In this document: positions 1 through 64,000 of the stretch, one piece after another
Layout: every line of letters begins with the position of its first letter
Position numbering within the stretch: the first letter of the stretch is position 1
Assembly: GCA_030715195.1 (NCBI GenBank)
Contig: JAUYVI010000004.1
Coordinates: 1 to 64,000 of the forward strand
Source: Dongia sedimenti
GTDB taxonomy: Bacteria; Pseudomonadota; Alphaproteobacteria; Dongiales; Dongiaceae
Length of the DNA stretch: 64,000 bases
Direction of reading: 5' to 3'
Translations under genes and position numbers: made by a program
The notes under the pieces: generated by a model
Database searches by the model: none
Seen by the model: only the letters and a program-made list of their open reading frames with translations
What the model was told of the DNA's origin: nothing

Positions 1-72
1 GTCCGCCTGCATTGCCTTCACGACTTCAAAAGCCATTGGTAAACTCGTGATCGTCGCAGCTTGCTGTGGCAT
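1..72 (-). CDS. Partial CDS, N-terminus of an unidentified protein
   Basis: The reading frame on the minus strand is open from an ATG at position 72 to the window edge, giving 24 residues that begin MPQQAATITSLPMAFEVV. The sequence AAGAGGAG (complement of 80-87) lies 7 bases upstream of the ATG, an excellent ribosome binding site, and this is the main reason for calling a gene. The fragment has no signal peptide and is too short to assign to a family. The remainder lies outside the window. Confidence 0.55.
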   Translation of the reverse strand, partial: MPQQAATITSLPMAFEVVKAMQAD

Positions 73-451
73 GGGGGTGCTCCTCTTGTGTGCTTGGCAG
101 TTCACATCTGGAGTACCCCTTCCTTGCCCTGACACAGAATCCTTTACGTCACCCTTCACGCGCCGCGGCAGGGACGCGCGGCGGCGATTGTGGTATGATT
201 GGTGCCTTGTTTGAGATCGGAAATGCCGCAGGGAATTTGCGCCCGGCGGTACCGTGATTGCTGCGCTGCAACGCAGACCAGGCGCAGACAGAATCGAGAC
301 GGCGTCGTTCGCGACAGGGTTTACCAAGCGAAGATTCGATGGGCCTTGCGATTGAGCGAAAGGCCTTCATCGTCAATAGCTTGATGTGGATTCACGCCGC
401 CGCGCAGAGCAACCCCCGTCAGGGCAGGCGACCCGTCTGAAGCCATTCCCT
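73..451. other. Intergenic region, 379 bp
   Basis: This stretch lies between the leftward partial gene and the 3' end of the leftward LysE gene. Several short open frames cross it on both strands, but none has a ribosome binding site, a recognisable domain or sensible composition. The part next to the partial gene (about 90-170) is more AT-rich and probably holds that gene's promoter, but I cannot point to clear -35/-10 boxes. No terminator-like hairpin with a T-run was seen. Confidence 0.5.
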
Positions 452-1069
452 CTAGCGATGCCGTGCCGCGGCCAGGACGGCGCTCGCGCCGATCAGCATC
501 CCGCCGGAGATCCGGTTGCGCAATCGGCCGTGCCGCGCCAGCAGGTGGCGCGCCCGTCCCGCCGCCAGGGCCCAGCTGCCGTCCAGCAGCACGGCCAACA
601 CGACGAAGGTCGCCGAGAGCAGCAGAACCTGCGGCCCGAAGGCATGCTCGGCTGAAACGAACTGCGGGAAGAACGCGCCGTAGAACAGCAGCGTCTTCGG
701 GTTGGTCATCGAGACCAGCAGCGCCCGGGTGAGCATCGCCCGCGCGGACTTCCGCTCCGGCCGGGTCTTCGTCAGGTCGATGGCCGGGGCGCGCCACTGC
801 GCGATGCCGAGATAGAGAAGATAGGCGACGCCGATCCAACGCAGCACCTCGAACCCGGCGCCCAGCATGCCGAGAAACTGCGTCATGCCGAGTGCCACCA
901 GGCCGAGCTGCAGGATCATCGCCGCGCTGGTGCCGGCGACGGTCAGCAGACCGTAGCGCGGACCGTGCGCCACGCTGTTGGCGACGATCAACGCCACATT
1001 GGGGCCGGGGATCAGCATCAGGACGGCAACCGCCGCGATGAAGCCGAGATAGAGACTGAGATCGATCAT
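452..1069 (-). CDS. LysE/RhtB-family amino-acid exporter
   Basis: A 205-residue inner-membrane protein of the LysE/RhtB family, which exports amino acids or their analogues by proton antiport. The N-terminal hydrophobic segment carries the family signature around LIPGPNVALIVANS (residues 18-31). The family motif SMTNPKTLLFYGAFFPQF lies in the second half. Five to six hydrophobic segments fit the usual six-helix topology. The ATG at 1069 is preceded by AAGGAG with ideal spacing; an upstream in-frame start would add 16 residues without support. The substrate cannot be read from the sequence. A second member of the same family is at 53.7-54.3 kb. The upstream leader contains a GC-rich hairpin. 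Confidence 0.9.
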   Translation of the reverse strand: MIDLSLYLGFIAAVAVLMLIPGPNVALIVANSVAHGPRYGLLTVAGTSAAMILQLGLVALGMTQFLGMLGAGFEVLRWIGVAYLLYLGIAQWRAPAIDLTKTRPERKSARAMLTRALLVSMTNPKTLLFYGAFFPQFVSAEHAFGPQVLLLSATFVVLAVLLDGSWALAAGRARHLLARHGRLRNRISGGMLIGASAVLAAARHR

Positions 1070-1117
1070 AGGGACTCCTTGGATTGCCGGATGGCGGCGG
1101 GAGCCCGAAACGAACAA

Positions 1118-1136
1118 CCCCGCCGGAAGGGCGGGG
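1118..1136 (-). other. GC-rich hairpin in the lysE leader
   Basis: The arms CCCCGCC (1118-1124) and GGCGGGG (1130-1136) are perfectly complementary around a 5-base loop. They lie about 50 bases upstream of the LysE start on its transcript strand. The hairpin could be a leader attenuator or simply a transcript-end structure. No run of T follows on either strand, so a classical intrinsic terminator is not supported. Confidence 0.3.
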
Positions 1137-1307
1137 CTTGGGTCTCGACCAGGCGGAGGATCAGCCGGTTGCGGCGATCCTCAAATCCCGGCCGGCACAA
1201 ACGCCGCCGCGCATTGGCGACGTTGGCGTTGGCGACGGAGGGAAGCGGCGCGGGTCATGTGCGGAGTTCTACGCCTGAGACCGCGGCAAATCAATCGCCG
1301 CTGCCTT

Positions 1308-1601
1308 ATGCTGCGCAGCATGGCCCGCGACAAAACCTCGCCCCTGTTCCCCGGAGTAGGCCCGGTCACCGAGCAACGGCTGATCGCCGTCGGTATCGGC
1401 GATCTCGCCGCCTTGCGCAAACTCGGCGCGGCCAAAGCCTACCAGCGGCTCAAGTTCCGCTACGACAAGGCCGTGACACTGAACGCACTCTATGGACTCG
1501 AGGCCGTGCTGCTCGGCTGCCATTGGCAGGCGATCCCATCGGCACGCAAGGACGCCCTGAAGAAGGCCGTCCGCGATTCTGAGCGCGATCAAGGACGATG
1601 A
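1308..1601 (+). CDS. TfoX C-terminal domain protein
   Basis: A small protein (97 residues from ATG 1308) made almost entirely of the TfoX/Sxy C-terminal domain, a helix-hairpin-helix-like fold. Signatures are FPGVGPVTEQRLIAVGI, then LGAAKAYQRLKF and LYGLEAVLLGCHW, and a basic tail. In gamma-proteobacteria full-length TfoX/Sxy activates competence genes; stand-alone C-terminal domains are common in alphaproteobacteria and their role is not established. The N-terminal TfoX domain is absent here. The start is uncertain: ATGs at 1308 and 1320 are both possible, a further one at 1257 is unlikely, and none has a strong SD. Confidence 0.75.
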   Translation: MLRSMARDKTSPLFPGVGPVTEQRLIAVGIGDLAALRKLGAAKAYQRLKFRYDKAVTLNALYGLEAVLLGCHWQAIPSARKDALKKAVRDSERDQGR

Positions 1602-1783
1602 ACCCAGCGCGGCGATGATCCCTTGAGCTTTCTCATATTTGTCGGACAAATGCGCGCGGTTGTCGCGGGTCATATGGACGCTGCGACCAAGTGATCGCGG
1701 AACCGGGCGGCAAAGCTCCTTAGCATCGTCCCCGCGTCGCGCTCTTGCATGCGGCGCAGGATTCATCTCTGGAGTTCATCATC

Positions 1784-2509
1784 ATGCGTATCAGACCCAC
1801 TGTCCCGGCAGCCTTGGCGCTGCTCGCCGGAATCATCCTGCCTGTCGCCGCTTCCGCCGGAACCGCCCCGGCCCAGACCGCGCCCGCTCCGACCCAGACC
1901 GCCGGCACCCAGCCGGCACCGGAAGAGAAGCCGTTCTCCGGCAAGTCCGGCGGCGATTTCATGGTGCGGCTGCGCGGCATCGCGGTCATCCCGCGCGACC
2001 ATTCGGATTACGTCGATCCGATCGGCGGACATGTCGAGCAGACCAACGCCTACGTGCCGGAGGTCGATCTCACCTATTTCGTCACCGACAACATCGCGAT
2101 CGAGGCGATCGCCGCCTTCACCAAGCACGACGGCAAGGCGAAGAACACCGCCGCCGGCGACGTCGATCTCGGCTCGGTCTGGGTGCTGCCGCCGACGGTG
2201 ACACTGCAATACCATCCGTTCCCGAAGGAGCGCCTGAGCCCCTATGTCGGCGCCGGCGTGAACTACACCTTCTTCTTCAACGACGACACGCCCGATGACG
2301 GCCCGGTGAAATCGATCCACTACAGCGACAGCTTCGGCTGGGCGCTGCAGGCCGGTGTCGATTATGCGCTGACCGAGAACGTCTATCTCAACGTCGATGT
2401 GAAGAAGCTCTTCGTCAGCACCAAGGCGCGGATCAACGGCGGCGACATCAAGTCCAAGGTCGATGTCGATCCGTGGATCGTCGGCGCGGGCATCGGCTAC
2501 AAGTTCTGA
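1784..2509 (+). CDS. ompW: OmpW-family outer-membrane protein
   Basis: A 241-residue protein of the OmpW family of eight-stranded outer-membrane beta-barrels, proposed in enterobacteria to pass small hydrophobic compounds. It has a signal peptide (residues about 1-27, hydrophobic core AALALLAGIILPVAA) and then a proline/threonine-rich linker of about 25 residues. The barrel follows, with alternating polar and hydrophobic strands. Family landmarks include the GDFMVRLRG-like first strand, the PPTVTLQYHPFP segment, SPYVGAGVNYTFFF and the C-terminal GIGYKF ending in Phe, as needed for BAM recognition. GGAG sits 9 bases before the ATG at 1784; an earlier in-frame start at 1745 would spoil the signal peptide. 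Confidence 0.85.
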   Translation: MRIRPTVPAALALLAGIILPVAASAGTAPAQTAPAPTQTAGTQPAPEEKPFSGKSGGDFMVRLRGIAVIPRDHSDYVDPIGGHVEQTNAYVPEVDLTYFVTDNIAIEAIAAFTKHDGKAKNTAAGDVDLGSVWVLPPTVTLQYHPFPKERLSPYVGAGVNYTFFFNDDTPDDGPVKSIHYSDSFGWALQAGVDYALTENVYLNVDVKKLFVSTKARINGGDIKSKVDVDPWIVGAGIGYKF

Positions 2510-2548
2510 TCGTTTGCGGCGGAGGGCAAATCGCGAAGGCAGCGACAA

Positions 2549-4129
2549 TCACCAACGACCGTTGCCCGCCTTCATATCTTCCGCCTTGAGCAGGATCGGA
2601 AACCGCTCGCGCAGCTTCGCATCGGTCGCGGGATCGATGTAGGCCGGGTAGTGCGCGGACAGGATCTCCTGTGCGCGCACCCTGGCCGCCTGGCGAATGT
2701 CGGGGCTCCCTCGGCTCTGCCAGCCGTTCATCGAATCGCGATCGGCGATGTGCGGATAGATGTATTCGGTCTCCATCAGCTCCAAGGTCTTCGGCGAGCC
2801 GAGGTAATGGCCGGGACCGGCGATGGCGCGGGCGATCTCGTCGAAGCTCAGCGTCTCGTCGCTGACATCGATGCCTTTCAGCACGCGCTGGATGTTGCCG
2901 AGCATGTCGTTGTCGATGACCATCGCCTCGACCGAGCAGCCGATCAGGCTCGCCATCATGCCGCAGCACTCACTGACGTAATTGCCGCCGGCCACCGCGG
3001 CGAGGGTGACGGTGACGCCCTTCTCGTAGCCGGCCTGGGCGTCGATCGCCTTGGCGTCGGTCATGCCGGCGCCGACCGAGCTCGGCAGGTCGTAGAAGCG
3101 GCACATCTGCACGGCGGCCGCAGTGAGCAAGGCTTCCTCGCCGCCGCCGCCGGTGAAGGCGCCGGTGCGCAGGTCGGAGACGAAGGGCCAGATGCCGAAG
3201 GAGACCGGCAGGCCCGGCGTGATCAGGTTGCCCACGATCAAGGTGACCAGCGTCTCCGCGACGGTCTGCACCAGCGTGCCGGCGAGCGCCGCGGGCGCGG
3301 TGGCGCCGGCTTGCGCGGCGATCGCCGGATCGATGCAAAGGCCCAGCCGCGCATTGGCCACCATCACCTCGGCATTCTCCTTGCCGAAGCGCAGAGGTGA
3401 GACGATCGGGCAGCCGCCGATCACGCAGAACGGCCGCTCGACGAACTTGCCCTCGCCGCCGAGAAAGGCGTCGAAAAAGGAGATCAGCCTGGCGTGGTGC
3501 TCGACATTCTCGATCGAGACGCCGAAGGATTTCTGGGTGCCGGCGAGACAGGCATAGGCGACATTGAAATCCGAGGTCAGCCGGTCCGGCATGTCGGTCG
3601 CGACGATGGTCTGGCCGAAGCAATGCACATGCTCCAGCCGATCGGCCAGGCGCGCGAAGTCATAGAGGTCGAGCAGGGTGGAGGGCCGGTATTCGCCGCT
3701 GTGGAAATCCAGCACCTTGATCGCCTCGCCGGCGGTGGCGAAGTTCACGCGATCGCCGCCGATCTCCAGATCGTGCTCGGGCGAGACGCCATAGGCAGTG
3801 TAGCTCCGGCAGGCGCCGGCGAGAATGTCCTCGACCAGCGCGCGCGGGAAGCAGAGCCGCCCCTGGCTGTTGACCCAGCAGCCGCGCGGAAGAGCGACCT
3901 CCAGGATCTCCGGGATCGGTTCGCCGACCCCCAGCTTCTCCAGCACGTCGAGCGCGGTGTGGTGGATGCGCTTCATGTCTTGCTCGGAGAGCGGTCGATA
4001 GGTGCCGCCGGGCATGCCGGCGCGCACGGCACTGGCCTTCGGTCCGGACTTGCGCAGGGCACGCCGCGCCGCGCTGCCGCCGCGGGCGGCGCGGGGGCCG
4101 GGGCCGGAAATGTTGGTAGTGTCGGTCAT
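2549..4129 (-). CDS. Trimethylamine methyltransferase MttB-family protein, no pyrrolysine
   Basis: A 526-residue MttB-superfamily protein (TIM-barrel methyltransferase). True MttB uses pyrrolysine encoded by an in-frame amber codon. This frame is continuous at full length, so it belongs to the larger non-pyrrolysine branch, whose characterised members demethylate quaternary amines such as glycine betaine and pass the methyl group to a corrinoid protein. Conserved stretches include SEQDMKRIHHTALDVLEKLG near the N-terminus and the glycine-rich TGAFTGGGGEEAL region. A basic Ala/Gly/Arg-rich tail of about 35 residues starts the protein. GGGAGGTG lies just upstream of the ATG at 4129. No corrinoid protein or methyltetrahydrofolate enzyme is adjacent, so substrate and acceptor are unknown. 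Confidence 0.85.
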   Translation of the reverse strand: MTDTTNISGPGPRAARGGSAARRALRKSGPKASAVRAGMPGGTYRPLSEQDMKRIHHTALDVLEKLGVGEPIPEILEVALPRGCWVNSQGRLCFPRALVEDILAGACRSYTAYGVSPEHDLEIGGDRVNFATAGEAIKVLDFHSGEYRPSTLLDLYDFARLADRLEHVHCFGQTIVATDMPDRLTSDFNVAYACLAGTQKSFGVSIENVEHHARLISFFDAFLGGEGKFVERPFCVIGGCPIVSPLRFGKENAEVMVANARLGLCIDPAIAAQAGATAPAALAGTLVQTVAETLVTLIVGNLITPGLPVSFGIWPFVSDLRTGAFTGGGGEEALLTAAAVQMCRFYDLPSSVGAGMTDAKAIDAQAGYEKGVTVTLAAVAGGNYVSECCGMMASLIGCSVEAMVIDNDMLGNIQRVLKGIDVSDETLSFDEIARAIAGPGHYLGSPKTLELMETEYIYPHIADRDSMNGWQSRGSPDIRQAARVRAQEILSAHYPAYIDPATDAKLRERFPILLKAEDMKAGNGRW

Positions 4130-4206
4130 CGGCACCTCCCGCTGAATGAACATTCATTCTAGAGCCGGCGTCCGGCAGGGTGAAGGCTTGCAACGTCGCA
4201 CCCGGT

Positions 4207-4244
4207 TTTCTATATTTCTAGAAAGATTTCCAGAAAGGTAGAAA
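4207..4244 (+). promoter_or_regulatory. 38-bp palindromic operator of vapBC
   Basis: The sequence just before vapB is an extended dyad centred at 4225.5. Its outer arms are TTTCTA (4207-4212) and TAGAAA (4239-4244). Its inner arms are TTTCTAGAAA (4215-4224) and TTTCCAGAAA (4227-4236), each itself nearly palindromic. The rightmost arm overlaps the vapB ribosome binding site. VapB/VapBC complexes typically bind such repeated dyads to repress their own operon, so this is the expected autoregulatory site. Confidence 0.7.
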
Positions 4245-4245
4245 C

Positions 4246-4503
4246 ATGGCGCTCAGCATTAAAGACGCCAAAGCCGACCGCCTGGCTCGCGAACTGGCCG
4301 CCGAAACCGGCGAGAGCCTGACTGAGGCGGTGATCGGAGCGCTCGAAGTCCGCTTGCGCCTGGTTCGCGGCGACAATCGAACCCGAGAGCAGCGCCTGGC
4401 AGACGTGATGAAGATCATCGAGGATTTCCGTGCCCACAAGGTCGGCGACTACCGCAGTGCCGACGAAATCATCGGCTACGACGAACGTGGGCTGCCGGTC
4501 TGA
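4246..4503 (+). CDS. vapB: VapB-type antitoxin (type II)
   Basis: An 85-residue antitoxin-like protein. The N-terminal half (ALSIKDAKADRLARELAAETGESLTEAVIGALE) has the ribbon-helix-helix pattern of the VapB/PSK transcription-factor family: a short strand, then two helices with the TGESLTEAV turn. The C-terminal half is acidic and flexible and ends in the GYDERGLPV motif typical of antitoxins that wrap around PIN toxins. It should neutralise the neighbouring toxin and repress the operon through the dyad upstream. The stop overlaps the toxin start (TGATG), so the two are translationally coupled. Confidence 0.9.
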   Translation: MALSIKDAKADRLARELAAETGESLTEAVIGALEVRLRLVRGDNRTREQRLADVMKIIEDFRAHKVGDYRSADEIIGYDERGLPV

Positions 4504-4919
4504 TGGTGATCGACGCTTCCGCCATCGTCGCCATCTTCTTTGAAGAGCCGGACTATCGCGTGCTGCTCAATTTGATCGAAGGCGCCCCCTCTCGCGTGAT
4601 TTCCGCGGGAACGCTGCTCGAGGCGGGTATCGTGCTGGACCAAAGCGCCATCCGCTCCAATCAGTATCATGACAGATTGGACAAGTTCCTCGAGGCGATG
4701 CACATCCAAGTCGCCGCCTTCTCCGAGGAACAAGCGCAGATGGCGCGCGAAGCGTACCGGCAATACGGAAAGGGTCGCCATCCAGCCGGCCTGAACTTCG
4801 GCGACTGCATGTCCTATGCGCTCGCCAAGAGCCTTGACGAGCCGCTGCTGTTCAAGGGCACGGATTTCAGTCTGACCGACGTGCGCGCTGCCGAAAAGCC
4901 ACAACGTTTAGGCGGTTGA
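4503..4919 (+). CDS. vapC: VapC-type PIN-domain ribonuclease toxin
   Basis: A 138-residue PIN-domain toxin. The acidic metal-binding residues are visible: the first Asp in MVIDASAIVAI, a Glu in LLEAGIVL, an Asp in NFGDCMSYALA, and a fourth acidic residue in GTDFSLTDV. Characterised VapC toxins cut tRNA or rRNA in a Mg2+-dependent way; the target of this one cannot be told. The reading frame is intact and has all catalytic acids, so the module looks active. It starts within the stop codon of vapB. Confidence 0.92.
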   Translation: MVIDASAIVAIFFEEPDYRVLLNLIEGAPSRVISAGTLLEAGIVLDQSAIRSNQYHDRLDKFLEAMHIQVAAFSEEQAQMAREAYRQYGKGRHPAGLNFGDCMSYALAKSLDEPLLFKGTDFSLTDVRAAEKPQRLGG

Positions 4920-4969
4920 ACCAAACCCCGCGCCAGCGTTTGATCCTCGAAGCACTTGAAGGATCAGCG

Positions 4970-7039
4970 ATGACCGCCCCCGCGCCCCGGCCGAATCCCG
5001 AGAACAAGCTCGGCGAATCCACCAGTCCCTATCTGCTGCAGCATCGGCACAACCCGGTGAACTGGCGGATTTGGGGCGAGGACGCGCTGGCCGAGGCGCA
5101 GCGGGACAACAAGCCGATCCTGCTGTCGGTCGGCTATGCGGCCTGCCATTGGTGCCATGTCATGGCCCATGAGAGTTTCGAGGACCATGACATCGCGGCG
5201 CTGATGAACCGGCTGTTCGTCAACATCAAGATCGACCGCGAGGAGCGGCCGGATCTCGACACGATCTATCAGCAGGCGCTGGCGCTGCTCGGCCAGCACG
5301 GCGGCTGGCCCTTGACCATGTTCCTGATGCCGGACGGGCGGCCGTTCTGGGGCGGGACCTATTTCCCGAAGGAAGCGCGCTACGGCAGGCCGGGCTTTGC
5401 CGACGTGCTGAACTTCGTCTCGGAGATCTACCACAAGGAACCGCAGAAGGTGACGACCAACGTCACCGCGATCGCCGAGGCGATGCAGAAGCTGTCGACA
5501 CCGAAGAGCGGCGGCGAAATCCCGGATGCGCTGCTCGACCAGATCGCCGAGCGCCTGCTGCAGGAAGTCGATCTGGAGAAGGGCGGCATCGGCTCGGCCC
5601 CGAAATTCCCGCAGCCGGCGATCTTCACCCTGCTGTGGCGCGCCTACAAGCGCTCGGGCCGGCCCGAGTTTCGCCATGCGGTCGACGTCACGCTGACCCG
5701 GATGGCGCAAGGCGGAATCTACGATCACCTCGGCGGCGGCCTGGCACGCTATTCGACCGATGCCGACTGGCTGGTGCCGCATTTCGAGAAGATGCTCTAC
5801 GACAATGCCGAGTTCATCGCGCTGCTGACCCTGGTCTGGCAGGAGACCCGGAACCCGCTCTACGAGGCGCGGGTGCGCGAGACCATCGACTGGGTCGTCG
5901 CCGAGATGCTGACCGGCCCCGACCGGAAGACCAACCACGCCTTCGCCGCCTCGCTGGACGCGGATTCCGAGGGCGAGGAGGGGCGCTTCTATGTCTGGAA
6001 CGCGCGCCAGATCGAAGGCGTGCTGGGCGAGGAGGCCGCCTTTTTCGCCGCGCATTACGACGTCACACCCGGCGGAAATTGGGAAGGCCTCACCATCCTC
6101 AATCGCTCCCAGAAACCGGAACTGCTGGACGCGGCGGGCGAAGCGCGCCTGCTCAAGGCGCGCCAGGCCTTGCTTTCGGCGCGGGCCGAGCGAGTGCGGC
6201 CGGGCTGGGACGACAAGGTGCTGGCCGAATGGAACGGGCTGATGATCGCGGCGCTGGTCGAAGCGGGCATGGCGTTCGAGGAACCGCATTGGATCGACCT
6301 CGCGCGCGACGCCTTCGCCTTCATCCGCCGGCACATGTTCAAGGACGGGCGTCTCTATCATGCCTGGCGCCAGGACAAGCTCGCCCATCCGGCGACGCTC
6401 GACGATCACGCCGACCTCGCCCGCGCGGCTCTGGCGCTCTATGAAGCGACCGCCAAGGTGCAGTATCTCGACGCCGCGCGCGAGTTGACCGCGCTGCTGG
6501 ACCGGCATTTCTGGGATCCGGCCCATGGCGGCTATTTCATGACCGCCGACGACACGCGCGACATGGTGGTGCGGCCGAAATCCGCCGGCGATAACGCGGT
6601 GCCGAACGGCAACGGGGTCATGGTCGGCGTGCTGGCGCGGCTGCATCTCCTGACCGGCGAGGCCCATTTCGAAGAGCGCGCGCGTGCCCTGGTCGCGGCC
6701 TTCAGCGGCGAGCTCGAGCGCAATTTCTTTCCGCTCGCAACCTTCCTCAACAACGCGGCCTTCCTCGCCCATGCGCTGGAAGTGGTGATCATCGGCGCCC
6801 ATGATGCGCCCGATACGCAGGCCCTGGTCACGGTGGTGATGCGGCATTCGCTCCCCGACCGGCTGCTGCAGGTGGTGCCGCCGGAGGCCGCGCTGCCGGA
6901 AGCGCATCCCGCCTTCGGCAAGACCCGGCAGAACGGCCAGGCGACCGCCTATCTTTGCCGGAACCGGAGCTGCGGCCTGCCGATCACCGAGCCGCAGGCG
7001 TTGGATGCGGCGCTATCGACCCGACTCACGGCGGTCTGA
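4970..7039 (+). CDS. DUF255 thioredoxin-fold / six-hairpin protein (YyaL/SSP411 family)
   Basis: A 689-residue protein of the family that includes bacterial YyaL and human SPATA20. The N-terminal thioredoxin-like domain (about residues 10-170) starts with the family signature [21 protein letters not shown] and keeps the C-x-x-C-like site in [15 protein letters not shown]. The rest is an all-helical barrel of the six-hairpin glycosidase type, with [44 protein letters not shown] and PSGNG-like motifs. The biochemical role is not established; a sugar-related or redox role has been proposed from the fold. Start ATG 4970 has GAAGGA upstream. It lies downstream of vapC and is probably transcribed separately. 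Confidence 0.88.
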
Positions 7040-7172
7040 CCCGAGTCGACGTGAAAATCCCGCGACTTTGTCACCGCACGCCCGATTTTCGCCTTAAGTT
7101 CGCCCGGATTGGGTTGCAGGTTCTTCACCGCTGCGCGACGATTCCGAGTCGCAATTCATATTGGGGACACCG

Positions 7173-7712
7173 ATGAAGATCAGGATGATGGCGGCGCTCG
7201 GCGCTGCGCTGCTGCTTGCCGCCTGCGGAAGCAGCGGATCCGACACCAGTGGATCGCTGCCGGCGACCGACACGACGCAGCTCTCGAACGCCGGCACCGG
7301 CTCGGTCGACGGCTCCGGCCTCGACAGCGGGATCCAGAGCGCGAGCATGGGGCCCGGCAGCGCCGGGGAATTCGAGACCAAGATCGGCAACACCATCCAC
7401 TTCGACACGGACAGCTATTCGCTGAACGCCGAGGCCCAGGGGATCCTGCAGAAGCAGGCAGCCTGGCTGCAGCAATATCCGCAGCACATGGTGACGATCG
7501 AAGGCCATGCCGACGAGCGCGGCACGCGCGAATACAACCTGGCGCTCGGCGACCGCCGCGCCACCACCGTGCTGAACTACCTGGTGGCGCTCGGCATCGA
7601 CAAGTCGCGGCTCTCCGAAGTCTCCTACGGCAAGGAGAAGCCGGTCTGCGTGGAGGCCAATGATTCCTGCTGGAGCCAGAACCGCCGCGGCGTGACCGCG
7701 CTCGGCAACTAA
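7173..7712 (+). CDS. pal: Pal-like peptidoglycan-associated lipoprotein (copy 1)
   Basis: A 179-residue lipoprotein. The signal sequence ends in the lipobox LLLAAC with Cys18 as the lipidation site, followed by a Ser/Gly/Thr-rich linker of about 50 residues. The C-terminal OmpA-like domain binds peptidoglycan: FDTDSYSL, then EGHADERGTREYNLALGDRR, which holds the Asp and Arg that grip diaminopimelate. The cysteine-containing CVEANDSCWSQNRR tail is typical of alphaproteobacterial Pal. Pal normally works with TolQRAB, but no tol gene is adjacent. ATG 7173 is chosen with GGGGAC upstream; a TTG 12 bases earlier is possible. A paralogue follows directly. Confidence 0.9.
   Translation: MKIRMMAALGAALLLAACGSSGSDTSGSLPATDTTQLSNAGTGSVDGSGLDSGIQSASMGPGSAGEFETKIGNTIHFDTDSYSLNAEAQGILQKQAAWLQQYPQHMVTIEGHADERGTREYNLALGDRRATTVLNYLVALGIDKSRLSEVSYGKEKPVCVEANDSCWSQNRRGVTALGN
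7492..7562 (+). repeat. 71-bp direct repeat, unit 1 (within pal copy 1)
   Basis: Positions 7492-7562 match 8000-8070 with a single mismatch, and positions 7506-7562 are identical to 8014-8070 over 57 bases. The repeat covers the peptidoglycan-binding core of the two tandem Pal genes. Identity includes third codon positions, unlike the flanking coding sequence. Confidence 0.9.
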
Positions 7713-7734
7713 CTCCCCACCACAAGCCATCGCC

Positions 7735-8220
7735 ATGCCTGTGCGAATATTGCCGGCGCTCGGCGCTGGGCTGATGCTGGCTGCCTGTGTCAGCAACGGC
7801 GCACCCGGCCAAGATGCCACCGAAGGCGTGGTGTCTGCCGGTGCGCTGACGCCGGGATCGATCGAGGACGAACCCTGTGGCTTCGGCAATATCGGCAACA
7901 CGCTCAATTTCACGACCGACAGCGCCGTTCTGACGGCGGAGGCGCAGAAATATGCGCAGCGCCAGGCATGCTGGATCCAACTCTACCCGCAACACAATCT
8001 GACGATCGAAGGTCATGCCGACGAGCGCGGCACGCGCGAATACAACCTGGCGCTCGGCGACCGCCGCGCCCAGGCGGTCATGGACTACTTCGTCGCGCTC
8101 GGCATCGACCGCAAACGCTTGAAGGCAATCAGCTACGGCAAGGAACGCCCGACCTGCACCGAGCCGACCGAGGCCTGCTGGAGCCAGAACCGCCGCACCG
8201 TGACGACGCTGGACGATTAG
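7735..8220 (+). CDS. Pal-like lipoprotein (copy 2)
   Basis: A 161-residue paralogue of the preceding Pal, 22 bases downstream and probably co-transcribed. It has a lipobox LMLAAC, a shorter linker, and the same OmpA-like domain (EGHADERGTREYNLALGDRR; CTEPTEACWSQNRR). The linker and the loop before the domain diverge strongly from copy 1, whereas the peptidoglycan-binding core is nearly identical at the DNA level. This suggests duplication followed by gene conversion or strong constraint. It may be a second tether with altered expression or Tol affinity. The reading frame is intact. Confidence 0.88.
   Translation: MPVRILPALGAGLMLAACVSNGAPGQDATEGVVSAGALTPGSIEDEPCGFGNIGNTLNFTTDSAVLTAEAQKYAQRQACWIQLYPQHNLTIEGHADERGTREYNLALGDRRAQAVMDYFVALGIDRKRLKAISYGKERPTCTEPTEACWSQNRRTVTTLDD
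8000..8070 (+). repeat. 71-bp direct repeat, unit 2 (within pal copy 2)
   Basis: This is the second copy of the repeat at 7492-7562, offset by 508 bp. Recombination between the units would fuse the two Pal genes into one. Confidence 0.9.
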
Positions 8221-8304
8221 CCGCGCTTTTTCCTCGCGGCCCGCACAAGCGAACCCTGTCTTGACGCGACGCTGCCGGCTCTGCCAGTGTCCTCGGTGTT
8301 ACAC

Positions 8305-8474
8305 GTCTTCAGGGCGGGGTGAAACTCCCCACCGGCGGTAGGGGCAAGTTCAAAAGCCCGAGCCCGCGAGCGCCGCGATCCTCCTGGGATAGCGGGTCAG
8401 CAGATCAGGTGAAACGCAGACGACCTGCGCCAGTCCTGAGCCGACGGTTAAAGTCCGGATGAAAGAAGACGAAG
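8305..8474 (+). ncRNA. FMN riboswitch (RFN element)
   Basis: All conserved blocks of the FMN aptamer are present in order. These are AGGGCGGGGTGAAACTCCCC then ACCGGCGGTA, GCCCGCGAGCG, GGTCAGCAGATCAGGTGAAA, and GCCGACGGTTAAAGTCCGGA, with AGAAGA at the closing stem. It sits directly upstream of ribB, a standard target. When FMN binds, expression of the riboflavin gene falls. A TTGACG at 8261-8266 could be the -35 box of its promoter, with no convincing -10. Confidence 0.97.
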
Positions 8475-8528
8475 CGTCATGACGCCCGTAATCCGCTTGC
8501 GCGGAGCGGTTCGTCAGAGCGTTCGCCC

Positions 8529-8571
8529 TGAAACGTTTATCGCAACCGTTGACCCTGCGAGGAGCGTTTCA
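8529..8571 (+). promoter_or_regulatory. Putative SD-sequestering stem of the FMN riboswitch
   Basis: Between aptamer and ribB the RNA can form a two-tier stem. TGAAACG (8529-8535) pairs with CGTTTCA (8565-8571) and, inside it, TCGCA (8540-8544) pairs with TGCGA (8556-8560). The ribB ribosome binding site GAGGAG (8559-8564) lies in the 3' side of this stem. No T-run follows, so control by translation rather than termination is likely. A perfect palindrome GCGTCATGACGC (8474-8485) sits between it and the aptamer. Confidence 0.5.
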
Positions 8572-8574
8572 CCC

Positions 8575-9207
8575 ATGACCACCCTTCTGAACCAGAGACT
8601 GTCAGCGGCCATTGCCGCCATGCGCGCCGGCATCCCGGTCTGCATGCTGGACGATCATGACCGCGAGGACGAGGCGGATCTCGTGGTCGCCGCCGAGACC
8701 CTGACCCGCGATGTGATGGCGCAGCTGATCCGGGCCGGTGGCCTGGTCTGCCTGGCGCTTGAGGACGAGCGGCTGAAGCAGCTGGATCTCCCGCCGATGG
8801 TGCCGGCCAATGACAGCTTGCACGGCACCGCCTTCACGGTTTCGATCGACGCACGGCACGGCGTTTCGACCGGCATCTCCGCCGCCGACCGGCTGGCGAC
8901 GGTGCGGGCCGCCATCGCGCCCAATGCCAAGCCCGCGGACCTGGCGCGGCCGGGTCATATCTTTCCGCTGCGCGCGGCACCCGGCGGCGTGCTGGTGCGG
9001 CGCGGCCATACCGAGGGCTCTGTGGATCTTGCCAAGCTCGCCGGGCTGATGCCGGCCGCGGTCATCGTCGAGCTGATGGACCGCGACGGCGAAATGCTGC
9101 GCAGCAAAGCCGCAAAAAACTTCGCCCGACGGCATGGCTTCCCGGTCATCACCATCGCCGAGATCGCCACCCATCGCGGCGCATCGGAACGGCGCGCCGC
9201 CGAGTAG
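8575..9207 (+). CDS. ribB: 3,4-dihydroxy-2-butanone-4-phosphate synthase
   Basis: RibB converts ribulose 5-phosphate to formate and the four-carbon precursor of riboflavin. The 210-residue protein has the acidic Mg2+ loop DDHDREDEADLVVAAE near the N-terminus, TVSIDARHGVSTGISAADR in the middle, and PGHIFPLRAAPGGVLVRRGHTE before the C-terminus. It has no fused GTP cyclohydrolase II domain, so it is the monofunctional form. ATG 8575 has GAGGAG 10 bases upstream. An in-frame ATG at 8479 would run into the aptamer's 3' edge and destroy the leader logic. Confidence 0.95.
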   Translation: MTTLLNQRLSAAIAAMRAGIPVCMLDDHDREDEADLVVAAETLTRDVMAQLIRAGGLVCLALEDERLKQLDLPPMVPANDSLHGTAFTVSIDARHGVSTGISAADRLATVRAAIAPNAKPADLARPGHIFPLRAAPGGVLVRRGHTEGSVDLAKLAGLMPAAVIVELMDRDGEMLRSKAAKNFARRHGFPVITIAEIATHRGASERRAAE

Positions 9208-9282
9208 CATCGCACCATCGTAAGACACATGCTGCGGCCGAGCGTCGCAGCAAACGGCCGCACCACGGTCGTGGGAGTTCCG

Positions 9283-9324
9283 TTGACACATGTCAATAAA
9301 CTCCTGACAGCGCCGCTCTAGACT
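9283..9324 (+). promoter_or_regulatory. FNR/FixK-type class II promoter
   Basis: TTGACACATGTCAA (9283-9296) is a perfect dyad with the FNR/FixK/DNR core TTGAC-N4-GTCAA. A -10-like TAGACT lies at 9319-9324, which predicts transcription from about 9331. The dyad centre is then at -41.5, the standard position for activation by FNR/CRP-family regulators. The first gene starts 82 bases after the dyad. This implies induction by low oxygen or nitrogen oxides, depending on the regulator. Confidence 0.65.
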
Positions 9325-9378
9325 TTCTGCATGCCGTCACGGAGCTGACGGTCGGGGCAGAAACTTGGAGAGGCAATC

Positions 9379-9765
9379 ATGAAGCATTGGATCCTTGCCG
9401 GCGCATTGATCGCCGGTCTGATGGGTGGCGATCTGCTGCCCCCCGGCCTGATGCCGGTCGCCGAGGCGGCATCGCCGGGCAAGCCGCTGCTCTCAGGCAT
9501 GAAGAACGAGAACGACATCGCCGTGCAGCAGGTGCGCGACGCACTCAGCGCCTTCAGCGGCGCCAACAAGCACTGGCCGGCCAATCTCGGGGAGCTCGCC
9601 GTCTTCGCGCAGCAATACCGGCTGCCGCTCGATCTCTCGGTCTTCCAGACCGCGAACTACACCGTGCAGAACCAAGGCAACGCCTCGGTCGCCGTGTTCG
9701 AGTTCGTCATGAAGAGCTCGCCCGTCAAAGGCGCCTTCGCGCTCGCCAACTACACCGTGAAGTGA
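9379..9765 (+). CDS. Small secreted protein of unknown function
   Basis: I do not recognise the family. The 128-residue protein has a hydrophobic N-terminal signal (WILAGALIAGLMGG to VAEAA), with likely cleavage near residue 31. The mature part is about 97 residues with no cysteine. It has one amphipathic helix (DIAVQQVRDALSAFSG), a WPANLGELAVFAQQYRLPLDL segment resembling the helix-loop of type II pseudopilins, and C-terminal beta-rich repeats containing NYTV twice. GGAG precedes the ATG at good distance. It is the first gene of a three-gene operon of exported proteins behind an FNR-type site. Confidence 0.75.
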   Translation: MKHWILAGALIAGLMGGDLLPPGLMPVAEAASPGKPLLSGMKNENDIAVQQVRDALSAFSGANKHWPANLGELAVFAQQYRLPLDLSVFQTANYTVQNQGNASVAVFEFVMKSSPVKGAFALANYTVK

Positions 9766-9776
9766 GGGGACACGCC

Positions 9777-10418
9777 ATGAACAAGAAACGACTCGCCACG
9801 CTCGGCGCTCTCACGCTCCTGCTCCTTTCCGGTACCGCGCTCACCGCCTGCGCCCCGAGGCACGAGAACGACACGCTCTTCGCCATGGAACCGCCCCCGG
9901 CGCCCTACAATGTCGATGCGGTCGGCGACGCGATCGCGACTGCGGCGGGCAGCACGCCGAAGACCACGATCTACACCAACGTGCTGAACGGCTCCGGCGG
10001 AAGCTGCGTCGATGCCGCGACGACCCGCGGCCAGGCGATCGCCGACAAACTTCAGGGCATGAAGAACAACGGCCAGATTCCCGCCGACCACACCGTGGAC
10101 GTGCACACCTACAGTGGCTATCGCGTGCCCTTCACCACGGATGCGAGCCTCCACACCTACACCGTCACCCAGGTACGCGGGCCGGACGGCACGGTGAAGG
10201 ACACCTGGACCTCCGACAATTACCTCGGGCCCAACAGCAACACGCATTACACCGGCGACGGCGGATACACGAACTGGGACAGCGACTATCTCACCAATCC
10301 GGTCGCCCCGACCAACACGCCGGCCAAGCCGCCGAAGCCCCGCACCGGTGGCAGTGGCGGCGGGGGTGGTGGTGGTGGCGGGGGTGGCGGCGGCGGAGGT
10401 GGCGGCGGCGAGGGCTGA
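9777..10418 (+). CDS. Glycine-tailed lipoprotein of unknown function
   Basis: A 213-residue lipoprotein with a signal peptide (LGALTLLLLSGTALTAC) and Cys25 as the lipidation site. The mature part is polar, rich in Thr/Asn/Asp/Gly, and includes TTRGQAIADKLQGMKNNGQIPADH and several Tyr-rich turns. It then has a proline/threonine hinge (NPVAPTNTPAKPPKPR) and ends in an uninterrupted run of 18 glycines followed by Glu-Gly. GAGGGG precedes the ATG, 11 bases after the upstream stop. I know no family with this layout. The tail would be a disordered, flexible surface or periplasmic extension. Genes before and after are also exported. Confidence 0.75.
   Translation: MNKKRLATLGALTLLLLSGTALTACAPRHENDTLFAMEPPPAPYNVDAVGDAIATAAGSTPKTTIYTNVLNGSGGSCVDAATTRGQAIADKLQGMKNNGQIPADHTVDVHTYSGYRVPFTTDASLHTYTVTQVRGPDGTVKDTWTSDNYLGPNSNTHYTGDGGYTNWDSDYLTNPVAPTNTPAKPPKPRTGGSGGGGGGGGGGGGGGGGGGEG
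10347..10409 (+). repeat. Poly-glycine codon tract
   Basis: The stretch is Gly-Gly-Ser followed by 18 successive GGN codons (10356-10409). The third base varies between C, G, T and A, so this is a protein-level homopolymer rather than a perfect trinucleotide repeat. Slippage is still possible, and tract length may differ between strains. Confidence 0.9.
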
Positions 10419-10425
10419 CGGCGTC

Positions 10426-11724
10426 ATGGCCGGCAGCCTCACGCGACGGCAGGCTTTGGAGGCGGCGCTCGTCGCCTTCACGGCCGCAGCCGTCGTTCCC
10501 GGCATACGGCATGCGGCGCAAGCCGGCACCGAACCCTCCAAATGGGCACGGCTCTACGTCCCAGGCTATCGCAGCGAGCTCGCCACATCCGGCGACCGGC
10601 TGCTGGTCGATATCCCCGAGATCACCCGGGTACCTGCGGATTGGACCGCCAATCGCACCATCCTCAACGTGCTGGATCTGGCCGATCCCACGGCGGAGCC
10701 CAGGCGCGCGGCCTATCCGGTGCGCGGCCATGGCCTGCAGGTCTTGCCCGCGCTCAATGTCGGGGTCTTCTCCGGCATGGAATCGGACACGGTTGTCGGT
10801 TTCGACCTCGACACGCTCGACATGACCGCGTTCGTGCGGCCCGCGCAGGCAGGCTGGCGCTTCGGCGGCCATCCCGCAATCATGCCGGACGGCAAGCATG
10901 TCGCGATCGCCGAGCGACATCCGGCCGAGCCGAAGAGCGGCGACCGCGCGGCCGACATCGCGCGGCTTTCCGGGCGCATCGTCATCCGCGACGCCGTCAC
11001 CCTGGCACCGGTGGGCGCGATGCCGAGCTACGGCATCCGGCCGCATGAGATCCAGGTCACCGATGACGGGCGCCATCTCGTCGTCGCGCATTACGGCAGC
11101 ACCAACGTCGCCGGCAGCGGCGACGACAACCCCGACATCCCCGATCCGATCGCCCCCGGTATCGCCGTCATCGAGATCGCCAGCGGCAAGCTGGTGTCCT
11201 GGATCGACGGCACCGATCCGATGGCGGAACTGCGCCATCTCGCCGGCAAGCGGCTGGACCGCATCTTCGCGGTGACGGCGAAGATGGCCTGGGCCGGTTC
11301 GCCGGAAGCCGCCGGTCTCGAAGCCGATCCCGGCGCCGAGCATGGCTTTGAATATCTCGCCTCGCAGCCCGTGCGTGCGGTCGGCGGCCATGCGCAACAG
11401 CTGCTCTCGGAGCATGTGCCGCTGACACGGCATGGCCTCTCGGTGCTCTATGACGGAAAATCCGACGAGATCCTGATGACCTTCCCGGCCACGCACAGGA
11501 TCGCGCTGTTCGACGGCGCGACCGGAACGCTGAAGAAACTCATCCGCACCGACGCGCTCGGGCTGCGCTGGCCCTGCGGCGTGGCGCTCTCCCCGGACGG
11601 CGCGGCATGGCACGTGACCGGCTATTGGAGCGGCATGATGACGCTGAAGACCGGGACGCATCTGGTCGGCAGCGTGGCCCCGGTGCCGAAATGGTGGGGC
11701 CATAGCCATACCGTGATCGGCTAG
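10426..11724 (+). CDS. Tat-exported beta-propeller protein (DUF1513-like)
   Basis: A 432-residue protein. The N-terminus (SLTRRQALEAALVAFTAAAV) has the twin-arginine and hydrophobic core of a Tat signal ending near HAAQA, so it is probably folded in the cytoplasm and moved to the periplasm. The mature part has repeated beta-propeller blades (HPAIMPDGKHVAIAE; RPHEIQVTDDGRHLVVAH; CGVALSPDGAAWHVTG) resembling the DUF1513/YncE-like group. That group often sits beside iron-regulated di-heme peroxidase or imelysin genes, which are absent here. Start ATG 10426 lies 7 bases after the previous stop, with GAGGG inside that gene's end, so translation is coupled. Cofactor and ligand are unknown. Confidence 0.65.
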   Translation: MAGSLTRRQALEAALVAFTAAAVVPGIRHAAQAGTEPSKWARLYVPGYRSELATSGDRLLVDIPEITRVPADWTANRTILNVLDLADPTAEPRRAAYPVRGHGLQVLPALNVGVFSGMESDTVVGFDLDTLDMTAFVRPAQAGWRFGGHPAIMPDGKHVAIAERHPAEPKSGDRAADIARLSGRIVIRDAVTLAPVGAMPSYGIRPHEIQVTDDGRHLVVAHYGSTNVAGSGDDNPDIPDPIAPGIAVIEIASGKLVSWIDGTDPMAELRHLAGKRLDRIFAVTAKMAWAGSPEAAGLEADPGAEHGFEYLASQPVRAVGGHAQQLLSEHVPLTRHGLSVLYDGKSDEILMTFPATHRIALFDGATGTLKKLIRTDALGLRWPCGVALSPDGAAWHVTGYWSGMMTLKTGTHLVGSVAPVPKWWGHSHTVIG

Positions 11725-11802
11725 CGCTCCAGACTCCGCGCTTCCATTTTCACCGAGGCCGCGCCAGAGTCGCCGCTCCTATTTTGCAGTCGGGAGAGAG
11801 CG

Positions 11803-12780
11803 ATGAAGGCCAATGCCATCCGCATCCATGAACATGGCGGACCGGAGGTGATGCGCTGGGAGGAGGTCGAGGTTCCGCCGGCCGGGCCGGGCGAAGTCAC
11901 GATCAGGAACCATGCCTGCGGCCTCAACTTCATCGACACCTATCAGCGCAGCGGCCTCTATCCGCTGACCATGCCGAGCGGTCTCGGCCTCGAAGCCGCG
12001 GGCATGGTGGAGGCGGTCGGCCCCGGCGTCACCGAGTTCAAGCCGGGCGACCGCGTCGCCTATTGCTCGGCGCCGAACGGCGCCTACGCCACCATCCGCA
12101 ACTATCCGGCCGAGCGGCTGGTCAAGCTGCCGGACACGGTCGACTTCGAGACCGCGGCCGGCATGATGCTGCAAGGCATGACGGTCGAGTTCCTGCTCCG
12201 CCGCACCTATCCGGTGAAGGCTGGCGACTTCGTGCTGTTCCATGCCGCGGCGGGCGGCGTCGGCACCATCGCCATGCAATGGCTGGCCAGCCTCGGCGCG
12301 GTCACGATCGGCACCGCGGGCTCACCGGAGAAATGCGCCATCGCCAAGTCATTGGGCGCGACGCATGTCATCAACTACCGCAGCGAAGACTGGGTGAAGC
12401 GGGTCAAGGAGATCACCGACGGCAAGGGCGTCCATGTGGTCTATGACGGCGTCGGCAAGGACACCTTCCTGCCCTCGCTCGACTGCCTCCGGATGCGCGG
12501 CATGATGGTGACCTTCGGCAACGCCTCCGGCCCGGCGCCGGAGATCCAGCCGCTGATCCTGAGCCAGAAAGGCTCGCTGTTCCTGACGCGTCCGACCCTG
12601 TTCCATTACATCGCCAGCCGCTCCGATCTCGAGCTCTCGGCCGGCGCGCTGTTCGACGTGGTCAACCGCGGCCTGGTGAAGATCCAAATCGGCCACCGCT
12701 ATCCGCTGAAGGACGCGGCTGAGGCGCATCGGGATTTGCAGGCCAGGAAGACGACCGGCGCGACGATCCTGATTCCGTAG
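11803..12780 (+). CDS. NADPH:quinone oxidoreductase (zeta-crystallin type)
   Basis: A 325-residue medium-chain dehydrogenase/reductase of the zinc-free quinone oxidoreductase (QOR) group, which reduces quinones with NADPH in the cytosol. The N-terminal GroES-like domain lacks structural zinc cysteines. The family stretch NHACGLNFIDTYQRSGLYP is followed by GLGLEAAGMVEAVGPGV, and the nucleotide-binding loop is AAAGGVGTIAMQWLASLGA with TAGSPEKCAIAKSLGA after it. GGGAGAGAG precedes the ATG. It stands alone between the exported operon and a convergent kinase gene; only 6 bases separate the two stop codons. Confidence 0.93.
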   Translation: MKANAIRIHEHGGPEVMRWEEVEVPPAGPGEVTIRNHACGLNFIDTYQRSGLYPLTMPSGLGLEAAGMVEAVGPGVTEFKPGDRVAYCSAPNGAYATIRNYPAERLVKLPDTVDFETAAGMMLQGMTVEFLLRRTYPVKAGDFVLFHAAAGGVGTIAMQWLASLGAVTIGTAGSPEKCAIAKSLGATHVINYRSEDWVKRVKEITDGKGVHVVYDGVGKDTFLPSLDCLRMRGMMVTFGNASGPAPEIQPLILSQKGSLFLTRPTLFHYIASRSDLELSAGALFDVVNRGLVKIQIGHRYPLKDAAEAHRDLQARKTTGATILIP

Positions 12781-12786
12781 AGCGGG

Positions 12787-14205
12787 CTAAGCCGCCTTCG
12801 CCAGGGCCGGGCCGGGGAAGGTGACGCTGGCGGTGGTGCCGGCGCCCGGGGTGCTTGCCAGAGCCAACGTCCCGCCGTTGAGCTCGGCCAGGGATTTCGA
12901 GATCGCGAGGCCGAGGCCCCAGCCGATCTGGGTGCGCGACTGGCTGTTCTCGATCTGACCGAACGGCTGCAATGCGCGCTCGAGATCGCCGGGTGCGATG
13001 CCGATGCCGCTGTCCTTGACCCAGATGCAGAGCCGGCCGTCCTGGGTGCGATGCGCGCCCAAGGTCACCCGCCCGCCGGGCTCCGTGAACTTCACCGCAT
13101 TGCCGAGGAAGTTCAGCACGATCTGCTTCAGGTGCTTGCGGTCGACGAACAGGCGCGGCAGCTCGCCGTCGAGTTCGGTCGAGAGCTCCAGGCCGCGCTC
13201 GGCGGCCCGCTGTTGCATCATGCCGATGCAGGCGACCCCCAGCTCGCGGATGTCGATCGATTGCGGCGTCGGCGTCATCTTGCCGTTCTCGATCTTGGCG
13301 ATGTCGAGCACGCCGTCGATCAGGCCCAGCAGATGCCGCCCGGCGCCGACCACGTCCCGCGCGTAGGAGAGATAGCGCGCCTCGCCCAAAGGTCCGAAGG
13401 CTTCCAGCGCCATGATCTCGGAGAAGCCGATGATCGCGTTCAGCGGCGTGCGCAGCTCGTGGCTCATATGCGCCAGGAATTCCGACTTCGCGCGGTTGGC
13501 GACCTCGGCGCGCAGCTTCGCCGCGGAAAGCTCATGGGCCAGATGCCAGAGCCGCCGACGGTGGCGGATCAGCACGGCGACCAGGATCAGCAGCGAGAGC
13601 AGCACCGCCGCGGTGATGCCCGCCAGCAGGCCGAAATCGACCTCGATCCGGCCGCGCTCGGCGTTGACCGTCGTCAGGCCCTGCTGATAGCTGGCCAGTG
13701 CGATCCGCCGCACCGAGCCCTCGGTCGCGCGCAGGATGGAATAGATTTCCGGCGCCGCGGCGGAAAGCGAGCCCTTGGCGGCGATGAGGCCGGTGATCTG
13801 GCCGTCGAGCGCCGCGATGCGCCGCAGCTCGATTCCGAACATCTCGTCCTGGGGCAGCTGCGCGCGGGCATCGCCGGCGCTCACCACATGGACCCAGGTC
13901 TGAAACGCGTTCCAGCGGTCGCGGAGCTCCGCCGGATCGTCGTGTCCGGCAAGCGATGCGGCGACCGCCGCTTCGAACCGCGTGTAATGCGTCTCGAGCT
14001 GCGTGCCCATCCAGGTGATGTTGTAATGCGGCGCGTTGCGCAGGGAATCCAGGCGATCGACGGCGCGGCTGCCGGTCCAGCCGGCGGCGATCACCATGGC
14101 GGCGATTCCAAAGGCGATCAGGACGTCGCGCAGGATTCCGGCACGCCGGCGCAGCATCGTGCTCCGGCCGAACGGCATGCCAGCGAAGCTGCTGCGTCCG
14201 CTCAT
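12787..14205 (-). CDS. Membrane sensor histidine kinase (pair 1)
   Basis: A 472-residue hybrid-free histidine kinase. TM1 is near residues 25-45 and TM2 near 190-215. Between them is a periplasmic helical domain of about 140 residues with no recognised fold ([19 protein letters not shown] onward). The cytoplasmic part has HisKA with the phospho-acceptor in [19 protein letters not shown], then HATPase_c with [20 protein letters not shown] and [10 protein letters not shown]. No response regulator is adjacent. Its ATG overlaps the stop of the upstream sulfite-oxidase-fold protein, so the two are made together. A paralogous pair lies at 19.1-21.0 kb. Confidence 0.93.
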
Positions 14206-14726
14206 TGCACGGTCAGCCGGTTGAGCTGCCAGACGCTGCGCGAGAAGTAGAGGTCCTTCTGCAGCCCGAAATTCTCGGAGTAAGGATAGATGACCCAGAG
14301 CGGGCCCTTGTCGTCGACCGGCAAGAGCCGGCCGTTCATCGCATAGGCGACGATGACGTCATAGTTGCGGATGTCGTCCATCGGGATCGGGACCTGGTAA
14401 TCGTCGATCGCATCGGCCAGGACTGCATCGCCCTTGGCGCCGAGCCGCTCCAGCAGATCGCGGATCCGCACGCCTTCATAGAGGTTCTCGCCCTCGGTCC
14501 ACGGCGTCATGGTCGTGATCCGGGTCACCGGCAGGGACTTCAGCGCCGCCAGGTCGAAGACGGCGGGTTCGCCGCCGGCGATGGCGCCGTCGACCACCAG
14601 GACCGTGCCCGCCGGCGTCACGGCTTCCGCCGCGGCGCCCGAAGACACACTCCAACCGGTCATGGCGACACCGATCCCCATCAGCATCGCAGCGAAGGCT
14701 CGGCGGAAACGGCCGTGCGGTCTCAT
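14202..14726 (-). CDS. Periplasmic sulfite-oxidase-fold (Oxidored_molyb-like) protein, no cysteine (pair 1)
   Basis: A 174-residue exported protein: signal peptide to about residue 33, then one domain of the sulfite oxidase/molybdopterin-binding fold. Landmarks are [55 protein letters not shown] and [12 protein letters not shown], ending WQLNRLTVQ. Enzymes with this fold bind Mo through a conserved cysteine, and this protein contains no cysteine at all, so it is probably a ligand-binding rather than redox domain. GGGGTG precedes ATG 14726; an in-frame TTG at 14732 is the alternative. The 3' end overlaps the kinase start (ATGA), suggesting a sensory partner. Confidence 0.8.
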
Positions 14727-14838
14727 GCTCAATCACCCCAAATGAGCAGCAATTGAACCGATTTTGCTCAGGGATTGATTGAAGCAGCGTTAACGAAAAT
14801 GGGAACGCTGGTAAGAAGAAATTCCGCAGCGGCGCTGC

Positions 14839-15945
14839 TCAGCGCGTCAGCAGCACCGCGGCTTCGGCCGGGAAGGTGAGCCAGACCGGGCGGCCGATCG
14901 CCTCGATACCGTCGAGGCTGCGATCGACGTTCTGATAGGCGACCGCGATCGGCCGGTCGCTGCCCGGAACGGCGATGTAGTAGTGGCTGCGATCGCCGAG
15001 ATAGGCCTGGGCGTCGACCCGCCCGGCGACCGCGTTGGCCTGGCTCGCCGGCTGTTCCCAGGCGAGGCGCAGCTTCTCCGGCCGCACCGCGATCGAGACC
15101 GCGGTGCCGACCGGCGGCGGGGCGCCCTCGAGCATGGCATTGAGCGAACCCAAAGGCCCGGCATCGACCACGGCGCGCCCGCCGCCGGCATTCCGCAAGG
15201 TCCCCTGGAAGAAATTCATCGAACCGATGAACTCCGCCACCTCGCGGCAGTTCGGCGCCTCATAGAGTCTGGTCGCGCTCTCGATCTGCAGCGCCTTGCC
15301 GCGCGACATGACCGCGATCCGGTCGGAGAGGGTCAATGCCTCCTCCTGGTCGTGGGTCACGAAGACGAAGGTGATGCCGACACTGCGCTGGAGCTGCCGC
15401 AGCTCGATCTGCATCTCCTCGCGCAGCTTCTTGTCGAGCGCACCCAGGGGCTCGTCCAGCAGCAGCACCTTCGGCTGGCAGACCAGGGCGCGCGCCAGCG
15501 CGATGCGCTGCCGCTGGCCGCCGGAGAGCTGGTTGCTGGCGCGCGCGCCATAGCCCTCGAGCTTGATCAGCGCCAGGGCTTCATCCACCCGCCGGTTCAG
15601 CTCGTCCTTGCTCAGGCCCTTCTTGCGCAGGCCGAAGGCGATGTTCTCGCGCACGTTCAGATGCGGGAAGATCGCGTAGTTCTGGAACACCATGTTGGTC
15701 GGCCGCGCATAGGCCGGCACGCCCGCCATCTGCTGGCCGTCGATCAAGAGGTCGCCCTGGCTCGGCTGCTCGAAGCCGGCGAGCATGCGCAGCAGGGTGG
15801 TCTTGCCGCAGCCGGACGGGCCCAGCAGCGAGAAGAACTCGCCGCGCCGGATGTCGAAGCTGATGTCGTCCACCGCCTTCACCGGCCCGAAATGCTTCGA
15901 GAGATGGCGCAGCGAGATGATGGCGTCGGACTTAATCTCTGGCAT
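14839..15945 (-). CDS. PotA-like ABC transporter ATPase
   Basis: A 368-residue ATPase of the spermidine/putrescine importer class. The Walker A site is [17 protein letters not shown]-loop NMVFQNYAIFPHLNV, signature [15 protein letters not shown], Walker B VLLLDEPLGALDKKLR, and H-loop FVTHDQEEAL. A C-terminal TOBE domain (about residues 280-360) follows. It energises the two permeases encoded just upstream, 3 bases after the PotC-like stop. The ATPase is most like PotA, but similar proteins carry iron, sugars or opines, so the substrate remains an inference. Confidence 0.92.
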   Translation of the reverse strand: MPEIKSDAIISLRHLSKHFGPVKAVDDISFDIRRGEFFSLLGPSGCGKTTLLRMLAGFEQPSQGDLLIDGQQMAGVPAYARPTNMVFQNYAIFPHLNVRENIAFGLRKKGLSKDELNRRVDEALALIKLEGYGARASNQLSGGQRQRIALARALVCQPKVLLLDEPLGALDKKLREEMQIELRQLQRSVGITFVFVTHDQEEALTLSDRIAVMSRGKALQIESATRLYEAPNCREVAEFIGSMNFFQGTLRNAGGGRAVVDAGPLGSLNAMLEGAPPPVGTAVSIAVRPEKLRLAWEQPASQANAVAGRVDAQAYLGDRSHYYIAVPGSDRPIAVAYQNVDRSLDGIEAIGRPVWLTFPAEAAVLLTR

Positions 15946-15948
15946 GGC

Positions 15949-16752
15949 TCATAACCCGGTCGGTTTTTCGGACTGGACGCCGCGGCGGCGCAGCACTTCG
16001 GAGATCACGACAATGATGGTGGAAGCGATCAGGATGCTGCTGCCGAGTGCCAGCGTGATCGGCAGGCGCTGCGGAAAGCGCAGCATGCTCCAGAGATAGA
16101 TCGGCAGGGTCTGGTCGATCCCGGACAGGAAGAAGGCCAGCACGTATTCGTCGAACGAGGTGGTGAAAGACATCAGCAGGCTGGATATGACCCCCGGCAG
16201 CGCCAGCGGGAAGGTCACGCGCCAGAAGGTCATCCAGCCGTTCTCGCCGAGGTCTTGCGCCGCCTCCTCGAGATTCTTGTCGAAGCCCTCGAGCCGCGAA
16301 ATCAACACCAGCATGGAGAAGGGGACGCAGAGCAGCACATGGCCGGCGCCCACGCACCACAACGACAATTCGATGTCGAAGACCTGGCGCACCAGCACCA
16401 GCAGCGCGACGCCGAGGATGATGCTCGGGATCACCAGCGGCAGCATGATGGTCCCGACCACCGGGCCCTTGCCGGGCAGGCGGTAGCGCGTCACCGCCAT
16501 GGCGGCCAGCAGGCCGAAGGTGGTGCTGATGAGCGCGACGCAAATCCCCACGACGATGCTGTTCCAGACCGCACCCTGCAGCTTGGTGTCGTCGGCCAGC
16601 TGCTGATAGGCGCTGAGGGTGAAACCCTTCAGCGGGAAAATCGCGAAGATGCTGTCGTTGAAGGAGAACAGCGGGAGCAGCAGCACCGGCGCATAGAGAA
16701 ACACCACGAAGCCGAGGCCGTAGAAGGTCAGGAAGTCCCAGCGCCGGCTCAT
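15949..16752 (-). CDS. PotC-like ABC permease
   Basis: A 267-residue inner-membrane permease with about six hydrophobic helices. The cytoplasmic EAA loop, which couples to the ATPase, is EEAAQDLGENGWMTFWRVTFPLALPGV. PotC-type features are the N-terminal LYAPVLLLPLFSFNDS and the FTTSFDEYVLAFFLSG motif. The start ATG at 16752 overlaps the stop of the PotB-like gene (ATGA). An upstream in-frame extension to 17040 is out of keeping with permease N-termini and is rejected. Confidence 0.92.
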   Translation of the reverse strand: MSRRWDFLTFYGLGFVVFLYAPVLLLPLFSFNDSIFAIFPLKGFTLSAYQQLADDTKLQGAVWNSIVVGICVALISTTFGLLAAMAVTRYRLPGKGPVVGTIMLPLVIPSIILGVALLVLVRQVFDIELSLWCVGAGHVLLCVPFSMLVLISRLEGFDKNLEEAAQDLGENGWMTFWRVTFPLALPGVISSLLMSFTTSFDEYVLAFFLSGIDQTLPIYLWSMLRFPQRLPITLALGSSILIASTIIVVISEVLRRRGVQSEKPTGL

Positions 16753-17741
16753 TGCGCCGCTTCCCGCTTCTGCATCTTGCGGTAGCCCACGGCCCAGAGG
16801 AACAGGCAGACCAGCAGGGTCACGATCAGCATGACCACCGCCGACAAGGCGGCGCCCAACGGCCCATCGTTGCGCTGCCCGAACAGGGTCTGGATCGTGT
16901 TGCCGACCATGACGCCGGTCGGCCCACCCACCAGGGTCGGCGTCACGTAATCGCCGACCGTCGGAATGAACACCATCAACGTACTGGCGATGACGCCGGG
17001 TAAAGAGAGCGGCAGGGTCACGTGCAGGAAGCGCTCCCACGGCCGGTCGCCGAGATCGGTCGCGGCTTCCAGCAGCGAACGGTCGATCTTCTCCAGTGAG
17101 ACGTAGATCGGCAGGATCGCATAAGCGACCCAGGCATGGGCCAGGGTGATGATCACCGAGAGCGGATTGTAGAGCAGGAATTCCAACGGCTTGTCGATGA
17201 CGCCCAGCCAGATCAGGCCGCTGTTGATGACGCCGTTATAGCCGAGGATGATCTTCCAGGCGAAGACCCGCAGCAGATAGCTGGTCCAGAATGGAATGGT
17301 GATGATGATCAGCCAGAGCATCTTGTGCCGCACCACCCGGAAGGCCAGGAAATAGGCCATCGGATAGGCGATCAGGAGAACGGCGACCGTCGCGCCCAGC
17401 GAGATCAGCAGCGATTTGACGATGACGATGGCATAGGCCGGGTTCTTCAGCGGGAAGGGAATGCCGGACCACCAGGTCACCTCGTCGGAGGGCGCGATCA
17501 ACTCCCAGTAATTGTGCAGCGTGAATGTCTTGTCGATCTCGAACCCGTGCTGGGTCCAGAAGCTGCGCAGGAACAACGACGCCAAAGGCGCAATCAGCAG
17601 GCCGCACATCAAGAGGATGGTCGGCGTCATGAGGAGATAGCCGCGCACCCAATCGAGCCGCTGCAGCAAACCAATATTGGTCCGGGCGGCCGCTTCCTGT
17701 CCGGGAGTCGGGCCCTGCGATTCCACAGTAGTCTCAGCCAT
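16749..17741 (-). CDS. PotB-like ABC permease
   Basis: A 330-residue permease, first gene of the leftward potB-C-A-like operon. A polar N-terminal tail of about 35 residues precedes six predicted helices. The PotB-specific segment ITIPFWTSYLLRVFAW is present, and the EAA loop is LLEAATDLGDRPWERFLHVT. The C-terminal MVFIPTVGDYVTPTLVGGP matches the family. GGCAGGTGG precedes the ATG. It is divergent from the substrate-binding gene, with about 200 bases between them holding shared promoter elements. Confidence 0.92.
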   Translation of the reverse strand: MAETTVESQGPTPGQEAAARTNIGLLQRLDWVRGYLLMTPTILLMCGLLIAPLASLFLRSFWTQHGFEIDKTFTLHNYWELIAPSDEVTWWSGIPFPLKNPAYAIVIVKSLLISLGATVAVLLIAYPMAYFLAFRVVRHKMLWLIIITIPFWTSYLLRVFAWKIILGYNGVINSGLIWLGVIDKPLEFLLYNPLSVIITLAHAWVAYAILPIYVSLEKIDRSLLEAATDLGDRPWERFLHVTLPLSLPGVIASTLMVFIPTVGDYVTPTLVGGPTGVMVGNTIQTLFGQRNDGPLGAALSAVVMLIVTLLVCLFLWAVGYRKMQKREAAQ

Positions 17742-17840
17742 CCACCTGCCCTGTCGGCACCGTCCCTCAACGAGACGGCCTCGGTTCCCAACTGGCGGCT
17801 CTTGCGGCCGCCGGATTTGAAAATCAGGCCCGAAACTTCA

Positions 17841-17870
17841 TTGACAGCGATTTGGCCGCGGATGTCAAAT
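17841..17870. promoter_or_regulatory. Divergent promoter with TTGACA/TGTCAA inverted repeat
   Basis: TTGACA (17841-17846) followed 18 bases later by TCAAAT (17865-17870) is a good sigma-70-type promoter for the rightward PotD-like gene. The same segment has TGTCAA at 17863-17868, so it is an inverted repeat with 16 bases between arms and also offers a TTGACA on the minus strand towards the PotB-like gene. One site could therefore serve or control both halves of the transporter. Confidence 0.45.
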
Positions 17871-17940
17871 CGAAGAATTGAAGAAACGTTCAAAAAATCA
17901 AACCGCCAACAGGACAGGCCTCGCAACAGGGAGATTGACT

Positions 17941-19047
17941 ATGAACAAGCTGAAATTCATCGACCGGATGGCGCAGGGAAAGATCTCCCGGCGCGACATG
18001 ATGCGCGGCGCCGCCGCGTTCGGCGTCGGCATGACGGTCATGCCGCGGCTCGGCCGAGCCGAAAGCGTGCTCACCTGCATGGAGTGGAGCGGCTACGACG
18101 TCGACAACCTCTTTTCCTCCTATGTGAAGAAGCACGGCAAGGCGCCGAATTTCTCGATCTTCGCCAATGAGGAGGAAGCGCTGCAGAAGGTGCGCGGCGG
18201 CTTCAACGCCGACGTCATGCACCCTTGCACCTATTCGGTGTTCCGCTTCACCGACGCGAAGATCGCCGAGCCGATCGACACGTCGAAGCTCTCCAACTGG
18301 AAGGACGTGTTTCCGGCCTTACAGGAGGCGCCCGGCGTGGTGGTCGACGGCAAGGTGGTGATGACGCCCTGCGACTGGGGCAATTCCTCGATCTGCTATC
18401 GCCCCGACCTGGTCGACGCGGATTTCGACAAGAATCCGAGCTGGTCGATCTTCACCGACGACAAGTATGCCGGCCGCGTCGCCATGACGGACGATTATGT
18501 GGTCGCCGAGATCGCCGGCCTCCTCCTGGGCTATGACAAGCAGAAGATCTTCAACATGACCGACGAAGAGCTGGCCGCCACCAAGCCGCTGGTCGAGAAG
18601 GTCGTCAAGAACGCGCGCTTCCTGTGGAAGGACCCGACCGAAGTCAACCAGGCGCTGGCCTCCGGCGAGATCGTCGCCGCCTATGCCTGGAACGAGACCC
18701 CGAAGACCTTGAGGGAGCAGGGCATCCCGGCCGCCTATGCGGTGCCGAAGGAAGGCATCTTCACCTGGCTCTGCGGCCTGACGCTGCTCACCACCGGCAA
18801 GGCCAGCAAGGAAGAGGCCTATGACTTCCTCGACGCCTGGCTCTCGCCCGAGACCGGCAAGCAGCTGATCGAGGATTTCGGCTACGGCCACAGCAACAAG
18901 AAGGCCTTCGAGTTGGCCGACCCGGCGAAGGTCGCGGCCCTCGGCATCACCGATCCCGAGAAGGCCCTCAACGCCGGCATCATGCTGCAGAAAGCCGATG
19001 CCGACAAATACACCAAGCTCTGGGAAGAAGTGAAAACGATGAAGTAA
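17941..19047 (+). CDS. PotD-like periplasmic binding protein, Tat-type signal
   Basis: A 368-residue type 2 periplasmic binding protein for the PotABC-like transporter. The N-terminus GKISRRDMMRGAAAFGVGMTV carries a twin-arginine motif, so export by Tat is likely. The mature part follows PotD/PotF: LTCMEWSGYDVDNLFSSY, then FANEEEALQKVRGGFNADVM, and the DWGNSSICYRPDLV segment around the ligand site. GGGAGA precedes ATG 17941. It is divergent from the permeases and is followed by a strong terminator. A polyamine ligand is likely from family resemblance but not proven. Confidence 0.9.
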   Translation: MNKLKFIDRMAQGKISRRDMMRGAAAFGVGMTVMPRLGRAESVLTCMEWSGYDVDNLFSSYVKKHGKAPNFSIFANEEEALQKVRGGFNADVMHPCTYSVFRFTDAKIAEPIDTSKLSNWKDVFPALQEAPGVVVDGKVVMTPCDWGNSSICYRPDLVDADFDKNPSWSIFTDDKYAGRVAMTDDYVVAEIAGLLLGYDKQKIFNMTDEELAATKPLVEKVVKNARFLWKDPTEVNQALASGEIVAAYAWNETPKTLREQGIPAAYAVPKEGIFTWLCGLTLLTTGKASKEEAYDFLDAWLSPETGKQLIEDFGYGHSNKKAFELADPAKVAALGITDPEKALNAGIMLQKADADKYTKLWEEVKTMK

Positions 19048-19074
19048 CGCGCCTGCCGAGACGCGAAGCGGGAA

Positions 19075-19105
19075 GGGCGGCGGAGCGATCCGCCGCCCTT
19101 TTCTT
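19075..19105 (+). terminator. Rho-independent terminator of the PotD-like gene
   Basis: A perfect 10-bp stem is formed by GGGCGGCGGA (19075-19084) and TCCGCCGCCC (19089-19098), with a GCGA tetraloop. It is followed by TTTTCTT. It lies 27 bases after the stop. The T-run overlaps the end of the convergent kinase gene. Confidence 0.92.
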
Positions 19106-20462
19106 ACGCCGCTGTGTCGAAGCGGAGCTTGGCCTCGGTGCCTCGGCCGGGGGCGCTGGTCAGTTCGAACTCGCCGCCGTTCAATTCGGTCAGCGATTTG
19201 GCGATCGGCAGGCCGAGGCCCAGGCCCTCGTGATGGAACACCAGGTGGTTGCGCACCTGGTTGAACGGGGTGAGGACGTTCCGCAAGTCCTCGGGCCGGA
19301 TGCCTGGCCCGTCATCCTTGACCCAGATCTCGAGCCGGCCGGCATCGCAGCGCCGGGCGCCGAGCTCGACATGGCCGCCGTTCGGGCCGAACTTCACCGC
19401 ATTGTCCAGGAGCTGCAGCAGGATCTTGCGCAAGTGCGCAGGATCGACGCGGAGCGGCGGCAGATCCTCCGGCACCATATTGGCGACCTCGACCGCGCCG
19501 TTGCGGGCCCCACCCTGGATCGCGGCGACGCAGCTGCGGGCCATCTCGTCCAGCGCCACCAGCTCCCGGGTTACCGGCACGCTGCCGATTTCGATCCGGG
19601 AAACGTCGAGCACCGAATCCACCAGGCCGAGCAGGTTGTGCCCCGAGGCGAGGATGCCGATGCTGTAATCCCGGTAGCGCGGATGGCCGAGCGGACCGAA
19701 CATTTCCTTCTGCATCACCTCGGCGAAGCCGATGATGGCGTTCAGCGGCGTGCGGAGCTCGTGGCTCATCCGGGCGAGGAAGTTGGTCTTCGCCATATTG
19801 GCCTGATCGGCCGCCCGCAAGGCCGCCTTCAGCTCCACCGCCATGGTTCCGAGCCGGTGCCGCTGCACCACGATGACGATCTGGTTGGCGCAGAGCAGCA
19901 GCAGCAGCCCGCCCAGCGCCAACGCCAGCGACTGGATCTTATCGACCAGGGCGCCGCGCCGGCGCTCGGTGAGCTGGCCCCAATACTGGTCGCCCATCAC
20001 CGCGAGGCGCCGGATCGGCACCGCCAAGGCCGTCGCCGGCCCCTCCAGCACATCGACCGATTGAACAAGATTGCCGTTGCGGACCCGGACATAGGCGGAC
20101 ATCTCGGCGATGTCCGCCTTCACCTGTTCGAAGGTCGGCGCGAAGTCCGGCTGGCTCGCCCTGAGATCGGGGGTGATCGCCGCGTCCAGGGGATCGACCC
20201 GGCTGAGCAAATTGTCCCAGCGCCGCTGCAGCAGCAGGCGTTGCGGATTGCCCGCCTTGGCCTCGGCCAGCAGATGCTGCAGCTTCACCAGCTGCACCTC
20301 GAGCTGGCTCGCGTTCCAGCCGACATTGTCGAGCTCGTTGGCGCGCAACGTATCGACGGTGACGGCCAGCTCCTTGGCCGACCACAGGACCAGGGCGGCG
20401 AGCAATACCAGGCCGACGATGAAGAGCCGCCGCCAGTTCCGGATCGCCCGCGGCGTCTGCAT
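19104..20462 (-). CDS. Membrane sensor histidine kinase (pair 2)
   Basis: A 452-residue kinase with the same layout as the one at 12.8-14.2 kb. TM1 is near residues 13-30, a periplasmic helical region of about 145 residues starts at ELDNVGWNASQLEVQLVKLQ, and TM2 (LALALGGLLLLLCANQIVIVV) follows. HisKA is [19 protein letters not shown] and HATPase_c has LLDNAVKFGPNGG, DDGPGI and GLGLPIAKSL. The sensor domains of the two kinases align only loosely (TLR/SLRN..., NxxW/ITWM, SQLE/TQLE), so their signals probably differ. Start ATG 20462 overlaps the upstream stop by one base (TGATG). No response regulator is nearby. Confidence 0.93.
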   Translation of the reverse strand: MQTPRAIRNWRRLFIVGLVLLAALVLWSAKELAVTVDTLRANELDNVGWNASQLEVQLVKLQHLLAEAKAGNPQRLLLQRRWDNLLSRVDPLDAAITPDLRASQPDFAPTFEQVKADIAEMSAYVRVRNGNLVQSVDVLEGPATALAVPIRRLAVMGDQYWGQLTERRRGALVDKIQSLALALGGLLLLLCANQIVIVVQRHRLGTMAVELKAALRAADQANMAKTNFLARMSHELRTPLNAIIGFAEVMQKEMFGPLGHPRYRDYSIGILASGHNLLGLVDSVLDVSRIEIGSVPVTRELVALDEMARSCVAAIQGGARNGAVEVANMVPEDLPPLRVDPAHLRKILLQLLDNAVKFGPNGGHVELGARRCDAGRLEIWVKDDGPGIRPEDLRNVLTPFNQVRNHLVFHHEGLGLGLPIAKSLTELNGGEFELTSAPGRGTEAKLRFDTAA

Positions 20463-21007
20463 CACCGCACCGTCATGGCGTAGACGTTCCAGACCGCGCG
20501 CTGGTAGAAGGTCTCGGTCCGGGTCTCCGGGCGGTCGCGGAACGGATAGACGATCCAGAGCGGCCCGCGATCGGAGGGCAGCATCGGCTCGCCGTCGAAC
20601 AGATAGACCACCAGCGCGCCGTGCGCGGGCCCGTCCTTGATCGGCACATCGACCGAATAGTCGTTCAGCGCGTCGACCCTGATCGTCTGGCCCCGCGCGC
20701 CGACCCATTTCATCAGCGCCTCGAGCGGGACACCGGTGAAGCGGTGCGGCCCCTTGGTCCAGGGCGTCTCGGTCACCAAATCGCGCGCCGGCAGGGTCTG
20801 CAGGAGCGCCAGGTCGAAAAAGACGTTGCCGTCGCCGTTGCTGTTGGCGATCGCGCCGCCGACCGTGAGGATGATCGCGCCGCCCAAGGGCTTGGCCAGC
20901 GGCTCCGCCAGGGCCGGGAAAGACAGTGACAGGGCCGCACCGGCCGCCATCGCGGTGATCCAGCTCCGCAGCTTCCGCCGGGGTGCGCATCTTTCCGCCA
21001 ACCGCAT
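20462..21007 (-). CDS. Periplasmic sulfite-oxidase-fold protein, no mature cysteine (pair 2)
   Basis: A 181-residue paralogue of the protein at 14.2-14.7 kb. Its signal is basic then hydrophobic (WITAMAAGAALSLSFPALA). The domain shows FDLALLQTLPARDLVTETPWTKG, FTGVPLEALMKWVGA, VPIKDGPAHGALVVYLFDG and GPLWIVYPFRDRPE, ending WNVYAMTVR. As in pair 1, the mature chain lacks any cysteine and so lacks the Mo ligand of the fold. The start is uncertain: ATG 21007 gives a compact signal peptide, ATG 21073 a 22-residue longer one; neither has a strong SD. Translation is coupled to the kinase downstream. Confidence 0.78.
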   Translation of the reverse strand: MRLAERCAPRRKLRSWITAMAAGAALSLSFPALAEPLAKPLGGAIILTVGGAIANSNGDGNVFFDLALLQTLPARDLVTETPWTKGPHRFTGVPLEALMKWVGARGQTIRVDALNDYSVDVPIKDGPAHGALVVYLFDGEPMLPSDRGPLWIVYPFRDRPETRTETFYQRAVWNVYAMTVR

Positions 21008-21141
21008 CCGCAGGATCCCCGATCCCAGTCGCGCCGCCGTTCGAAGTCGTCCCCTAAAGACGTAACGCGGCATCCGGCGACCAGCAAGTGGTCCTAGGAT
21101 CGGCGGGCGAGCGTTAACATGGCGTGAACACCCAAAGCAGA

Positions 21142-21181
21142 GCGGGCCGTGCGCCTGATCTCCATCAAGCCCACGGCCCGC
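21142..21181 (-). terminator. Long hairpin downstream of rho
   Basis: A perfect 10-bp stem GCGGGCCGTG (21142-21151) / CACGGCCCGC (21172-21181) encloses a smaller stem TGAT/ATCA with a CTCC loop. It starts 30 bases after the rho stop on the rho transcript strand. Only a weak T-rich stretch (CTCTGCTTTGGG) follows. It may define the rho mRNA 3' end or protect it. Confidence 0.45.
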
Positions 21182-21211
21182 AAGTGTCAGCCAAGCTGGG
21201 TCGGGTTGACC

Positions 21212-22588
<1,377 letters not shown>

Positions 22589-23072
22589 AGGGTTTTGATG
22601 GTTCTGTGGTTGTTTGGGGAAACACGCGGAAAGGGAGACGGTTCTGGGGAGTGGGACGCGAGGCGACCAATTCCGGTTCGCCCGCTCCTTCAAGAGTGCC
22701 GGCCTTGATGACCGGTCTTCTGCTAAGACGCGCCTAGGCTCTGGTCCGATCCCCTAACGCCAAGGCCCAGGTTCTAGGGCCAAACACACGGATTTTCGTG
22801 GGGGAGCGAGGAGCGACCGGTCCTGCCAGGGTGCTATCTCTGCGGATACCGGAGTGGCCTTACAAAGTCAAATGGCAATTTCGTGCGCGGTTTCAAGGCC
22901 CCTTCCGGAGCGGGTTCTATCAGGGTCCCAAGTTCCACAGCGGGGCCAACCCGTTTGATGGCGATGGTTCCGATTGCAGTCCTATCGGCGGCGGACAACA
23001 CCCCGAGACTGCGCTACACTTATGATTGCGCCGATCGGGCTGGACGCGCGCTGCGGGGGGAGATCGGGGGAC
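22589..23072. other. Divergent intergenic region, rho leader side
   Basis: This 484-bp gap separates the leftward rho gene from a rightward membrane protein gene. Open frames crossing it lack ribosome binding sites and look like chance frames. On the rho side it should hold the long leader by which rho is often autoregulated. I see one small inverted repeat, GGCCC/GGGCC around 22765-22785, but no clear promoter boxes. Confidence 0.4.
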
Positions 23073-24068
23073 ATGCTTTTGCCATTCGGGACCGGCCAGG
23101 CCGAGGGGCATGCGCCGCTGACGGACGCGGATATCGCAACGCTGCATCTCCAACGCTTGCGGCAGGCGCTGGAGGATTCCTCCCTGCTGATCTCGTTCAT
23201 CACCGCCTCCAAGCGCGAGGCGCCCGCCGACGCCGTCACCAAGCTGGTCGCCGCCCAGCATGCTTATGCGAGCGCGGGCAAGCTCTCCGATGCCCAGGAG
23301 GCGGTGTTCTGGCTCGCCTACAGCGCGCTTGCCAATGCCGCGCTGCCGGCGACGGTCGATGGCATCCGCCATGTGGCGCTCAATCGCCGGGTCACGTTTC
23401 TGGGCTGGATGCACCGCAACCTGTGGATCACGCTCACCGCCAGCGTGGTGGTGCTGGCCTATCTCGCCATCCAGGTTCATGTCGTCAGCGGCAGCACGAT
23501 CCTGAACCGCTACGACGCGACGCAAATAGCCATGGCCGCCGCGGATGAGGCGAAAACGGCTGAACTGAAGGACGAAGCCACCCGCCTGGAAGGCCTGGTC
23601 GGCAAATGGAACGCCTGCCCGATCTATCCGATCTTGTTCCCCTGTTTCGACAATATCTCGGAGGGCGCGCCCGATCAGGTGCTGCGGGCGCAGATCTCGC
23701 TCAACAATCTCAATGCCTATGCCCTGCCGCTGATCCTGGCCTTGCTGGGATCCTGCACCCAGGTGCTGCGCTCGATCGCGCGCCGGATCATCGACCAGTC
23801 GATGAACACCATCTTCCTGCCGGCCTATTACGTCCGCGTGCTGCTCGGCCTCATCATCGGCGCGACCATCGGCCTCTTCCTGACGCCGACCTCCGGAGCG
23901 ACGCCGACCGACCCCTTGGCTTTCCTCAAGTCCCTCCCGCTCCTGACCGCGGCCTTCCTGGCCGGCTATGCGGTCGAGATCTTCTTCGCCTTGCTGGACA
24001 AGGTGGTGAACGACGCGCGCGCCTACATCGCCGGCGAGAAGGCCGACCCACGGCAGCCGGACAAGTAG
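23073..24068 (+). CDS. Membrane protein of unknown function
   Basis: I do not recognise the family. The 331-residue protein has a soluble N-terminal part of about 105 residues with helices rich in Ala/Leu. TM1 (LWITLTASVVVLAYLAIQV) is followed by a soluble segment of about 80 residues with two cysteines (ACPIYPILFPCFDN). Then come three hydrophobic segments (ALPLILALLGSC, VRVLLGLIIGATIGLFL, LLTAAFLAGYAVEIFFALL) and a short charged tail. Start ATG 23073 has GGGGGAGAT upstream; ATG 23022 is an alternative. It stands between rho and hemJ, convergent with hemJ, with 4 bases between the stops. Confidence 0.7.
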   Translation: MLLPFGTGQAEGHAPLTDADIATLHLQRLRQALEDSSLLISFITASKREAPADAVTKLVAAQHAYASAGKLSDAQEAVFWLAYSALANAALPATVDGIRHVALNRRVTFLGWMHRNLWITLTASVVVLAYLAIQVHVVSGSTILNRYDATQIAMAAADEAKTAELKDEATRLEGLVGKWNACPIYPILFPCFDNISEGAPDQVLRAQISLNNLNAYALPLILALLGSCTQVLRSIARRIIDQSMNTIFLPAYYVRVLLGLIIGATIGLFLTPTSGATPTDPLAFLKSLPLLTAAFLAGYAVEIFFALLDKVVNDARAYIAGEKADPRQPDK

Positions 24069-24072
24069 CTAG

Positions 24073-24513
24073 CTAGAACGGCTTCACCACCGCCAGGATC
24101 ACGATCCCGATCAGCAGCAGCGTCGGGACCTCGTTCATGAAGCGGTAGAAGCGATCCGAGTGGATGTTGGCGTCATTGGCGAAGGCCCGGCGCCAGCGGG
24201 CCAATGCGGCATGGATCAGCTGCATGCCGAGCAGCAGCGCCAGCTTTCCGTGGAACCAGCCCTCGCGCCAATGATCGCCCTGCCAAGCCAAGGCGAGGCC
24301 CAGGATCCAGGCGGCGATCATCGCCGGATTGATGATCGCCCGCAGCAACCGGCGCTCCATCACCTTGAAGGTCTCGCTGAGTTCGGAGCCCTTCGCAGCG
24401 CCCTTCTGCAGAGCCTGGGCATGATAGACGTAGAGCCGCGGCAGATAGAGCATGCCCGCCATCCAGGCGATGACCGCGATGATGTGCAAGGCCAGCAGCC
24501 AGTTGTAGAGCAT
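24073..24513 (-). CDS. hemJ: Protoporphyrinogen IX oxidase HemJ
   Basis: HemJ oxidises protoporphyrinogen IX to protoporphyrin IX in the inner membrane, the penultimate heme step in most alphaproteobacteria. The 146-residue protein has four hydrophobic helices. The conserved histidine is in LLALHIIAVIAWMAGMLYLPRLYVYH, the KVMERRLLRAIINPAM segment follows, and the late part is GWFHGKLALLLGMQLIHAALARWRR. It completes the hemE-hemH-hemJ run, 3 bases after hemH. Confidence 0.95.
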   Translation of the reverse strand: MLYNWLLALHIIAVIAWMAGMLYLPRLYVYHAQALQKGAAKGSELSETFKVMERRLLRAIINPAMIAAWILGLALAWQGDHWREGWFHGKLALLLGMQLIHAALARWRRAFANDANIHSDRFYRFMNEVPTLLLIGIVILAVVKPF

Positions 24514-24516
24514 CGC

Positions 24517-25569
24517 CTAGAGCTCCTCTCTTTGGCAGGCGCAGCGCGGCCAGGCGGCGCAGTATTGGGCGCCCGATCCCGGCTGCACGCGCTGCGGCTG
24601 TTGGAGTGCCGTCCGCACCAGCTGCGCGAGACCGGCGATGAAATCCGGTTCCTCCGACACGGTCGGCGCGCGTTCATAGGCCGCGGCGCCGCGTTTCTCG
24701 GCCAGATGCCGATACTCGATGTCGAGTTCCACCAATGTCTCCGAATGTTCGGAGACGAAGGCGATCGGCACCACGACAACGGCCTTGCCGGCCGACGCCG
24801 CTTCCTCGATCGAATGATCGGTCGGCGGACCCACCCATTCCAAGGGACCCACCCGGCTCTGGAACGCAACCATCCATTCCGGGACCGCGAGGCCGAGCGT
24901 ATCGACCACCGCATGCACCGTGGCCGAAACCTGCGCCACATAAGGATCGCCGCGATCGACGATCTTCTTCGGCAAGCCATGGGCCGAGAAGATCACGAAG
25001 ATCGGCGCCTTGGTCTTCGCCTTAGCCCGTGCGATTGCCGCCGCCGTGACCTTGGCCACCCCGGCGATGAATCCGGGCTCGGTCGGATAGCAGCAGATCA
25101 GCTTCCGCGGCGCGGTCAGCCCCTGGCGCTTCGCCGCGACCCGCCAGACCCGGTCCGAGGATTCAGTCGTCGTGGTCGAGAATTGCGGGTAGAGCGGCAG
25201 CAGGATCACCTCGTCCGGCGCGAAGCGCTTCACCGCCGCGACGGTTTCCTCGGTCAGCGGATGCCAGTAGCGCATGGCGATGAACACCTTCACCTCGCCG
25301 AGATCGCCGAGCGACGCCTGCAAGGCCGCAGCCTGGCGTTCGGTGTTCGGCAGGATCGGCGAACGCCCGCCCATCTCGGCATAGATCGCCCCGGCCGCCT
25401 TGGCGCGCCGGCTGGAGATCAGCTTGGCCAGCGGCCAGCGGAGGACTCCCGGCAGATCGATGATGTTCCGGTCGTTGAACAGGTTGAACAGGAACGGCTC
25501 GACCGCGGCCGGGGAATCCGGCCCGCCGAGATTGAACAGCACGATGGCGATGCGGCGGTTGCTGCTCAT
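24517..25569 (-). CDS. hemH: Ferrochelatase
   Basis: HemH inserts Fe2+ into protoporphyrin IX. The 350-residue protein begins RRIAIVLFNLGGPDSP and has the metal-site histidine in FSAHGLPKKIVDRGDPY, the ATAFV-like YPQFSTTTTESS region, and the C-terminal FVSEHSETLVELDIEYR with its conserved Glu/His. The last 15 residues carry a cysteine group, YCAAWPRCACQ, in addition to a CC pair in LICCYPTEP. Some alphaproteobacterial ferrochelatases, such as that of Caulobacter, hold a [2Fe-2S] cluster. The start overlaps the hemE stop (ATGA); a longer in-frame reading to 25758 lies inside hemE and is rejected. Confidence 0.96.
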   Translation of the reverse strand: MSSNRRIAIVLFNLGGPDSPAAVEPFLFNLFNDRNIIDLPGVLRWPLAKLISSRRAKAAGAIYAEMGGRSPILPNTERQAAALQASLGDLGEVKVFIAMRYWHPLTEETVAAVKRFAPDEVILLPLYPQFSTTTTESSDRVWRVAAKRQGLTAPRKLICCYPTEPGFIAGVAKVTAAAIARAKAKTKAPIFVIFSAHGLPKKIVDRGDPYVAQVSATVHAVVDTLGLAVPEWMVAFQSRVGPLEWVGPPTDHSIEEAASAGKAVVVVPIAFVSEHSETLVELDIEYRHLAEKRGAAAYERAPTVSEEPDFIAGLAQLVRTALQQPQRVQPGSGAQYCAAWPRCACQREEL

Positions 25570-26600
25570 CGGTAGGCGCGGACCGTCGCGATCAGCTCGG
25601 CCACATGCTCGGGCGGCGTTTCCGGCACGCAGCCATGGCCGAGGTTGAACACCAGCGGACCTCGGCCCAGCGCATCGAGGATTCCATGGATCGCCGTGCG
25701 CATGCCTTCGCCGCCAACCACCAGCCAGCGCGGGTCGAGATTGCCCTGCACCACGCATTTGCGCTGCACCGCGTCGCGGGCCCAGACCGGGTCGATATGC
25801 TGGTCGAGGCTGATCGCATCGCCGACACCGGCCTCCGCGAAATCGCGGTAACCCGTCCCGACGCCGCGCGGAAAGACGATCACCGGCACGCCCGGCGCAG
25901 TCCGCTTCAGCCGCGTGACGATCGCCCGGATCGGTTCCAGCGACCAGCGCCGCATTGCCGCGCTGTCCAAGGCGCCGGCCCAGGAATCGAAGATCTGCAG
26001 CACTTCGGCGCCGGCCGCGACCTGGGCCTCGAGATGCGCCGCCACCGCATCGACCAGCAGATCGATCAGCTTCTGGAAACTATCCGGCCGCCCGTAAGCC
26101 CAGAGCTTCGCCTTGGCGAAGTCCCGGCTCGAGCCGCCCTCGATCATGTAGCTGGTCAAGGTCCAGGGCGCCCCGGCAAAGCCGATCAGGGTCCGGTCCG
26201 CCGGCAGTTCCTGCTTCAGCCGACGCAGGGTCTCGTAGACCGGCTGCAAAGCCTCGATCATCCGCGTCGTCTCGAAACCCTTCAGCGCCTCGGTATCGAC
26301 GATCGGGTCCAGCAGCGGTCCGATCCCCTCCTCGAACCAGACCTTCTGCCCGAGCCCATACGGCACGACCAGGATGTCGGAGAACAGGATCGCCGCATCG
26401 AGGTCATAGCGCCGGATCGGCTGCAACGTCGCCTCGACCGCGAGATCCGGGGTGAAGCAGAAATCCAGGAAGTTCTTCGCCTCGGCCCGAAGCGCTCGGT
26501 ATTCCGGCAAATAGCGCCCGGCCTGGCGCATCAGCCAGATCGGGGTCCGGTCGCCTTTGCGGCCATGCAGGGTTTCGACGAGCGTCTTTGGGTGGGTCAT
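25566..26600 (-). CDS. hemE: Uroporphyrinogen decarboxylase
   Basis: HemE removes four carboxyl groups from uroporphyrinogen III to give coproporphyrinogen III. The 344-residue protein has the N-terminal signature PIWLMRQAGRYLPEYRALR, the RYDLDAAILFSDILVVP motif and the GFAGAPWTLTSYMIEGG loop. The C-terminal FNLGHGCVPETPPEHV is present. It is first in the leftward heme operon and directly borders the predicted replication origin, as in Caulobacter and Rickettsia. Confidence 0.98.
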   Translation of the reverse strand: MTHPKTLVETLHGRKGDRTPIWLMRQAGRYLPEYRALRAEAKNFLDFCFTPDLAVEATLQPIRRYDLDAAILFSDILVVPYGLGQKVWFEEGIGPLLDPIVDTEALKGFETTRMIEALQPVYETLRRLKQELPADRTLIGFAGAPWTLTSYMIEGGSSRDFAKAKLWAYGRPDSFQKLIDLLVDAVAAHLEAQVAAGAEVLQIFDSWAGALDSAAMRRWSLEPIRAIVTRLKRTAPGVPVIVFPRGVGTGYRDFAEAGVGDAISLDQHIDPVWARDAVQRKCVVQGNLDPRWLVVGGEGMRTAIHGILDALGRGPLVFNLGHGCVPETPPEHVAELIATVRAYR

Positions 26601-27036
26601 TCCAGGTGAGCCAGGCAGAGTTTCGATCCTCTACTCTTACACTTAAAGAGAATCTCTAGAGAGAGGTAGATGAGGTAGATGGGCGGTGAATCATCGTAAT
26701 CCCCGGTCTCCGTCTTTCTTGCCCGCTTTGCATGCGGATGGAATCCGAGACGGGTGGGCGTCGAATCAAAGGATAAGACCGGGAGAATCCGCAGCCGCGT
26801 TGATGCCGAATAGCGGGGATAACCGGGATAAAGCGCGCCTGGAAACTATCCCCGTGATTCAGATGATCCATTGCGCCGGCGGTGCCGGGGGTTGATCCGG
26901 GAGATGGGCAATGCCATGACTGGGGACAAGTTGCCGCAGTGGATAAACCGGCCTGTTGTCCCCGGCCTGGTGGGGACTTATCCCGGACTTGTCCCCGGAC
27001 CGTTCCGGGGCTTTCCAACGAGCGATTGGGCGAGCG
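26601..27036. other. Predicted chromosomal replication origin (oriC)
   Basis: A 436-bp non-coding gap lies between hemE and the PEP-synthase regulator, the position of the origin in Caulobacter and Rickettsia. The hemE-proximal part is AT-rich (26641-26700 counts 25 G/C in 60), while the DNA around it is far richer in GC. The distal part has five GGATAA/TTATCC cores at 26771, 26817, 26826, 26941 and 26978. AGTGGATAA (26938-26946) matches the DnaA box TTATCCACA at 8 of 9 positions on the other strand, and TGATCCATT (26864-26872) resembles the Caulobacter-type box. Six GANTC methylation sites fall in 26650-26860. Genes run outward on both sides. Confidence 0.75.
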
Positions 27037-27879
27037 ATGCCGACCGGCTTTCACATCCATCTGGTCTCCGATGCCACCGGCGAGACGCTGAACAGCATCA
27101 CCCGCGCGTGCCTGGTGCAGTTCGAGGACGTGACCGCGATCGAGCACAGCTGGACCCTGATTCGCACCACCGGCCAGATGCAAAAGGTGCTGCAGGGCAT
27201 CCAGCAGAATCCCGGGCTGGTGCTCTACACCATCGTCGATGACAAGCTGCGCAACCTGCTGGTCTCGAGCTGCCGCGATCTCGGCGTCACCTTGGTTCCC
27301 GTGCTGGACCCGGTGATGACGGCCTTGGCCGCGCATTTCGGCCAGACCGCCAAGGGCCTTTCCGGCCGCCAGCACATCATGGACCAGGGTTATTTTCACC
27401 GCATCGAGGCGATGGACTACGCCCTTTCCCATGACGACGGCCAGTCGGCCCGCAATTACGAGGCCGCCGACGTGATCCTGGTCGGGGTCAGCCGCTCCTC
27501 GAAGACCCCGACCTGCGTCTATCTCGCCAACCGCGGCATCAAGGCGGCCAATGTGCCGATCGTCCCCGGCTGTCCGCTGCCGGCCGAGCTCTTCACCATC
27601 AAGAATCCGATGGTGGTCGGTCTCACCAAGGATCCCGGCCAGCTGGTGCAGATCCGCAAGAACCGGCTGCAGATGCTCAACAGTGACGAGGAGTCCGATT
27701 ACGTGGACCTCAACGCCGTGCGCGAGGAGGTGGTCCAGGCCCGCCGCCTTTGTGCCGAGCACGGCTGGCACGTCCTCGACGTGACCCGCCGCTCGATCGA
27801 GGAGACCGCCGCCACGATCATCCAGCTGCTGCAGGAACACCGCGAAAAACGCGGCCTCGCCGCGGTGCGCGAAGCCTGA
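27037..27879 (+). CDS. PEP synthase / PPDK regulatory kinase-phosphorylase (DUF299)
   Basis: A 280-residue bifunctional ADP-dependent kinase and phosphate-dependent pyrophosphorylase that turns PEP synthase or pyruvate phosphate dikinase off and on. It begins FHIHLVSDATGETLNSI, has the P-loop VGVSRSSKTPTCVYLANRG, and ends with HVLDVTRRSIEETAATI, all family hallmarks. This family sits immediately right of the origin in Caulobacter. Start ATG 27037 matches family N-termini; in-frame sequence back to 26956 belongs to the origin gap. Confidence 0.95.
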   Translation: MPTGFHIHLVSDATGETLNSITRACLVQFEDVTAIEHSWTLIRTTGQMQKVLQGIQQNPGLVLYTIVDDKLRNLLVSSCRDLGVTLVPVLDPVMTALAAHFGQTAKGLSGRQHIMDQGYFHRIEAMDYALSHDDGQSARNYEAADVILVGVSRSSKTPTCVYLANRGIKAANVPIVPGCPLPAELFTIKNPMVVGLTKDPGQLVQIRKNRLQMLNSDEESDYVDLNAVREEVVQARRLCAEHGWHVLDVTRRSIEETAATIIQLLQEHREKRGLAAVREA

Positions 27880-27892
27880 CACGGGTTGCTTC

Positions 27893-28492
27893 GTGCCCGC
27901 GCCGCTCATCCTCGCCTCCGCCAGCACTGCGCGCGCGAACATGCTGCGGGCCGCGGGCGTCGAGATCGAGATCGTCCCGGCCCGGGTCGATGAATCCGAG
28001 CTGAAGCTTTCGCTGAAGAGCCAAGGCGCCGATGTGGAGACCGCGGCCATCTCGCTGGCGGAGCTGAAGGCGATTCAGGTCAGCCGCGGCCGCCCCGGCC
28101 GGCTGGTCCTCGGCGCGGACCAGATGCTGGATTGCGAGGGCGTCTGGTTCGACAAGCCGGAGGACCGCGCGGCGGCCAGGACCCAGCTCCTGGCCTTGCG
28201 CGACAAGACCCACCGTCTGACCAGCGCCGCCGTACTGGCACGGGACGGGCAGCGGGTTTGGCATCACGCCGCCGCCGCAAGACTCACCATGCGGCGCTTC
28301 ACAGAGGGCTTCCTGGAATTCTATCTTGAGCAGGCGGGAGAGACGGTCCTGAGCGCGGTGGGGGCCTATCAACTCGAAGGCTTAGGCGGGCAGATGTTCC
28401 GAAAGATCGACGGCGACTTCTTCACCATCCTCGGCCTGCCCTTGCTGCCCGTGCTCGACATCCTGCGTGAACAGAACGTGCTGCCCCGATGA
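27893..28492 (+). CDS. maf: Maf-family nucleotide pyrophosphatase
   Basis: A 199-residue Maf/YceF-type protein that hydrolyses non-canonical or methylated nucleoside triphosphates. Motifs are LILASASTARANML (the S-x-R-R-like first motif, here with an Ala replacing an Arg), VDESEL, VLGADQMLDCEG, and VGAYQLEGLGGQMFRKIDGD near the end. The start is GTG 27893, 13 bases after the previous stop. The stop overlaps aroE (ATGA). Confidence 0.93.
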   Translation: MPAPLILASASTARANMLRAAGVEIEIVPARVDESELKLSLKSQGADVETAAISLAELKAIQVSRGRPGRLVLGADQMLDCEGVWFDKPEDRAAARTQLLALRDKTHRLTSAAVLARDGQRVWHHAAAARLTMRRFTEGFLEFYLEQAGETVLSAVGAYQLEGLGGQMFRKIDGDFFTILGLPLLPVLDILREQNVLPR

Positions 28493-29385
28493 ACGACGAG
28501 GCCCTCACCGTCACCCGCACCCTCACCGGCAAATCGAAGATCGCCGGGGTGTTCGGCTATCCGGTCGATCACTCGCGCTCGCCGCGGCTGCACGGCTTTT
28601 GGCTGGCCCAGCACGGGATCGACGGTGCCTATGTGCCCTTCGCCACCCATCCGCGCGACCTGCCGCGGGCGGTCCGCGCCTTGCCAAGCCTCGGCTTTCG
28701 CGGCGGCAACGTGACGCTCCCGCACAAGGAGCCGGCGCTCGGCCTGGTCGATGAAGTGACCCGGGTGGCGCAGCGCATCGGCGCGGTGAACACGCTGGTG
28801 GTGCGCGAGGATGGCTCGATCCTCGGCGACAACACCGACGGGTTCGGCTTCCTCGCCAATCTCGAAGCGGCCCAAACCGGCTGGCAGCCCGACGCGGGAC
28901 CGGCGGTGCTGCTCGGTGCCGGCGGTGCCGCGCGGGCGATCGTCGTCGCGTTGCTGGAAGCCGGCGTGCCGGAGGTCCGGCTTGCCAACCGCACCCAGCG
29001 CCGCGCCGAGGAACTGGCCGAAGCGCTGGATGTCGCGCTCGGCGGCGACCTCGCCGGCCGCGTCAAGGTGGTCACCTGGCATCACCGCGATGCGGCCCTG
29101 GACGGTGCCGGCCTGCTGGTCAATTCGACCCAGCTCGGCCAGGCCGGTCAGCCGCCGCTCGACATGAACCTGGAGGCGCTGCCGCCGTCCGCGGTGGTCT
29201 ATGACATCGTTTACGTGCCGCTGGAGACGCCCTTGCTCGCAGCGGCGAAGGCGCGTGGCAATGCGACGGTGGACGGACTCGGCATGCTGCTGCACCAGGC
29301 TCGCCCCGGCTTCGCCGCCTGGTTCGGGGTCGAGCCCCAGATCACCCCGGCGCTGCGGGATTTCGTGCTGAAAGACATTCCGTGA
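28489..29385 (+). CDS. aroE: Shikimate 5-dehydrogenase
   Basis: AroE reduces 3-dehydroshikimate with NADPH in aromatic amino-acid synthesis. The 298-residue protein has GVFGYPVDHSRSPRLHGFW at the substrate site, the catalytic lysine in GGNVTLPHKEPAL, the DNTDGFGF motif, and the nucleotide loop VLLGAGGAARAIVVALLEAG with NRTQRRAEEL after it. Length and motifs are normal. It overlaps maf at its start and coaE at its end. Confidence 0.96.
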   Translation: MNDEALTVTRTLTGKSKIAGVFGYPVDHSRSPRLHGFWLAQHGIDGAYVPFATHPRDLPRAVRALPSLGFRGGNVTLPHKEPALGLVDEVTRVAQRIGAVNTLVVREDGSILGDNTDGFGFLANLEAAQTGWQPDAGPAVLLGAGGAARAIVVALLEAGVPEVRLANRTQRRAEELAEALDVALGGDLAGRVKVVTWHHRDAALDGAGLLVNSTQLGQAGQPPLDMNLEALPPSAVVYDIVYVPLETPLLAAAKARGNATVDGLGMLLHQARPGFAAWFGVEPQITPALRDFVLKDIP

Positions 29386-29972
29386 TTGTGGTCGGCCTGA
29401 CCGGCTCGATCGGCATGGGCAAATCCACCGCGGCTTCTGTGCTGCGGCAATTGGGGGTACCGGTGCATGACGCCGATGCCAGCGTCCATCGCCTGATGAA
29501 TCACGGCGGCGCCGCGGTCGGCTTCGTCGCGGCGGCCTTTCCCGGCACCGGGCTCAACGGGGCGATCGACCGCAAGGAGCTCGGCCGCCGCGTCTTCGCC
29601 GACCCGGCGAAGCTGAAGCGCCTGGAATCCATCCTGCATCCGATGGTGCGCGAACAGGAGCGGATCTTCCTCCGCACCTGCCGCGCGCTGCGGCGCCCGG
29701 TCGCCGTGCTCGACATTCCCCTGCTCTACGAGACCGGCGGCGAAAAGCGCTGCGATGCCGTGATCGTCGTGACCGCGCCCAAATTTCTCCAAGATCAGCG
29801 TGTATTGAAGCGCCCGGGCATGAGCCGGCAACGGCTCGACGAGATTCTGGAGAAGCAGATGCCGGATGCGGAAAAACGCCAGCATGCGGACTTCGTGGTG
29901 CCGACCGGCCTCGGCAAGCGCGCGTCTCGTGTCGTGCTTTCTCGCATCCTCAAGACGCTGAAACAGCGGTGA
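29382..29972 (+). CDS. coaE: Dephospho-CoA kinase
   Basis: CoaE makes the last step of coenzyme A synthesis. The 196-residue protein has the P-loop VVGLTGSIGMGKSTAASVL, the LGVPVHDADASVHRLM segment, the HPMVREQE region and the VAVLDIPLLYETGGEKRCDAVIVV motif. It starts with GTG at 29382, overlapping the aroE stop (GTGA), and its own stop overlaps the murI GTG in the same way. Confidence 0.96.
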   Translation: MIVVGLTGSIGMGKSTAASVLRQLGVPVHDADASVHRLMNHGGAAVGFVAAAFPGTGLNGAIDRKELGRRVFADPAKLKRLESILHPMVREQERIFLRTCRALRRPVAVLDIPLLYETGGEKRCDAVIVVTAPKFLQDQRVLKRPGMSRQRLDEILEKQMPDAEKRQHADFVVPTGLGKRASRVVLSRILKTLKQR

Positions 29973-30850
29973 TCGGCGTCTTCGACAGCGGCTACGGCGG
30001 CCTGACAGTCTTGGCCGCCTTGCATGCGCGCCTGCCGCGCCAGCGCTTTCTCTATCTCGGCGACAACGCGCATGCGCCTTACGGGCCGAAGAGCGGCGCC
30101 GAAATCCTGGCGCTGACCCAGGCCGGCGTCGAACGGCTATTCCACGTCGGCGCGCGCGTGGCCATCCTGGCCTGCAACACCGCGACCGCAGCGGCGATTC
30201 GGCCGCTGCAGCAGGCCTGGCTGCCGGTGCATTATCCCAACCGCCGCATCCTCGGCGTCATCGCGCCGATGATCGAGGAGATCGCCCAGACGCCCTGGCA
30301 TGCGACCGCCGGTCCGGACGAAAAACGGCGGCCGGTGGAAACAGTGGCGGTCTTCGCCACCCAGGCCACCGTCGAGAGCGGCTTCTATCCGCGCGAGATC
30401 GCCTTGCGCGCGCCGAACATCGCGGTGATCCAGCAGGCCTGCCCGGAGTTGGCCGGCATGATCGAAGCCGGGGCGCCGGAAGCGGCGCTGCGTGCGACCG
30501 TCGTGGGCCATGTCGGCGCGCTGCTGCAACGGCTCGGCCGGGCACCCGACAAGGCGGTGCTGGGCTGCACCCATTTTCCGCTGGTGGAAGCCTTGTTTCG
30601 CAACGCGCTGCCGCTCGAGACTCAGATCTTGAGTCAGCCGGCGCGGGTCGCCGCGGCGATGGTCGCCTACCTCTTCCGCCATCCCGAGATGAAGGATTTC
30701 GCGCCAGAGGTGGTCGAGCCGCTCTGCTTCACCACCGGCGACGCGGCAGCGGTTTCCGTGCTTGCCAGCCGATTCTATGGGCGGCATCTTCGATTCCAGA
30801 CGGTCGACTCGGGACCGCGGGAATCATCGGAGACTCTGCTCGATGCGTGA
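29969..30850 (+). CDS. murI: Glutamate racemase
   Basis: MurI makes D-glutamate for peptidoglycan. The 293-residue protein begins MIGVFDSGYGGLTVLAAL. The two catalytic cysteines are in ILACNTATAAA and VLGCTHFPLVE, and the DNAHAPYGPKS motif is intact. The start is GTG. Its placement between coaE and dnaQ is a variation on the Caulobacter order. Its last 8 bases overlap the dnaQ start. Confidence 0.95.
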   Translation: MIGVFDSGYGGLTVLAALHARLPRQRFLYLGDNAHAPYGPKSGAEILALTQAGVERLFHVGARVAILACNTATAAAIRPLQQAWLPVHYPNRRILGVIAPMIEEIAQTPWHATAGPDEKRRPVETVAVFATQATVESGFYPREIALRAPNIAVIQQACPELAGMIEAGAPEAALRATVVGHVGALLQRLGRAPDKAVLGCTHFPLVEALFRNALPLETQILSQPARVAAAMVAYLFRHPEMKDFAPEVVEPLCFTTGDAAAVSVLASRFYGRHLRFQTVDSGPRESSETLLDA

Positions 30851-31547
30851 GGTCGTCCTCGACACCGAAACCACCGGCTTCGACGCGGTCGGCGGCGACC
30901 GGCTGGTGGAAATCGGCTGCGTCGAGCTGATCAACCACGTGCCGACCAACCGGACCTTCTGGAAATACATCAATCCGGAACGCGACATGCCGCAGGCGGC
31001 GTTCCAGGTGCACGGGCTGTCGGCGGAATTTCTCTCCGACAAGCCGAAATTCGCCGAGGTCGCGGACGCGCTGCTGGAGTTCGTCGGGGATTCCCCGCTG
31101 ATCATCCACAATGCCGAGTTCGACATGAAGTTCATCAATGTCGAGCTCGAGCGCGCGGGCAAGCCCACCATTCCGTTCGCCCGGGCGATCGACACCGTGG
31201 CGATGGCGCGCAAGAAGTTCCCCGGCGCCCCCGCCAGCCTCGACGCGCTCTGCAAGCGCTTCAACATCGACAACTCGAACCGCACGTTGCACGGCGCGCT
31301 GCTCGACGCGCAATTGCTGGCCGATGTCTATCTGGAGCTGATGGGCGGCCGGCAGGCCGGCCTGGTCCTCACCGAGGAGATCACGGTCAGCGTCGATCTC
31401 GACTTCACCGGCGGAAGGCGCAGCGCCTCACCGGGCATCACGCTGCCGGTGCGGCCGCCCCGCCCCCATGCGCCGCTCCCCGAAGAACTGGCGCTGCATC
31501 AAGCCTTCGTCGCCAAGATCAGCAACGCGATCTGGCTCAAGGCTTAG
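30843..31547 (+). CDS. dnaQ: DNA polymerase III epsilon subunit (3'-5' exonuclease)
   Basis: DnaQ is the proofreading subunit of the replicative polymerase. The 234-residue protein starts with Exo I MREVVLDTETTGFD, has Exo II IIHNAEFDMKFIN, and Exo III-epsilon with HGALLDAQLLADVYLEL, so all DEDDh residues are present. The C-terminal linker and alpha-binding tail (PEELALHQAFVAKI) are present. ATG 30843 lies inside the end of murI; a longer in-frame reading is not needed. It is convergent with secB, with 8 bases between stops. Confidence 0.96.
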   Translation: MREVVLDTETTGFDAVGGDRLVEIGCVELINHVPTNRTFWKYINPERDMPQAAFQVHGLSAEFLSDKPKFAEVADALLEFVGDSPLIIHNAEFDMKFINVELERAGKPTIPFARAIDTVAMARKKFPGAPASLDALCKRFNIDNSNRTLHGALLDAQLLADVYLELMGGRQAGLVLTEEITVSVDLDFTGGRRSASPGITLPVRPPRPHAPLPEELALHQAFVAKISNAIWLKA

Positions 31548-31555
31548 GCCCTGTA

Positions 31556-32071
31556 CTAAGCCTTCGCGCCTTCGGTCGCCTGGGCGTCCTTGATCGCTTC
31601 CTGCAGGTCGGGCTGCCGGTCGCGATAGAGCTGCACGAAATCGACCGGGTTGATGTAGAGCGGCGGGAAGCCGCCGGCCTGCACTGCGGTCGCGATCAGC
31701 TGGCGCGAGAACGGAAACAGCAGCCGCGGCGCCTCGATCATGATCAGCGGCAGCATGTGCTCCTGCGGCACCTTGCCCAGGCGGAACACGCCGGCATATT
31801 CGCTCTCGACCACATAGATCGTGGTGTCGCCGATCTTCGCCTCGGCGGCCAGGAACAGCGAGACCTCGATATCCGGCGGGGTCATCGGCTTCACCCGCAC
31901 ATCGACCCGGATATAGCCGGTCGGCATCTCCTTCAGCGGCGCGAAACCGTTCGCCGCATTCGGGTTCTCAAAGGAGAAGTCCTTCAGATACTGATGCACG
32001 ACGGTCAGCGGAGCGGCCGCCTGCGCGGCGGCATCGGCGGCGTTGGGCTGGGTCGGACTCTGGTCGGCCAT
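31556..32071 (-). CDS. secB: Protein-export chaperone SecB
   Basis: SecB holds preproteins unfolded and hands them to SecA. The 171-residue protein has an Ala/Gln-rich N-terminal tail of about 20 residues, then VVHQYLKDFSFENPNA, the IYVVESEYAGVFRLG segment and the EAPRLLFPFSRQLIATAVQAGGFPPLYINPVDF block typical of SecB. ATG 32071 is chosen with GGGA upstream; a start 48 bases earlier has no support. It is divergent from the SDR gene. Confidence 0.97.
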   Translation of the reverse strand: MADQSPTQPNAADAAAQAAAPLTVVHQYLKDFSFENPNAANGFAPLKEMPTGYIRVDVRVKPMTPPDIEVSLFLAAEAKIGDTTIYVVESEYAGVFRLGKVPQEHMLPLIMIEAPRLLFPFSRQLIATAVQAGGFPPLYINPVDFVQLYRDRQPDLQEAIKDAQATEGAKA

Positions 32072-32246
32072 GGTTGTCCCTGAAATTGAGATCGCGATAT
32101 TTTCTGCCGGCCCTTGCACGGGGCGTCGGGCGAAGCATGTTCGGAATCGGCGCTCCCGCTACACCTTTCGATCGGGCTTGGCAACCATGCCGGGCCCAGG
32201 GGCGCGGTTTCCTGGGCTTAACCTTCTAAAATCAGAGGATATTGCA

Positions 32247-32939
32247 ATGGCGGATGCGAACCGGAGCGAACTTGCGGTCATCGTCGGCGCCGGATCCGGC
32301 CTATCGGCCAGCCTCGCCCGTACCTGCGCCGCCGGAGGCATGAACGTGGTCCTCGCGTCCCGCAATCCCGCCAAGCTCACCGATCTCGCCAAGGAGACCA
32401 AGGCCACCGCCATCGCCTGCGACGCGACCCGGCCCGCCGAGGTCAAAGCCCTGTTCGGCGACGTGGCCAAGCTGGGCGTGCCCGACCTGGTCGTCTTCAA
32501 CGCCGGCTATCGCACCCGCGGCCCGCTCCTCGAGCTCGACCCGGTCGAGGTGGAGAAGACCCTGATCTCCTCGGCCTTCGGCGGATTCCTGGTGGCGCAG
32601 GAAGCGGCGAAGCGGATGGTGCCGAAAGGAAAGGGCTCGATCTTCTTCACCGGCGCCTCGGCCAGCGTGAAGGGCTATGCCCTGTCCGCACCCTTCGCCA
32701 TGGCGAAGTTCGCGCTGCGCGGCCTGGCGCAAAGTCTCGCCCGCGAGCTGCAGCCCAAGGGCATCCATGTCGCGCATTTCGTGATCGACGGCGGCATAGC
32801 CAGTGCCGGCCGGACCTCCGAGGACGACAAGTGGCTCGACCCCGATGCGATCGCCCAGACCTACCTCGCGGTCCACCGCCAGCACCGCAGCGCCTGGAGC
32901 ACCGAGATGGAAGTGCGCCCCTGGGTGGAGAACTTCTAG
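32247..32939 (+). CDS. SDR-family protein with Tyr-to-Phe active-site change
   Basis: A 230-residue short-chain dehydrogenase/reductase fold protein. The nucleotide loop VIVGAGSGLSASLAR is near the N-terminus, with VVFNAGYRT (NAG motif) and IFFTGASASVKG (Ser). The catalytic motif is F150-AMA-K154 (SAPFAMAKFAL), where SDRs normally have Tyr-x-x-x-Lys. The frame is intact, GAGGA precedes ATG 32247, and the rest of the fold is normal, so this is a natural variant rather than decay. It may bind NADP(H) without standard reductase chemistry. Its stop overlaps the convergent acetyltransferase stop within a CTAG. Confidence 0.88.
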   Translation: MADANRSELAVIVGAGSGLSASLARTCAAGGMNVVLASRNPAKLTDLAKETKATAIACDATRPAEVKALFGDVAKLGVPDLVVFNAGYRTRGPLLELDPVEVEKTLISSAFGGFLVAQEAAKRMVPKGKGSIFFTGASASVKGYALSAPFAMAKFALRGLAQSLARELQPKGIHVAHFVIDGGIASAGRTSEDDKWLDPDAIAQTYLAVHRQHRSAWSTEMEVRPWVENF

Positions 32940-33457
32940 TTCGCTACAAAGTCGCTCGCCGGCAGCTCCAAATACACGCTGTCGACCCAGTTCTCGCCGA
33001 TCTTGAATGTCCGCTCGGCAAAGCCGGTGCGCCTGAAGCCGAGCCGCTCCAGCAGAGCCAGCGAGCGCTGGTTGTCCGGATCGACATCGGCGCGCACGCT
33101 GGTGAAGCGCAGCGTCTCGAAGCCATGGCGCAGCAGGGCGCCGACCGCTTCCCGCGCGACGCCCTGGCCCCAGACGTCGCGGTGAAACAGAAAGCCGATC
33201 TCGTTGCCCATCCAGAAGGCGACGCGGCCGACCAGGCGTCCGTCGCGCAACACGGCGAAATCATGCGCATCGCCGCGCGCCGTCGCGGCGACGCTTTCCG
33301 CGACCCAGGCCTCGGTTTCCGCAAGATCCACATGCGGCAGGCTCGACCAATAGCGCATGGTCTCGGCATCCGAGAGCATCGCGTGCAAGGCCGGCGCGTC
33401 GTAATTGGCCAGCCGCCGCAGGATGAGGCGCGGCGTCTCGATGATCGGCGGGGTCAT
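32936..33457 (-). CDS. GNAT-family N-acetyltransferase (RimJ-like)
   Basis: A 173-residue acetyl-CoA-dependent acetyltransferase. It begins IIETPRLILRRL, typical of the RimJ/RimL subgroup, and has the acetyl-CoA loop in DVWGQGVAREAVGALLRHGFE and the C-terminal NQRSLALLERLGFRRTG. The acceptor is unknown; subgroup members modify ribosomal protein N-termini or small amines. ATG 33457 overlaps the stop of the phosphatase upstream. Confidence 0.92.
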   Translation of the reverse strand: MTPPIIETPRLILRRLANYDAPALHAMLSDAETMRYWSSLPHVDLAETEAWVAESVAATARGDAHDFAVLRDGRLVGRVAFWMGNEIGFLFHRDVWGQGVAREAVGALLRHGFETLRFTSVRADVDPDNQRSLALLERLGFRRTGFAERTFKIGENWVDSVYLELPASDFVAN

Positions 33458-33996
33458 CCCCGGGTCAACGCATCGGTCGGATCGAACGGCACGACCTCGG
33501 CGTTCTTCACGTCGCGCCCAGTCAAGGTGCGGATGAAGCCCCAATGGCTGACCACGCCGACATGGCGCCAGTCGGCAAGCTGCGCCGCCTTCACCCGGAA
33601 ATCGGCGCAGCGGCGATGCACGGATTCCGGCTTCTCGTCCTCCGGCCACCAGATCTCGTCCATATGGCTGAAGTCCAGCCCCGGCCAGCGTTCGCGCAGC
33701 GCGCTGATCGGCGTGCCGATGTCGCAGCTCCAGCAGGCATGCTCATGCACGATCGGCTCGACCGCGACCGGGAGCTTAAGCTCTTCCGCGAGGATCGCCG
33801 CGGTCTCCAGGGCGCGGGTATAGGGGCTGGTGATCAGCCGGCGGATCGGGTGGCCGTCGTGCCGGATCTGCTCGGCCGCCCGGCGCACCTGCTCATGGCC
33901 GCGCGCGGTCAGTTTGGGATCGGCGATGCCGGGATCCTGGCGGGTGCGCTCGAAGACGACGTTGAACTCGGACTGACCGTGGCGGATCAGGATCAT
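33454..33996 (-). CDS. Histidine phosphatase (phosphoglycerate mutase-like)
   Basis: A 180-residue member of the histidine phosphatase superfamily. The phospho-accepting histidine is in MILIRHGQSEFN, a substrate arginine in ITSPYTRALETA, and the second histidine in VGVVSHWGFIRTL. The Trp-rich SHMDEIWWPEDEKPE region is distinctive. The substrate is unknown. It overlaps the acetyltransferase (ATGA) and fxsA, so all three form one leftward operon. Confidence 0.92.
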   Translation of the reverse strand: MILIRHGQSEFNVVFERTRQDPGIADPKLTARGHEQVRRAAEQIRHDGHPIRRLITSPYTRALETAAILAEELKLPVAVEPIVHEHACWSCDIGTPISALRERWPGLDFSHMDEIWWPEDEKPESVHRRCADFRVKAAQLADWRHVGVVSHWGFIRTLTGRDVKNAEVVPFDPTDALTRG

Positions 33997-34487
33997 TGGC
34001 CGGACGACCCATCCTTGAGCCGCGGCGGCGCGCTGTCCGGCAGGTCCGAATCCACCACGGAATACTCGCCCTCGATCACCCCGCCCCCTGGCCGCGGCTC
34101 CCCGCCGGCTCCGAATCCACGCCCGTAAATGTGCACGTCAAAATGCCCGGCGGCGCGGCGCAGCAGGTAATTGCGGGTCCAGGGCAGGAACAAAGCCAGC
34201 GCGATGATATCACTGATGAAACCGGGAATGGTCAGCAGGAAGCCGCCCAGGGCGAAGCAGGCGGCGTCGATCAGGGTGTGGCCTGGCTCCTCGCCGCGGG
34301 CCAGGGCCAGCCGCAGGTTCACCAGCGCGTTCATGCCGACCCGCTGCAGCACCATGATCCCGACGATCACCCCCGTCACCACCAAAGCCAGCATGGGAAT
34401 GACGCCGATCCAGGCGGAAACCAGGACAAAACCCGGAATTTCCAGGAAAGGCAGCAGAACGGCGGTCAAGGTCACGAAACGGGTCAT
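33993..34487 (-). CDS. fxsA: FxsA-family membrane protein
   Basis: A 164-residue FxsA protein, named for effects on phage F exclusion in E. coli; its cellular job is not known. It starts TRFVTLTAVLLPFLEIPGFVLVS, has GVIVGIMVLQRVGMNAL and the conserved CFALGGFLLTIPGFISDIIALALFLP block, and ends in a hydrophilic Gly/Pro-rich tail. ATG 34487 is used; a TTG at 34505 with AGGAAG close by would add 6 residues. Confidence 0.92.
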   Translation of the reverse strand: MTRFVTLTAVLLPFLEIPGFVLVSAWIGVIPMLALVVTGVIVGIMVLQRVGMNALVNLRLALARGEEPGHTLIDAACFALGGFLLTIPGFISDIIALALFLPWTRNYLLRRAAGHFDVHIYGRGFGAGGEPRPGGGVIEGEYSVVDSDLPDSAPPRLKDGSSGQ

Positions 34488-34611
34488 AGTTGTTGGCGGG
34501 GCCAAGGCTTCCTATGTAAAATGCAAATCAATGCTTTACTCTGTTCCGGAAGGGCGTTCCACCCGTCCGAAGCAAGGTTTCCAGTGAGATAGATAGGCAC
34601 CGAACCCCATC

Positions 34612-35346
34612 GTGACCGGATTTGATCTGATTATCTTCGCCGTCCTTGCCGTGTTTCTCGGCTGGAAGCTCTATTCGGTGCTGGGCCGGCGCACCGGCAA
34701 TGAACGTTCGATCGATCCCTTCGTGACCAAACCGGGTGCGGCGCCCAACGGCACGCCCAAGGCCGAGCCGGCCGGCCGCGCACCCCGGCTGGAAGCGCCG
34801 GCGAATGAGGATGCACCCCCGCCGCGCGAGGACCGTCAGGTTCTGCCGCGCGAGCAGCGCCAGCTCGAGGCGATGATCGCCCAGGCGCCGGAATCGGCCC
34901 GCAAGGGCCTGGACGCGATCCGCGCCGCCGATCCGGAGTTCGACGCGGTCGCCTTCCTGGCCGGTTCGAAGATCGCGTTCGACATGATCTTGAGCGCCTT
35001 CGCCGCCGGCGATGCGAACGGGCTGAAGCCCCTGTTGGCGCCCGAAGTGATGCAGCAATTCGGCGCGGCGATCACCGACCGCCAGCGCCGCAACCTGACC
35101 TTGAAGACGACCCTGGTCGGCATCATCGGCCTCGAGCTGCTGGATGCCGAGATGAAAGGCCCCGACGCCCGGATCAAGCTGAAGTTTACCTCGCAGCAGG
35201 TCAACGTGACCCAGGACAGCGAAGGCCGGATCGTCGATGGCCATCCCAACGAGGTCGCCACCATCACCGATATCTGGACCTTCAGCCGCCCGGTGACGGC
35301 GCGCGATCCGAACTGGGTCCTGATCGGCACCGAAAGCCCGAACTGA
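34612..35346 (+). CDS. Tim44-domain inner-membrane protein
   Basis: A 244-residue protein with one N-terminal membrane anchor (LIIFAVLAVFLGWKLYSVLGRRTG), a proline/charged linker of about 60 residues, and a C-terminal Tim44-like domain (DAVAFLAGSKIAFDMILSAF to WVLIGTES). Bacterial homologues in alphaproteobacteria (TimA) are related to the mitochondrial import factor; their bacterial role is still unclear, and membrane protein assembly has been suggested. The start is GTG 34612 with a weak SD. It is divergent from fxsA, a conserved alphaproteobacterial arrangement. Confidence 0.92.
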   Translation: MTGFDLIIFAVLAVFLGWKLYSVLGRRTGNERSIDPFVTKPGAAPNGTPKAEPAGRAPRLEAPANEDAPPPREDRQVLPREQRQLEAMIAQAPESARKGLDAIRAADPEFDAVAFLAGSKIAFDMILSAFAAGDANGLKPLLAPEVMQQFGAAITDRQRRNLTLKTTLVGIIGLELLDAEMKGPDARIKLKFTSQQVNVTQDSEGRIVDGHPNEVATITDIWTFSRPVTARDPNWVLIGTESPN

Positions 35347-35369
35347 AGCCAGAGCTGACGGGGGGATAA

Positions 35370-36683
35370 ATGCAGGCTCGGCACGCCGGACAGCATCGCC
35401 GGCCCGGCAAGCGCCGCAGCCAGCCGCATCGTCCCGGCACTCCGCACAAGGGCAAGCGCAAACCCGCCAAGCAGCCGGTCGCGAAGCGGCGGGCGGCGCG
35501 CAAGCCGTCGCGCTTGGCGACAATGCGCGGCCTGCTGCGCCGCGGGCGCGGCTCGCTGGCCTTGGCTTCGCTCGGCCTGCTGATGATGGTGGCGTCCTGT
35601 GCGACGCCGCGGGTCGGCGAGACGCCGGATCACAGTCTTGCCTTGGTGGCGACGGATTTCGACTCTCTGCCCGGCTGGGAGCGAGACCGCCTGTCCGAGG
35701 CGCTGCCCGCGCTGCAAAACACTTGCGCGGTGTTCGCCAAATGGCCGGATGCCAAAGCCGTCGGCAAGCTCGGCGGCCAGGCCGGCGACTGGCGTCCCGC
35801 CTGCAGCGCGGCGATGCAGGTCGCGCCCGGCGACAATACCGGGATGGCGATCTTCCTGAAGACCTACTTCAAGCCCTATGCGGCGCTGGACCGCACCACC
35901 GATCAGGGCCTGTTCACCAGCTATTACGAGACCGAGCTCGATGGCGCGCGGCAGCCGGGCGGCGCCTACACCGTGCCGCTCTACAAGGCGCCCGATCCGC
36001 CGGTGAACCTGACCCGGGCCGAGATCGACGGCGGTGCGCTCAAGGGCAAGGGCCTGGAGCTGATCTGGCTCAAGGACCCGATCGACGCCTGGATGCTGCA
36101 CATCCAGGGCTCCAGCTTGGTGAAGCTGCCCGACGGCAAGGTCACCCGGATCGGCTACGCCGGCAATAACGGGCATGATTTCGTCCCCGTGGCGCGGTTG
36201 ATGATCCAGGAAGGCCTCATTCCGAAGGGACAAGCCTCGATGCAGTCGGTCCGGGCCTGGATGAAGGCGCATCCGGCCGAAGCCAGGACCTGGATGCAGA
36301 AGAACCCGCGCTACATCTTCTTCCGCGAGCTCGACGCATCGGGCGGCATGCCGGCCGGGCCTTCCGGGGCATTGGGCGCCACCTTGACACCCACCCGCAG
36401 CATGGCGGTGGATCCGGCCTTCATGCCGCTGGGTGTCCCGGTCTGGCTCGACACCCACGGCCCGGACGGCAGCCCGCTGCAGCGGCTGATGGTGGCCCAG
36501 GATGTCGGCTCGGCCATCAAGGGCCCGATCCGCGGCGATCTGTTCTGGGGCACTGGCGAAACCGCGCTGGAATTTGCCGGGCGGATGAAAAACAGCGGGC
36601 GCTACTATGTCCTGTTGCCGAAAACCGTGGCGACGCGTAACACGCTGACGGTCAGTGAGCTCTCCAGCGACGGATCGAATTGA
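35370..36683 (+). CDS. mltA: Membrane-bound lytic murein transglycosylase A
   Basis: MltA cleaves peptidoglycan glycan strands at the outer membrane. The protein has the MltA domain (LFTSYYETELDGARQPGGAYTVPLY, AWMLHIQGSSLVKLPDG, IGYAGNNGHDF) and the 3D domain with three Asp (VDPAFMPLGVPVWLDT, MVAQDVGSAIKG, GDLFWG). A lipobox-like VASC gives Cys77 after a hydrophobic segment. Unusually, about 50 Lys/Arg-rich residues precede the signal segment. GGGGGG six bases before ATG 35370 supports this long form; ATG 35523 would give a normal signal but has no SD. Length is 437 residues. Confidence 0.93.
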   Translation: MQARHAGQHRRPGKRRSQPHRPGTPHKGKRKPAKQPVAKRRAARKPSRLATMRGLLRRGRGSLALASLGLLMMVASCATPRVGETPDHSLALVATDFDSLPGWERDRLSEALPALQNTCAVFAKWPDAKAVGKLGGQAGDWRPACSAAMQVAPGDNTGMAIFLKTYFKPYAALDRTTDQGLFTSYYETELDGARQPGGAYTVPLYKAPDPPVNLTRAEIDGGALKGKGLELIWLKDPIDAWMLHIQGSSLVKLPDGKVTRIGYAGNNGHDFVPVARLMIQEGLIPKGQASMQSVRAWMKAHPAEARTWMQKNPRYIFFRELDASGGMPAGPSGALGATLTPTRSMAVDPAFMPLGVPVWLDTHGPDGSPLQRLMVAQDVGSAIKGPIRGDLFWGTGETALEFAGRMKNSGRYYVLLPKTVATRNTLTVSELSSDGSN

Positions 36684-36685
36684 GT

Positions 36686-37474
36686 ATGCCTTCCGCAGTC
36701 CAGGCCAAGCCCCCGGGCGGGCAGAAGCGTGTCGCGCTGTTCGTCACCTGCCTGGTCGATCTCTTCCGCCCATCCGTGGGTTTTGCCGCGGTGAAGCTGC
36801 TGGAACAGGCCGGCTTCACCGTTGAAGTCCCGGAAGCGCAGACCTGCTGCGGCCAACCCGCCTACAATTCCGGCGACCGCGCCGATGCCCAGGCCATCGC
36901 CCGCAACACCATCGCCGCCTTCGAAGGCTACGACTACATCGTGGCGCCGTCCGGTTCCTGCGGCGGCATGCTGCGCTGTCACTATCCCGAGCTGCTGGCC
37001 GAGGATCCGCAATGGGCACCGCGCGCGTCGGCTCTCGCCGCGCGCTGCTATGAGCTGACTCAGTTCCTGGTCGATATCGCGCAGCTCGACGCACTCGATG
37101 CCACATTCCCGTCGCGCGTCGCCTATCACGATTCCTGCTCGAGCCTTCGCGAGATGAATGTGAAGGCGCAGCCGCGCGCGCTGCTCGGCAAGGTCAAGGG
37201 CGTGCAGATCTCCGAGCTCGCCGAGACCGAGGCCTGCTGCGGCTTCGGCGGCACCTTCTGCGTCAAGTTTCCCGACATCTCCAATAGCATGGTTGAGCGC
37301 AAGACCGCCGACATCGCGGCCAGCGGCGCCGATACGGTGCTGGCCGGCGATCTCGGCTGCCTGATGAACATCGCCGGCAAGCTGAAACGCGAGGGCAGCA
37401 ACGTCAAGGTGCGCCACGTCGCCGAGGTTCTGGCCGGCATGACCGACGACGCGGCGATCGGAGACGCGGAATAG
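36686..37474 (+). CDS. lutA: LutA-like Fe-S subunit of L-lactate oxidation
   Basis: A 262-residue subunit of the LutABC iron-sulfur complex that oxidises L-lactate to pyruvate. It has two cysteine-rich CCG domains: VALFVTCLVDLFRP with TCCGQPAYNSGD in the first half, and YHDSCSSLRE with ACCGFGGTFCVKFP in the second. LAGDLGCLMNIAGKL follows. The start is near the mltA stop: ATG 36686 is 2 bases past it, and a TTG at 36680 overlaps it. It leads a tight lutA-B-C run. Confidence 0.93.
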   Translation: MPSAVQAKPPGGQKRVALFVTCLVDLFRPSVGFAAVKLLEQAGFTVEVPEAQTCCGQPAYNSGDRADAQAIARNTIAAFEGYDYIVAPSGSCGGMLRCHYPELLAEDPQWAPRASALAARCYELTQFLVDIAQLDALDATFPSRVAYHDSCSSLREMNVKAQPRALLGKVKGVQISELAETEACCGFGGTFCVKFPDISNSMVERKTADIAASGADTVLAGDLGCLMNIAGKLKREGSNVKVRHVAEVLAGMTDDAAIGDAE

Positions 37475-37476
37475 CC

Positions 37477-38898
37477 ATGCTGCACCCGAACTCCAACGCG
37501 TTCACCGCCGAATCCACCAAGGCGATCGCGGATCCGCAATTGCAGGAAGCGCTCGGCGTCCTGCGCACCCAGTCGATCCCCAATCGCCTGAAGGCCGCGA
37601 ACAACCTGGCGGAGTTCGAACAGCTACGCGACCGCGCGCGGGATCTCAAGGACCACATCCTCGGCCATCTCGATCAATACCTGCTGCAGTTCGAGGAGCA
37701 GGTGAAATCGTCCGGCGGTCAGGTCCATTGGTGCAGCGATGCCGAGAGCGCGCGCCAGACCATCTTGAAACTGTGCCGCGAGGCCGGCGCCAAGACGGTC
37801 ACCAAGGGCAAGACCATGATCGGCGAGGAAATCGGTATCAACGATTTCCTGGCCGAGAACGGCATCGAGCCGGTCGAGACCGATCTCGGCGAATACATCA
37901 TCCAGCTCCGCCATGAGACGCCGAGCCATATCATCGGCCCGGCCCTGCATGTCACCAAGCGTCAGGTCGAGGAGACCTTTCGCGAGCATCACACTGATCT
38001 CGACGCCGGGCGCTCGCTGGAGGAGCCAGCCGCCCTGATGGCGGAAGCGCGCGCGAAGATGCGCCACCGCTACTTCGAGGCGGATGTCGGCATCACCGGC
38101 GCCAACTTCCTGATCGCGGAAACCGGCTCGACGGTGATCGTCACCAACGAAGGCAACGGCGATCTGACGCAGATGCTGCCGAAGATGCACATCGCGCTGA
38201 CCTCGATCGAGAAAGTGGTGCCCACGCTCGACGATGCGATGACCCTGCTGCGCATCCTGCCGCGCTCGGCCACCGGCCAGGAGCTCTCGGTCTACGTCAC
38301 CTTCTCCACCGGGCCGCGGCGCCAGATCGATCCCGACGGGCCGAAGGCCTTCCATGTCGTGCTGCTGGACAACGGTCGCAGCGCCTATCTCGGCGGGCCG
38401 ATGCAGGAGATGCTGCGCTGCATCCGCTGCGGCGCCTGCATGGACCATTGCCCCGTCTATCACGCGGTCGGCGGCCATGCGTATGGCTGGGTCTATCCGG
38501 GGCCGATCGGCGCGATCCTGACTCCGGCTCTGGTCGGCGTCGAGAACGCGAAGCATCTGCCCAACGCCTCCTCGCTGTGCGGACGCTGCGAGTCCGTCTG
38601 TCCGGTGCGGATCCCGATTCCGAAGCTGCTGCGGCATTGGCGCGAAGAGGAGTTTACGCGCGCGATCACGCCGGCCACGCAGCGCACGGGCCTCGGTGTT
38701 TGGGCCTGGTTCGCCCAGCGGCCGGCGATGTACCGGCTGGCCGCGCGCTGGAGCATGCGCATCCTGCGCTGGAGCGCCGGCGCGCGCGGAAGGTTCAAGA
38801 GCCTGCCGCTGGCGGAGGGCTGGACCCGGCATCGCGACTTCCCGGCGCCGCAGGGCAAGACATTCCAGGACCAGTGGCGCGCGAGAAGCCGGCGATGA
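37477..38898 (+). CDS. lutB: LutB-like Fe-S protein of L-lactate oxidation
   Basis: A 473-residue subunit. The N-terminal LUD-type domain has KTVTKGKTMIGEEIGINDFL and ANFLIAETGSTVIVTNEGNG, then two [4Fe-4S] ferredoxin motifs CIRCGACMDHCP and CGRCESVCP, and a basic C-terminal tail. LutB links lactate oxidation to the electron chain. It starts 2 bases after the lutA stop and overlaps lutC by ATGA. Confidence 0.95.
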   Translation: MLHPNSNAFTAESTKAIADPQLQEALGVLRTQSIPNRLKAANNLAEFEQLRDRARDLKDHILGHLDQYLLQFEEQVKSSGGQVHWCSDAESARQTILKLCREAGAKTVTKGKTMIGEEIGINDFLAENGIEPVETDLGEYIIQLRHETPSHIIGPALHVTKRQVEETFREHHTDLDAGRSLEEPAALMAEARAKMRHRYFEADVGITGANFLIAETGSTVIVTNEGNGDLTQMLPKMHIALTSIEKVVPTLDDAMTLLRILPRSATGQELSVYVTFSTGPRRQIDPDGPKAFHVVLLDNGRSAYLGGPMQEMLRCIRCGACMDHCPVYHAVGGHAYGWVYPGPIGAILTPALVGVENAKHLPNASSLCGRCESVCPVRIPIPKLLRHWREEEFTRAITPATQRTGLGVWAWFAQRPAMYRLAARWSMRILRWSAGARGRFKSLPLAEGWTRHRDFPAPQGKTFQDQWRARSRR

Positions 38899-39569
38899 GC
38901 ACCGATCGCGACCGCATGCTGGCGACGATCCGCGCCGGCGTTTCCCGCTCAGTCACCAAGGATATGCCAAAGCCCGCGCCGGTCATACCGCGGCGCGGCC
39001 AATTGCAGGGCCGGGCCCTGGTCGAGCTCTTCCGCAAGCAGGCGGAAACGGCATCGGCGACCGTGGCCGAAGTCGCGCGGGCCGAGGATGTGCCGGCCGC
39101 CGTCGCCGAATATCTGCGCGGTCGCAATCTTCCGCCGCAGATTCGCCTGGCGCCCGATCCGCGCGTCGAAGCGCTCGATTGGAAGAGCCAGCCTATGCTT
39201 GAGACCAGTCGTGGCGCCAGCGACGGCACCGACACAGCATCCGTGACGCCGGTTCTCGCCGGCGTTGCGGAGACCGGGACCCTCATGGTGCATTCCGGCG
39301 CACCGACGCCGAACACGCTGCACTTCCTCCCGGAAACGCATATCGCCGTGGTCTATGCGGACGAGCTGGTCGGCACTTATGAAGATGCGTGGACGCAATT
39401 GCGCGCGAAGCAGGGTGGCGATCTCTCCAGCGGCGCGATGCCGCGCACGGTGAGTTTCGTGACCGGACCCTCGCGCAGCGCCGATATCGGCAAGATCCTG
39501 CTGATGGGCGCCCATGGCCCGAAGCGGCTGCACATCATCCTGGTCGATGCCAAGCGCCCGACGCACTGA
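38895..39569 (+). CDS. lutC: LutC-like LUD-domain protein
   Basis: A 224-residue LUD-domain protein, third subunit of lactate oxidation. The C-terminal domain has VTPVLAGVAETGTLMVHSG, FLPETHIAVVYADELVGTYEDAW and MPRTVSFVTGPSRSADIGKILLMGAHGPKRLHIIL. The N-terminal 100 residues are more variable, as in the family. ATG 38895 overlaps the lutB stop; a longer in-frame reading inside lutB is rejected. Confidence 0.93.
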   Translation: MSTDRDRMLATIRAGVSRSVTKDMPKPAPVIPRRGQLQGRALVELFRKQAETASATVAEVARAEDVPAAVAEYLRGRNLPPQIRLAPDPRVEALDWKSQPMLETSRGASDGTDTASVTPVLAGVAETGTLMVHSGAPTPNTLHFLPETHIAVVYADELVGTYEDAWTQLRAKQGGDLSSGAMPRTVSFVTGPSRSADIGKILLMGAHGPKRLHIILVDAKRPTH

Positions 39570-39587
39570 CGGGCGCACGGAACGCTG

Positions 39588-40160
39588 ATGGCGCGCCGCC
39601 CGATCAGCGAGGAAGAGCGGGCGCTCTGGCAATTGATCGCCAAGACTGCGACGCCGCTGAAGCGCCGCCGCAAGTCGGAGCCGAAACCGGCGCCGATCCA
39701 GCCGCCGGAAAAGCCCGCGGCGAAGACCGCACGGCCGAAGGAGAAGCCGGCGGCACCGAAAGCGCCTGCATCCATCCCTCCGCCGCCCGCACGCCCGCAC
39801 CCGCTCTCGCACGGCCTGTCGGTTGGCATCGACAAGCGCCAGGCCGAGCGCTTCCGTCGCGGCAAGACGCCGATCGAAGGCAAGATCGATCTCCACGGCC
39901 GCACCCAGGCGCAGGCCCATGACGACCTGCACGACTTCGTTGCCCGCGCCCATGCCGCCGGCAAGCGCATGGTGCTGGTGATCACCGGCAAGGGCATGAC
40001 CGGCTCGAAATCCGGTGTCCTCAAGGAGAACGTGCCGCGCTGGCTCAACGAGCCCAGCCTGCGCCGCCATGTCCTCGCCTTCGACTATGCCGAACCGCAG
40101 CACGGTGGCGAAGGCGCGCTCTACGTGCTGCTGAAGCGGAAGAAGGACGACCGGCCATGA
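39588..40160 (+). CDS. Smr-domain nuclease-like protein
   Basis: A 190-residue protein. A basic N-terminal part (EEERALWQLIAKTATPLKRRR) and a Pro/Lys/Ala linker precede the Smr domain, which has KIDLHGRTQAQAHDDL and VLVITGKGMTGSKSGVLKE. Smr domains act as DNA or RNA nicking endonucleases; alphaproteobacterial stand-alone members are uncharacterised. It normally sits next to mltA in this lineage, and here lutABC lies in between. The stop overlaps the downstream regulator start. Confidence 0.92.
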   Translation: MARRPISEEERALWQLIAKTATPLKRRRKSEPKPAPIQPPEKPAAKTARPKEKPAAPKAPASIPPPPARPHPLSHGLSVGIDKRQAERFRRGKTPIEGKIDLHGRTQAQAHDDLHDFVARAHAAGKRMVLVITGKGMTGSKSGVLKENVPRWLNEPSLRRHVLAFDYAEPQHGGEGALYVLLKRKKDDRP

Positions 40161-40507
40161 CTCCCTTCGGCCAGCGCCTGCGCGATCTCCGGCAGCAGCA
40201 TGGCCGCGCGTTGAAGGACATGGCGCGCGCGCTCAAGGTGTCGTCGGCCTATCTGTCGGCGCTGGAGCATGGGCATCGCGCCCAACCGAAGCCGGGCTTC
40301 GTGCAGCAGGTGGCGGCCTATTTCAATCTGGCCTGGGAGGAGGTCGATGAGCTCAAGGCGCTGGCCGAGCTCTCCGATCCCAAGCCCAGCATCGACACCG
40401 GCGGGTTGTCCCCATTGGCAACCGAAGTGGCGAACCGACTGAAGCGGCGAATCAAATCGCTGGACGAGACGACGCTGAAGGCGCTGCTGAAACAGCTCGG
40501 CAAATGA
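40157..40507 (+). CDS. XRE-family helix-turn-helix regulator
   Basis: A 116-residue DNA-binding protein. The HTH is FGQRLRDLRQQHGRALKDMARALKVSSAYLSALEHGHR, followed by QVAAYFNLAWEEVDELKALAEL, and a C-terminal helical part ending in TLKALLKQLGK. It is co-translated with the Smr gene (ATGA). Targets are unknown; a hairpin-like dyad right after the gene could be one site. Confidence 0.93.
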   Translation: MTPFGQRLRDLRQQHGRALKDMARALKVSSAYLSALEHGHRAQPKPGFVQQVAAYFNLAWEEVDELKALAELSDPKPSIDTGGLSPLATEVANRLKRRIKSLDETTLKALLKQLGK

Positions 40508-40518
40508 TGTCAGCTTGG

Positions 40519-40539
40519 CGTCACATATACTCTGTGACG
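40519..40539. promoter_or_regulatory. 7-bp inverted repeat with TATACT between xre and uppP
   Basis: CGTCACA (40519-40525) and TGTGACG (40533-40539) are exact inverted repeats with 7 bases between. TATACT (40526-40531) in the loop is a good -10 box for uppP, although no good -35 box lies at the right distance. The dyad may be an operator over the promoter. Confidence 0.35.
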
Positions 40540-40608
40540 GGAACTCTTGCCGGATTCGCCGCGTTCGCGTAAGCCTCGTCGCCTCCCCGCCACCCTGCTG
40601 AGGACTTC

Positions 40609-41412
40609 ATGAATCACGACTCGATTTCGGCTCTGGTCCTCGGCGCGATCGAGGGCTTCACCGAGTTCCTGCCGATTTCCTCGACCGGCCATCTGATCCT
40701 GGCCGGGGAGTTGCTGGGGTTCCAGGACAATACCGGCAAGGTGTTCGAGGTGGTGATCCAGCTGGGCGCGATCCTCGCCGTCGTGGTCTTCTCTTTCGGT
40801 CGGCTCTGGCAGGTGCTGGTCGGCCTGCCGAGCGATCCGGCGGCGCGTCGCTTTGCCTTCGCGGTGATCCTGGCCTTCCTGCCGGCGGCGGTGCTCGGCG
40901 CGATCTTCCACGATTTCATCAAGTCTGTGCTGTTCTCGCCCTGGGTGGTCTGCGTCAGCCTGGTGCTCGGCGGCGTCGCGATTCTGGTCATTGAGCGCAT
41001 GGCGCCGCGCCCGCGCTTTCGCAGCATCGAAAGCATCCCGATGACCACCGCGCTCGGCATCGGCTTCTGCCAGGCTGTGGCGATGATCCCCGGCGTCAGC
41101 CGCGCCGGCGCGACCATCCTTGGCGGCGAGCTGCTCGGCGTCGACCGTCGCATCGCCACCGAGTTCTCCTTCTATCTCGCGATCCCGACCATGCTGGGCG
41201 CCACGGTGCTCGACCTCTACAAGGCGCGCGATGACCTGACCGCGAACGGCATGGGCCTGATCGCGCTCGGCTTCATCACCGCCTTCGTGGTGGCGATCCC
41301 GGTGGTCAAGGGCCTGATCGGCTTCGTCGGCCGCTATGGCCTCACGCCCTTCGCCTGGTACCGGATCATCTTCGGCCTCGGCTTCGGGGCCTGGCTGTAC
41401 TACGCGGGATAA
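40609..41412 (+). CDS. uppP: Undecaprenyl-diphosphatase
   Basis: UppP (BacA) recycles the lipid carrier of cell-wall synthesis and gives bacitracin tolerance. The 267-residue membrane protein has the first active-site block GAIEGFTEFLPISSTGHLIL with its Glu-rich/SST motif, and the second, ATILGGELLGVDRR preceded by IPGVSRAG. About seven to eight hydrophobic segments are visible. GAGGA precedes the ATG. Confidence 0.97.
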   Translation: MNHDSISALVLGAIEGFTEFLPISSTGHLILAGELLGFQDNTGKVFEVVIQLGAILAVVVFSFGRLWQVLVGLPSDPAARRFAFAVILAFLPAAVLGAIFHDFIKSVLFSPWVVCVSLVLGGVAILVIERMAPRPRFRSIESIPMTTALGIGFCQAVAMIPGVSRAGATILGGELLGVDRRIATEFSFYLAIPTMLGATVLDLYKARDDLTANGMGLIALGFITAFVVAIPVVKGLIGFVGRYGLTPFAWYRIIFGLGFGAWLYYAG

Positions 41413-41430
41413 GAAGCGACCTGCCGCGCC

Positions 41431-43188
41431 TCACTCCGGCAGGTTCGATAGGCCCTCTCGAATCGCGTCTAGAATCGCCGGACCGTACAGGACCACGGTC
41501 CCGCGCGCGTTCGGGTGCAGCACGCCGGTCGGTAGCGCGCCGATCTCGGTTGACGGGCCTACCTGGACGAAGGGCGTCCGCAGCAGGGGCGGAACGGCGC
41601 GGCTAAGCGCACCGCTCAGACATGAATCCAGTGCAGCCGTGGCTGTGCTCGCGGGCGGCAGGCCTTCAGCGGTGACTTTGCCGCTCGGCGTCATGCCCTG
41701 TCGCAACAAGGTCAACTCAACATTGTTGAACCAGGGATCAACGGCGGAACAGAAACCATGCCCGAGCGCACCGTCCCGAATCCCGGAGATCAGCAACCAG
41801 CCGTCGTCCTTGTGGCGGGATACCGCCTTCGCAACTTCGTCGTCGAGGGGTATCAGCACGTTGTCGAGGGCGGCCTGGGCTTCCTGCTTGCTTGTGCCGA
41901 CGCCCAACACCGACAAGACGCCGAAAATGGAAGGCTGATATGATCTGAGCTTGATCCAGCTCCCCTCGTCGCAGAGCTGCCGCGACTTGCCCCAGGTGAG
42001 CAGATTGGGATACTCGACGAGCCCGATGAGCTTTGGCTTGATCCTGGCGCTGATCTCCTTCGCGAGCTGGTCATAGCCATCAGCAAGGCAGGCGATCGCT
42101 TTTCGATGGTAGGACTTGATCGCCTCAATGGACGTCGAAGAGTCGTTCGCGAGTATGTTACGGGCGATCGGCCCAAAGCCCACTTCATTGCCGCCTGTTG
42201 ACACCAGCAGGACATCCGGTTGTCTGGATGATCCCGTGCATGCCCCATTCTCGAACTTTCGAGTGGAGCAGAGGCTGAGTGCGAGCGCATCGATTTGCGC
42301 CGGGATGAAGCCGGTAAGATTCTCCGTGCTGGCCTGATAGGTGATTGCAAGTCCGAGATTGAGTTTGACGATTTGATCCGGCAACGCACGGCCGACGTAG
42401 CCTGTGAGGATGCCATCATTGATCGCCGCTCCTGAACAGGCGAACGATACAAAGGTGACGGATTTCTGTGCAAAGGCAGGATCGCGCGCCAGCAATGCCG
42501 CGGCAATAGCTGGACCGGAGAAGAGCGAGCGATGACAACGCTCGTCCCACCAGCGCGCCGGCGTCTGCGCTGCCCTGCCGTCCTTCGGACGCAGATGCAG
42601 GTCGGGCGCCCCCTCGCCTGAGAAGAAGGAATCTCCAATGACGGCAATCAGGATGTCTCGGGGTCTTACCGTGACGGTCCGGGAGCCTACGCGTCTTGCT
42701 TCCTGGCGCTTGGTGACATCCACCTGCACAACGGCATCGCGACGCATATCGGCTTCAAAACCGCGCGCGCAATTGCTGGTCCGCATCGGAAAGGTCGCGA
42801 CGGACCAGGTACAGTCATAGTCGGATGCACGTGCAAGACCGTCCAGTTGTACCGAGATGGTCCATTGCTTGGGAAAGACGTAGTCCACGTCATACTGGTT
42901 GCTCTTGGCGACCCAACGCGTGCGATCGATGAGGATCTTCCCGCGGCTGTTGCGCGCCACTGTCCAGGGAATCGGGCTGTCATAGGCACCCGACGTGCCC
43001 GACTGCTTGGCAATCCGATCGATGTAGGAGAAATACTCCTTCTGGTCGATGGCGTTCCTAAGCAGCCGGAAGCGATCGACCACCTGCCATTTCAGGCTGA
43101 CGTCGGGATCGAGCCCCTGCGCCATCGCCACCCGTGCGCACAGCAACGCGGGCAACAGCCCGAGAAGGAGGAGAAATTTTCGGATCAT
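41431..43188 (-). CDS. Secreted SGNH-hydrolase-like protein of unknown substrate
   Basis: A 585-residue exported protein. A signal peptide (FLLLLGLLPALLCARVAMA) precedes an N-terminal region of about 150 residues without a known fold. Then come SGNH blocks: I in AVIGDSFFSGEGAPD (Ser), II in SFACSGAAIND (Gly), III in STGGNEVGFG (Asn), and V in LHPNARG (His). Several cysteines suggest disulfides. Substrate may be an acylated glycan or lipid. Lines I counted within it have 53-60% GC against about 72% in nearby hslU, and codon choice is less GC-biased, which hints at transfer. ATG 43188 is the start that fits the signal peptide. Confidence 0.78.
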   Translation of the reverse strand: MIRKFLLLLGLLPALLCARVAMAQGLDPDVSLKWQVVDRFRLLRNAIDQKEYFSYIDRIAKQSGTSGAYDSPIPWTVARNSRGKILIDRTRWVAKSNQYDVDYVFPKQWTISVQLDGLARASDYDCTWSVATFPMRTSNCARGFEADMRRDAVVQVDVTKRQEARRVGSRTVTVRPRDILIAVIGDSFFSGEGAPDLHLRPKDGRAAQTPARWWDERCHRSLFSGPAIAAALLARDPAFAQKSVTFVSFACSGAAINDGILTGYVGRALPDQIVKLNLGLAITYQASTENLTGFIPAQIDALALSLCSTRKFENGACTGSSRQPDVLLVSTGGNEVGFGPIARNILANDSSTSIEAIKSYHRKAIACLADGYDQLAKEISARIKPKLIGLVEYPNLLTWGKSRQLCDEGSWIKLRSYQPSIFGVLSVLGVGTSKQEAQAALDNVLIPLDDEVAKAVSRHKDDGWLLISGIRDGALGHGFCSAVDPWFNNVELTLLRQGMTPSGKVTAEGLPPASTATAALDSCLSGALSRAVPPLLRTPFVQVGPSTEIGALPTGVLHPNARGTVVLYGPAILDAIREGLSNLPE

Positions 43189-43269
43189 CACAATCGCCCC
43201 CGACGGTGATGACCTCAACTATACAGCGAACGATCCGAAAGTTCAACGACCGAGCGAACGGCCGTCTTC

Positions 43270-44649
43270 CTAGAGGATGAACTTCGAAAGATCCGTGTTT
43301 TTGGCCAGCGGGGCGACCTTGTCCTGCACCATCTGGGCGTCGACGCGGATGGTCTTGCCGCTCTGCTCGCTGGCGTTGAAACTGACCTCTTCCAAGAGGC
43401 GCTCCATCACGGTTTGAAGCCGGCGGGCGCCGATATTCTCGACCGTGGAATTGATGTCGGTGGCGAGATCGGCCAGCGCGTCGATCGCATCCTCGGAGAA
43501 GTCGAGCGTCACCTCCTCGGTCTTCAGCAGCGCGACGTATTGCTTGATCAGGCTCGCTTCCGGCTCGACCAGGATCCGCTTCATGTCCTCGCGGCTGAGC
43601 GCGTTGAGCTCCACGCGGATCGGCAGGCGGCCCTGCAGCTCGGGCAGCAGGTCAGAGGGCTTGGCCAGATGGAAGGCGCCCGAGGCGATGAACAGGATGT
43701 GGTCGGTCTTGACCGGTCCGTGCTTGGTCGAAACCTGGGTGCCTTCGATCAGCGGCAGGAGGTCGCGCTGCACGCCTTCACGGCTGACATCGCCGCCGAT
43801 GCGGCCACCATCGGAGCGGGCGCAGATCTTGTCGATCTCGTCGAGGAAGACGATGCCGTGCTGCTCGACCGCGCGGATCGATTCCGCCGTCACCTTCTCC
43901 TGGTCCAGCAGCTTCTCGCTCTCCTCGGCGATCAGCACCGCGTAGGAATCGGCGACCGTCATGCGGCGCGGCTTCTGGCGGCCGCCGCCCAGCGCATTGC
44001 CCAGCACCTCGTTCAGGTTGATCATGCCCATGCTGGCGCCGGGCATGCCGGGAATGTCGAAGGTCGGCAGATTGCCGCCGCCGCTGTCGCGGACGCTGAT
44101 CTCGATCTCCTTGCCGTCGAGCTCGCCCGAACGCAGCATGCGGCGGAACTTCGCGCGCGTGTCGGCGCTGGCATCGGTGCCGACCAGCGCGTCGAGCACC
44201 CGCTCTTCCGCGAGACCCTCGGCCTTCGCGGTCACCTGCCGCTTCATCTTCTCCTTGGTCATGGCGATGGAGATCTCCACGAGATCGCGGATGATCTGCT
44301 CGACATCGCGGCCGACATAACCGACCTCGGTGAACTTGGTCGCCTCGACCTTGAGGAACGGCGCCTGGGCCAACTTGGCGAGGCGGCGCGCGATCTCGGT
44401 CTTGCCGACGCCGGTCGGGCCGATCATCAGGATGTTCTTCGGCGTCACCTCGTCGCGGATCTCCGGGGCCAGCTGCTGGCGGCGCCAGCGGTTGCGCAAG
44501 GCGATGGCGACGGCGCGCTTGGCCTCGCCCTGCCCGACGATGAAGCGGTCGAGCTCGGACACGATCTCGCGCGGCGTCAGCGCACTGGCTGCGGCTTCGC
44601 CCGTGGCGCTGCTGGCGGACGCTTCGATCTTCTTGGCGGGTTCGGCCAT
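43270..44649 (-). CDS. hslU: HslU ATPase/unfoldase
   Basis: HslU unfolds proteins for the HslV protease. The 459-residue AAA+ protein has an Ala/Ser-rich start, then [37 protein letters not shown]. Walker A is [13 protein letters not shown], the pore-loop segment is [17 protein letters not shown], Walker B is [11 protein letters not shown], and it ends in the conserved LSKFIL tail that docks in HslV. It begins 4 bases after hslV. Confidence 0.98.
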
Positions 44650-44653
44650 GGCG

Positions 44654-45250
44654 TTACAGCTTTTCCAGGATGACGTTGTGATTGGTGTAGATGCAGATGT
44701 CGCCGGCGATCTTCATCGCCTTGCGGGCGATCTCCTCGGCCGTCAGCTCCTCCCGGTCGATCAGCGCACGGGCGGCCGCCAGGGCATAGGCCCCGCCGGA
44801 GCCGATGCCGATCAGCCCGTCCTCGGGCTCCAGCACGTCGCCGGTCCCGGTCAGCACCAGGCTGACCGACTTGTCGGCCACCGCCATCATCGCTTCCAGG
44901 CGCCGCAGATAGCGGTCGGTGCGCCAGTCCTTGGCCAGCTCGACACAGGCCCGGGCGAGCTGGCCCGGATGCTGCTCCAGCTTGGCCTCGAGCCGCTCGA
45001 ACAGGGTCAGGGCGTCGGCCGTGGCCCCGGCGAAGCCGGCGATCACCTGGCCCGCGGGCCCGTGCGGTCCGTCGGCCTTGCCCAGGCGCCGCAGCTTGCG
45101 GGCATTGGATTTCATGACCGTGGCGCCGACCGTCACCTGGCCGTCGCCGGCCAGCACGACCTCTGGCCCTTTGCGGATCAGCAGGATGGTGGTGCCGTGC
45201 CATGGGGCCAGGCCATGGGCGGCGGCGTCTTGGGATGCGTTGTTCGACAT
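44654..45250 (-). CDS. hslV: HslV protease subunit
   Basis: HslV is the threonine protease core partner of HslU. The 198-residue protein has a short N-terminal stretch, then [25 protein letters not shown], in which the catalytic Thr follows processing, and [15 protein letters not shown] near the end. ATG 45250 is the start used; the extra 18 or so residues before the catalytic Thr must be removed or are longer than usual. Its promoter appears to be heat-shock type. Confidence 0.96.
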
Positions 45251-45257
45251 GCGGCTC

Positions 45258-45286
45258 AAATAGGTTAACGGACCGGTCTCTTCAAG
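45258..45286 (-). promoter_or_regulatory. Putative RpoH heat-shock promoter of hslVU
   Basis: On the minus strand, CTTGAA (45286-45281) is followed after 16 bases by CCTATTT (45264-45258). This resembles alphaproteobacterial RpoH promoters. Transcription would start close to 45252, only a base or two before the hslV ATG, implying a nearly leaderless mRNA. Confidence 0.4.
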
Positions 45287-45372
45287 CTGCGAGAAGGCCG
45301 CGGTCCTTGGCCTTCCCGGCTAACGCTGGTAAGAAACCCGCCGACAACGGCTTTGGCAAGGATTGCGCTTTC

Positions 45373-45990
45373 ATGCAGGCTTTTGGGCGTCGCGCGTCGG
45401 TCGCGCGGAAGACCAAGGAAACCGAGATTTCGGTCTCGGTCGATCTCGACGGGTCGGGGAAATCCGAGATCTCGACCGGGATCGGCTTCCTCGACCATAT
45501 GCTGGAGCAGCTCTCCCGCCACAGCCTGATCGACCTCACCGTCAAGGCGAAGGGCGACTTGCACATCGATTTCCATCACACCACCGAGGACACCGGCATC
45601 GCGATCGGCGAGGCGGTCTCCAAGGCCTTGGGCGAGCGCAAGGGCATCAACCGCTATGGCGATGCCGTGATCCCGATGGACGAGACGCTGACCCGGGTGG
45701 CGCTCGACGCTTCCAACCGGCCCTATCTCATCTGGAAGGTGAATTTCTCGAAGCCGAAACTCGGCGAAATGGACACCGAGCTGTTCAAGGAGTGGTTCCA
45801 GGCCTTTGCCCAGAATGCCGGCCTCACCCTGCATGTCGAGAACCTCTACGGCGAGAACAACCACCACATCGTCGAGAGCTGCTACAAGGGCCTTGCCCGC
45901 GCGCTCCGCGCGGCCGTCGAGATCGACCCCCGCAAGTCGGACGCGATCCCCTCGACCAAGGGCGTGCTCGGCGGAACCCTCAAGGCCTGA
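45373..45990 (+). CDS. hisB: Imidazoleglycerol-phosphate dehydratase
   Basis: HisB dehydrates imidazole glycerol phosphate in histidine synthesis. The 205-residue monofunctional enzyme has [50 protein letters not shown] and [19 protein letters not shown], which hold the two metal-site histidine clusters. It starts at ATG 45373 and leads the his operon, divergent from hslV. Confidence 0.97.
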
Positions 45991-46005
45991 AAGTGAAAGC
46001 CTGAA

Positions 46006-46641
46006 ATGGCGGTGGTGGTCGTCGATTACGGCGCGGGCAATCTGAAATCCGCCGCCAAGGCGCTCATGGAAGCGGCCAAGGGCACCGGTGTCGAAGTCGC
46101 GGTGACGGCGGATCCCGCCGCGGTCGCGCGCGCCGACCGCATCGTGCTGCCGGGCGTCGGCGCCTTCGCCGATTGCAAAGCGGGACTCGAAGCCCATGCC
46201 GGGCTGATCGAGGCGCTGAACGAGGCGGTGCTCGCAAAGCAACGTCCTTTCCTCGGCATCTGCGTCGGCATGCAGCTGATGGCGACCCTCGGCATCGAGT
46301 ATGGCGAGCACAAGGGCCTCGACTGGATCGAGGGCAAGGTCGTGCGCCTCACGCCGAACGATCCGACCCTGAAGATTCCACAGATCGGCTGGAACAACCT
46401 TTCGCCATCGACACATCCGGTCCTGCGCGGCTTGCCGCAGGACGCGGATGCCTATTTCGTGCATTCCTATCATTTCGTCGCCGCGCGGGACGCCGATGTC
46501 CTGTCGCGCATCGATTACGGCGGCCCGGTCGTTGCCGCGGTCGGCCGCGACAACCTGATCGGCGTGCAGTTCCACCCCGAGAAGAGCCAGGCCGTCGGCC
46601 TGCGCCTGCTCGCCGATTTCCTGAAGTGGCAGCCATCATGA
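46006..46641 (+). CDS. hisH: Imidazole glycerol phosphate synthase, glutaminase subunit
   Basis: HisH supplies ammonia to HisF. The 211-residue class I amidotransferase starts [14 protein letters not shown], has the nucleophile in [15 protein letters not shown], the oxyanion region [10 protein letters not shown], and the catalytic His/Glu in [11 protein letters not shown]. It is 15 bases after hisB and overlaps hisA by ATGA. Confidence 0.97.
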
Positions 46642-47384
46642 TCCTGTTTCCCGCCATCGATCTGAAGAACGGCCAATGCGTGCGCCTGAAACAGGGAGAT
46701 ATGGGCCAGGTCACCCTGTTCAACGCCGATCCCGCCGACCAGGCGGGCAAGTTCGCGGGCGAAGGCGCCGAATGGCTGCACCTGGTCGATCTCGACGGTG
46801 CTTTCGCGGGCCAGCCGGTCAACGCCGCCGCGATCGAAGCCATTCTGAAGGCGGTGAAGATCCCCTGCCAGCTCGGCGGCGGGATCCGCGACTTGGTGCG
46901 GATCGAGGGCTGGCTGACCAAGGGTGTTTCCCGGATCATCCTCGGCACCGTCGCCCTGAAGAAACCTGAGCTGGTGAAGGGTGCCGCCCGGGTGTTCCCG
47001 AAGCGCATCGCCGTCGGCATCGATGCCAAGGCCGGCCGCGTCGCGGTCGAAGGCTGGGCCGAGAGCAGCGACGTGACCGCGCTCGACCTCGCGCGTCGCT
47101 TCGAGGATGCCGGCGTCGCCGCGATCATCTACACCGACATCGATCGCGACGGGCTGCTGCAGGGCGTCAATGCCGAGGCGACCGCCGAGCTCGCATCGCG
47201 TCTGACCATTCCGGTGATCGCCTCGGGCGGCGTCGCGGGACCGACGGATCTCGATCGCCTGAAGGCCGTACTGCCGCGCTCCCAGGCCGGCGGTGGCGGC
47301 ATCGCTGGGGTGATCGCCGGCCGTGCGCTCTATGACGGGCGGCTGGATCTCAGATCCGCCATCGCACGCCTGAAAGCCGCCTGA
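46638..47384 (+). CDS. hisA: Phosphoribosylformimino-5-aminoimidazole carboxamide ribotide isomerase
   Basis: HisA opens the ribose ring of the histidine precursor. The 248-residue TIM barrel starts [20 protein letters not shown] (Asp8), has [23 protein letters not shown], and the second catalytic Asp in [13 protein letters not shown], plus [17 protein letters not shown] 46638 overlaps hisH; in-frame sequence upstream lies within hisH and is rejected. Confidence 0.97.
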
Positions 47385-47398
47385 GGGGGGATGAACTT

Positions 47399-48163
47399 TT
47401 GCTGAAGATGCGCATCATCCCCTGTCTCGACGTGAAGGGCGGGCGCGTCGTGAAGGGCGTCAACTTCGTCAATCTCGTGGACGCCGGCGATCCGGTCGAG
47501 CAGGCGCGGCTCTATGACCGGGCCGGCGCCGACGAGCTCTGCTTTCTCGATATCACCGCCTCCTCCGACAACCGCGACACGCTCTACGACGTGGTCCAGC
47601 GCACCGCGGAAGCCTGCTTCATGCCGCTGACCGTCGGCGGCGGCGTGCGGAAGATCGAGGACATCCGCCGCCTGCTGCTGTCGGGCGCCGACAAGGTCTC
47701 GATCAACACCGCCGCGGTCAAGGACCCGGACTTCGTCAAACAGGCGGCGCAGAAATTCGGCGATCAATGCATCGTGGTCTCGATCGACGCCAAGGAGACC
47801 GCGCCGGGCCGGTTCGAGATCTTCACCCATGGTGGTCGCGAGCCCACCGGCATCGACGCGGTCGGCTTCGCCAAGCGCATGGCGGAGAACGGCGCCGGCG
47901 AGCTGCTGGTGACCTCGATGGACCGCGACGGGACGCGTGCCGGCTACAACCTCGCCCTCACCCGGGCCATTGCCGACGCGGTGACCGTGCCGGTGATCGC
48001 CTCGGGCGGCGTCGGCACGCTGGACCATCTGGTCGAGGGCATTCGCGACGGTCACGCGACCGCGGTCCTGGCCGCATCCATTTTCCATTTCGGCACCTAT
48101 ACGATCGCCGAGGCGAAAGCGCACATGGCCGGGGCCGGCCTGCCGATGCGGCTGCTGCATTGA
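47399..48163 (+). CDS. hisF: Imidazole glycerol phosphate synthase, cyclase subunit
   Basis: HisF cyclises with HisH-derived ammonia. The 254-residue barrel has [43 protein letters not shown] and [13 protein letters not shown]. The start is TTG 47399: GGGGGG sits 8 bases before it, and family members begin MLK. The next ATG (47408) is too far from that SD. Confidence 0.97.
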
Positions 48164-48171
48164 GGGGATTC

Positions 48172-48498
48172 ATGGCGGAAGACAATGTTCTCGAGCATCT
48201 CTATCAGGTGATCCTGTCGCGGCGCGGCGCCGACCCGGCGCAGTCGAACACCGCGCGGCTGTTCGCCAAGGGCAAGAAGAAGATCGCCCAGAAGCTCGGC
48301 GAGGAAGCGGTCGAGACCGTGATCGAGGGCGTCAAGGGCGACAAGGATGGCGTGATCGCGGAATCGGCCGACCTGCTCTATCACCTGCTGGTGCTCTGGG
48401 CGGCGCTCGATGTGAAGCCGGATGCAGTCTGGGACGCGCTCCGTTCGCGCGAAGGCATCTCCGGCATCGCCGAGAAAGCGGCGCGGCCCCGGGACTGA
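48172..48498 (+). CDS. hisE: Phosphoribosyl-ATP diphosphatase
   Basis: HisE hydrolyses phosphoribosyl-ATP. The 108-residue helical protein has LEHLYQVILSRRGADP, KIAQKLGEEAVETVIEG and ESADLLYHLLVLW, the MazG-like metal site. It is not fused to HisI. GAGGGG precedes the ATG, 8 bases after hisF. It ends the his operon. Confidence 0.96.
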   Translation: MAEDNVLEHLYQVILSRRGADPAQSNTARLFAKGKKKIAQKLGEEAVETVIEGVKGDKDGVIAESADLLYHLLVLWAALDVKPDAVWDALRSREGISGIAEKAARPRD

Positions 48499-48510
48499 TG
48501 TCCGACCGGG

Positions 48511-48577
48511 CTTTCGTGTAACGAAAGGTTACGCGCATCGGATTCAAATTGACGCGTTGCGGCCCGCACACTAAGTG
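48511..48577 (+). promoter_or_regulatory. Hairpin and weak promoter between hisE and the permease
   Basis: CTTTCG (48511-48516) and CGAAAG (48522-48527) form a 6-bp stem, overlapping a second dyad GTGTAAC/GTTACGC. TTGACG at 48549-48554 with TAAGTG 17 bases later is a weak promoter candidate for the transporter. There is no T-run, so this is not a classical terminator. Confidence 0.3.
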
Positions 48578-48649
48578 CTGGCGCGATCGGTCCTGCGGGA
48601 CGATCCGGCTCCATTCATGCAGAGGACGAAACACCATGGAGAAGGCGCG

Positions 48650-50395
48650 ATGTTGCGGCAGTCCTCTCCCGTTTCCGTCCAAGCGGGCGCCCTGCAAGGC
48701 GTGCGCCGCGGCTTCAGCCTTTATGACCTCGTCGCCGCCGGGCTGATCCTCGCCTTCCTGCTGGCTTTTGCCGATGCCAGCCGGCACATGGCGGCGCCGA
48801 TGGCGGCCGAGAGCCGGCCGATCTCGCTCTCGCCCTGGGACCTGCCGCTCTATGCGCTGCGCTCGACCATGCGGATGCTGGCGGCGATGGCGGCGTCCCT
48901 CGTCTTCACCTTCGCTTTCGCCAGCCTCGCCGCGAAGAGCCGCCGCGCCGAGACGATCCTGGTGCCCCTGCTCGACATCCTGCAATCGGTCCCGGTGCTC
49001 GGCTTCATCTCCGTCACGGTCACGGCGTTCATGGCCCTGGCGCCCGGCCATGCGCTCGGGGCGGAGCTCGCCGCGATCTTCGCCATCTTCACCAGCCAGG
49101 CCTGGAACATGGCGTTCAGCTTCTATCAGTCGCTGAAGACCATCCCCGACGATTTGAAGGAGGCCTCGCGCAGCCTGCGCTTCTCCGCCTGGATGCGCTT
49201 CTGGCGCCTCGAAGTCCCGTTCGCCGCGCCCGCGCTCATCTGGAACATGATGATGTCGATGTCGGGCGGCTGGTTCTTCGTGGTGGCCTGCGAGGCGATC
49301 AATGTCGGCTCGACCAATCTGCTGCTGCCGGGGATCGGCTCCTATATCGCCGTCGCGGTGGCCGATCGCAATCTGACCGCGATCGCCTGGGCGATCGCGA
49401 TGATGCTGGCGGTGATCCTGATCTATGACCAGCTTCTGTTCCGGCCGCTGGTCGCCTGGTCCTATCGCTTCCGTGCCGGCGAGGAAGACGAGACGCCGCG
49501 CCCGCGCCCCTGGATGCTGAAGGTGCTGCAGCGCTCGAGCCTGATCGATCTCGCGACCCGGCCGGTGCTGGCGGGTTTCGACGCGTCCTTGCGCTGGACC
49601 CGCCTCGCCGCGGAGAAGCAGATCGGGCCGATGGAGCCCGATCAAGCCAGGCCGATCGGCGACCGGCTGTGGAATGCGGGCTTGATCATCGTCGGTCTCG
49701 CCGGCGCCGCCTTCTTCGCCCTGCATGTGCACCGGGCCTTTCCGAACCGGGACATCGTCGCGGCCTTCCTGCTCGGCCTGCCGACCCTGGCACGGGTGCT
49801 GGTGCTGATCGCGCTGGCCAGCCTGGTCTGGGTGCCGATCGGCATCTATATCGGCCTCCGCCCGCGCCTCGCCGCGGCGGTGCAGCCGGTGGCGCAGATG
49901 CTGGCGGCCTTCCCGGCGAACCTGCTGTTCCCGCTCGCGGTCTCCGCGATCGTCTTTCTGGATCTCAATCCGGACGTCTGGCTCTCGCCGCTGATGGTGC
50001 TCGGCACCCAGTGGTACATCCTGTTCAACGTGATCGCCGGCGCCTCGGCGATCCCGCGCGACCTCAAGGATGCCAGCGGCAATCTCGGCCTGAAGGGCTG
50101 GCTGTGGTGGCGTGATTTCGCCCTACCCGCGATCTTCCCCTACTATCTGACCGGCGCCATCACCGCGAGCGGCGGCTCCTGGAACGCCGCCATCGTCGCC
50201 GAATGGGTGAGCTGGGGCGACAAGCATCTCGCCGCGCACGGCATCGGCGCCTTCATCGCCGATGCGACGCAGAAGGGCGACATGGACCGCGTGGTCTTGG
50301 GCATCGTGGTGATGATCGTCTACGTGATCGGCCTCAATCGCCTGCTCTGGCGGCCGCTCTTCGCCCTGGCCGAGCGCAAGTACCGGATGAACTGA
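48650..50395 (+). CDS. Fused two-domain NitT/TauT-type ABC permease
   Basis: A 581-residue permease made of two fused permease domains. Domain 1 (about residues 20-270) has coupling loop DDLKEASRSLRFSAWMRFWRLEVPFAAPAL. Domain 2 (about 350-575) has RDLKDASGNLGLKGWLWWRDFALPAIFPY. The loops are of the nitrate/sulfonate/taurine permease type. Each domain has about five to six helices, with a cytoplasmic linker between. GGAGAAGG precedes ATG 48650; a GTG at 48575 is less likely. No binding protein is adjacent, so the substrate is unknown. Confidence 0.88.
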   Translation: MLRQSSPVSVQAGALQGVRRGFSLYDLVAAGLILAFLLAFADASRHMAAPMAAESRPISLSPWDLPLYALRSTMRMLAAMAASLVFTFAFASLAAKSRRAETILVPLLDILQSVPVLGFISVTVTAFMALAPGHALGAELAAIFAIFTSQAWNMAFSFYQSLKTIPDDLKEASRSLRFSAWMRFWRLEVPFAAPALIWNMMMSMSGGWFFVVACEAINVGSTNLLLPGIGSYIAVAVADRNLTAIAWAIAMMLAVILIYDQLLFRPLVAWSYRFRAGEEDETPRPRPWMLKVLQRSSLIDLATRPVLAGFDASLRWTRLAAEKQIGPMEPDQARPIGDRLWNAGLIIVGLAGAAFFALHVHRAFPNRDIVAAFLLGLPTLARVLVLIALASLVWVPIGIYIGLRPRLAAAVQPVAQMLAAFPANLLFPLAVSAIVFLDLNPDVWLSPLMVLGTQWYILFNVIAGASAIPRDLKDASGNLGLKGWLWWRDFALPAIFPYYLTGAITASGGSWNAAIVAEWVSWGDKHLAAHGIGAFIADATQKGDMDRVVLGIVVMIVYVIGLNRLLWRPLFALAERKYRMN

Positions 50396-50406
50396 CGAGG
50401 TGACGC

Positions 50407-51711
50407 ATGCCCGGTGAACAGATCCTGGCGGTGAAGGCCGCCAACAAAAGCTTTCGCCGGCCCAACGGCGAGCCCCTGGTGGTGCTGGAAAGCGTCGATC
50501 TCAGCTTGAAGGAAGGCGAGCTGGTGGGCCTGCTCGGCCGCTCGGGCTCGGGCAAGTCCACCTTGCTGCGGCTGATCGCCGGCCTTTCCCGGCCCAATGG
50601 CGGCGCGGTGGAGTATCTCGGGAAGCCGGTCGCCGGCCCGCCGCCCGGCATCGCCATGGTGTTCCAGAGCTTCGCGCTCTTCCCCTGGCTGACCGTGCTG
50701 GAGAATGTCGAGATCGGCCTGGAGGCGATGGGCACGGCCCCGGCCGAGATGCGCAAGCGCGCCCTGTCGGCCATCGACATGATCGGCCTCGACGGCTACG
50801 AGAGCGCCTTCCCGCGCGAGCTTTCGGGCGGCATGCGCCAGCGGGTGGGCTTCGCCCGCGCCGTGGTCACGCATCCCAACATTCTCTTGATGGACGAGCC
50901 GTTCTCGGCGCTCGACGTGCTGACCGCCGAGACCCTGCGCACCGACTTCCTCGACCTCTGGTCCGAAGGCCAGCTGCCGATCAAGGCGGTCGTCCTGGTC
51001 ACCCACAACATCGAGGAAGCGGTGCAGATGTGCGACCGCATCCTGCTCTTCGCCAGCAATCCCGGCCGCATCCTGCTGGAGCTGAAAGTCGATCTGCCGC
51101 ATCCCAGGAACCGTCAGGATCCTGCCTTCCGCGCGCTGGTGGAGCGCATCTACGTGGCGATGACCGCGCGCCAGGATCCCATCGCCGCCCTGGCGCGGGC
51201 GGAGAAATTTCCCGGCACCGGCATCGCCACCATCCTGCCGCGGGTCTCCACCAACCTGCTGGCCGGCATGACCGAGGCGGTGGCGCAGCCGCCCTATTCC
51301 GGCCGCGCCGATCTGCCGGAAATCGCGGCGCGGCTGCAGCTCGAGATCGACGAGCTCTTCCCGGTCGGCGAAACCCTGCAGATGTTGCGCCTGGCCGAGT
51401 TGGAAGGCGGCGACATCCGCCTGACCGAGGCCGGCCGGCGTTTCGCCGAATCCGAGATCACCGAGAAGAAGCGGATCTTCGCCCAGCACCTCTTGGCCTA
51501 TCTGCCGCTGGCGGCGCATATCCGGCGGGTGCTGGACGAGCGCCCCAACCGCGAGGCCCCGAAGGGCCGGTTCAGCGAGGAGCTGCAGGACCATATGACG
51601 CCCGAAGCGGCTGAAATGACCTTGCGGAGCGTGATAAACTGGGGCCGTTTCGCCGAGATCTTCGCCTATGATGACGACGCCCAGCGCTTTACGCTGGAGA
51701 ACCCGAGTTGA
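50407..51711 (+). CDS. NitT/TauT-type ABC ATPase with C-terminal AAA-associated domain
   Basis: A 434-residue ATPase for the fused permease, 11 bases upstream. ATPase domain: Walker A GLLGRSGSGKSTLLRLIAG, Q-loop AMVFQSFALFPWLTV, signature LSGGMRQRVGFARAVV, Walker B ILLMDEPFSALDVLT. The last about 160 residues (from VSTNLLAGMTEAV to DDDAQRFTLEN) form an AAA-associated, winged-helix-like domain found in this transporter class and possibly regulatory. GAGGTGA precedes the ATG. Confidence 0.93.
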   Translation: MPGEQILAVKAANKSFRRPNGEPLVVLESVDLSLKEGELVGLLGRSGSGKSTLLRLIAGLSRPNGGAVEYLGKPVAGPPPGIAMVFQSFALFPWLTVLENVEIGLEAMGTAPAEMRKRALSAIDMIGLDGYESAFPRELSGGMRQRVGFARAVVTHPNILLMDEPFSALDVLTAETLRTDFLDLWSEGQLPIKAVVLVTHNIEEAVQMCDRILLFASNPGRILLELKVDLPHPRNRQDPAFRALVERIYVAMTARQDPIAALARAEKFPGTGIATILPRVSTNLLAGMTEAVAQPPYSGRADLPEIAARLQLEIDELFPVGETLQMLRLAELEGGDIRLTEAGRRFAESEITEKKRIFAQHLLAYLPLAAHIRRVLDERPNREAPKGRFSEELQDHMTPEAAEMTLRSVINWGRFAEIFAYDDDAQRFTLENPS

Positions 51712-51743
51712 CGGGCCAAAAGGGAGCCGGTTTGGGGACCGCC

Positions 51744-52106
51744 ATGAGCTACGACATGAACAACATCTTCGCCAAGATCATCCGCGGCGAGATCCCGAGC
51801 GACAAGGTCTATGAGGACGCGCACGTGCTCGCCTTCAAGGACATCCGGCCCCAGGCCAAGGTCCACGTGCTGATCATCCCCAAGGGTCCCTACATCTCCT
51901 CGCAGGACTTTTCCGAGAAGGCTTCGGATGTGGAGATCGTCGCCTTCAATCGCGCCATTGCCAAGGTCGCAAAGGCGGCCGGCGTGGCGGTTACCGGCTA
52001 TCGCGTCATCGCCAATACCGGCCCTGATGGTCGGCCCGAGGTGCCGCACTATCACGTTCATATTCTCGGCGGCCAGAACATGGGCCGGATGGTCAGCCTG
52101 GACTGA
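51744..52106 (+). CDS. HIT-family hydrolase (HinT-like)
   Basis: A 120-residue histidine-triad protein that hydrolyses AMP- or nucleoside-phosphoramidates. The triad is EVPHYHVHILGGQNMGRM, and the N-terminus IFAKIIRGEIPSDKVYED is typical. GGGGA precedes ATG 51744; an in-frame TTG at 51708 overlapping the ATPase end is possible but less likely. Confidence 0.95.
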   Translation: MSYDMNNIFAKIIRGEIPSDKVYEDAHVLAFKDIRPQAKVHVLIIPKGPYISSQDFSEKASDVEIVAFNRAIAKVAKAAGVAVTGYRVIANTGPDGRPEVPHYHVHILGGQNMGRMVSLD

Positions 52107-52130
52107 TTGCATCCATACATTTTTCCGCTT

Positions 52131-52162
52131 TTTCTCACAGGTGATGTGAGGAAACCTATATT
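52131..52162 (+). promoter_or_regulatory. Promoter with overlapping dyad upstream of the GST gene
   Basis: TATATT (52157-52162) is a strong -10 box, with CTCACA (52134-52139) 17 bases before it as a fair -35 box. The dyad TTTCTCAC (52131-52138) / GTGAGGAAA (52146-52154, one bulged base) covers the spacer. A repressor bound there would block the promoter. Predicted start is near 52169. Confidence 0.45.
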
Positions 52163-52214
52163 GCCGCTGGAGGTGTCGCCTGCGATCTTCCGGCCGTTTC
52201 AAGCGGAGGGATGG

Positions 52215-52820
52215 ATGCACCGGCTCTATGACAGCGCGATCTCGGGCAATGCCTACAAGGTGCGGCTGCTGCTGCATCACCTGGGCATTCCGTTCGAGCG
52301 GATCGAGATGAATGTCGATGACGGCTCGACCCGCAAGCCGGCGTTCCTGAAGATCAATCCCAACGGCAAGGTCCCGGCGCTGCAATTTCCCGACGGACGC
52401 GTGCTGTTCGAGTCCAACGCGATCATCTTCTACTTGGCGCAGGGCACGAAGTACTGGCCGAGCGACCGCTGGGATCAAGGCCAGGCGATACAATGGATGA
52501 ATTTCGAGCAGTACAGCCATGAGCCGACCATCGCCGTGGTCCGGCATTGGATCGCCCATCTCGGCAAGACGCCGCAGAACGAGCCGCTGCTGCCGGCGAA
52601 GATCGCGGCGGGCGAACGCGCGCTCGGCGTCATGGAAGGGCACCTGAAGAACCACCGCTGGTTCGCCGGCGACGCCTATTCGATCGCCGATATCGCGCTC
52701 TACGCCTACACCCATGTCGCCGAGGAAGGCGGAGCCTTCGATCTCAAGCGCTACCCCGCGATCCAGGACTGGCTGAAGCGCGTCGCCGCCCAGGAGCGGC
52801 ACATCGCGATCACGGCTTAG
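52215..52820 (+). CDS. Glutathione S-transferase family protein
   Basis: A 201-residue protein. The N-terminal thioredoxin-like domain has LYDSAISGNAYKVRLLLHHLGIPFERIEM and the glutathione-binding NPNGKVPALQFPDGRVLFESNAI. The C-terminal helical domain has the N-capping box in GDAYSIADIALYAYTHVAEEGG. The Ser in LYDSAISGNAYK could be catalytic. GGAGG precedes ATG 52215. Its promoter carries a dyad, so it may be inducible. Confidence 0.95.
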   Translation: MHRLYDSAISGNAYKVRLLLHHLGIPFERIEMNVDDGSTRKPAFLKINPNGKVPALQFPDGRVLFESNAIIFYLAQGTKYWPSDRWDQGQAIQWMNFEQYSHEPTIAVVRHWIAHLGKTPQNEPLLPAKIAAGERALGVMEGHLKNHRWFAGDAYSIADIALYAYTHVAEEGGAFDLKRYPAIQDWLKRVAAQERHIAITA

Positions 52821-52836
52821 GCGCCCGGCTGAAAGA

Positions 52837-53211
52837 CTATTGGTCGGCGAGCCTGTAGTTCAGGAGGATTTCGCGATTGTTGGCAAACAGCACGCATTCG
52901 CCACCGTCCCGGAGACAGATGTTCATCGCAGCATTGGGATAAGCCGGGCCGCCGATGCATGAATCGTATTCGCAAAGGCTGTAGTGATAGTCATCGGTCT
53001 GGCCATTGGTCACGTGCAGGCTGAACGCGCCGGGGCGCGTGCTTCCGATCAACGACAGATACGTCTGGAATCCCGCCCACTCCGCCTTGGTGATCACCAG
53101 GGTCTTGCCGTTAGGCGCGTCGTAGGCGCTTTTGAACGGCGACGCACAGGCGGCCGTCAGCGCGATCAACAGGACGGCGCCTGCAAATCTCAACATCGGA
53201 GTGGCCATCAT
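52837..53211 (-). CDS. Small cysteine-containing lipoprotein A (unknown function)
   Basis: A 124-residue lipoprotein with lipobox LTAAC. I do not recognise the family. The mature part has four further cysteines (SLCEYDSCIGG; NICLRDGGEC), probably two disulfides. Shared with the upstream gene are Y-x-AP-x-GK-x-L, W-x-x-F-Q-x-YL-x-x-IGSTR-x-GAF, VTNG and LFA before the C-terminal NYRLAD. ATG 53211 (or 53208) overlaps the upstream stop. It is convergent with the GST gene, with 16 bases between. Confidence 0.78.
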   Translation of the reverse strand: MMATPMLRFAGAVLLIALTAACASPFKSAYDAPNGKTLVITKAEWAGFQTYLSLIGSTRPGAFSLHVTNGQTDDYHYSLCEYDSCIGGPAYPNAAMNICLRDGGECVLFANNREILLNYRLADQ

Positions 53212-53606
53212 TCGTCCTCGACCTTGTAGTTCACGAGGATGTGGTCGTCGCTCGCGAACAGCAAGCAGGGGCCACCTTCGCGACACATGCGCATGGCCTG
53301 AGTCGCGGCATTGCCACCGATACAGGCGTCGTAGCTGCACGATGTGCTGGCCCAGCCGTCGCTGCGCCCGTTGGTGACGCCCATGGCGAAGGCGCCGTCT
53401 CGGGTGCTGCCTATCTTGCCCAGATACTTCTGAAAGGCCGCCCAGTCCCGTTGGCTGACCAGCAGGACCTTGCCGTCCGGCGCATTGTATTCGCTCTGGT
53501 ACCCGCTGACGCAGGCGCCAAGCAGAAGCGCCGCGGCCACGACCACGGCGGACATGCGGACGAACGACCGTGCGGCCTGCACGACGGCGCCCATATTCTT
53601 CGACAT
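53208..53606 (-). CDS. Small cysteine-containing lipoprotein B (paralogue of A)
   Basis: A 132-residue lipoprotein with lipobox LLGAC and the same plan as its neighbour: APDGKVLLVSQRDWAAFQKYLGKIGSTRDGAFAMGVTNG, SCSYDACIGG, MCREGGPCLLFAS and a C-terminal NYKVEDE. All four mature cysteines align with those of copy A. The pair arose by tandem duplication. The job is unknown; the conserved Trp/Phe and paired cysteines suggest a compact periplasmic domain. Confidence 0.78.
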   Translation of the reverse strand: MSKNMGAVVQAARSFVRMSAVVVAAALLLGACVSGYQSEYNAPDGKVLLVSQRDWAAFQKYLGKIGSTRDGAFAMGVTNGRSDGWASTSCSYDACIGGNAATQAMRMCREGGPCLLFASDDHILVNYKVEDE

Positions 53607-53703
53607 ATACCCAGATTCCCCACGCAGAATTCCCCGAACGAGATACTACTTCGGGCTGCAGCCGGGTCAAGCCGGTATAAAATCCCCAGTTGTATGATCG
53701 GGG

Positions 53704-54330
53704 TTAAGCGCGGGCCGAGGAGAAGATCAGCTTCAACCCAAGCGCGGCCATCACGCCGGCCGCGGCGCGATCGATCCAGGTCTTCCAGCGCAGATAGGCG
53801 GCGCGCGGTTTCCCCAGCGAGAAGACCAAAGCCACGATCATGTACCAGCCGGTCTCGATCGCCATGATCACCGGCGGCAGCACCAGATAGCTCCAGACCG
53901 GGAGATGCGCCGGCAGCAGCGCGAACACGCTGCCGTAGAAGACGAGGGTCTTCGGATTGCTGAGCTGGGTCGCGAGGCCGAGCAGGAAGCTTTTCAAGAC
54001 CTGCGGCCGCGACCCGGCGCCGGCCTCGGCGACGAACGGCTGCTTCGCGCCGCTCCACATGCGGAAGGCGAGATAGAGCAGATAGGATCCGCCGGCGATC
54101 TTGAAGCCGAGATAGAGAAAGGGCGCCTGGGCGAAGACCGCGCGCATGCCGAGAAGCGCCAGGGTGCAGAAGATCACGCCGCCGATTCCCATGCCGAAGG
54201 CGGCGGCGACACCGTCGCGGCGCGACCGTGCCAGTGCCGTGCGCATCACCATGACGAAGCTCGGGCCGGGGCTCGCGGCGCCGACGGCGATCGCGCCGGA
54301 AATGGCGAGAATGGCGAGAGTCGGAGTCAT
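53704..54330 (-). CDS. LysE/RhtB-family exporter (second copy)
   Basis: A 208-residue exporter of the LysE/RhtB family. Motifs are AASPGPSFVMVMRTALARSRRDGVAAAFG and the QLSNPKTLVFYGSVFALLP segment. Six hydrophobic stretches are present. GGAGGAAACC precedes the ATG, a very strong SD. It starts 15 bases after the stop of the ABC permease, so it may be the last gene of that operon. It differs in sequence from the copy at 0.5-1.1 kb. Confidence 0.92.
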   Translation of the reverse strand: MTPTLAILAISGAIAVGAASPGPSFVMVMRTALARSRRDGVAAAFGMGIGGVIFCTLALLGMRAVFAQAPFLYLGFKIAGGSYLLYLAFRMWSGAKQPFVAEAGAGSRPQVLKSFLLGLATQLSNPKTLVFYGSVFALLPAHLPVWSYLVLPPVIMAIETGWYMIVALVFSLGKPRAAYLRWKTWIDRAAAGVMAALGLKLIFSSARA

Positions 54331-54345
54331 GGTTTCCTCCGTTGG

Positions 54346-55518
54346 CTACTTGTAGGGATCGGCCGCGTCTCGCAGGCCGTCGCCCATGAAGTTGAAGGCG
54401 AGCACCACGATGATGACCGGAACGATCGGCATCATCAACCAGGGATACAGCGCCACGACCTGGATGTTCTGCGCTTCGTTCAAGAGCACGCCCCAGGAGA
54501 CGATCGGCGGCCGGATACCGAGGCCGAGGAAGGAGAGCGCGGTCTCGCCGAGAATCATGCCGGGGATCGCCAGCGTCGCCGAGGCGATGAGGTGACTCAT
54601 GAAGCTCGGCATCAAATGGCGGAAGATGATGCGGCCGGGGCTGGCGCCCATCAGCTCGGCGGCGACGCAGAAATCCTCCTCGCGGAGCGAAAGCAGGCGC
54701 GAGCGCACGGCGCGGGCGAGGCCGGTCCAGTCGATCAGGCCGAGGATGATGGTGATCCCGAAATAGACCAGCAGCGGCGACCAGTTGACCGGCAGGATCG
54801 CCGCCAAAGCCAGCCAGAGCGGCAGATGCGGGATGGAGCGCAGGATCTCGATCGCGCGCTGTACCAGGTCATCGACCCAGCCGCCGTAATAGCCGGCGAG
54901 TCCGCCGAACAGCATGCCGAGCGCGAAGCTCACGCTCACGCCGATCAGGCCGATGGTGAGCGAGATCCGCATGCCGTAGAGGATGCGCGAGAACATGTCG
55001 CGGCCCAGCCGGTCGGAGCCCAGCAGGAACAGCGTGCCGCCGTTGGGTGGGCAGAACAGATGGGTCTGGCCTTCGATCAGGCCCCAGAACTTGTAGGAAT
55101 CGCCGCGGCAGAGGAAGCGGATCGGCTGCGGCTTCTCCAGATTGGGCGTGTAGACCCGCTTCAGCGTCTCCATGTCGAGCCGGTAATCATAGGCGTAGAC
55201 GAAGGGGCCGATGAACTCGCCCTTGTCGAACAGATGCACGCGCTGCGGCGGGGCGAAGATCGAATCCACGTTGCGCGAATGCAGGTTGTAGGGCGACAGG
55301 AACTCGACGAACAGGATCGCCGTGTACATCACCGCCAGCACGATGGACGCGACCACGGCCAGCCGGTGCTTCTTGAAGCGGAGCCACATCATCCGCCATT
55401 GCGAGGCGAGATAGAGCTTCTCCTGCTCCGGCGAGACCACCTCGACCGAGTAGGGATCGAACGGCCGCTCGCAGACGAAGTGCTTCAGCGGTTGCGGATC
55501 GGCGTTCATCTCGATCAT
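54346..55518 (-). CDS. DppC/OppC-type ABC permease
   Basis: A 390-residue permease of the peptide/nickel group. It has a long N-terminal cytoplasmic part, one TM (VVASIVLAVMYTAILFVEFL), then a large periplasmic insert of about 105 residues before the core domain. The core shows GSDRLGRDMFSRILYGMRISLTIG and coupling loop AAELMGASPGRIIFRHLMPSF. The large insert marks the subgroup near YejE and some oligosaccharide carriers. The start overlaps the DppB-like stop (ATGA). Confidence 0.92.
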   Translation of the reverse strand: MIEMNADPQPLKHFVCERPFDPYSVEVVSPEQEKLYLASQWRMMWLRFKKHRLAVVASIVLAVMYTAILFVEFLSPYNLHSRNVDSIFAPPQRVHLFDKGEFIGPFVYAYDYRLDMETLKRVYTPNLEKPQPIRFLCRGDSYKFWGLIEGQTHLFCPPNGGTLFLLGSDRLGRDMFSRILYGMRISLTIGLIGVSVSFALGMLFGGLAGYYGGWVDDLVQRAIEILRSIPHLPLWLALAAILPVNWSPLLVYFGITIILGLIDWTGLARAVRSRLLSLREEDFCVAAELMGASPGRIIFRHLMPSFMSHLIASATLAIPGMILGETALSFLGLGIRPPIVSWGVLLNEAQNIQVVALYPWLMMPIVPVIIVVLAFNFMGDGLRDAADPYK

Positions 55519-56546
55519 CGGCTGCCTCCGGCGCCGAAGCGGATCCTGGGATCGAGCATGGCGAGGGCGAGGTCGGAGACGAAGATCCCGAGCACCGTCA
55601 GCCCCGCCATGAACATCAGGAACGAGCCGGCGAGATACATGTCCTGCGAGCGCAGAGCTTGGAGCAGGATCGGGCCGGTGATCGGCAGCGACATCACCAC
55701 CGAGACGACGACCGAACCGGAGATCAGCTCGGGCAACAGGCTGCCGATGTCCGCGATGAAAGGGTTGAGCGAGATCCGCAGCGGATACTTCACCAGCAGG
55801 CGGAACGGCGGCAGGCCCTTGGCGCGGCCGGTCACCACATACTGCTTGTTCAGCTCATCCAGCAGATTGGCGCGGAGGCGCCGGATCATGCCGGCGGTGC
55901 CGGGCAGGCCGATCACCAGCACCGGAATCCACATATGCTCCATCAGCGAGGCGAGCTTGCCCAAGCTCCAGGGCTGGTCGATGTATTGCGGATCGAGCAG
56001 GCCGCCGATCGAGGTGCCGAACTGGACATTGGCGAAATAGAGCAGCACCAGCGCCAACAGGAAGCTCGGCGTGGCGAGGCCTATGTAGCCGAGGAATGTG
56101 AAGATGTAGTCCCCGAGGCCGTATTGATGGGTCGCCGAATAGACCGCAATGGGAAAGGAGATGATCCAGACGAACAGGACCGATGCCAGCGAAATGATCA
56201 CGGTCAGACTGAGGGCGTCGCCGATGACATCCGTCACCGGCATGTTGTGCTCGAAGGAATAGCCGAGGTCGCCGAAGATCAGCCCGCCGTTCTGGTGCTG
56301 GAGCCCGTCCCAGGTACCGAACATCCAGTGCAGGTATTGCAGATAAAAGGGCTGGTCGAGCCCGTAGGTGTGCCGCAGGAACTCGATCTTCTCGGTGTTG
56401 ACGTTCTCGCCGCGTGACTGCTGCTCGGCAATCATGCTCTCCAGGAAGTCGCCGGGCGGCGCCTGGATGATCGCGAAGACCAGAAAGCTGATGACCAGCA
56501 GCGTCGGTATCATCACGAAAAGCCGCTGGACCAGGTAACGCAGCAT
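55515..56546 (-). CDS. DppB/OppB-type ABC permease
   Basis: A 343-residue permease. It starts MLRYLVQRLFVMIPTLLVISFLVF, with the family APPGD motif, a periplasmic loop of about 80 residues, and the coupling loop VTGRAKGLPPFRLLVKYPLRIS. ATG 56546 has GGGGAAA six bases upstream; a TTG 12 bases earlier is an alternative. It pairs with the next permease. Confidence 0.92.
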   Translation of the reverse strand: MLRYLVQRLFVMIPTLLVISFLVFAIIQAPPGDFLESMIAEQQSRGENVNTEKIEFLRHTYGLDQPFYLQYLHWMFGTWDGLQHQNGGLIFGDLGYSFEHNMPVTDVIGDALSLTVIISLASVLFVWIISFPIAVYSATHQYGLGDYIFTFLGYIGLATPSFLLALVLLYFANVQFGTSIGGLLDPQYIDQPWSLGKLASLMEHMWIPVLVIGLPGTAGMIRRLRANLLDELNKQYVVTGRAKGLPPFRLLVKYPLRISLNPFIADIGSLLPELISGSVVVSVVMSLPITGPILLQALRSQDMYLAGSFLMFMAGLTVLGIFVSDLALAMLDPRIRFGAGGSR

Positions 56547-56597
56547 CGATTTCCCCAAAGCCTCTAGCGCCGGATAGCCCTGTTGGTTCGCATCGCC

Positions 56598-58514
56598 CTA
56601 CTTGTTGTCCGCGACCGGACTGAGCGGACCGGGCTGGTCCAGCCAGAACGTATCCGGTTTATAGACGCCGAAGGCCGCCCCCGGGTCGAATGCCCACATG
56701 CCGCGTTCCGGCACGTTCTGCAGGTGCCGTGACACGACCACCGGCTGCGGGATGCCCGCCACGGTGCCGATTGTATAGACCTGATCCGCCCAGATCGCCA
56801 GAATCTGGCCCCAGATCCGGGCGCGCGCGTCGCTGTCGCCGGCGCGCCGCCACTGGCCCATCAGGTCCTGCAGCTGCACCGCTTCGGGCAGGTCGACCTT
56901 CTGGCCGTCCTCGCCCCCGGTCTCCAGATACTGTCCCCATTTCGGCCACTGGTATTGCTGCTGCGTGGTGGGGGTGAAGTCCTGCGGGCTCATGTCCGCC
57001 GAAGGAAAGCCGTTGTCGATGCCGTAGGAGAGCGACATCTGCGCGTCACCGGAGAAGATCCGGTTGCGCATGACCTCGATCTGCGAGGGCTTGGGATAGA
57101 GATCGATGCCGATCGAATGCCAGGTGTCCTTGATCAGCTCGAGAACGTCGGTCTCTTCCGTGGAATCGCCGGCGATGTCGATGATGATCACCGCGGGCCG
57201 CCCGTCCGGCAGCAGCCGGATCCCGCTCTCGTCGCGCTGGTTCAGGCCGATCTGGTCGAGCAGCCGGTTGGCAAGGACCGGATCGAAGTTGGCCCAGGCG
57301 TTGCGGTATTCCGGCTTGAAGAGCGGGCTGGCCGGGATCACGGTGTTGGCGCCCTCGTTGCCGAGACCGAAATAGATCGCCTGGTTGATCTCGTGCCGGT
57401 CGATGCCGAGCGACAGCGCGCGGCGGAATCGCACGTCGCGCATCAACCTGCGCCAGACCTCGTCGCTGGTGTTGAGGTTCGGGAACAGCGCCAGATTGCT
57501 GCCGCGTCCGTCGTCCCAAAGCCGCACCCAGTAGGTCCCGTGCTTCTCGCCCACCTTCAGGAAGGTGTAGTTGTCGAACCGCAGATAGCGCGCCTGCAGG
57601 TCGGTCTCGCCGGCCCCGGTCTTGGTCGGGATCAGCTGCGACGCGGCGACGTTCACAATCAGCTGGTCGATGTAGGGCAATTGATGCCCGGATTGGTCGA
57701 CCCGATAGTAGTAGGGATTGCGGGTGAAGACGAAGCGCTGCGCCGGCGGCTTGGTCCGGAGCACCCAGGGATCGAGCGTCGGGAGCTTCGGATTGTCGTT
57801 GCGCCCCATATTGTCTCGCCGGTTGTGCAAAGCCGCCCAGCTCGGCTGTCCGCTCTCCTTGACCGCCTCGGCGAGCTTGTCCGCGTTGACATACTTGGCG
57901 TGGAACTTCCTCAGGTAGTGCGAGGGCCGGTAGATGTAGAGCGGCGCGGCGCCGGCGAGCTTGGGGAGGAAGTCCGCATTGGGCTCGTCCCAGGAATAGC
58001 GCACCGTCGTCTCGTCGAGGAACTCGACCTTGGGCGGCTTGCCGTTGACGATGAGATCCTTGGGCGGGCCGGACGGCGAGAGGTCCTTGTTATTGGCGAC
58101 GTCTTCCCAGTAGTAGCGGAAATCCTCGGTGGTGAACGGCTGGCCGTCGGACCACTTCATCCCCTTGCGCAGATGCAGGGTGAAGACCTTGTCCTTGTCA
58201 TCCTCGAAGCTCTCGAGGATGTCGGGCACCAGCTTGTAGTCGCGGTCGTAGCAGACCAGGCGCGCATACGAATAATAGGAGATCTGCCGCATGTCGCGGG
58301 CGCTGGCGAGCAGCGTCTGCAGCTCGCCGCCCTGCTGGCCCTGGCGCGGCATCTCCGCAACGGCCGGGTGTTCCGGGATCCGCTCGGCGACCGGCGGCAG
58401 CTTGCCGTCCTGCTCGTCCTTGGCGAAATAGGGCGGGCTGATCCAGTCGGCCTGCGCCGAGGCGGTGGCGAACAGCAGCGCGACGGTCGCGATTGCGGCG
58501 AGGCGAAAGCTCAT
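56598..58514 (-). CDS. Extracellular solute-binding protein, family 5
   Basis: A 638-residue periplasmic binding protein for the adjacent importer. A signal peptide (LAAIATVALLFATASAQA) is followed by the long three-lobed family-5 fold, with HLRKGMKWSDGQPFTTEDFRYYWED, VRFRRALSLGIDRHEINQAIYFG and GIDLYPKPSQIEVMRNRIFSGD. The length is above the usual 500-550 residues and suggests the group that binds oligosaccharides or large peptides. ATG 58514 overlaps the ATPase stop; a much longer frame upstream is a chance continuation into that gene. Confidence 0.92.
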   Translation of the reverse strand: MSFRLAAIATVALLFATASAQADWISPPYFAKDEQDGKLPPVAERIPEHPAVAEMPRQGQQGGELQTLLASARDMRQISYYSYARLVCYDRDYKLVPDILESFEDDKDKVFTLHLRKGMKWSDGQPFTTEDFRYYWEDVANNKDLSPSGPPKDLIVNGKPPKVEFLDETTVRYSWDEPNADFLPKLAGAAPLYIYRPSHYLRKFHAKYVNADKLAEAVKESGQPSWAALHNRRDNMGRNDNPKLPTLDPWVLRTKPPAQRFVFTRNPYYYRVDQSGHQLPYIDQLIVNVAASQLIPTKTGAGETDLQARYLRFDNYTFLKVGEKHGTYWVRLWDDGRGSNLALFPNLNTSDEVWRRLMRDVRFRRALSLGIDRHEINQAIYFGLGNEGANTVIPASPLFKPEYRNAWANFDPVLANRLLDQIGLNQRDESGIRLLPDGRPAVIIIDIAGDSTEETDVLELIKDTWHSIGIDLYPKPSQIEVMRNRIFSGDAQMSLSYGIDNGFPSADMSPQDFTPTTQQQYQWPKWGQYLETGGEDGQKVDLPEAVQLQDLMGQWRRAGDSDARARIWGQILAIWADQVYTIGTVAGIPQPVVVSRHLQNVPERGMWAFDPGAAFGVYKPDTFWLDQPGPLSPVADNK

Positions 58515-60385
58515 GCCGCGCTCCGGATGCTGATGGCGGCGCGCACCCAGTGATCGTCGCCGATATCGACCAGGGCCGGCTGGTTGTCGGGATCGATGGT
58601 GAAGGGCGCCGGCCAGGCCGACGGGATCGAGGCCTTGCCGCCCATCAGCTTGGCGAAATCCAGGCGATGGGTGAGCGAGGGATCCGGCACGGCCGCCAGG
58701 AGCGCCTTGGTGTAGGGATGGACCGGGTTCTTGAACAAGCTCGCCGCCGGCGCCAGCTCGACCACGCGGCCGGCGCACATCACCATGATCCGGTCGGCGA
58801 CGTAATCGACCACCGCGAGATTGTGCGAGATGAAGATCAGCGTGATGCCGAGCCGCTCCTGCAGGTCCTTCAAGAGGTTCAGGATCTGTGCCTGGATCGA
58901 CACGTCGAGCGCCGAGACCGGCTCGTCGCAGATCAGCAGTTCGGGTTTCAAGGCGAGCGCTCGCGCGATGCCGATGCGCTGCCGCTGGCCGCCGGAGAAG
59001 CTGTGCGGATAGCGCCGCAGGTGTTTCACGTTGAGGCCGACCAGCGACATCAGCTCCTTCACCATCTCGATGCGCTCCTTGGGCGTGCCCACATTGTGGA
59101 TCACCAAGGGCTCGCTGATGATGTCGAGCACGGTCATGCGCGGATTGAGGCTGGCGAAGGGATCCTGAAACACGAACTGGATCTTCTTGCGGAACTCGCT
59201 CAGCGGCCGGCCATCGAGGCGCAGCACGTCGATCATGCGGCCGCCGTCGTTGAACCGGATCGTGCCGGAATCCGGATCGATCGCCCGCATGATGATCTTC
59301 GACAAGGTGGTCTTGCCGCAGCCGGATTCGCCGACCAGGCCCAGGCACTCGCCGCGCTTCACCTCGAAGCCGACATCGGCGACCGCCTGGATCACCCGGT
59401 CGCCGCCGCCGAACCAGCCGCCCTTGCGGATACGATAGTTCTTGGAGATGCCCTCGATCGAGAGCAGCGGCAGATCGGAGTCCGTCGATGGCTGCTGCCG
59501 CGTCGCGGCGAACATGCCGGTCGGCTTCGACTTGATTTCGCGGATCGGGGTCAGCCGCTCGTCGGGCTCCATGCCGAAGCGCGGCACGGCCTTCAGAAGC
59601 GCCTGCAGGTAGGGGTGGTGCGGGTGGGTGAAAATCTGCTCCGCGGTGCCCGATTCCTTGACCTCGCCGTGATACATGACCACGACCTCGTCGGCCATGT
59701 TGGCCACCACGCCGAGATCATGGGTGATCATCAGCATCGACATGCCGAGCTCGGCCTTGAGATCCGACATCAATTTGAGGATCTGCGCCTGGATGGTGAC
59801 GTCGAGCGCCGTGGTCGGCTCGTCGGCGATCAGCAGCGCGGGGCGGCAGACCAGCGCCATGGCAATCATCGCACGCTGGCGCAAGCCGCCCGAGAGCTCG
59901 AAGGGATAGGTCTTCAGCGCGCGCTGGGGATCCGGGAAGCCGGTCAGGCGCAGCATCTCGATGACGGCCGCGGTGCCCTCGGCCTTGCCGACCTGGCGGT
60001 GGAGATGCAGCGCCTCGCAGATCTGGTCGCCGACGGTGTGCACCGGCGAGAGCGAGGTCATCGGCTCCTGGAAGATGATCGAGATCGAGCCGCCGCGCAG
60101 GTGCTGCATCACCGCGCCGTTGCGCGGCTGCCGGGCGATGTCGATCACGGTCCCGCCGCGCGCTGAATCGTCGAACAGAATCTCTCCGCCGGTGATGTTC
60201 GCGACCTTGGGCAGGATGCCCATGATCGCCTGGGCGCAGACCGACTTGCCGGAACCGGATTCGCCCACCAGCGCCACGGTCTTGCCGCGCGCCACCCGGA
60301 AGGACACGCCGCGCACCGCCGGAATGACGATGCCGTCGAGCACGAAGTCGACCTTCAGATCCTTGACGTTGAGGAGATCGGTCAC
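58511..60385 (-). CDS. Fused DppD-DppF-type double ABC ATPase
   Basis: A 624-residue protein with two ATPase domains in one chain. Domain 1: [49 protein letters not shown]. Domain 2: [49 protein letters not shown]. Each domain has the C-terminal oligopeptide-transporter extension ([29 protein letters not shown]). It drives the DppBC-like permeases. It overlaps the membrane-protein gene upstream and the binding protein downstream. Confidence 0.95.
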
Positions 60386-60918
60386 GCTGCGTCCACCTTG
60401 ACGCCGATGGCGTCCATATTGTCCAACGTGATCTGGTCCAGCGGCAGGCTGACCTGCTTGGCCGCATAGGCGGCGCGGGCGACGATGTCGGCGAAATGCG
60501 GCAGGGTGGATTCGATGTCGATCTTGTCCTTGCCCGATTTCAAGGTCAGGGTCATCCAGCCGTTGTTCGCGGGCTTTCCGTGCGCCGCATCGTCACGATC
60601 GCGTTCCATCTTCTTCCGGCCTTTGCGCTTGGTCGAATAGTAGCGCAGTTCCATCCGGTCCAGCCCGGACCAGACGATGGTTTTCTTCGGCCAGGGCACG
60701 GTCCGCAAGCCCTCTTCGTCGAATCGGATGCGGCTCATGTGCCGCAATGCAGTATTGGCCAGCCAGACCAGGAACAGCACGGCCAGGCCCAGGATCACCC
60801 AGAAGATCGGCGTGTCGAGCCCGATCGACTGGATGATCACCAGGCTGATGCCGAGGCCGAGAATGCCCCGCAGGTAATCGTAAACCAGGCTTGCCAGCGG
60901 ATAGCGCAGCTCGACCAT
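60382..60918 (-). CDS. Membrane protein of unknown function
   Basis: I do not recognise it. The 178-residue protein has two hydrophobic segments (GILGLGISLVIIQSI; PIFWVILGLAVLFLVWLAN) and then a cytoplasmic part with RIRFDEEGLRTVPWPKKTIVWSGLDRMELRYYSTKR, which looks like the PH-like (bPH) membrane-associated domain. A Lys/Arg/Asp-rich loop and a C-terminal helix follow. It overlaps the double ATPase by ATGA, so it is expressed with the transporter. ATG 60918 is used; the frame continues upstream without support. Confidence 0.72.
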   Translation of the reverse strand: MVELRYPLASLVYDYLRGILGLGISLVIIQSIGLDTPIFWVILGLAVLFLVWLANTALRHMSRIRFDEEGLRTVPWPKKTIVWSGLDRMELRYYSTKRKGRKKMERDRDDAAHGKPANNGWMTLTLKSGKDKIDIESTLPHFADIVARAAYAAKQVSLPLDQITLDNMDAIGVKVDAA

Positions 60919-60919
60919 G

Positions 60920-61705
60920 TTATGCGGACGACCCCGAGGACTTTTCTGACTTGAACGCGACGGACGGGTCGAGCAGACGCGCTGCCGCTTGATTCGCAAG
61001 GAAATCTCGCAGTTTCTCGAGGAAACGCCAAGTGGCCGGATCATGAACAAGATGATGGCTTAAAACCCCGGTCGGCTCGTGCGGATCGACCGTGCCCAGG
61101 CGGCGCGCCCGGAGATGGCCGACGAACAGGTCGAGACAGGCGCTTTCCCCCAGAAATCCCCCCGGCGGTCCATTCTTCCCCCGCCAATCGATGACGTCGA
61201 CATGTGTGTTCACCAGGTTCACGCCCTGGGCCTGCGGTGCCGGCCGGGGCAGATAGCGCGTGAGCCCTATAAAGCCGATCGATTGCAGGATTGCGACGGT
61301 CCGCCCGCCGATCCGGTTCCAGGGCGGGGTCAAGACCGGCAGGAATTGCGGACCGAAGGCCTCCGACAGCTTTCGGAAGCCCGCGGTCAGATCCCGCGCG
61401 CCGGCCTGCAAGTCACGCTCGTCCGGAAACTCGCTCTTGCGTCCCCCCTCCGGCGCCTCGTTGCGATGGGCATAGCCGTGCTGCAGGACCGCGGCCTCCG
61501 GGCTTAGCTTCAGCCGTGGCGCCAGATCGGGCTGAAGCCTGGCGGGAATGACCGCCACCGCGATCGGTCCCCGCGCCACCCGCAGCAATTGGTCCAGCGC
61601 CGGCGTCGCCGCGATCGCATCGTCGTCGCGCCACCACCAGGTCGCAGGGCGGCCGGCCTCGCCCCAAGCCGCGCATTCCCGCGCGAGATCGTCCCAAACC
61701 GTCAC
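60920..61705 (-). CDS. Polysaccharide deacetylase-like protein
   Basis: A 261-residue protein with deacetylase (NodB-type barrel) marks: the Asp group in WWWRDDDAIAATPALDQLL, the His pair in LQHGYAHRNEAPEGG, and VLTPPWNRIGGRT as the third motif. It lacks a signal peptide, so it acts in the cytoplasm. The start is GTG 61705, overlapping the glycosyltransferase stop (GTGA). It would remove an acetyl group from a sugar made by the neighbouring enzymes. Substrate is unknown. Confidence 0.82.
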   Translation of the reverse strand: MTVWDDLARECAAWGEAGRPATWWWRDDDAIAATPALDQLLRVARGPIAVAVIPARLQPDLAPRLKLSPEAAVLQHGYAHRNEAPEGGRKSEFPDERDLQAGARDLTAGFRKLSEAFGPQFLPVLTPPWNRIGGRTVAILQSIGFIGLTRYLPRPAPQAQGVNLVNTHVDVIDWRGKNGPPGGFLGESACLDLFVGHLRARRLGTVDPHEPTGVLSHHLVHDPATWRFLEKLRDFLANQAAARLLDPSVAFKSEKSSGSSA

Positions 61706-62862
61706 GCCGTCCTCTTTGCCAGGGCGTCGAGGATAATCGCCGCGGATTGCCGGGCACCATCGAGATTGATGGTAAAGGAAGGGATCTGCATCACAGCCGC
61801 GTGGTCGATTTCGCGTGCCAGCCGCCTTGCCTCGAGCTCCGGCGCCGGCAGCAGTCGCAGCAGGTTCTTCGCGGCGAGCAGCCGCGCCCGGTCGGTCTGC
61901 TCGCTCTCCGCTCCCTCGGCGAAGGGCACGATCACCGCGGGAGTCCGGCTCGCCAGGATCTCCAGCACGGTGTTGTAGCCGCCCTGGGACACCGAGACCC
62001 GGCAGCGCGCCAGCAGCTCCTTGAAATCGGTGCGGAAGCGCTCGACGGTGAATCCGCCGGCCATTGCCCGCAACTGGTCGAAATCGGCTTGCGGGAGATT
62101 GCCGCCGGTGATCAGCCGCCAGGGCCGGTCGCGCTGCGCCGACAAGGCCCGCGCCCCGACCGCCGCCTGCAGCAAGGGCCAACCGACCGCGCCGCCGCCG
62201 GCGGAGATCAGGATCTCGCCGGCGCGGCGATCGGCACCCGTGGCCGGGGGTTTCGCCTCGGTGACATAGCCGGTGTAGCGGATGAGGTCCTGGATTTCGC
62301 CGGCGCAGGGGAAGCTCGCTTCGAACGGAATGAGCTTCGGATCGCTGTGCACCAGCACCAGGTCGTAGAACCGCCGCGCGGTCTCGGCCATTTCCTCGGC
62401 CCGGCCGGGCTTCTGCTTGGTGACCAGGATGTCGCGCACCGAGCCGGCGATCAGCGGCCGCTGCGGCCGCGCGCGGGCCGCCTCCAGCAAGGGCATGAGC
62501 TCGAAGCGGAACGGCCGGCGCCCGAACGGATACATTTCGGTGATGAGAATGTCGGGCTTCGTCGCGGCGAAAAGTGCCAGCACCGCATCCCGGCGCCGCG
62601 CCTTCCAGGCGTCGTCCACGACCTTGCCGTTCTCGTCAACCAAGGCCGAGAAACTGGAATCCGCCGAACGCGCAACGGCCAGGCGCACAATCTCGACACC
62701 GCGCCGCTCCAGCGCGGCCTCCACCTGCGGGACCGCCGCGCCGCCGGTCGCCAGCACGACCCTGGCGCCGCGTTCCCGCAACGCGCCCGCGATCGCCGCG
62801 GCGCGCTGCAGATGCCCGATGCCGAGCAGATGCTGGACATGGATCAGAACGCACGGGGTCAT
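61702..62862 (-). CDS. MurG-like glycosyltransferase (GT28-type fold)
   Basis: A 386-residue GT-B enzyme. The N-terminal acceptor domain has the G-loop VQHLLGIGHLQRAAAIAGAL. The C-terminal donor domain has ILISAGGGAVGWPLL, LITGGNLPQADF and SQGGYNTVLEILASRTPAVIVPF, close to MurG and to UDP-GlcNAc-type transferases. It lacks a signal or TM segment. The N-terminus overlaps the phosphatase stop and its own stop overlaps the deacetylase-like GTG. The donor is probably a UDP-sugar, by family only. Confidence 0.85.
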   Translation of the reverse strand: MTPCVLIHVQHLLGIGHLQRAAAIAGALRERGARVVLATGGAAVPQVEAALERRGVEIVRLAVARSADSSFSALVDENGKVVDDAWKARRRDAVLALFAATKPDILITEMYPFGRRPFRFELMPLLEAARARPQRPLIAGSVRDILVTKQKPGRAEEMAETARRFYDLVLVHSDPKLIPFEASFPCAGEIQDLIRYTGYVTEAKPPATGADRRAGEILISAGGGAVGWPLLQAAVGARALSAQRDRPWRLITGGNLPQADFDQLRAMAGGFTVERFRTDFKELLARCRVSVSQGGYNTVLEILASRTPAVIVPFAEGAESEQTDRARLLAAKNLLRLLPAPELEARRLAREIDHAAVMQIPSFTINLDGARQSAAIILDALAKRTA

Positions 62863-63488
62863 TCCGGTACCGCCGCCTGCGGCAGCAGCGACACGTTCAT
62901 CCGCTCGATCGAGATCTTGCCCTGCGCATCGAGCCGGAACAGATGCGCGCTGTCGGGCTTCAGCTTCACCGGCGGCTTGCCGAGCATCGCCCAGCCGGTC
63001 GCCAGCGAGAGCAGCGCGCGCAGCACCGCCTTGTGCGTGACGATCACGGTCGGCGCGCCCACCGCCGCGATCTCCGTCAGCAGCGGTTGCAGCCGCGCCT
63101 GCACCTGGCGTGGGGTCTCGCCGCCGGGCGCGCTGAAATCGAGGCCGAGGCGCTCGCGCGCTTCCGCCTCGGCGCCCGGCTCCGCGCGCAATTCGGCGAG
63201 GGACTTCCCCTCCCAGCTCCCGAAATCCATCTCCATCAGGCGCGGATCGAGCGCGATATCACGGCCGGGAAACAGCAGCCGCGCGGTTTCCTGTGCGCGC
63301 TTCAGCGGGCTCGCCAGCAGGCGATACGCCGTCCAGGCGGCATCCGCGCGCCACACTCTCGCCGCGGCGATGCCTTCGATGCTGAGCGCGATGTCGGTGC
63401 GGCCCTGCAATCGCCGCGCTTGATTCCATTCGGTCGGCGCGTGACGGATCGCGACCAGCGGCAGGCCCGCTTCGACCGGCGCGGTCAT
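62859..63488 (-). CDS. Histidine phosphatase family protein
   Basis: A 209-residue member of the phosphoglycerate-mutase-like superfamily. The nucleophile is in VAIRHAPTEWNQARRLQGRTDIALS, the Arg in LLASPLKRAQETARLLFPG, and the second His in TVIVTHKAVLRALLSLA. It resembles alpha-ribazole and sugar-phosphate phosphatases. It is placed between two glycosyltransferases with stop/start overlaps on both sides, so a sugar-phosphate substrate is plausible. Confidence 0.9.
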   Translation of the reverse strand: MTAPVEAGLPLVAIRHAPTEWNQARRLQGRTDIALSIEGIAAARVWRADAAWTAYRLLASPLKRAQETARLLFPGRDIALDPRLMEMDFGSWEGKSLAELRAEPGAEAEARERLGLDFSAPGGETPRQVQARLQPLLTEIAAVGAPTVIVTHKAVLRALLSLATGWAMLGKPPVKLKPDSAHLFRLDAQGKISIERMNVSLLPQAAVPE

Positions 63489-64000
63489 TGTCCGATCGTC
63501 TTCTGGATGCTCGCGACCAGCTTGCGCGCCGCGCCGCCGATGTCGTGCTTGGCGAGCGCATTCTCCCGCGCCGCCTGGCCGATCGCCGCGAGATCGGCAT
63601 CCAGCGCGAAATCGACATCGGCGCTGAACGCCGTGGCGTCGCCGGGCTTGGAGAGCCAGCCGGTCTTGCCGTCGACGATGATCGCCGGCACGCCGCCCCA
63701 AGCGCCCGCCACCACGGGCAAGCCGCAGGCCTGGGCCTCCAGCAGCGCCATGCCGAAGGCTTCGTTGACGGCGGGCCAGACGCAGAGATCGGCGGCGGCG
63801 GCGATCTCCGGCAGTTTCTCGCGCGGCTGCGCGCCGAGCAGGAACACGCCGCCCGCGACCGGCTTGAACGCGCGCTCGACATCGGCACGCGCCTCGCCGT
63901 CGCCGACGATCAGCAGCTGCCAAGGCCGGTCGAGGTGCTGCAGCGCCTCGGCCAGGAGTTTGTAGGAGGCGAGCTTGTCGCCCTTGCGCATCATCCCGAC
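63485..64000 (-). CDS. Glycosyltransferase family 4, C-terminal part (runs off the window)
   Basis: The last 171 residues of a GT4-type glycosyltransferase; the N-terminal domain lies beyond the window. The donor-binding signature is visible: LLIVGDGEARADVE, FLLGAQPREKLPEIAAAADLCVWPAVNEAFGMALLEAQACGLPVVA, with the E-x7-E pair that holds the nucleotide sugar. The stop overlaps the phosphatase ATG. An ATG near the edge at 63994 is internal, not the start. Confidence 0.9.
   Translation of the reverse strand, partial: VGMMRKGDKLASYKLLAEALQHLDRPWQLLIVGDGEARADVERAFKPVAGGVFLLGAQPREKLPEIAAAADLCVWPAVNEAFGMALLEAQACGLPVVAGAWGGVPAIIVDGKTGWLSKPGDATAFSADVDFALDADLAAIGQAARENALAKHDIGGAARKLVASIQKTIGQ

Follow-up and report, generated by a model that had tools for sequence, protein, structure and literature searches.

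A predicted chromosomal replication origin of the Caulobacter/Rickettsia type between hemE and ppsR in Dongia sedimenti

The 436-bp gap between the divergent genes hemE and ppsR of Dongia sedimenti is very probably the DnaA-dependent chromosomal oriC of this Dongia-like alphaproteobacterium, in the same place as the Caulobacter Cori. It lies in the 64,000-nucleotide stretch of DNA that we analysed (the window), which forms the first 64 kb of a 756,414-bp contig (C21) in a 6.13-Mb genome of 26 contigs. A preliminary description of the window had read the gap as an origin of the Caulobacter/Rickettsia type, and this reading is supported by synteny, a dense group of DnaA-like cores, the persistence of the gap across relatives, and GC skew, KOPS polarity and nearby parS sites in relatives. 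As a class assignment it is well supported and not novel, the location having been described already (PMC1914354, in excerpt). The predicted origin is ordinary because it occupies the known site of its class, although its DnaA sites are looser than usual.

The flanking gene order of the preliminary description was borne out by NCBIfam profiles. To the left of the gap are rho, hemJ, hemH and hemE, all on the reverse strand, and to the right are ppsR, maf, aroE, coaE, a racemase gene and dnaQ, all on the forward strand, so that the genes on both sides point away from the gap (Table 1). The maf and glutamate-racemase (murI) matches scored under the curated cut-offs of their models. Matches to PpsR in relatives begin at residues 1–7 of the reading that starts at 27037. 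By PpsR, a Dongia mobilis MAG is the nearest relative with a name (72% identity, in a comparison that possibly excluded records of the genome itself). As described earlier, dnaA is not in the window: the sole match to the DnaA C-terminal domain in the genome is on another contig (C12:671823). A search of plasmids for similar DNA gave no match. Elsewhere in the window, an FMN riboswitch immediately precedes ribB (8301–9207, forward strand). An MttB-family trimethylamine-methyltransferase-like gene (2549–4153, reverse strand, below cut-off) overlaps an Rfam PYLIS_3 match (2961–3064, reverse strand); since that match sits in a frame that is open without a stop, the gene is probably a relative without pyrrolysine.

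Table 1. Features of the predicted origin and its flanks (window coordinates)
Feature	Position	Strand	Basis
rho	21212–22693	-	TIGR00767
hemE, left flank	25566–26600	-	TIGR01464, 398 bits, above cut-off
Predicted oriC, hemE/ppsR intergenic gap	26601–27036		gene order, core cluster, conservation in relatives
AT-rich block by hemE, candidate unwinding element	26619–26680		lowest-GC 40-mer (26619) and 60-mer (26621) of the gap
Six GANTC (putative CcrM) sites	26650–26860		starts 26650, 26688, 26741, 26763, 26785, 26856
Conserved block GGTGAATCATCGTAATCCCCGG, includes GANTC site	26685–26706		alignment, own and six same-genus gaps
TTATCC core (TTATCCTTT)	26771–26776	-	
TTATCC core (TTATCCCCG)	26817–26822	-	
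TTATCC core (TTATCCCGG)	26826–26831	-	
Conserved block CTATCCCCGTGATTCAG, relaxed DnaA-like core touching GANTC site	26846–26862	+	alignment, same-genus gaps
TTGTCC core (TTGTCCCCA)	26924–26929	-	
8-of-9 DnaA box TTATCCACT	26938–26946	-	search with ≤1 mismatch
TTGTCC core (TTGTCCCCGG)	26956–26961	+	
TTATCC core (TTATCCCGG)	26978–26983	+	
TTGTCC core (TTGTCCCCGG)	26989–26994	+	
ppsR (DUF299/COG1806), right flank, ATG start	27037–27879	+	NF003742, 339 bits, above cut-off

Our searches used consensus patterns for DnaA boxes, KOPS (GGGNAGGG), parS, CtrA and IHF. The five GGATAA/TTATCC cores noted previously are present and span 213 bp (26771–26983). Counting either strand, the 64-kb window holds 10 such cores against a chance mean of 7.9, and five of the 10 fall inside the gap; the number in the window does not exceed chance, and it is their clustering that stands out. 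Relaxing the core to TTRTCC gives eight in the gap, within a span of 224 bp, whereas 0.18 are expected in the gap from a genome sample in which the maximum is four per 436 bp. This sample covers 909 kb of the 6.13-Mb genome in 46 stretches (38 on C21 and C22, eight on C1, C2, C12, C20 and C23). Across the whole genome, the spaced pair GGGAYAA-N2-32-GGGAYAA has four matches, three of them in the gap (from five cores), against two for the backward control. The sole close GGGAYAA pair of the genome outside the gap is at C20:6042-6074 (L242 6042-6074).

The 8-of-9 DnaA box, also noted previously, has no companion in the gap at up to one mismatch. It is weak evidence when taken alone, because dinucleotide shuffling of the gap also produces at least one such box in 14 of 200 trials, and the four boxes with one mismatch in the whole window are not unusual against 2.8 expected. 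We rejected the perfect DnaA box TTATCCACA as an origin marker in this genome: there are 22 copies, the same number as for the control, and none in the gap. Two of the 22, on opposite strands and 0.6 kb apart (G000:C22:459268-459901; L241 9269-9902), form the closest such pair and mark a candidate DnaA-binding locus. The word GTGATTCANNTGATCC, taken from the gap, has its one exact genome match there and 457 matches at up to three mismatches, and was otherwise uninformative. The gap holds a cluster of relaxed, predicted DnaA-type sites unmatched in the sampled genome, as in a Cori-type oriC.

We compared the DnaA proteins for a possible change in specificity. The motif GGRDHTTVMHA, which we take to be the DnaA recognition motif, is identical in the protein of D. 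sedimenti and in 13 of 16 others (G025, G011 and G028 differ). An altered DnaA specificity behind the relaxed boxes is therefore unsupported, and because the motif is unchanged we read these boxes as probably low-affinity sites working within an array.

The AT-rich block described beside hemE is likewise there. The 60-mer at 26621 has 38% GC, the second-lowest value in the window (tied with one other place), where 2-kb bins have 61–71% GC. The block aligns to one conserved in six same-genus genomes, and the hemE promoter may lie within it as well. A BUS unwinding system would show at least three successive DnaA-trios beside a DnaA box. On a strict reading of the DnaA-trio, the gap has no run of three consecutive [TA]A[GA]; the published BUS search pattern is the looser (NAN)x3 (PMC8287927, in excerpt).

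The gap is conserved among relatives. PpsR was detected in 38 of the 61 genomes searched (own included), and loci were built for the best 30 of the 38. Among the 29 other loci, 28 have hemE divergent from ppsR over 318–890 bp, and in the 29th (G014) it is still divergent at about 1.8 kb. The spacer separating ppsR from hemE in G014 (L246, about 6876-8416) includes roughly 1.3 kb missing from G010 of the same genus, which reflects either an insertion at or beside the predicted origin or a loss in G010. In a set of 80 named loci, the divergent hemE/ppsR pair is present in 72, one of these with a gap of 2366 bp. In four of the other eight, a contig end falls no more than 560 bp from ppsR. The last four (L122, L128, L135 and L142) have about 4 kb of sequence upstream of ppsR in which hemE was not matched, and are possibly rearranged or relocated origins. 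In the single-contig relative G025, the ppsR match (G025:C1:3605840-3606640) contains one in-frame TAG.

Sequence elements within the gap are conserved as well. At up to one mismatch, the 29 gaps (that of D. sedimenti among them) contain TTATCCACA 69 times in total, compared with a shuffle mean of 2.3, a 30-fold excess (the top of 200 shuffles was seven), although the 29 gaps are not 29 independent trials because the loci are related. The count per gap is one in D. sedimenti and zero in L023, L024, L028 and L033. The likeness to six same-genus gaps (G001–G006) consists of conserved blocks, including the AT-rich block, and arrays of DnaA-like sites: across the seven gaps we aligned the AT-rich block on the hemE side, GGTGAATC...AATCCCCG, a TATCCCCGTGATTCAG-like block and a right-hand box array. 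Each of the six carries one perfect TTATCCACA, whereas the gap in the window has none. In the right-hand block, TTATCAAC is found in five and TGTGGA in all six, where the window has TTGTCCCCGG/TTATCCCGG. The G004 gap is identical to that of the Dongia mobilis MAG (L099) across the 300 bp compared.

Cumulative GC skew had been proposed as a check on the location. In the genome itself, which is in 26 contigs, the skew is uninformative, with no switch at 27 kb (−0.012 left and −0.009 right of the gap); in relatives the skew is consistent with an origin at this site, at limited resolution. Sampled skew along the contigs was uninformative (+0.0005 for C21, −0.005 for C22). The four KOPS inside the window face the gap, which is the wrong way (2:0 left, 0:2 right). 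Sampled KOPS point outward from the contig starts (37:15 for C21, counted past 60 kb, and 36:19 for C22); these polarity figures are drawn from samples because the genome-wide places among the matches listed were all on C1. Genome-wide totals are 467 forward and 361 reverse. Both perfect parS copies lie with mnmE-mnmG-rsmG-parA-parB at the start of C22, so the starts of C21 and C22 may face each other as neighbours.

We sampled three single-contig relatives in 20-kb pieces (G010, 40; G025, 20; G028, 20), with two G028 samples set beside ppsR, which sharpens the picture for that genome. In these relatives GC skew or KOPS agree with an origin located at ppsR or close to it, in one of them roughly. 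In G028, the KOPS minimum (2.211 Mb) and the skew minimum (2.125 Mb) accompany ppsR at 2.209 Mb. The picture is clean in G025, where the turning point of both skew and KOPS falls somewhere from 3.43 Mb to the contig end/start; ppsR, the only marker used, is at 3.606 Mb. The best symmetric split of G010 is at 5.575–5.625 Mb and ppsR is at 5.592 Mb; the mean-corrected skew minimum (0.235 Mb) and the KOPS minimum (5.185 Mb) fall 0.5 and 0.4 Mb either side of ppsR. The share of symmetric splits whose fit to the skew equals or betters that of ppsR is 1.3% in G010, 6.7% in G025 and 15% in G028. All 10 relatives chosen have a parS group (GTTYCACGTGRAAC) upstream of ppsR at a distance of 6 to 28.5 kb. 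For the nine in which we saw hemE, this is the hemE side. Extra single parS copies occur elsewhere in G001 and G006. The parS position and skew of the relatives are direct observations, as are the anatomy and conservation of the gap.

We compared the gap to origins described in the literature. hemE and COG1806 flank both the Caulobacter crescentus Cori and the predicted origin of Rickettsia prowazekii (PMC1914354, in excerpt). The likeness to Cori extends from this hemE-COG1806/DUF299 position to several DnaA sites and an AT-rich region (PMC1914354, in excerpt) and to GANTC sites, which were already known at the Caulobacter origin (PMC3973325, in excerpt). DnaA boxes and CtrA sites number five each in Cori, which also carries a single IHF site (PMC1914354, in excerpt), whereas the gap in the window has one 8-of-9 DnaA box, the rest being relaxed, and neither a full CtrA site nor a strict IHF site. 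The CtrA consensus TTAA-N7-TTAA is absent from the gap and from all 15 family gaps, and 11 of 101 gaps have one. Since the Ehrlichia ruminantium origin also lacks CtrA sites unless two mismatches are allowed (PMC1914354, in excerpt), we take CtrA sites to be a trait of some members only. The strict IHF consensus, perhaps too strict, matched two of the 101 gaps, the gap of D. sedimenti not among them. The R. prowazekii origin is 384 bp long with 82.6% AT, whereas the gap is 436 bp long with 42% AT.

We weighed other explanations for these observations. That the gap is a mere divergent hemE/ppsR promoter region, regulated by DnaA or CcrM, with the active origin elsewhere, is very improbable. Both genes do start at the gap, the skew of the genome itself is flat, and GANTC enrichment is known for alphaproteobacterial intergenic regions (PMC3973325, in excerpt). 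However, skew, KOPS and parS position in relatives indicate the hemE/ppsR gap, the core density is unequalled in the 909 kb sampled, and the Caulobacter Cori sits in the same gap (PMC1914354, in excerpt).

An origin at dnaA, as in many other bacteria, is extremely improbable. The gene lies near position 1 kb in each of the single-contig relatives G010, G014, G025 and G028, and sampled skew separates dnaA and ppsR poorly in G010 and G025, because they are just 0.27 and 0.14 Mb apart. In G028, however, both the skew minimum and the KOPS minimum lie next to ppsR and some 1.2 Mb away from dnaA, and TTRTCC cores near dnaA in the D. sedimenti genome are unclustered (11 across 20 kb). The chance that the window belongs to a secondary replicon, and hence does not carry the main chromosomal origin, is close to negligible: the 6.1-Mb genome is in 26 contigs with two ParB-family matches above cut-off, but hemE and ppsR share single 5.9-Mb contigs in G010 and G014, and rho, dnaQ and the hem genes belong to the chromosomal core.

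For the preferred reading of the gap as oriC, we infer DnaA binding, melting and initiation from its anatomy. DnaA-ATP would bind about eight relaxed boxes at 26771–26994 and then oligomerise, the array on the ppsR side serving as the DnaA platform. The AT-rich block on the hemE side (about 26619–26680) would act as the unwinding element, and after its melting by DnaA the replicative helicase would load there. Two forks would depart, one via hemE and rho and the other via ppsR and dnaQ, and ParB at the nearby parS would then separate the new origins.

The six GANTC sites of the gap compare with a shuffle mean of 2.6 (at least six in 68 of 2000 shuffles) and with 2.2 per kb in the sampled genome; at least six were found in two of 523 sampled windows of similar GC. 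Density of GANTC alone was rejected as an origin mark, as sampled stretches reach eight. Seven GANTC sites fall in about 430 bp from 30619, in the dnaQ region of the window, exceeding the six of the predicted origin. With the duplicate L099 and the 2366-bp gap removed, GANTC ranks first by z-score for over-representation among 16 palindromes of this kind, both in 15 family gaps (92 vs 43) and in 84 other gaps (262 vs 146). The genome encodes one N6_N4_Mtase plus RAMA protein, presumably the CcrM architecture, and among 14 control genomes only Caulobacter had a RAMA match. A composite TTATCCMC-n-GATTCA-like element, in which a relaxed DnaA box abuts GANTC, occurs in 10 of the 15 family gaps. 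As a class-wide feature, a DnaA-like core with a GATTCA-like word was rejected, because 15 of the 101 gaps have it and 11 of those belong to the same family (including the duplicate L099).

It is conceivable, if unlikely, that in this family the CcrM-like methylation state after each round gates DnaA loading at the composite elements. Such gating would be an alphaproteobacterial counterpart of GATC/SeqA control. It would also be lineage-specific wiring, because Caulobacter CcrM is reported as not required for initiation control, with overexpression adding chromosome copies (PMC3973325, in excerpt). In Agrobacterium, CcrM acts on ori2 via repABC with no clear effect seen on the DnaA-dependent ori1 (PMC11514494, in excerpt).

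Our analysis places a predicted oriC in the Dongia lineage, for which no title on a replication origin was among the literature matches listed. It supports hemE/ppsR as an old origin site, one that can persist without perfect DnaA boxes or full CtrA sites. The combination of relaxed boxes with an unchanged DnaA motif makes this origin a compact test of how far DnaA-box sequences can drift.
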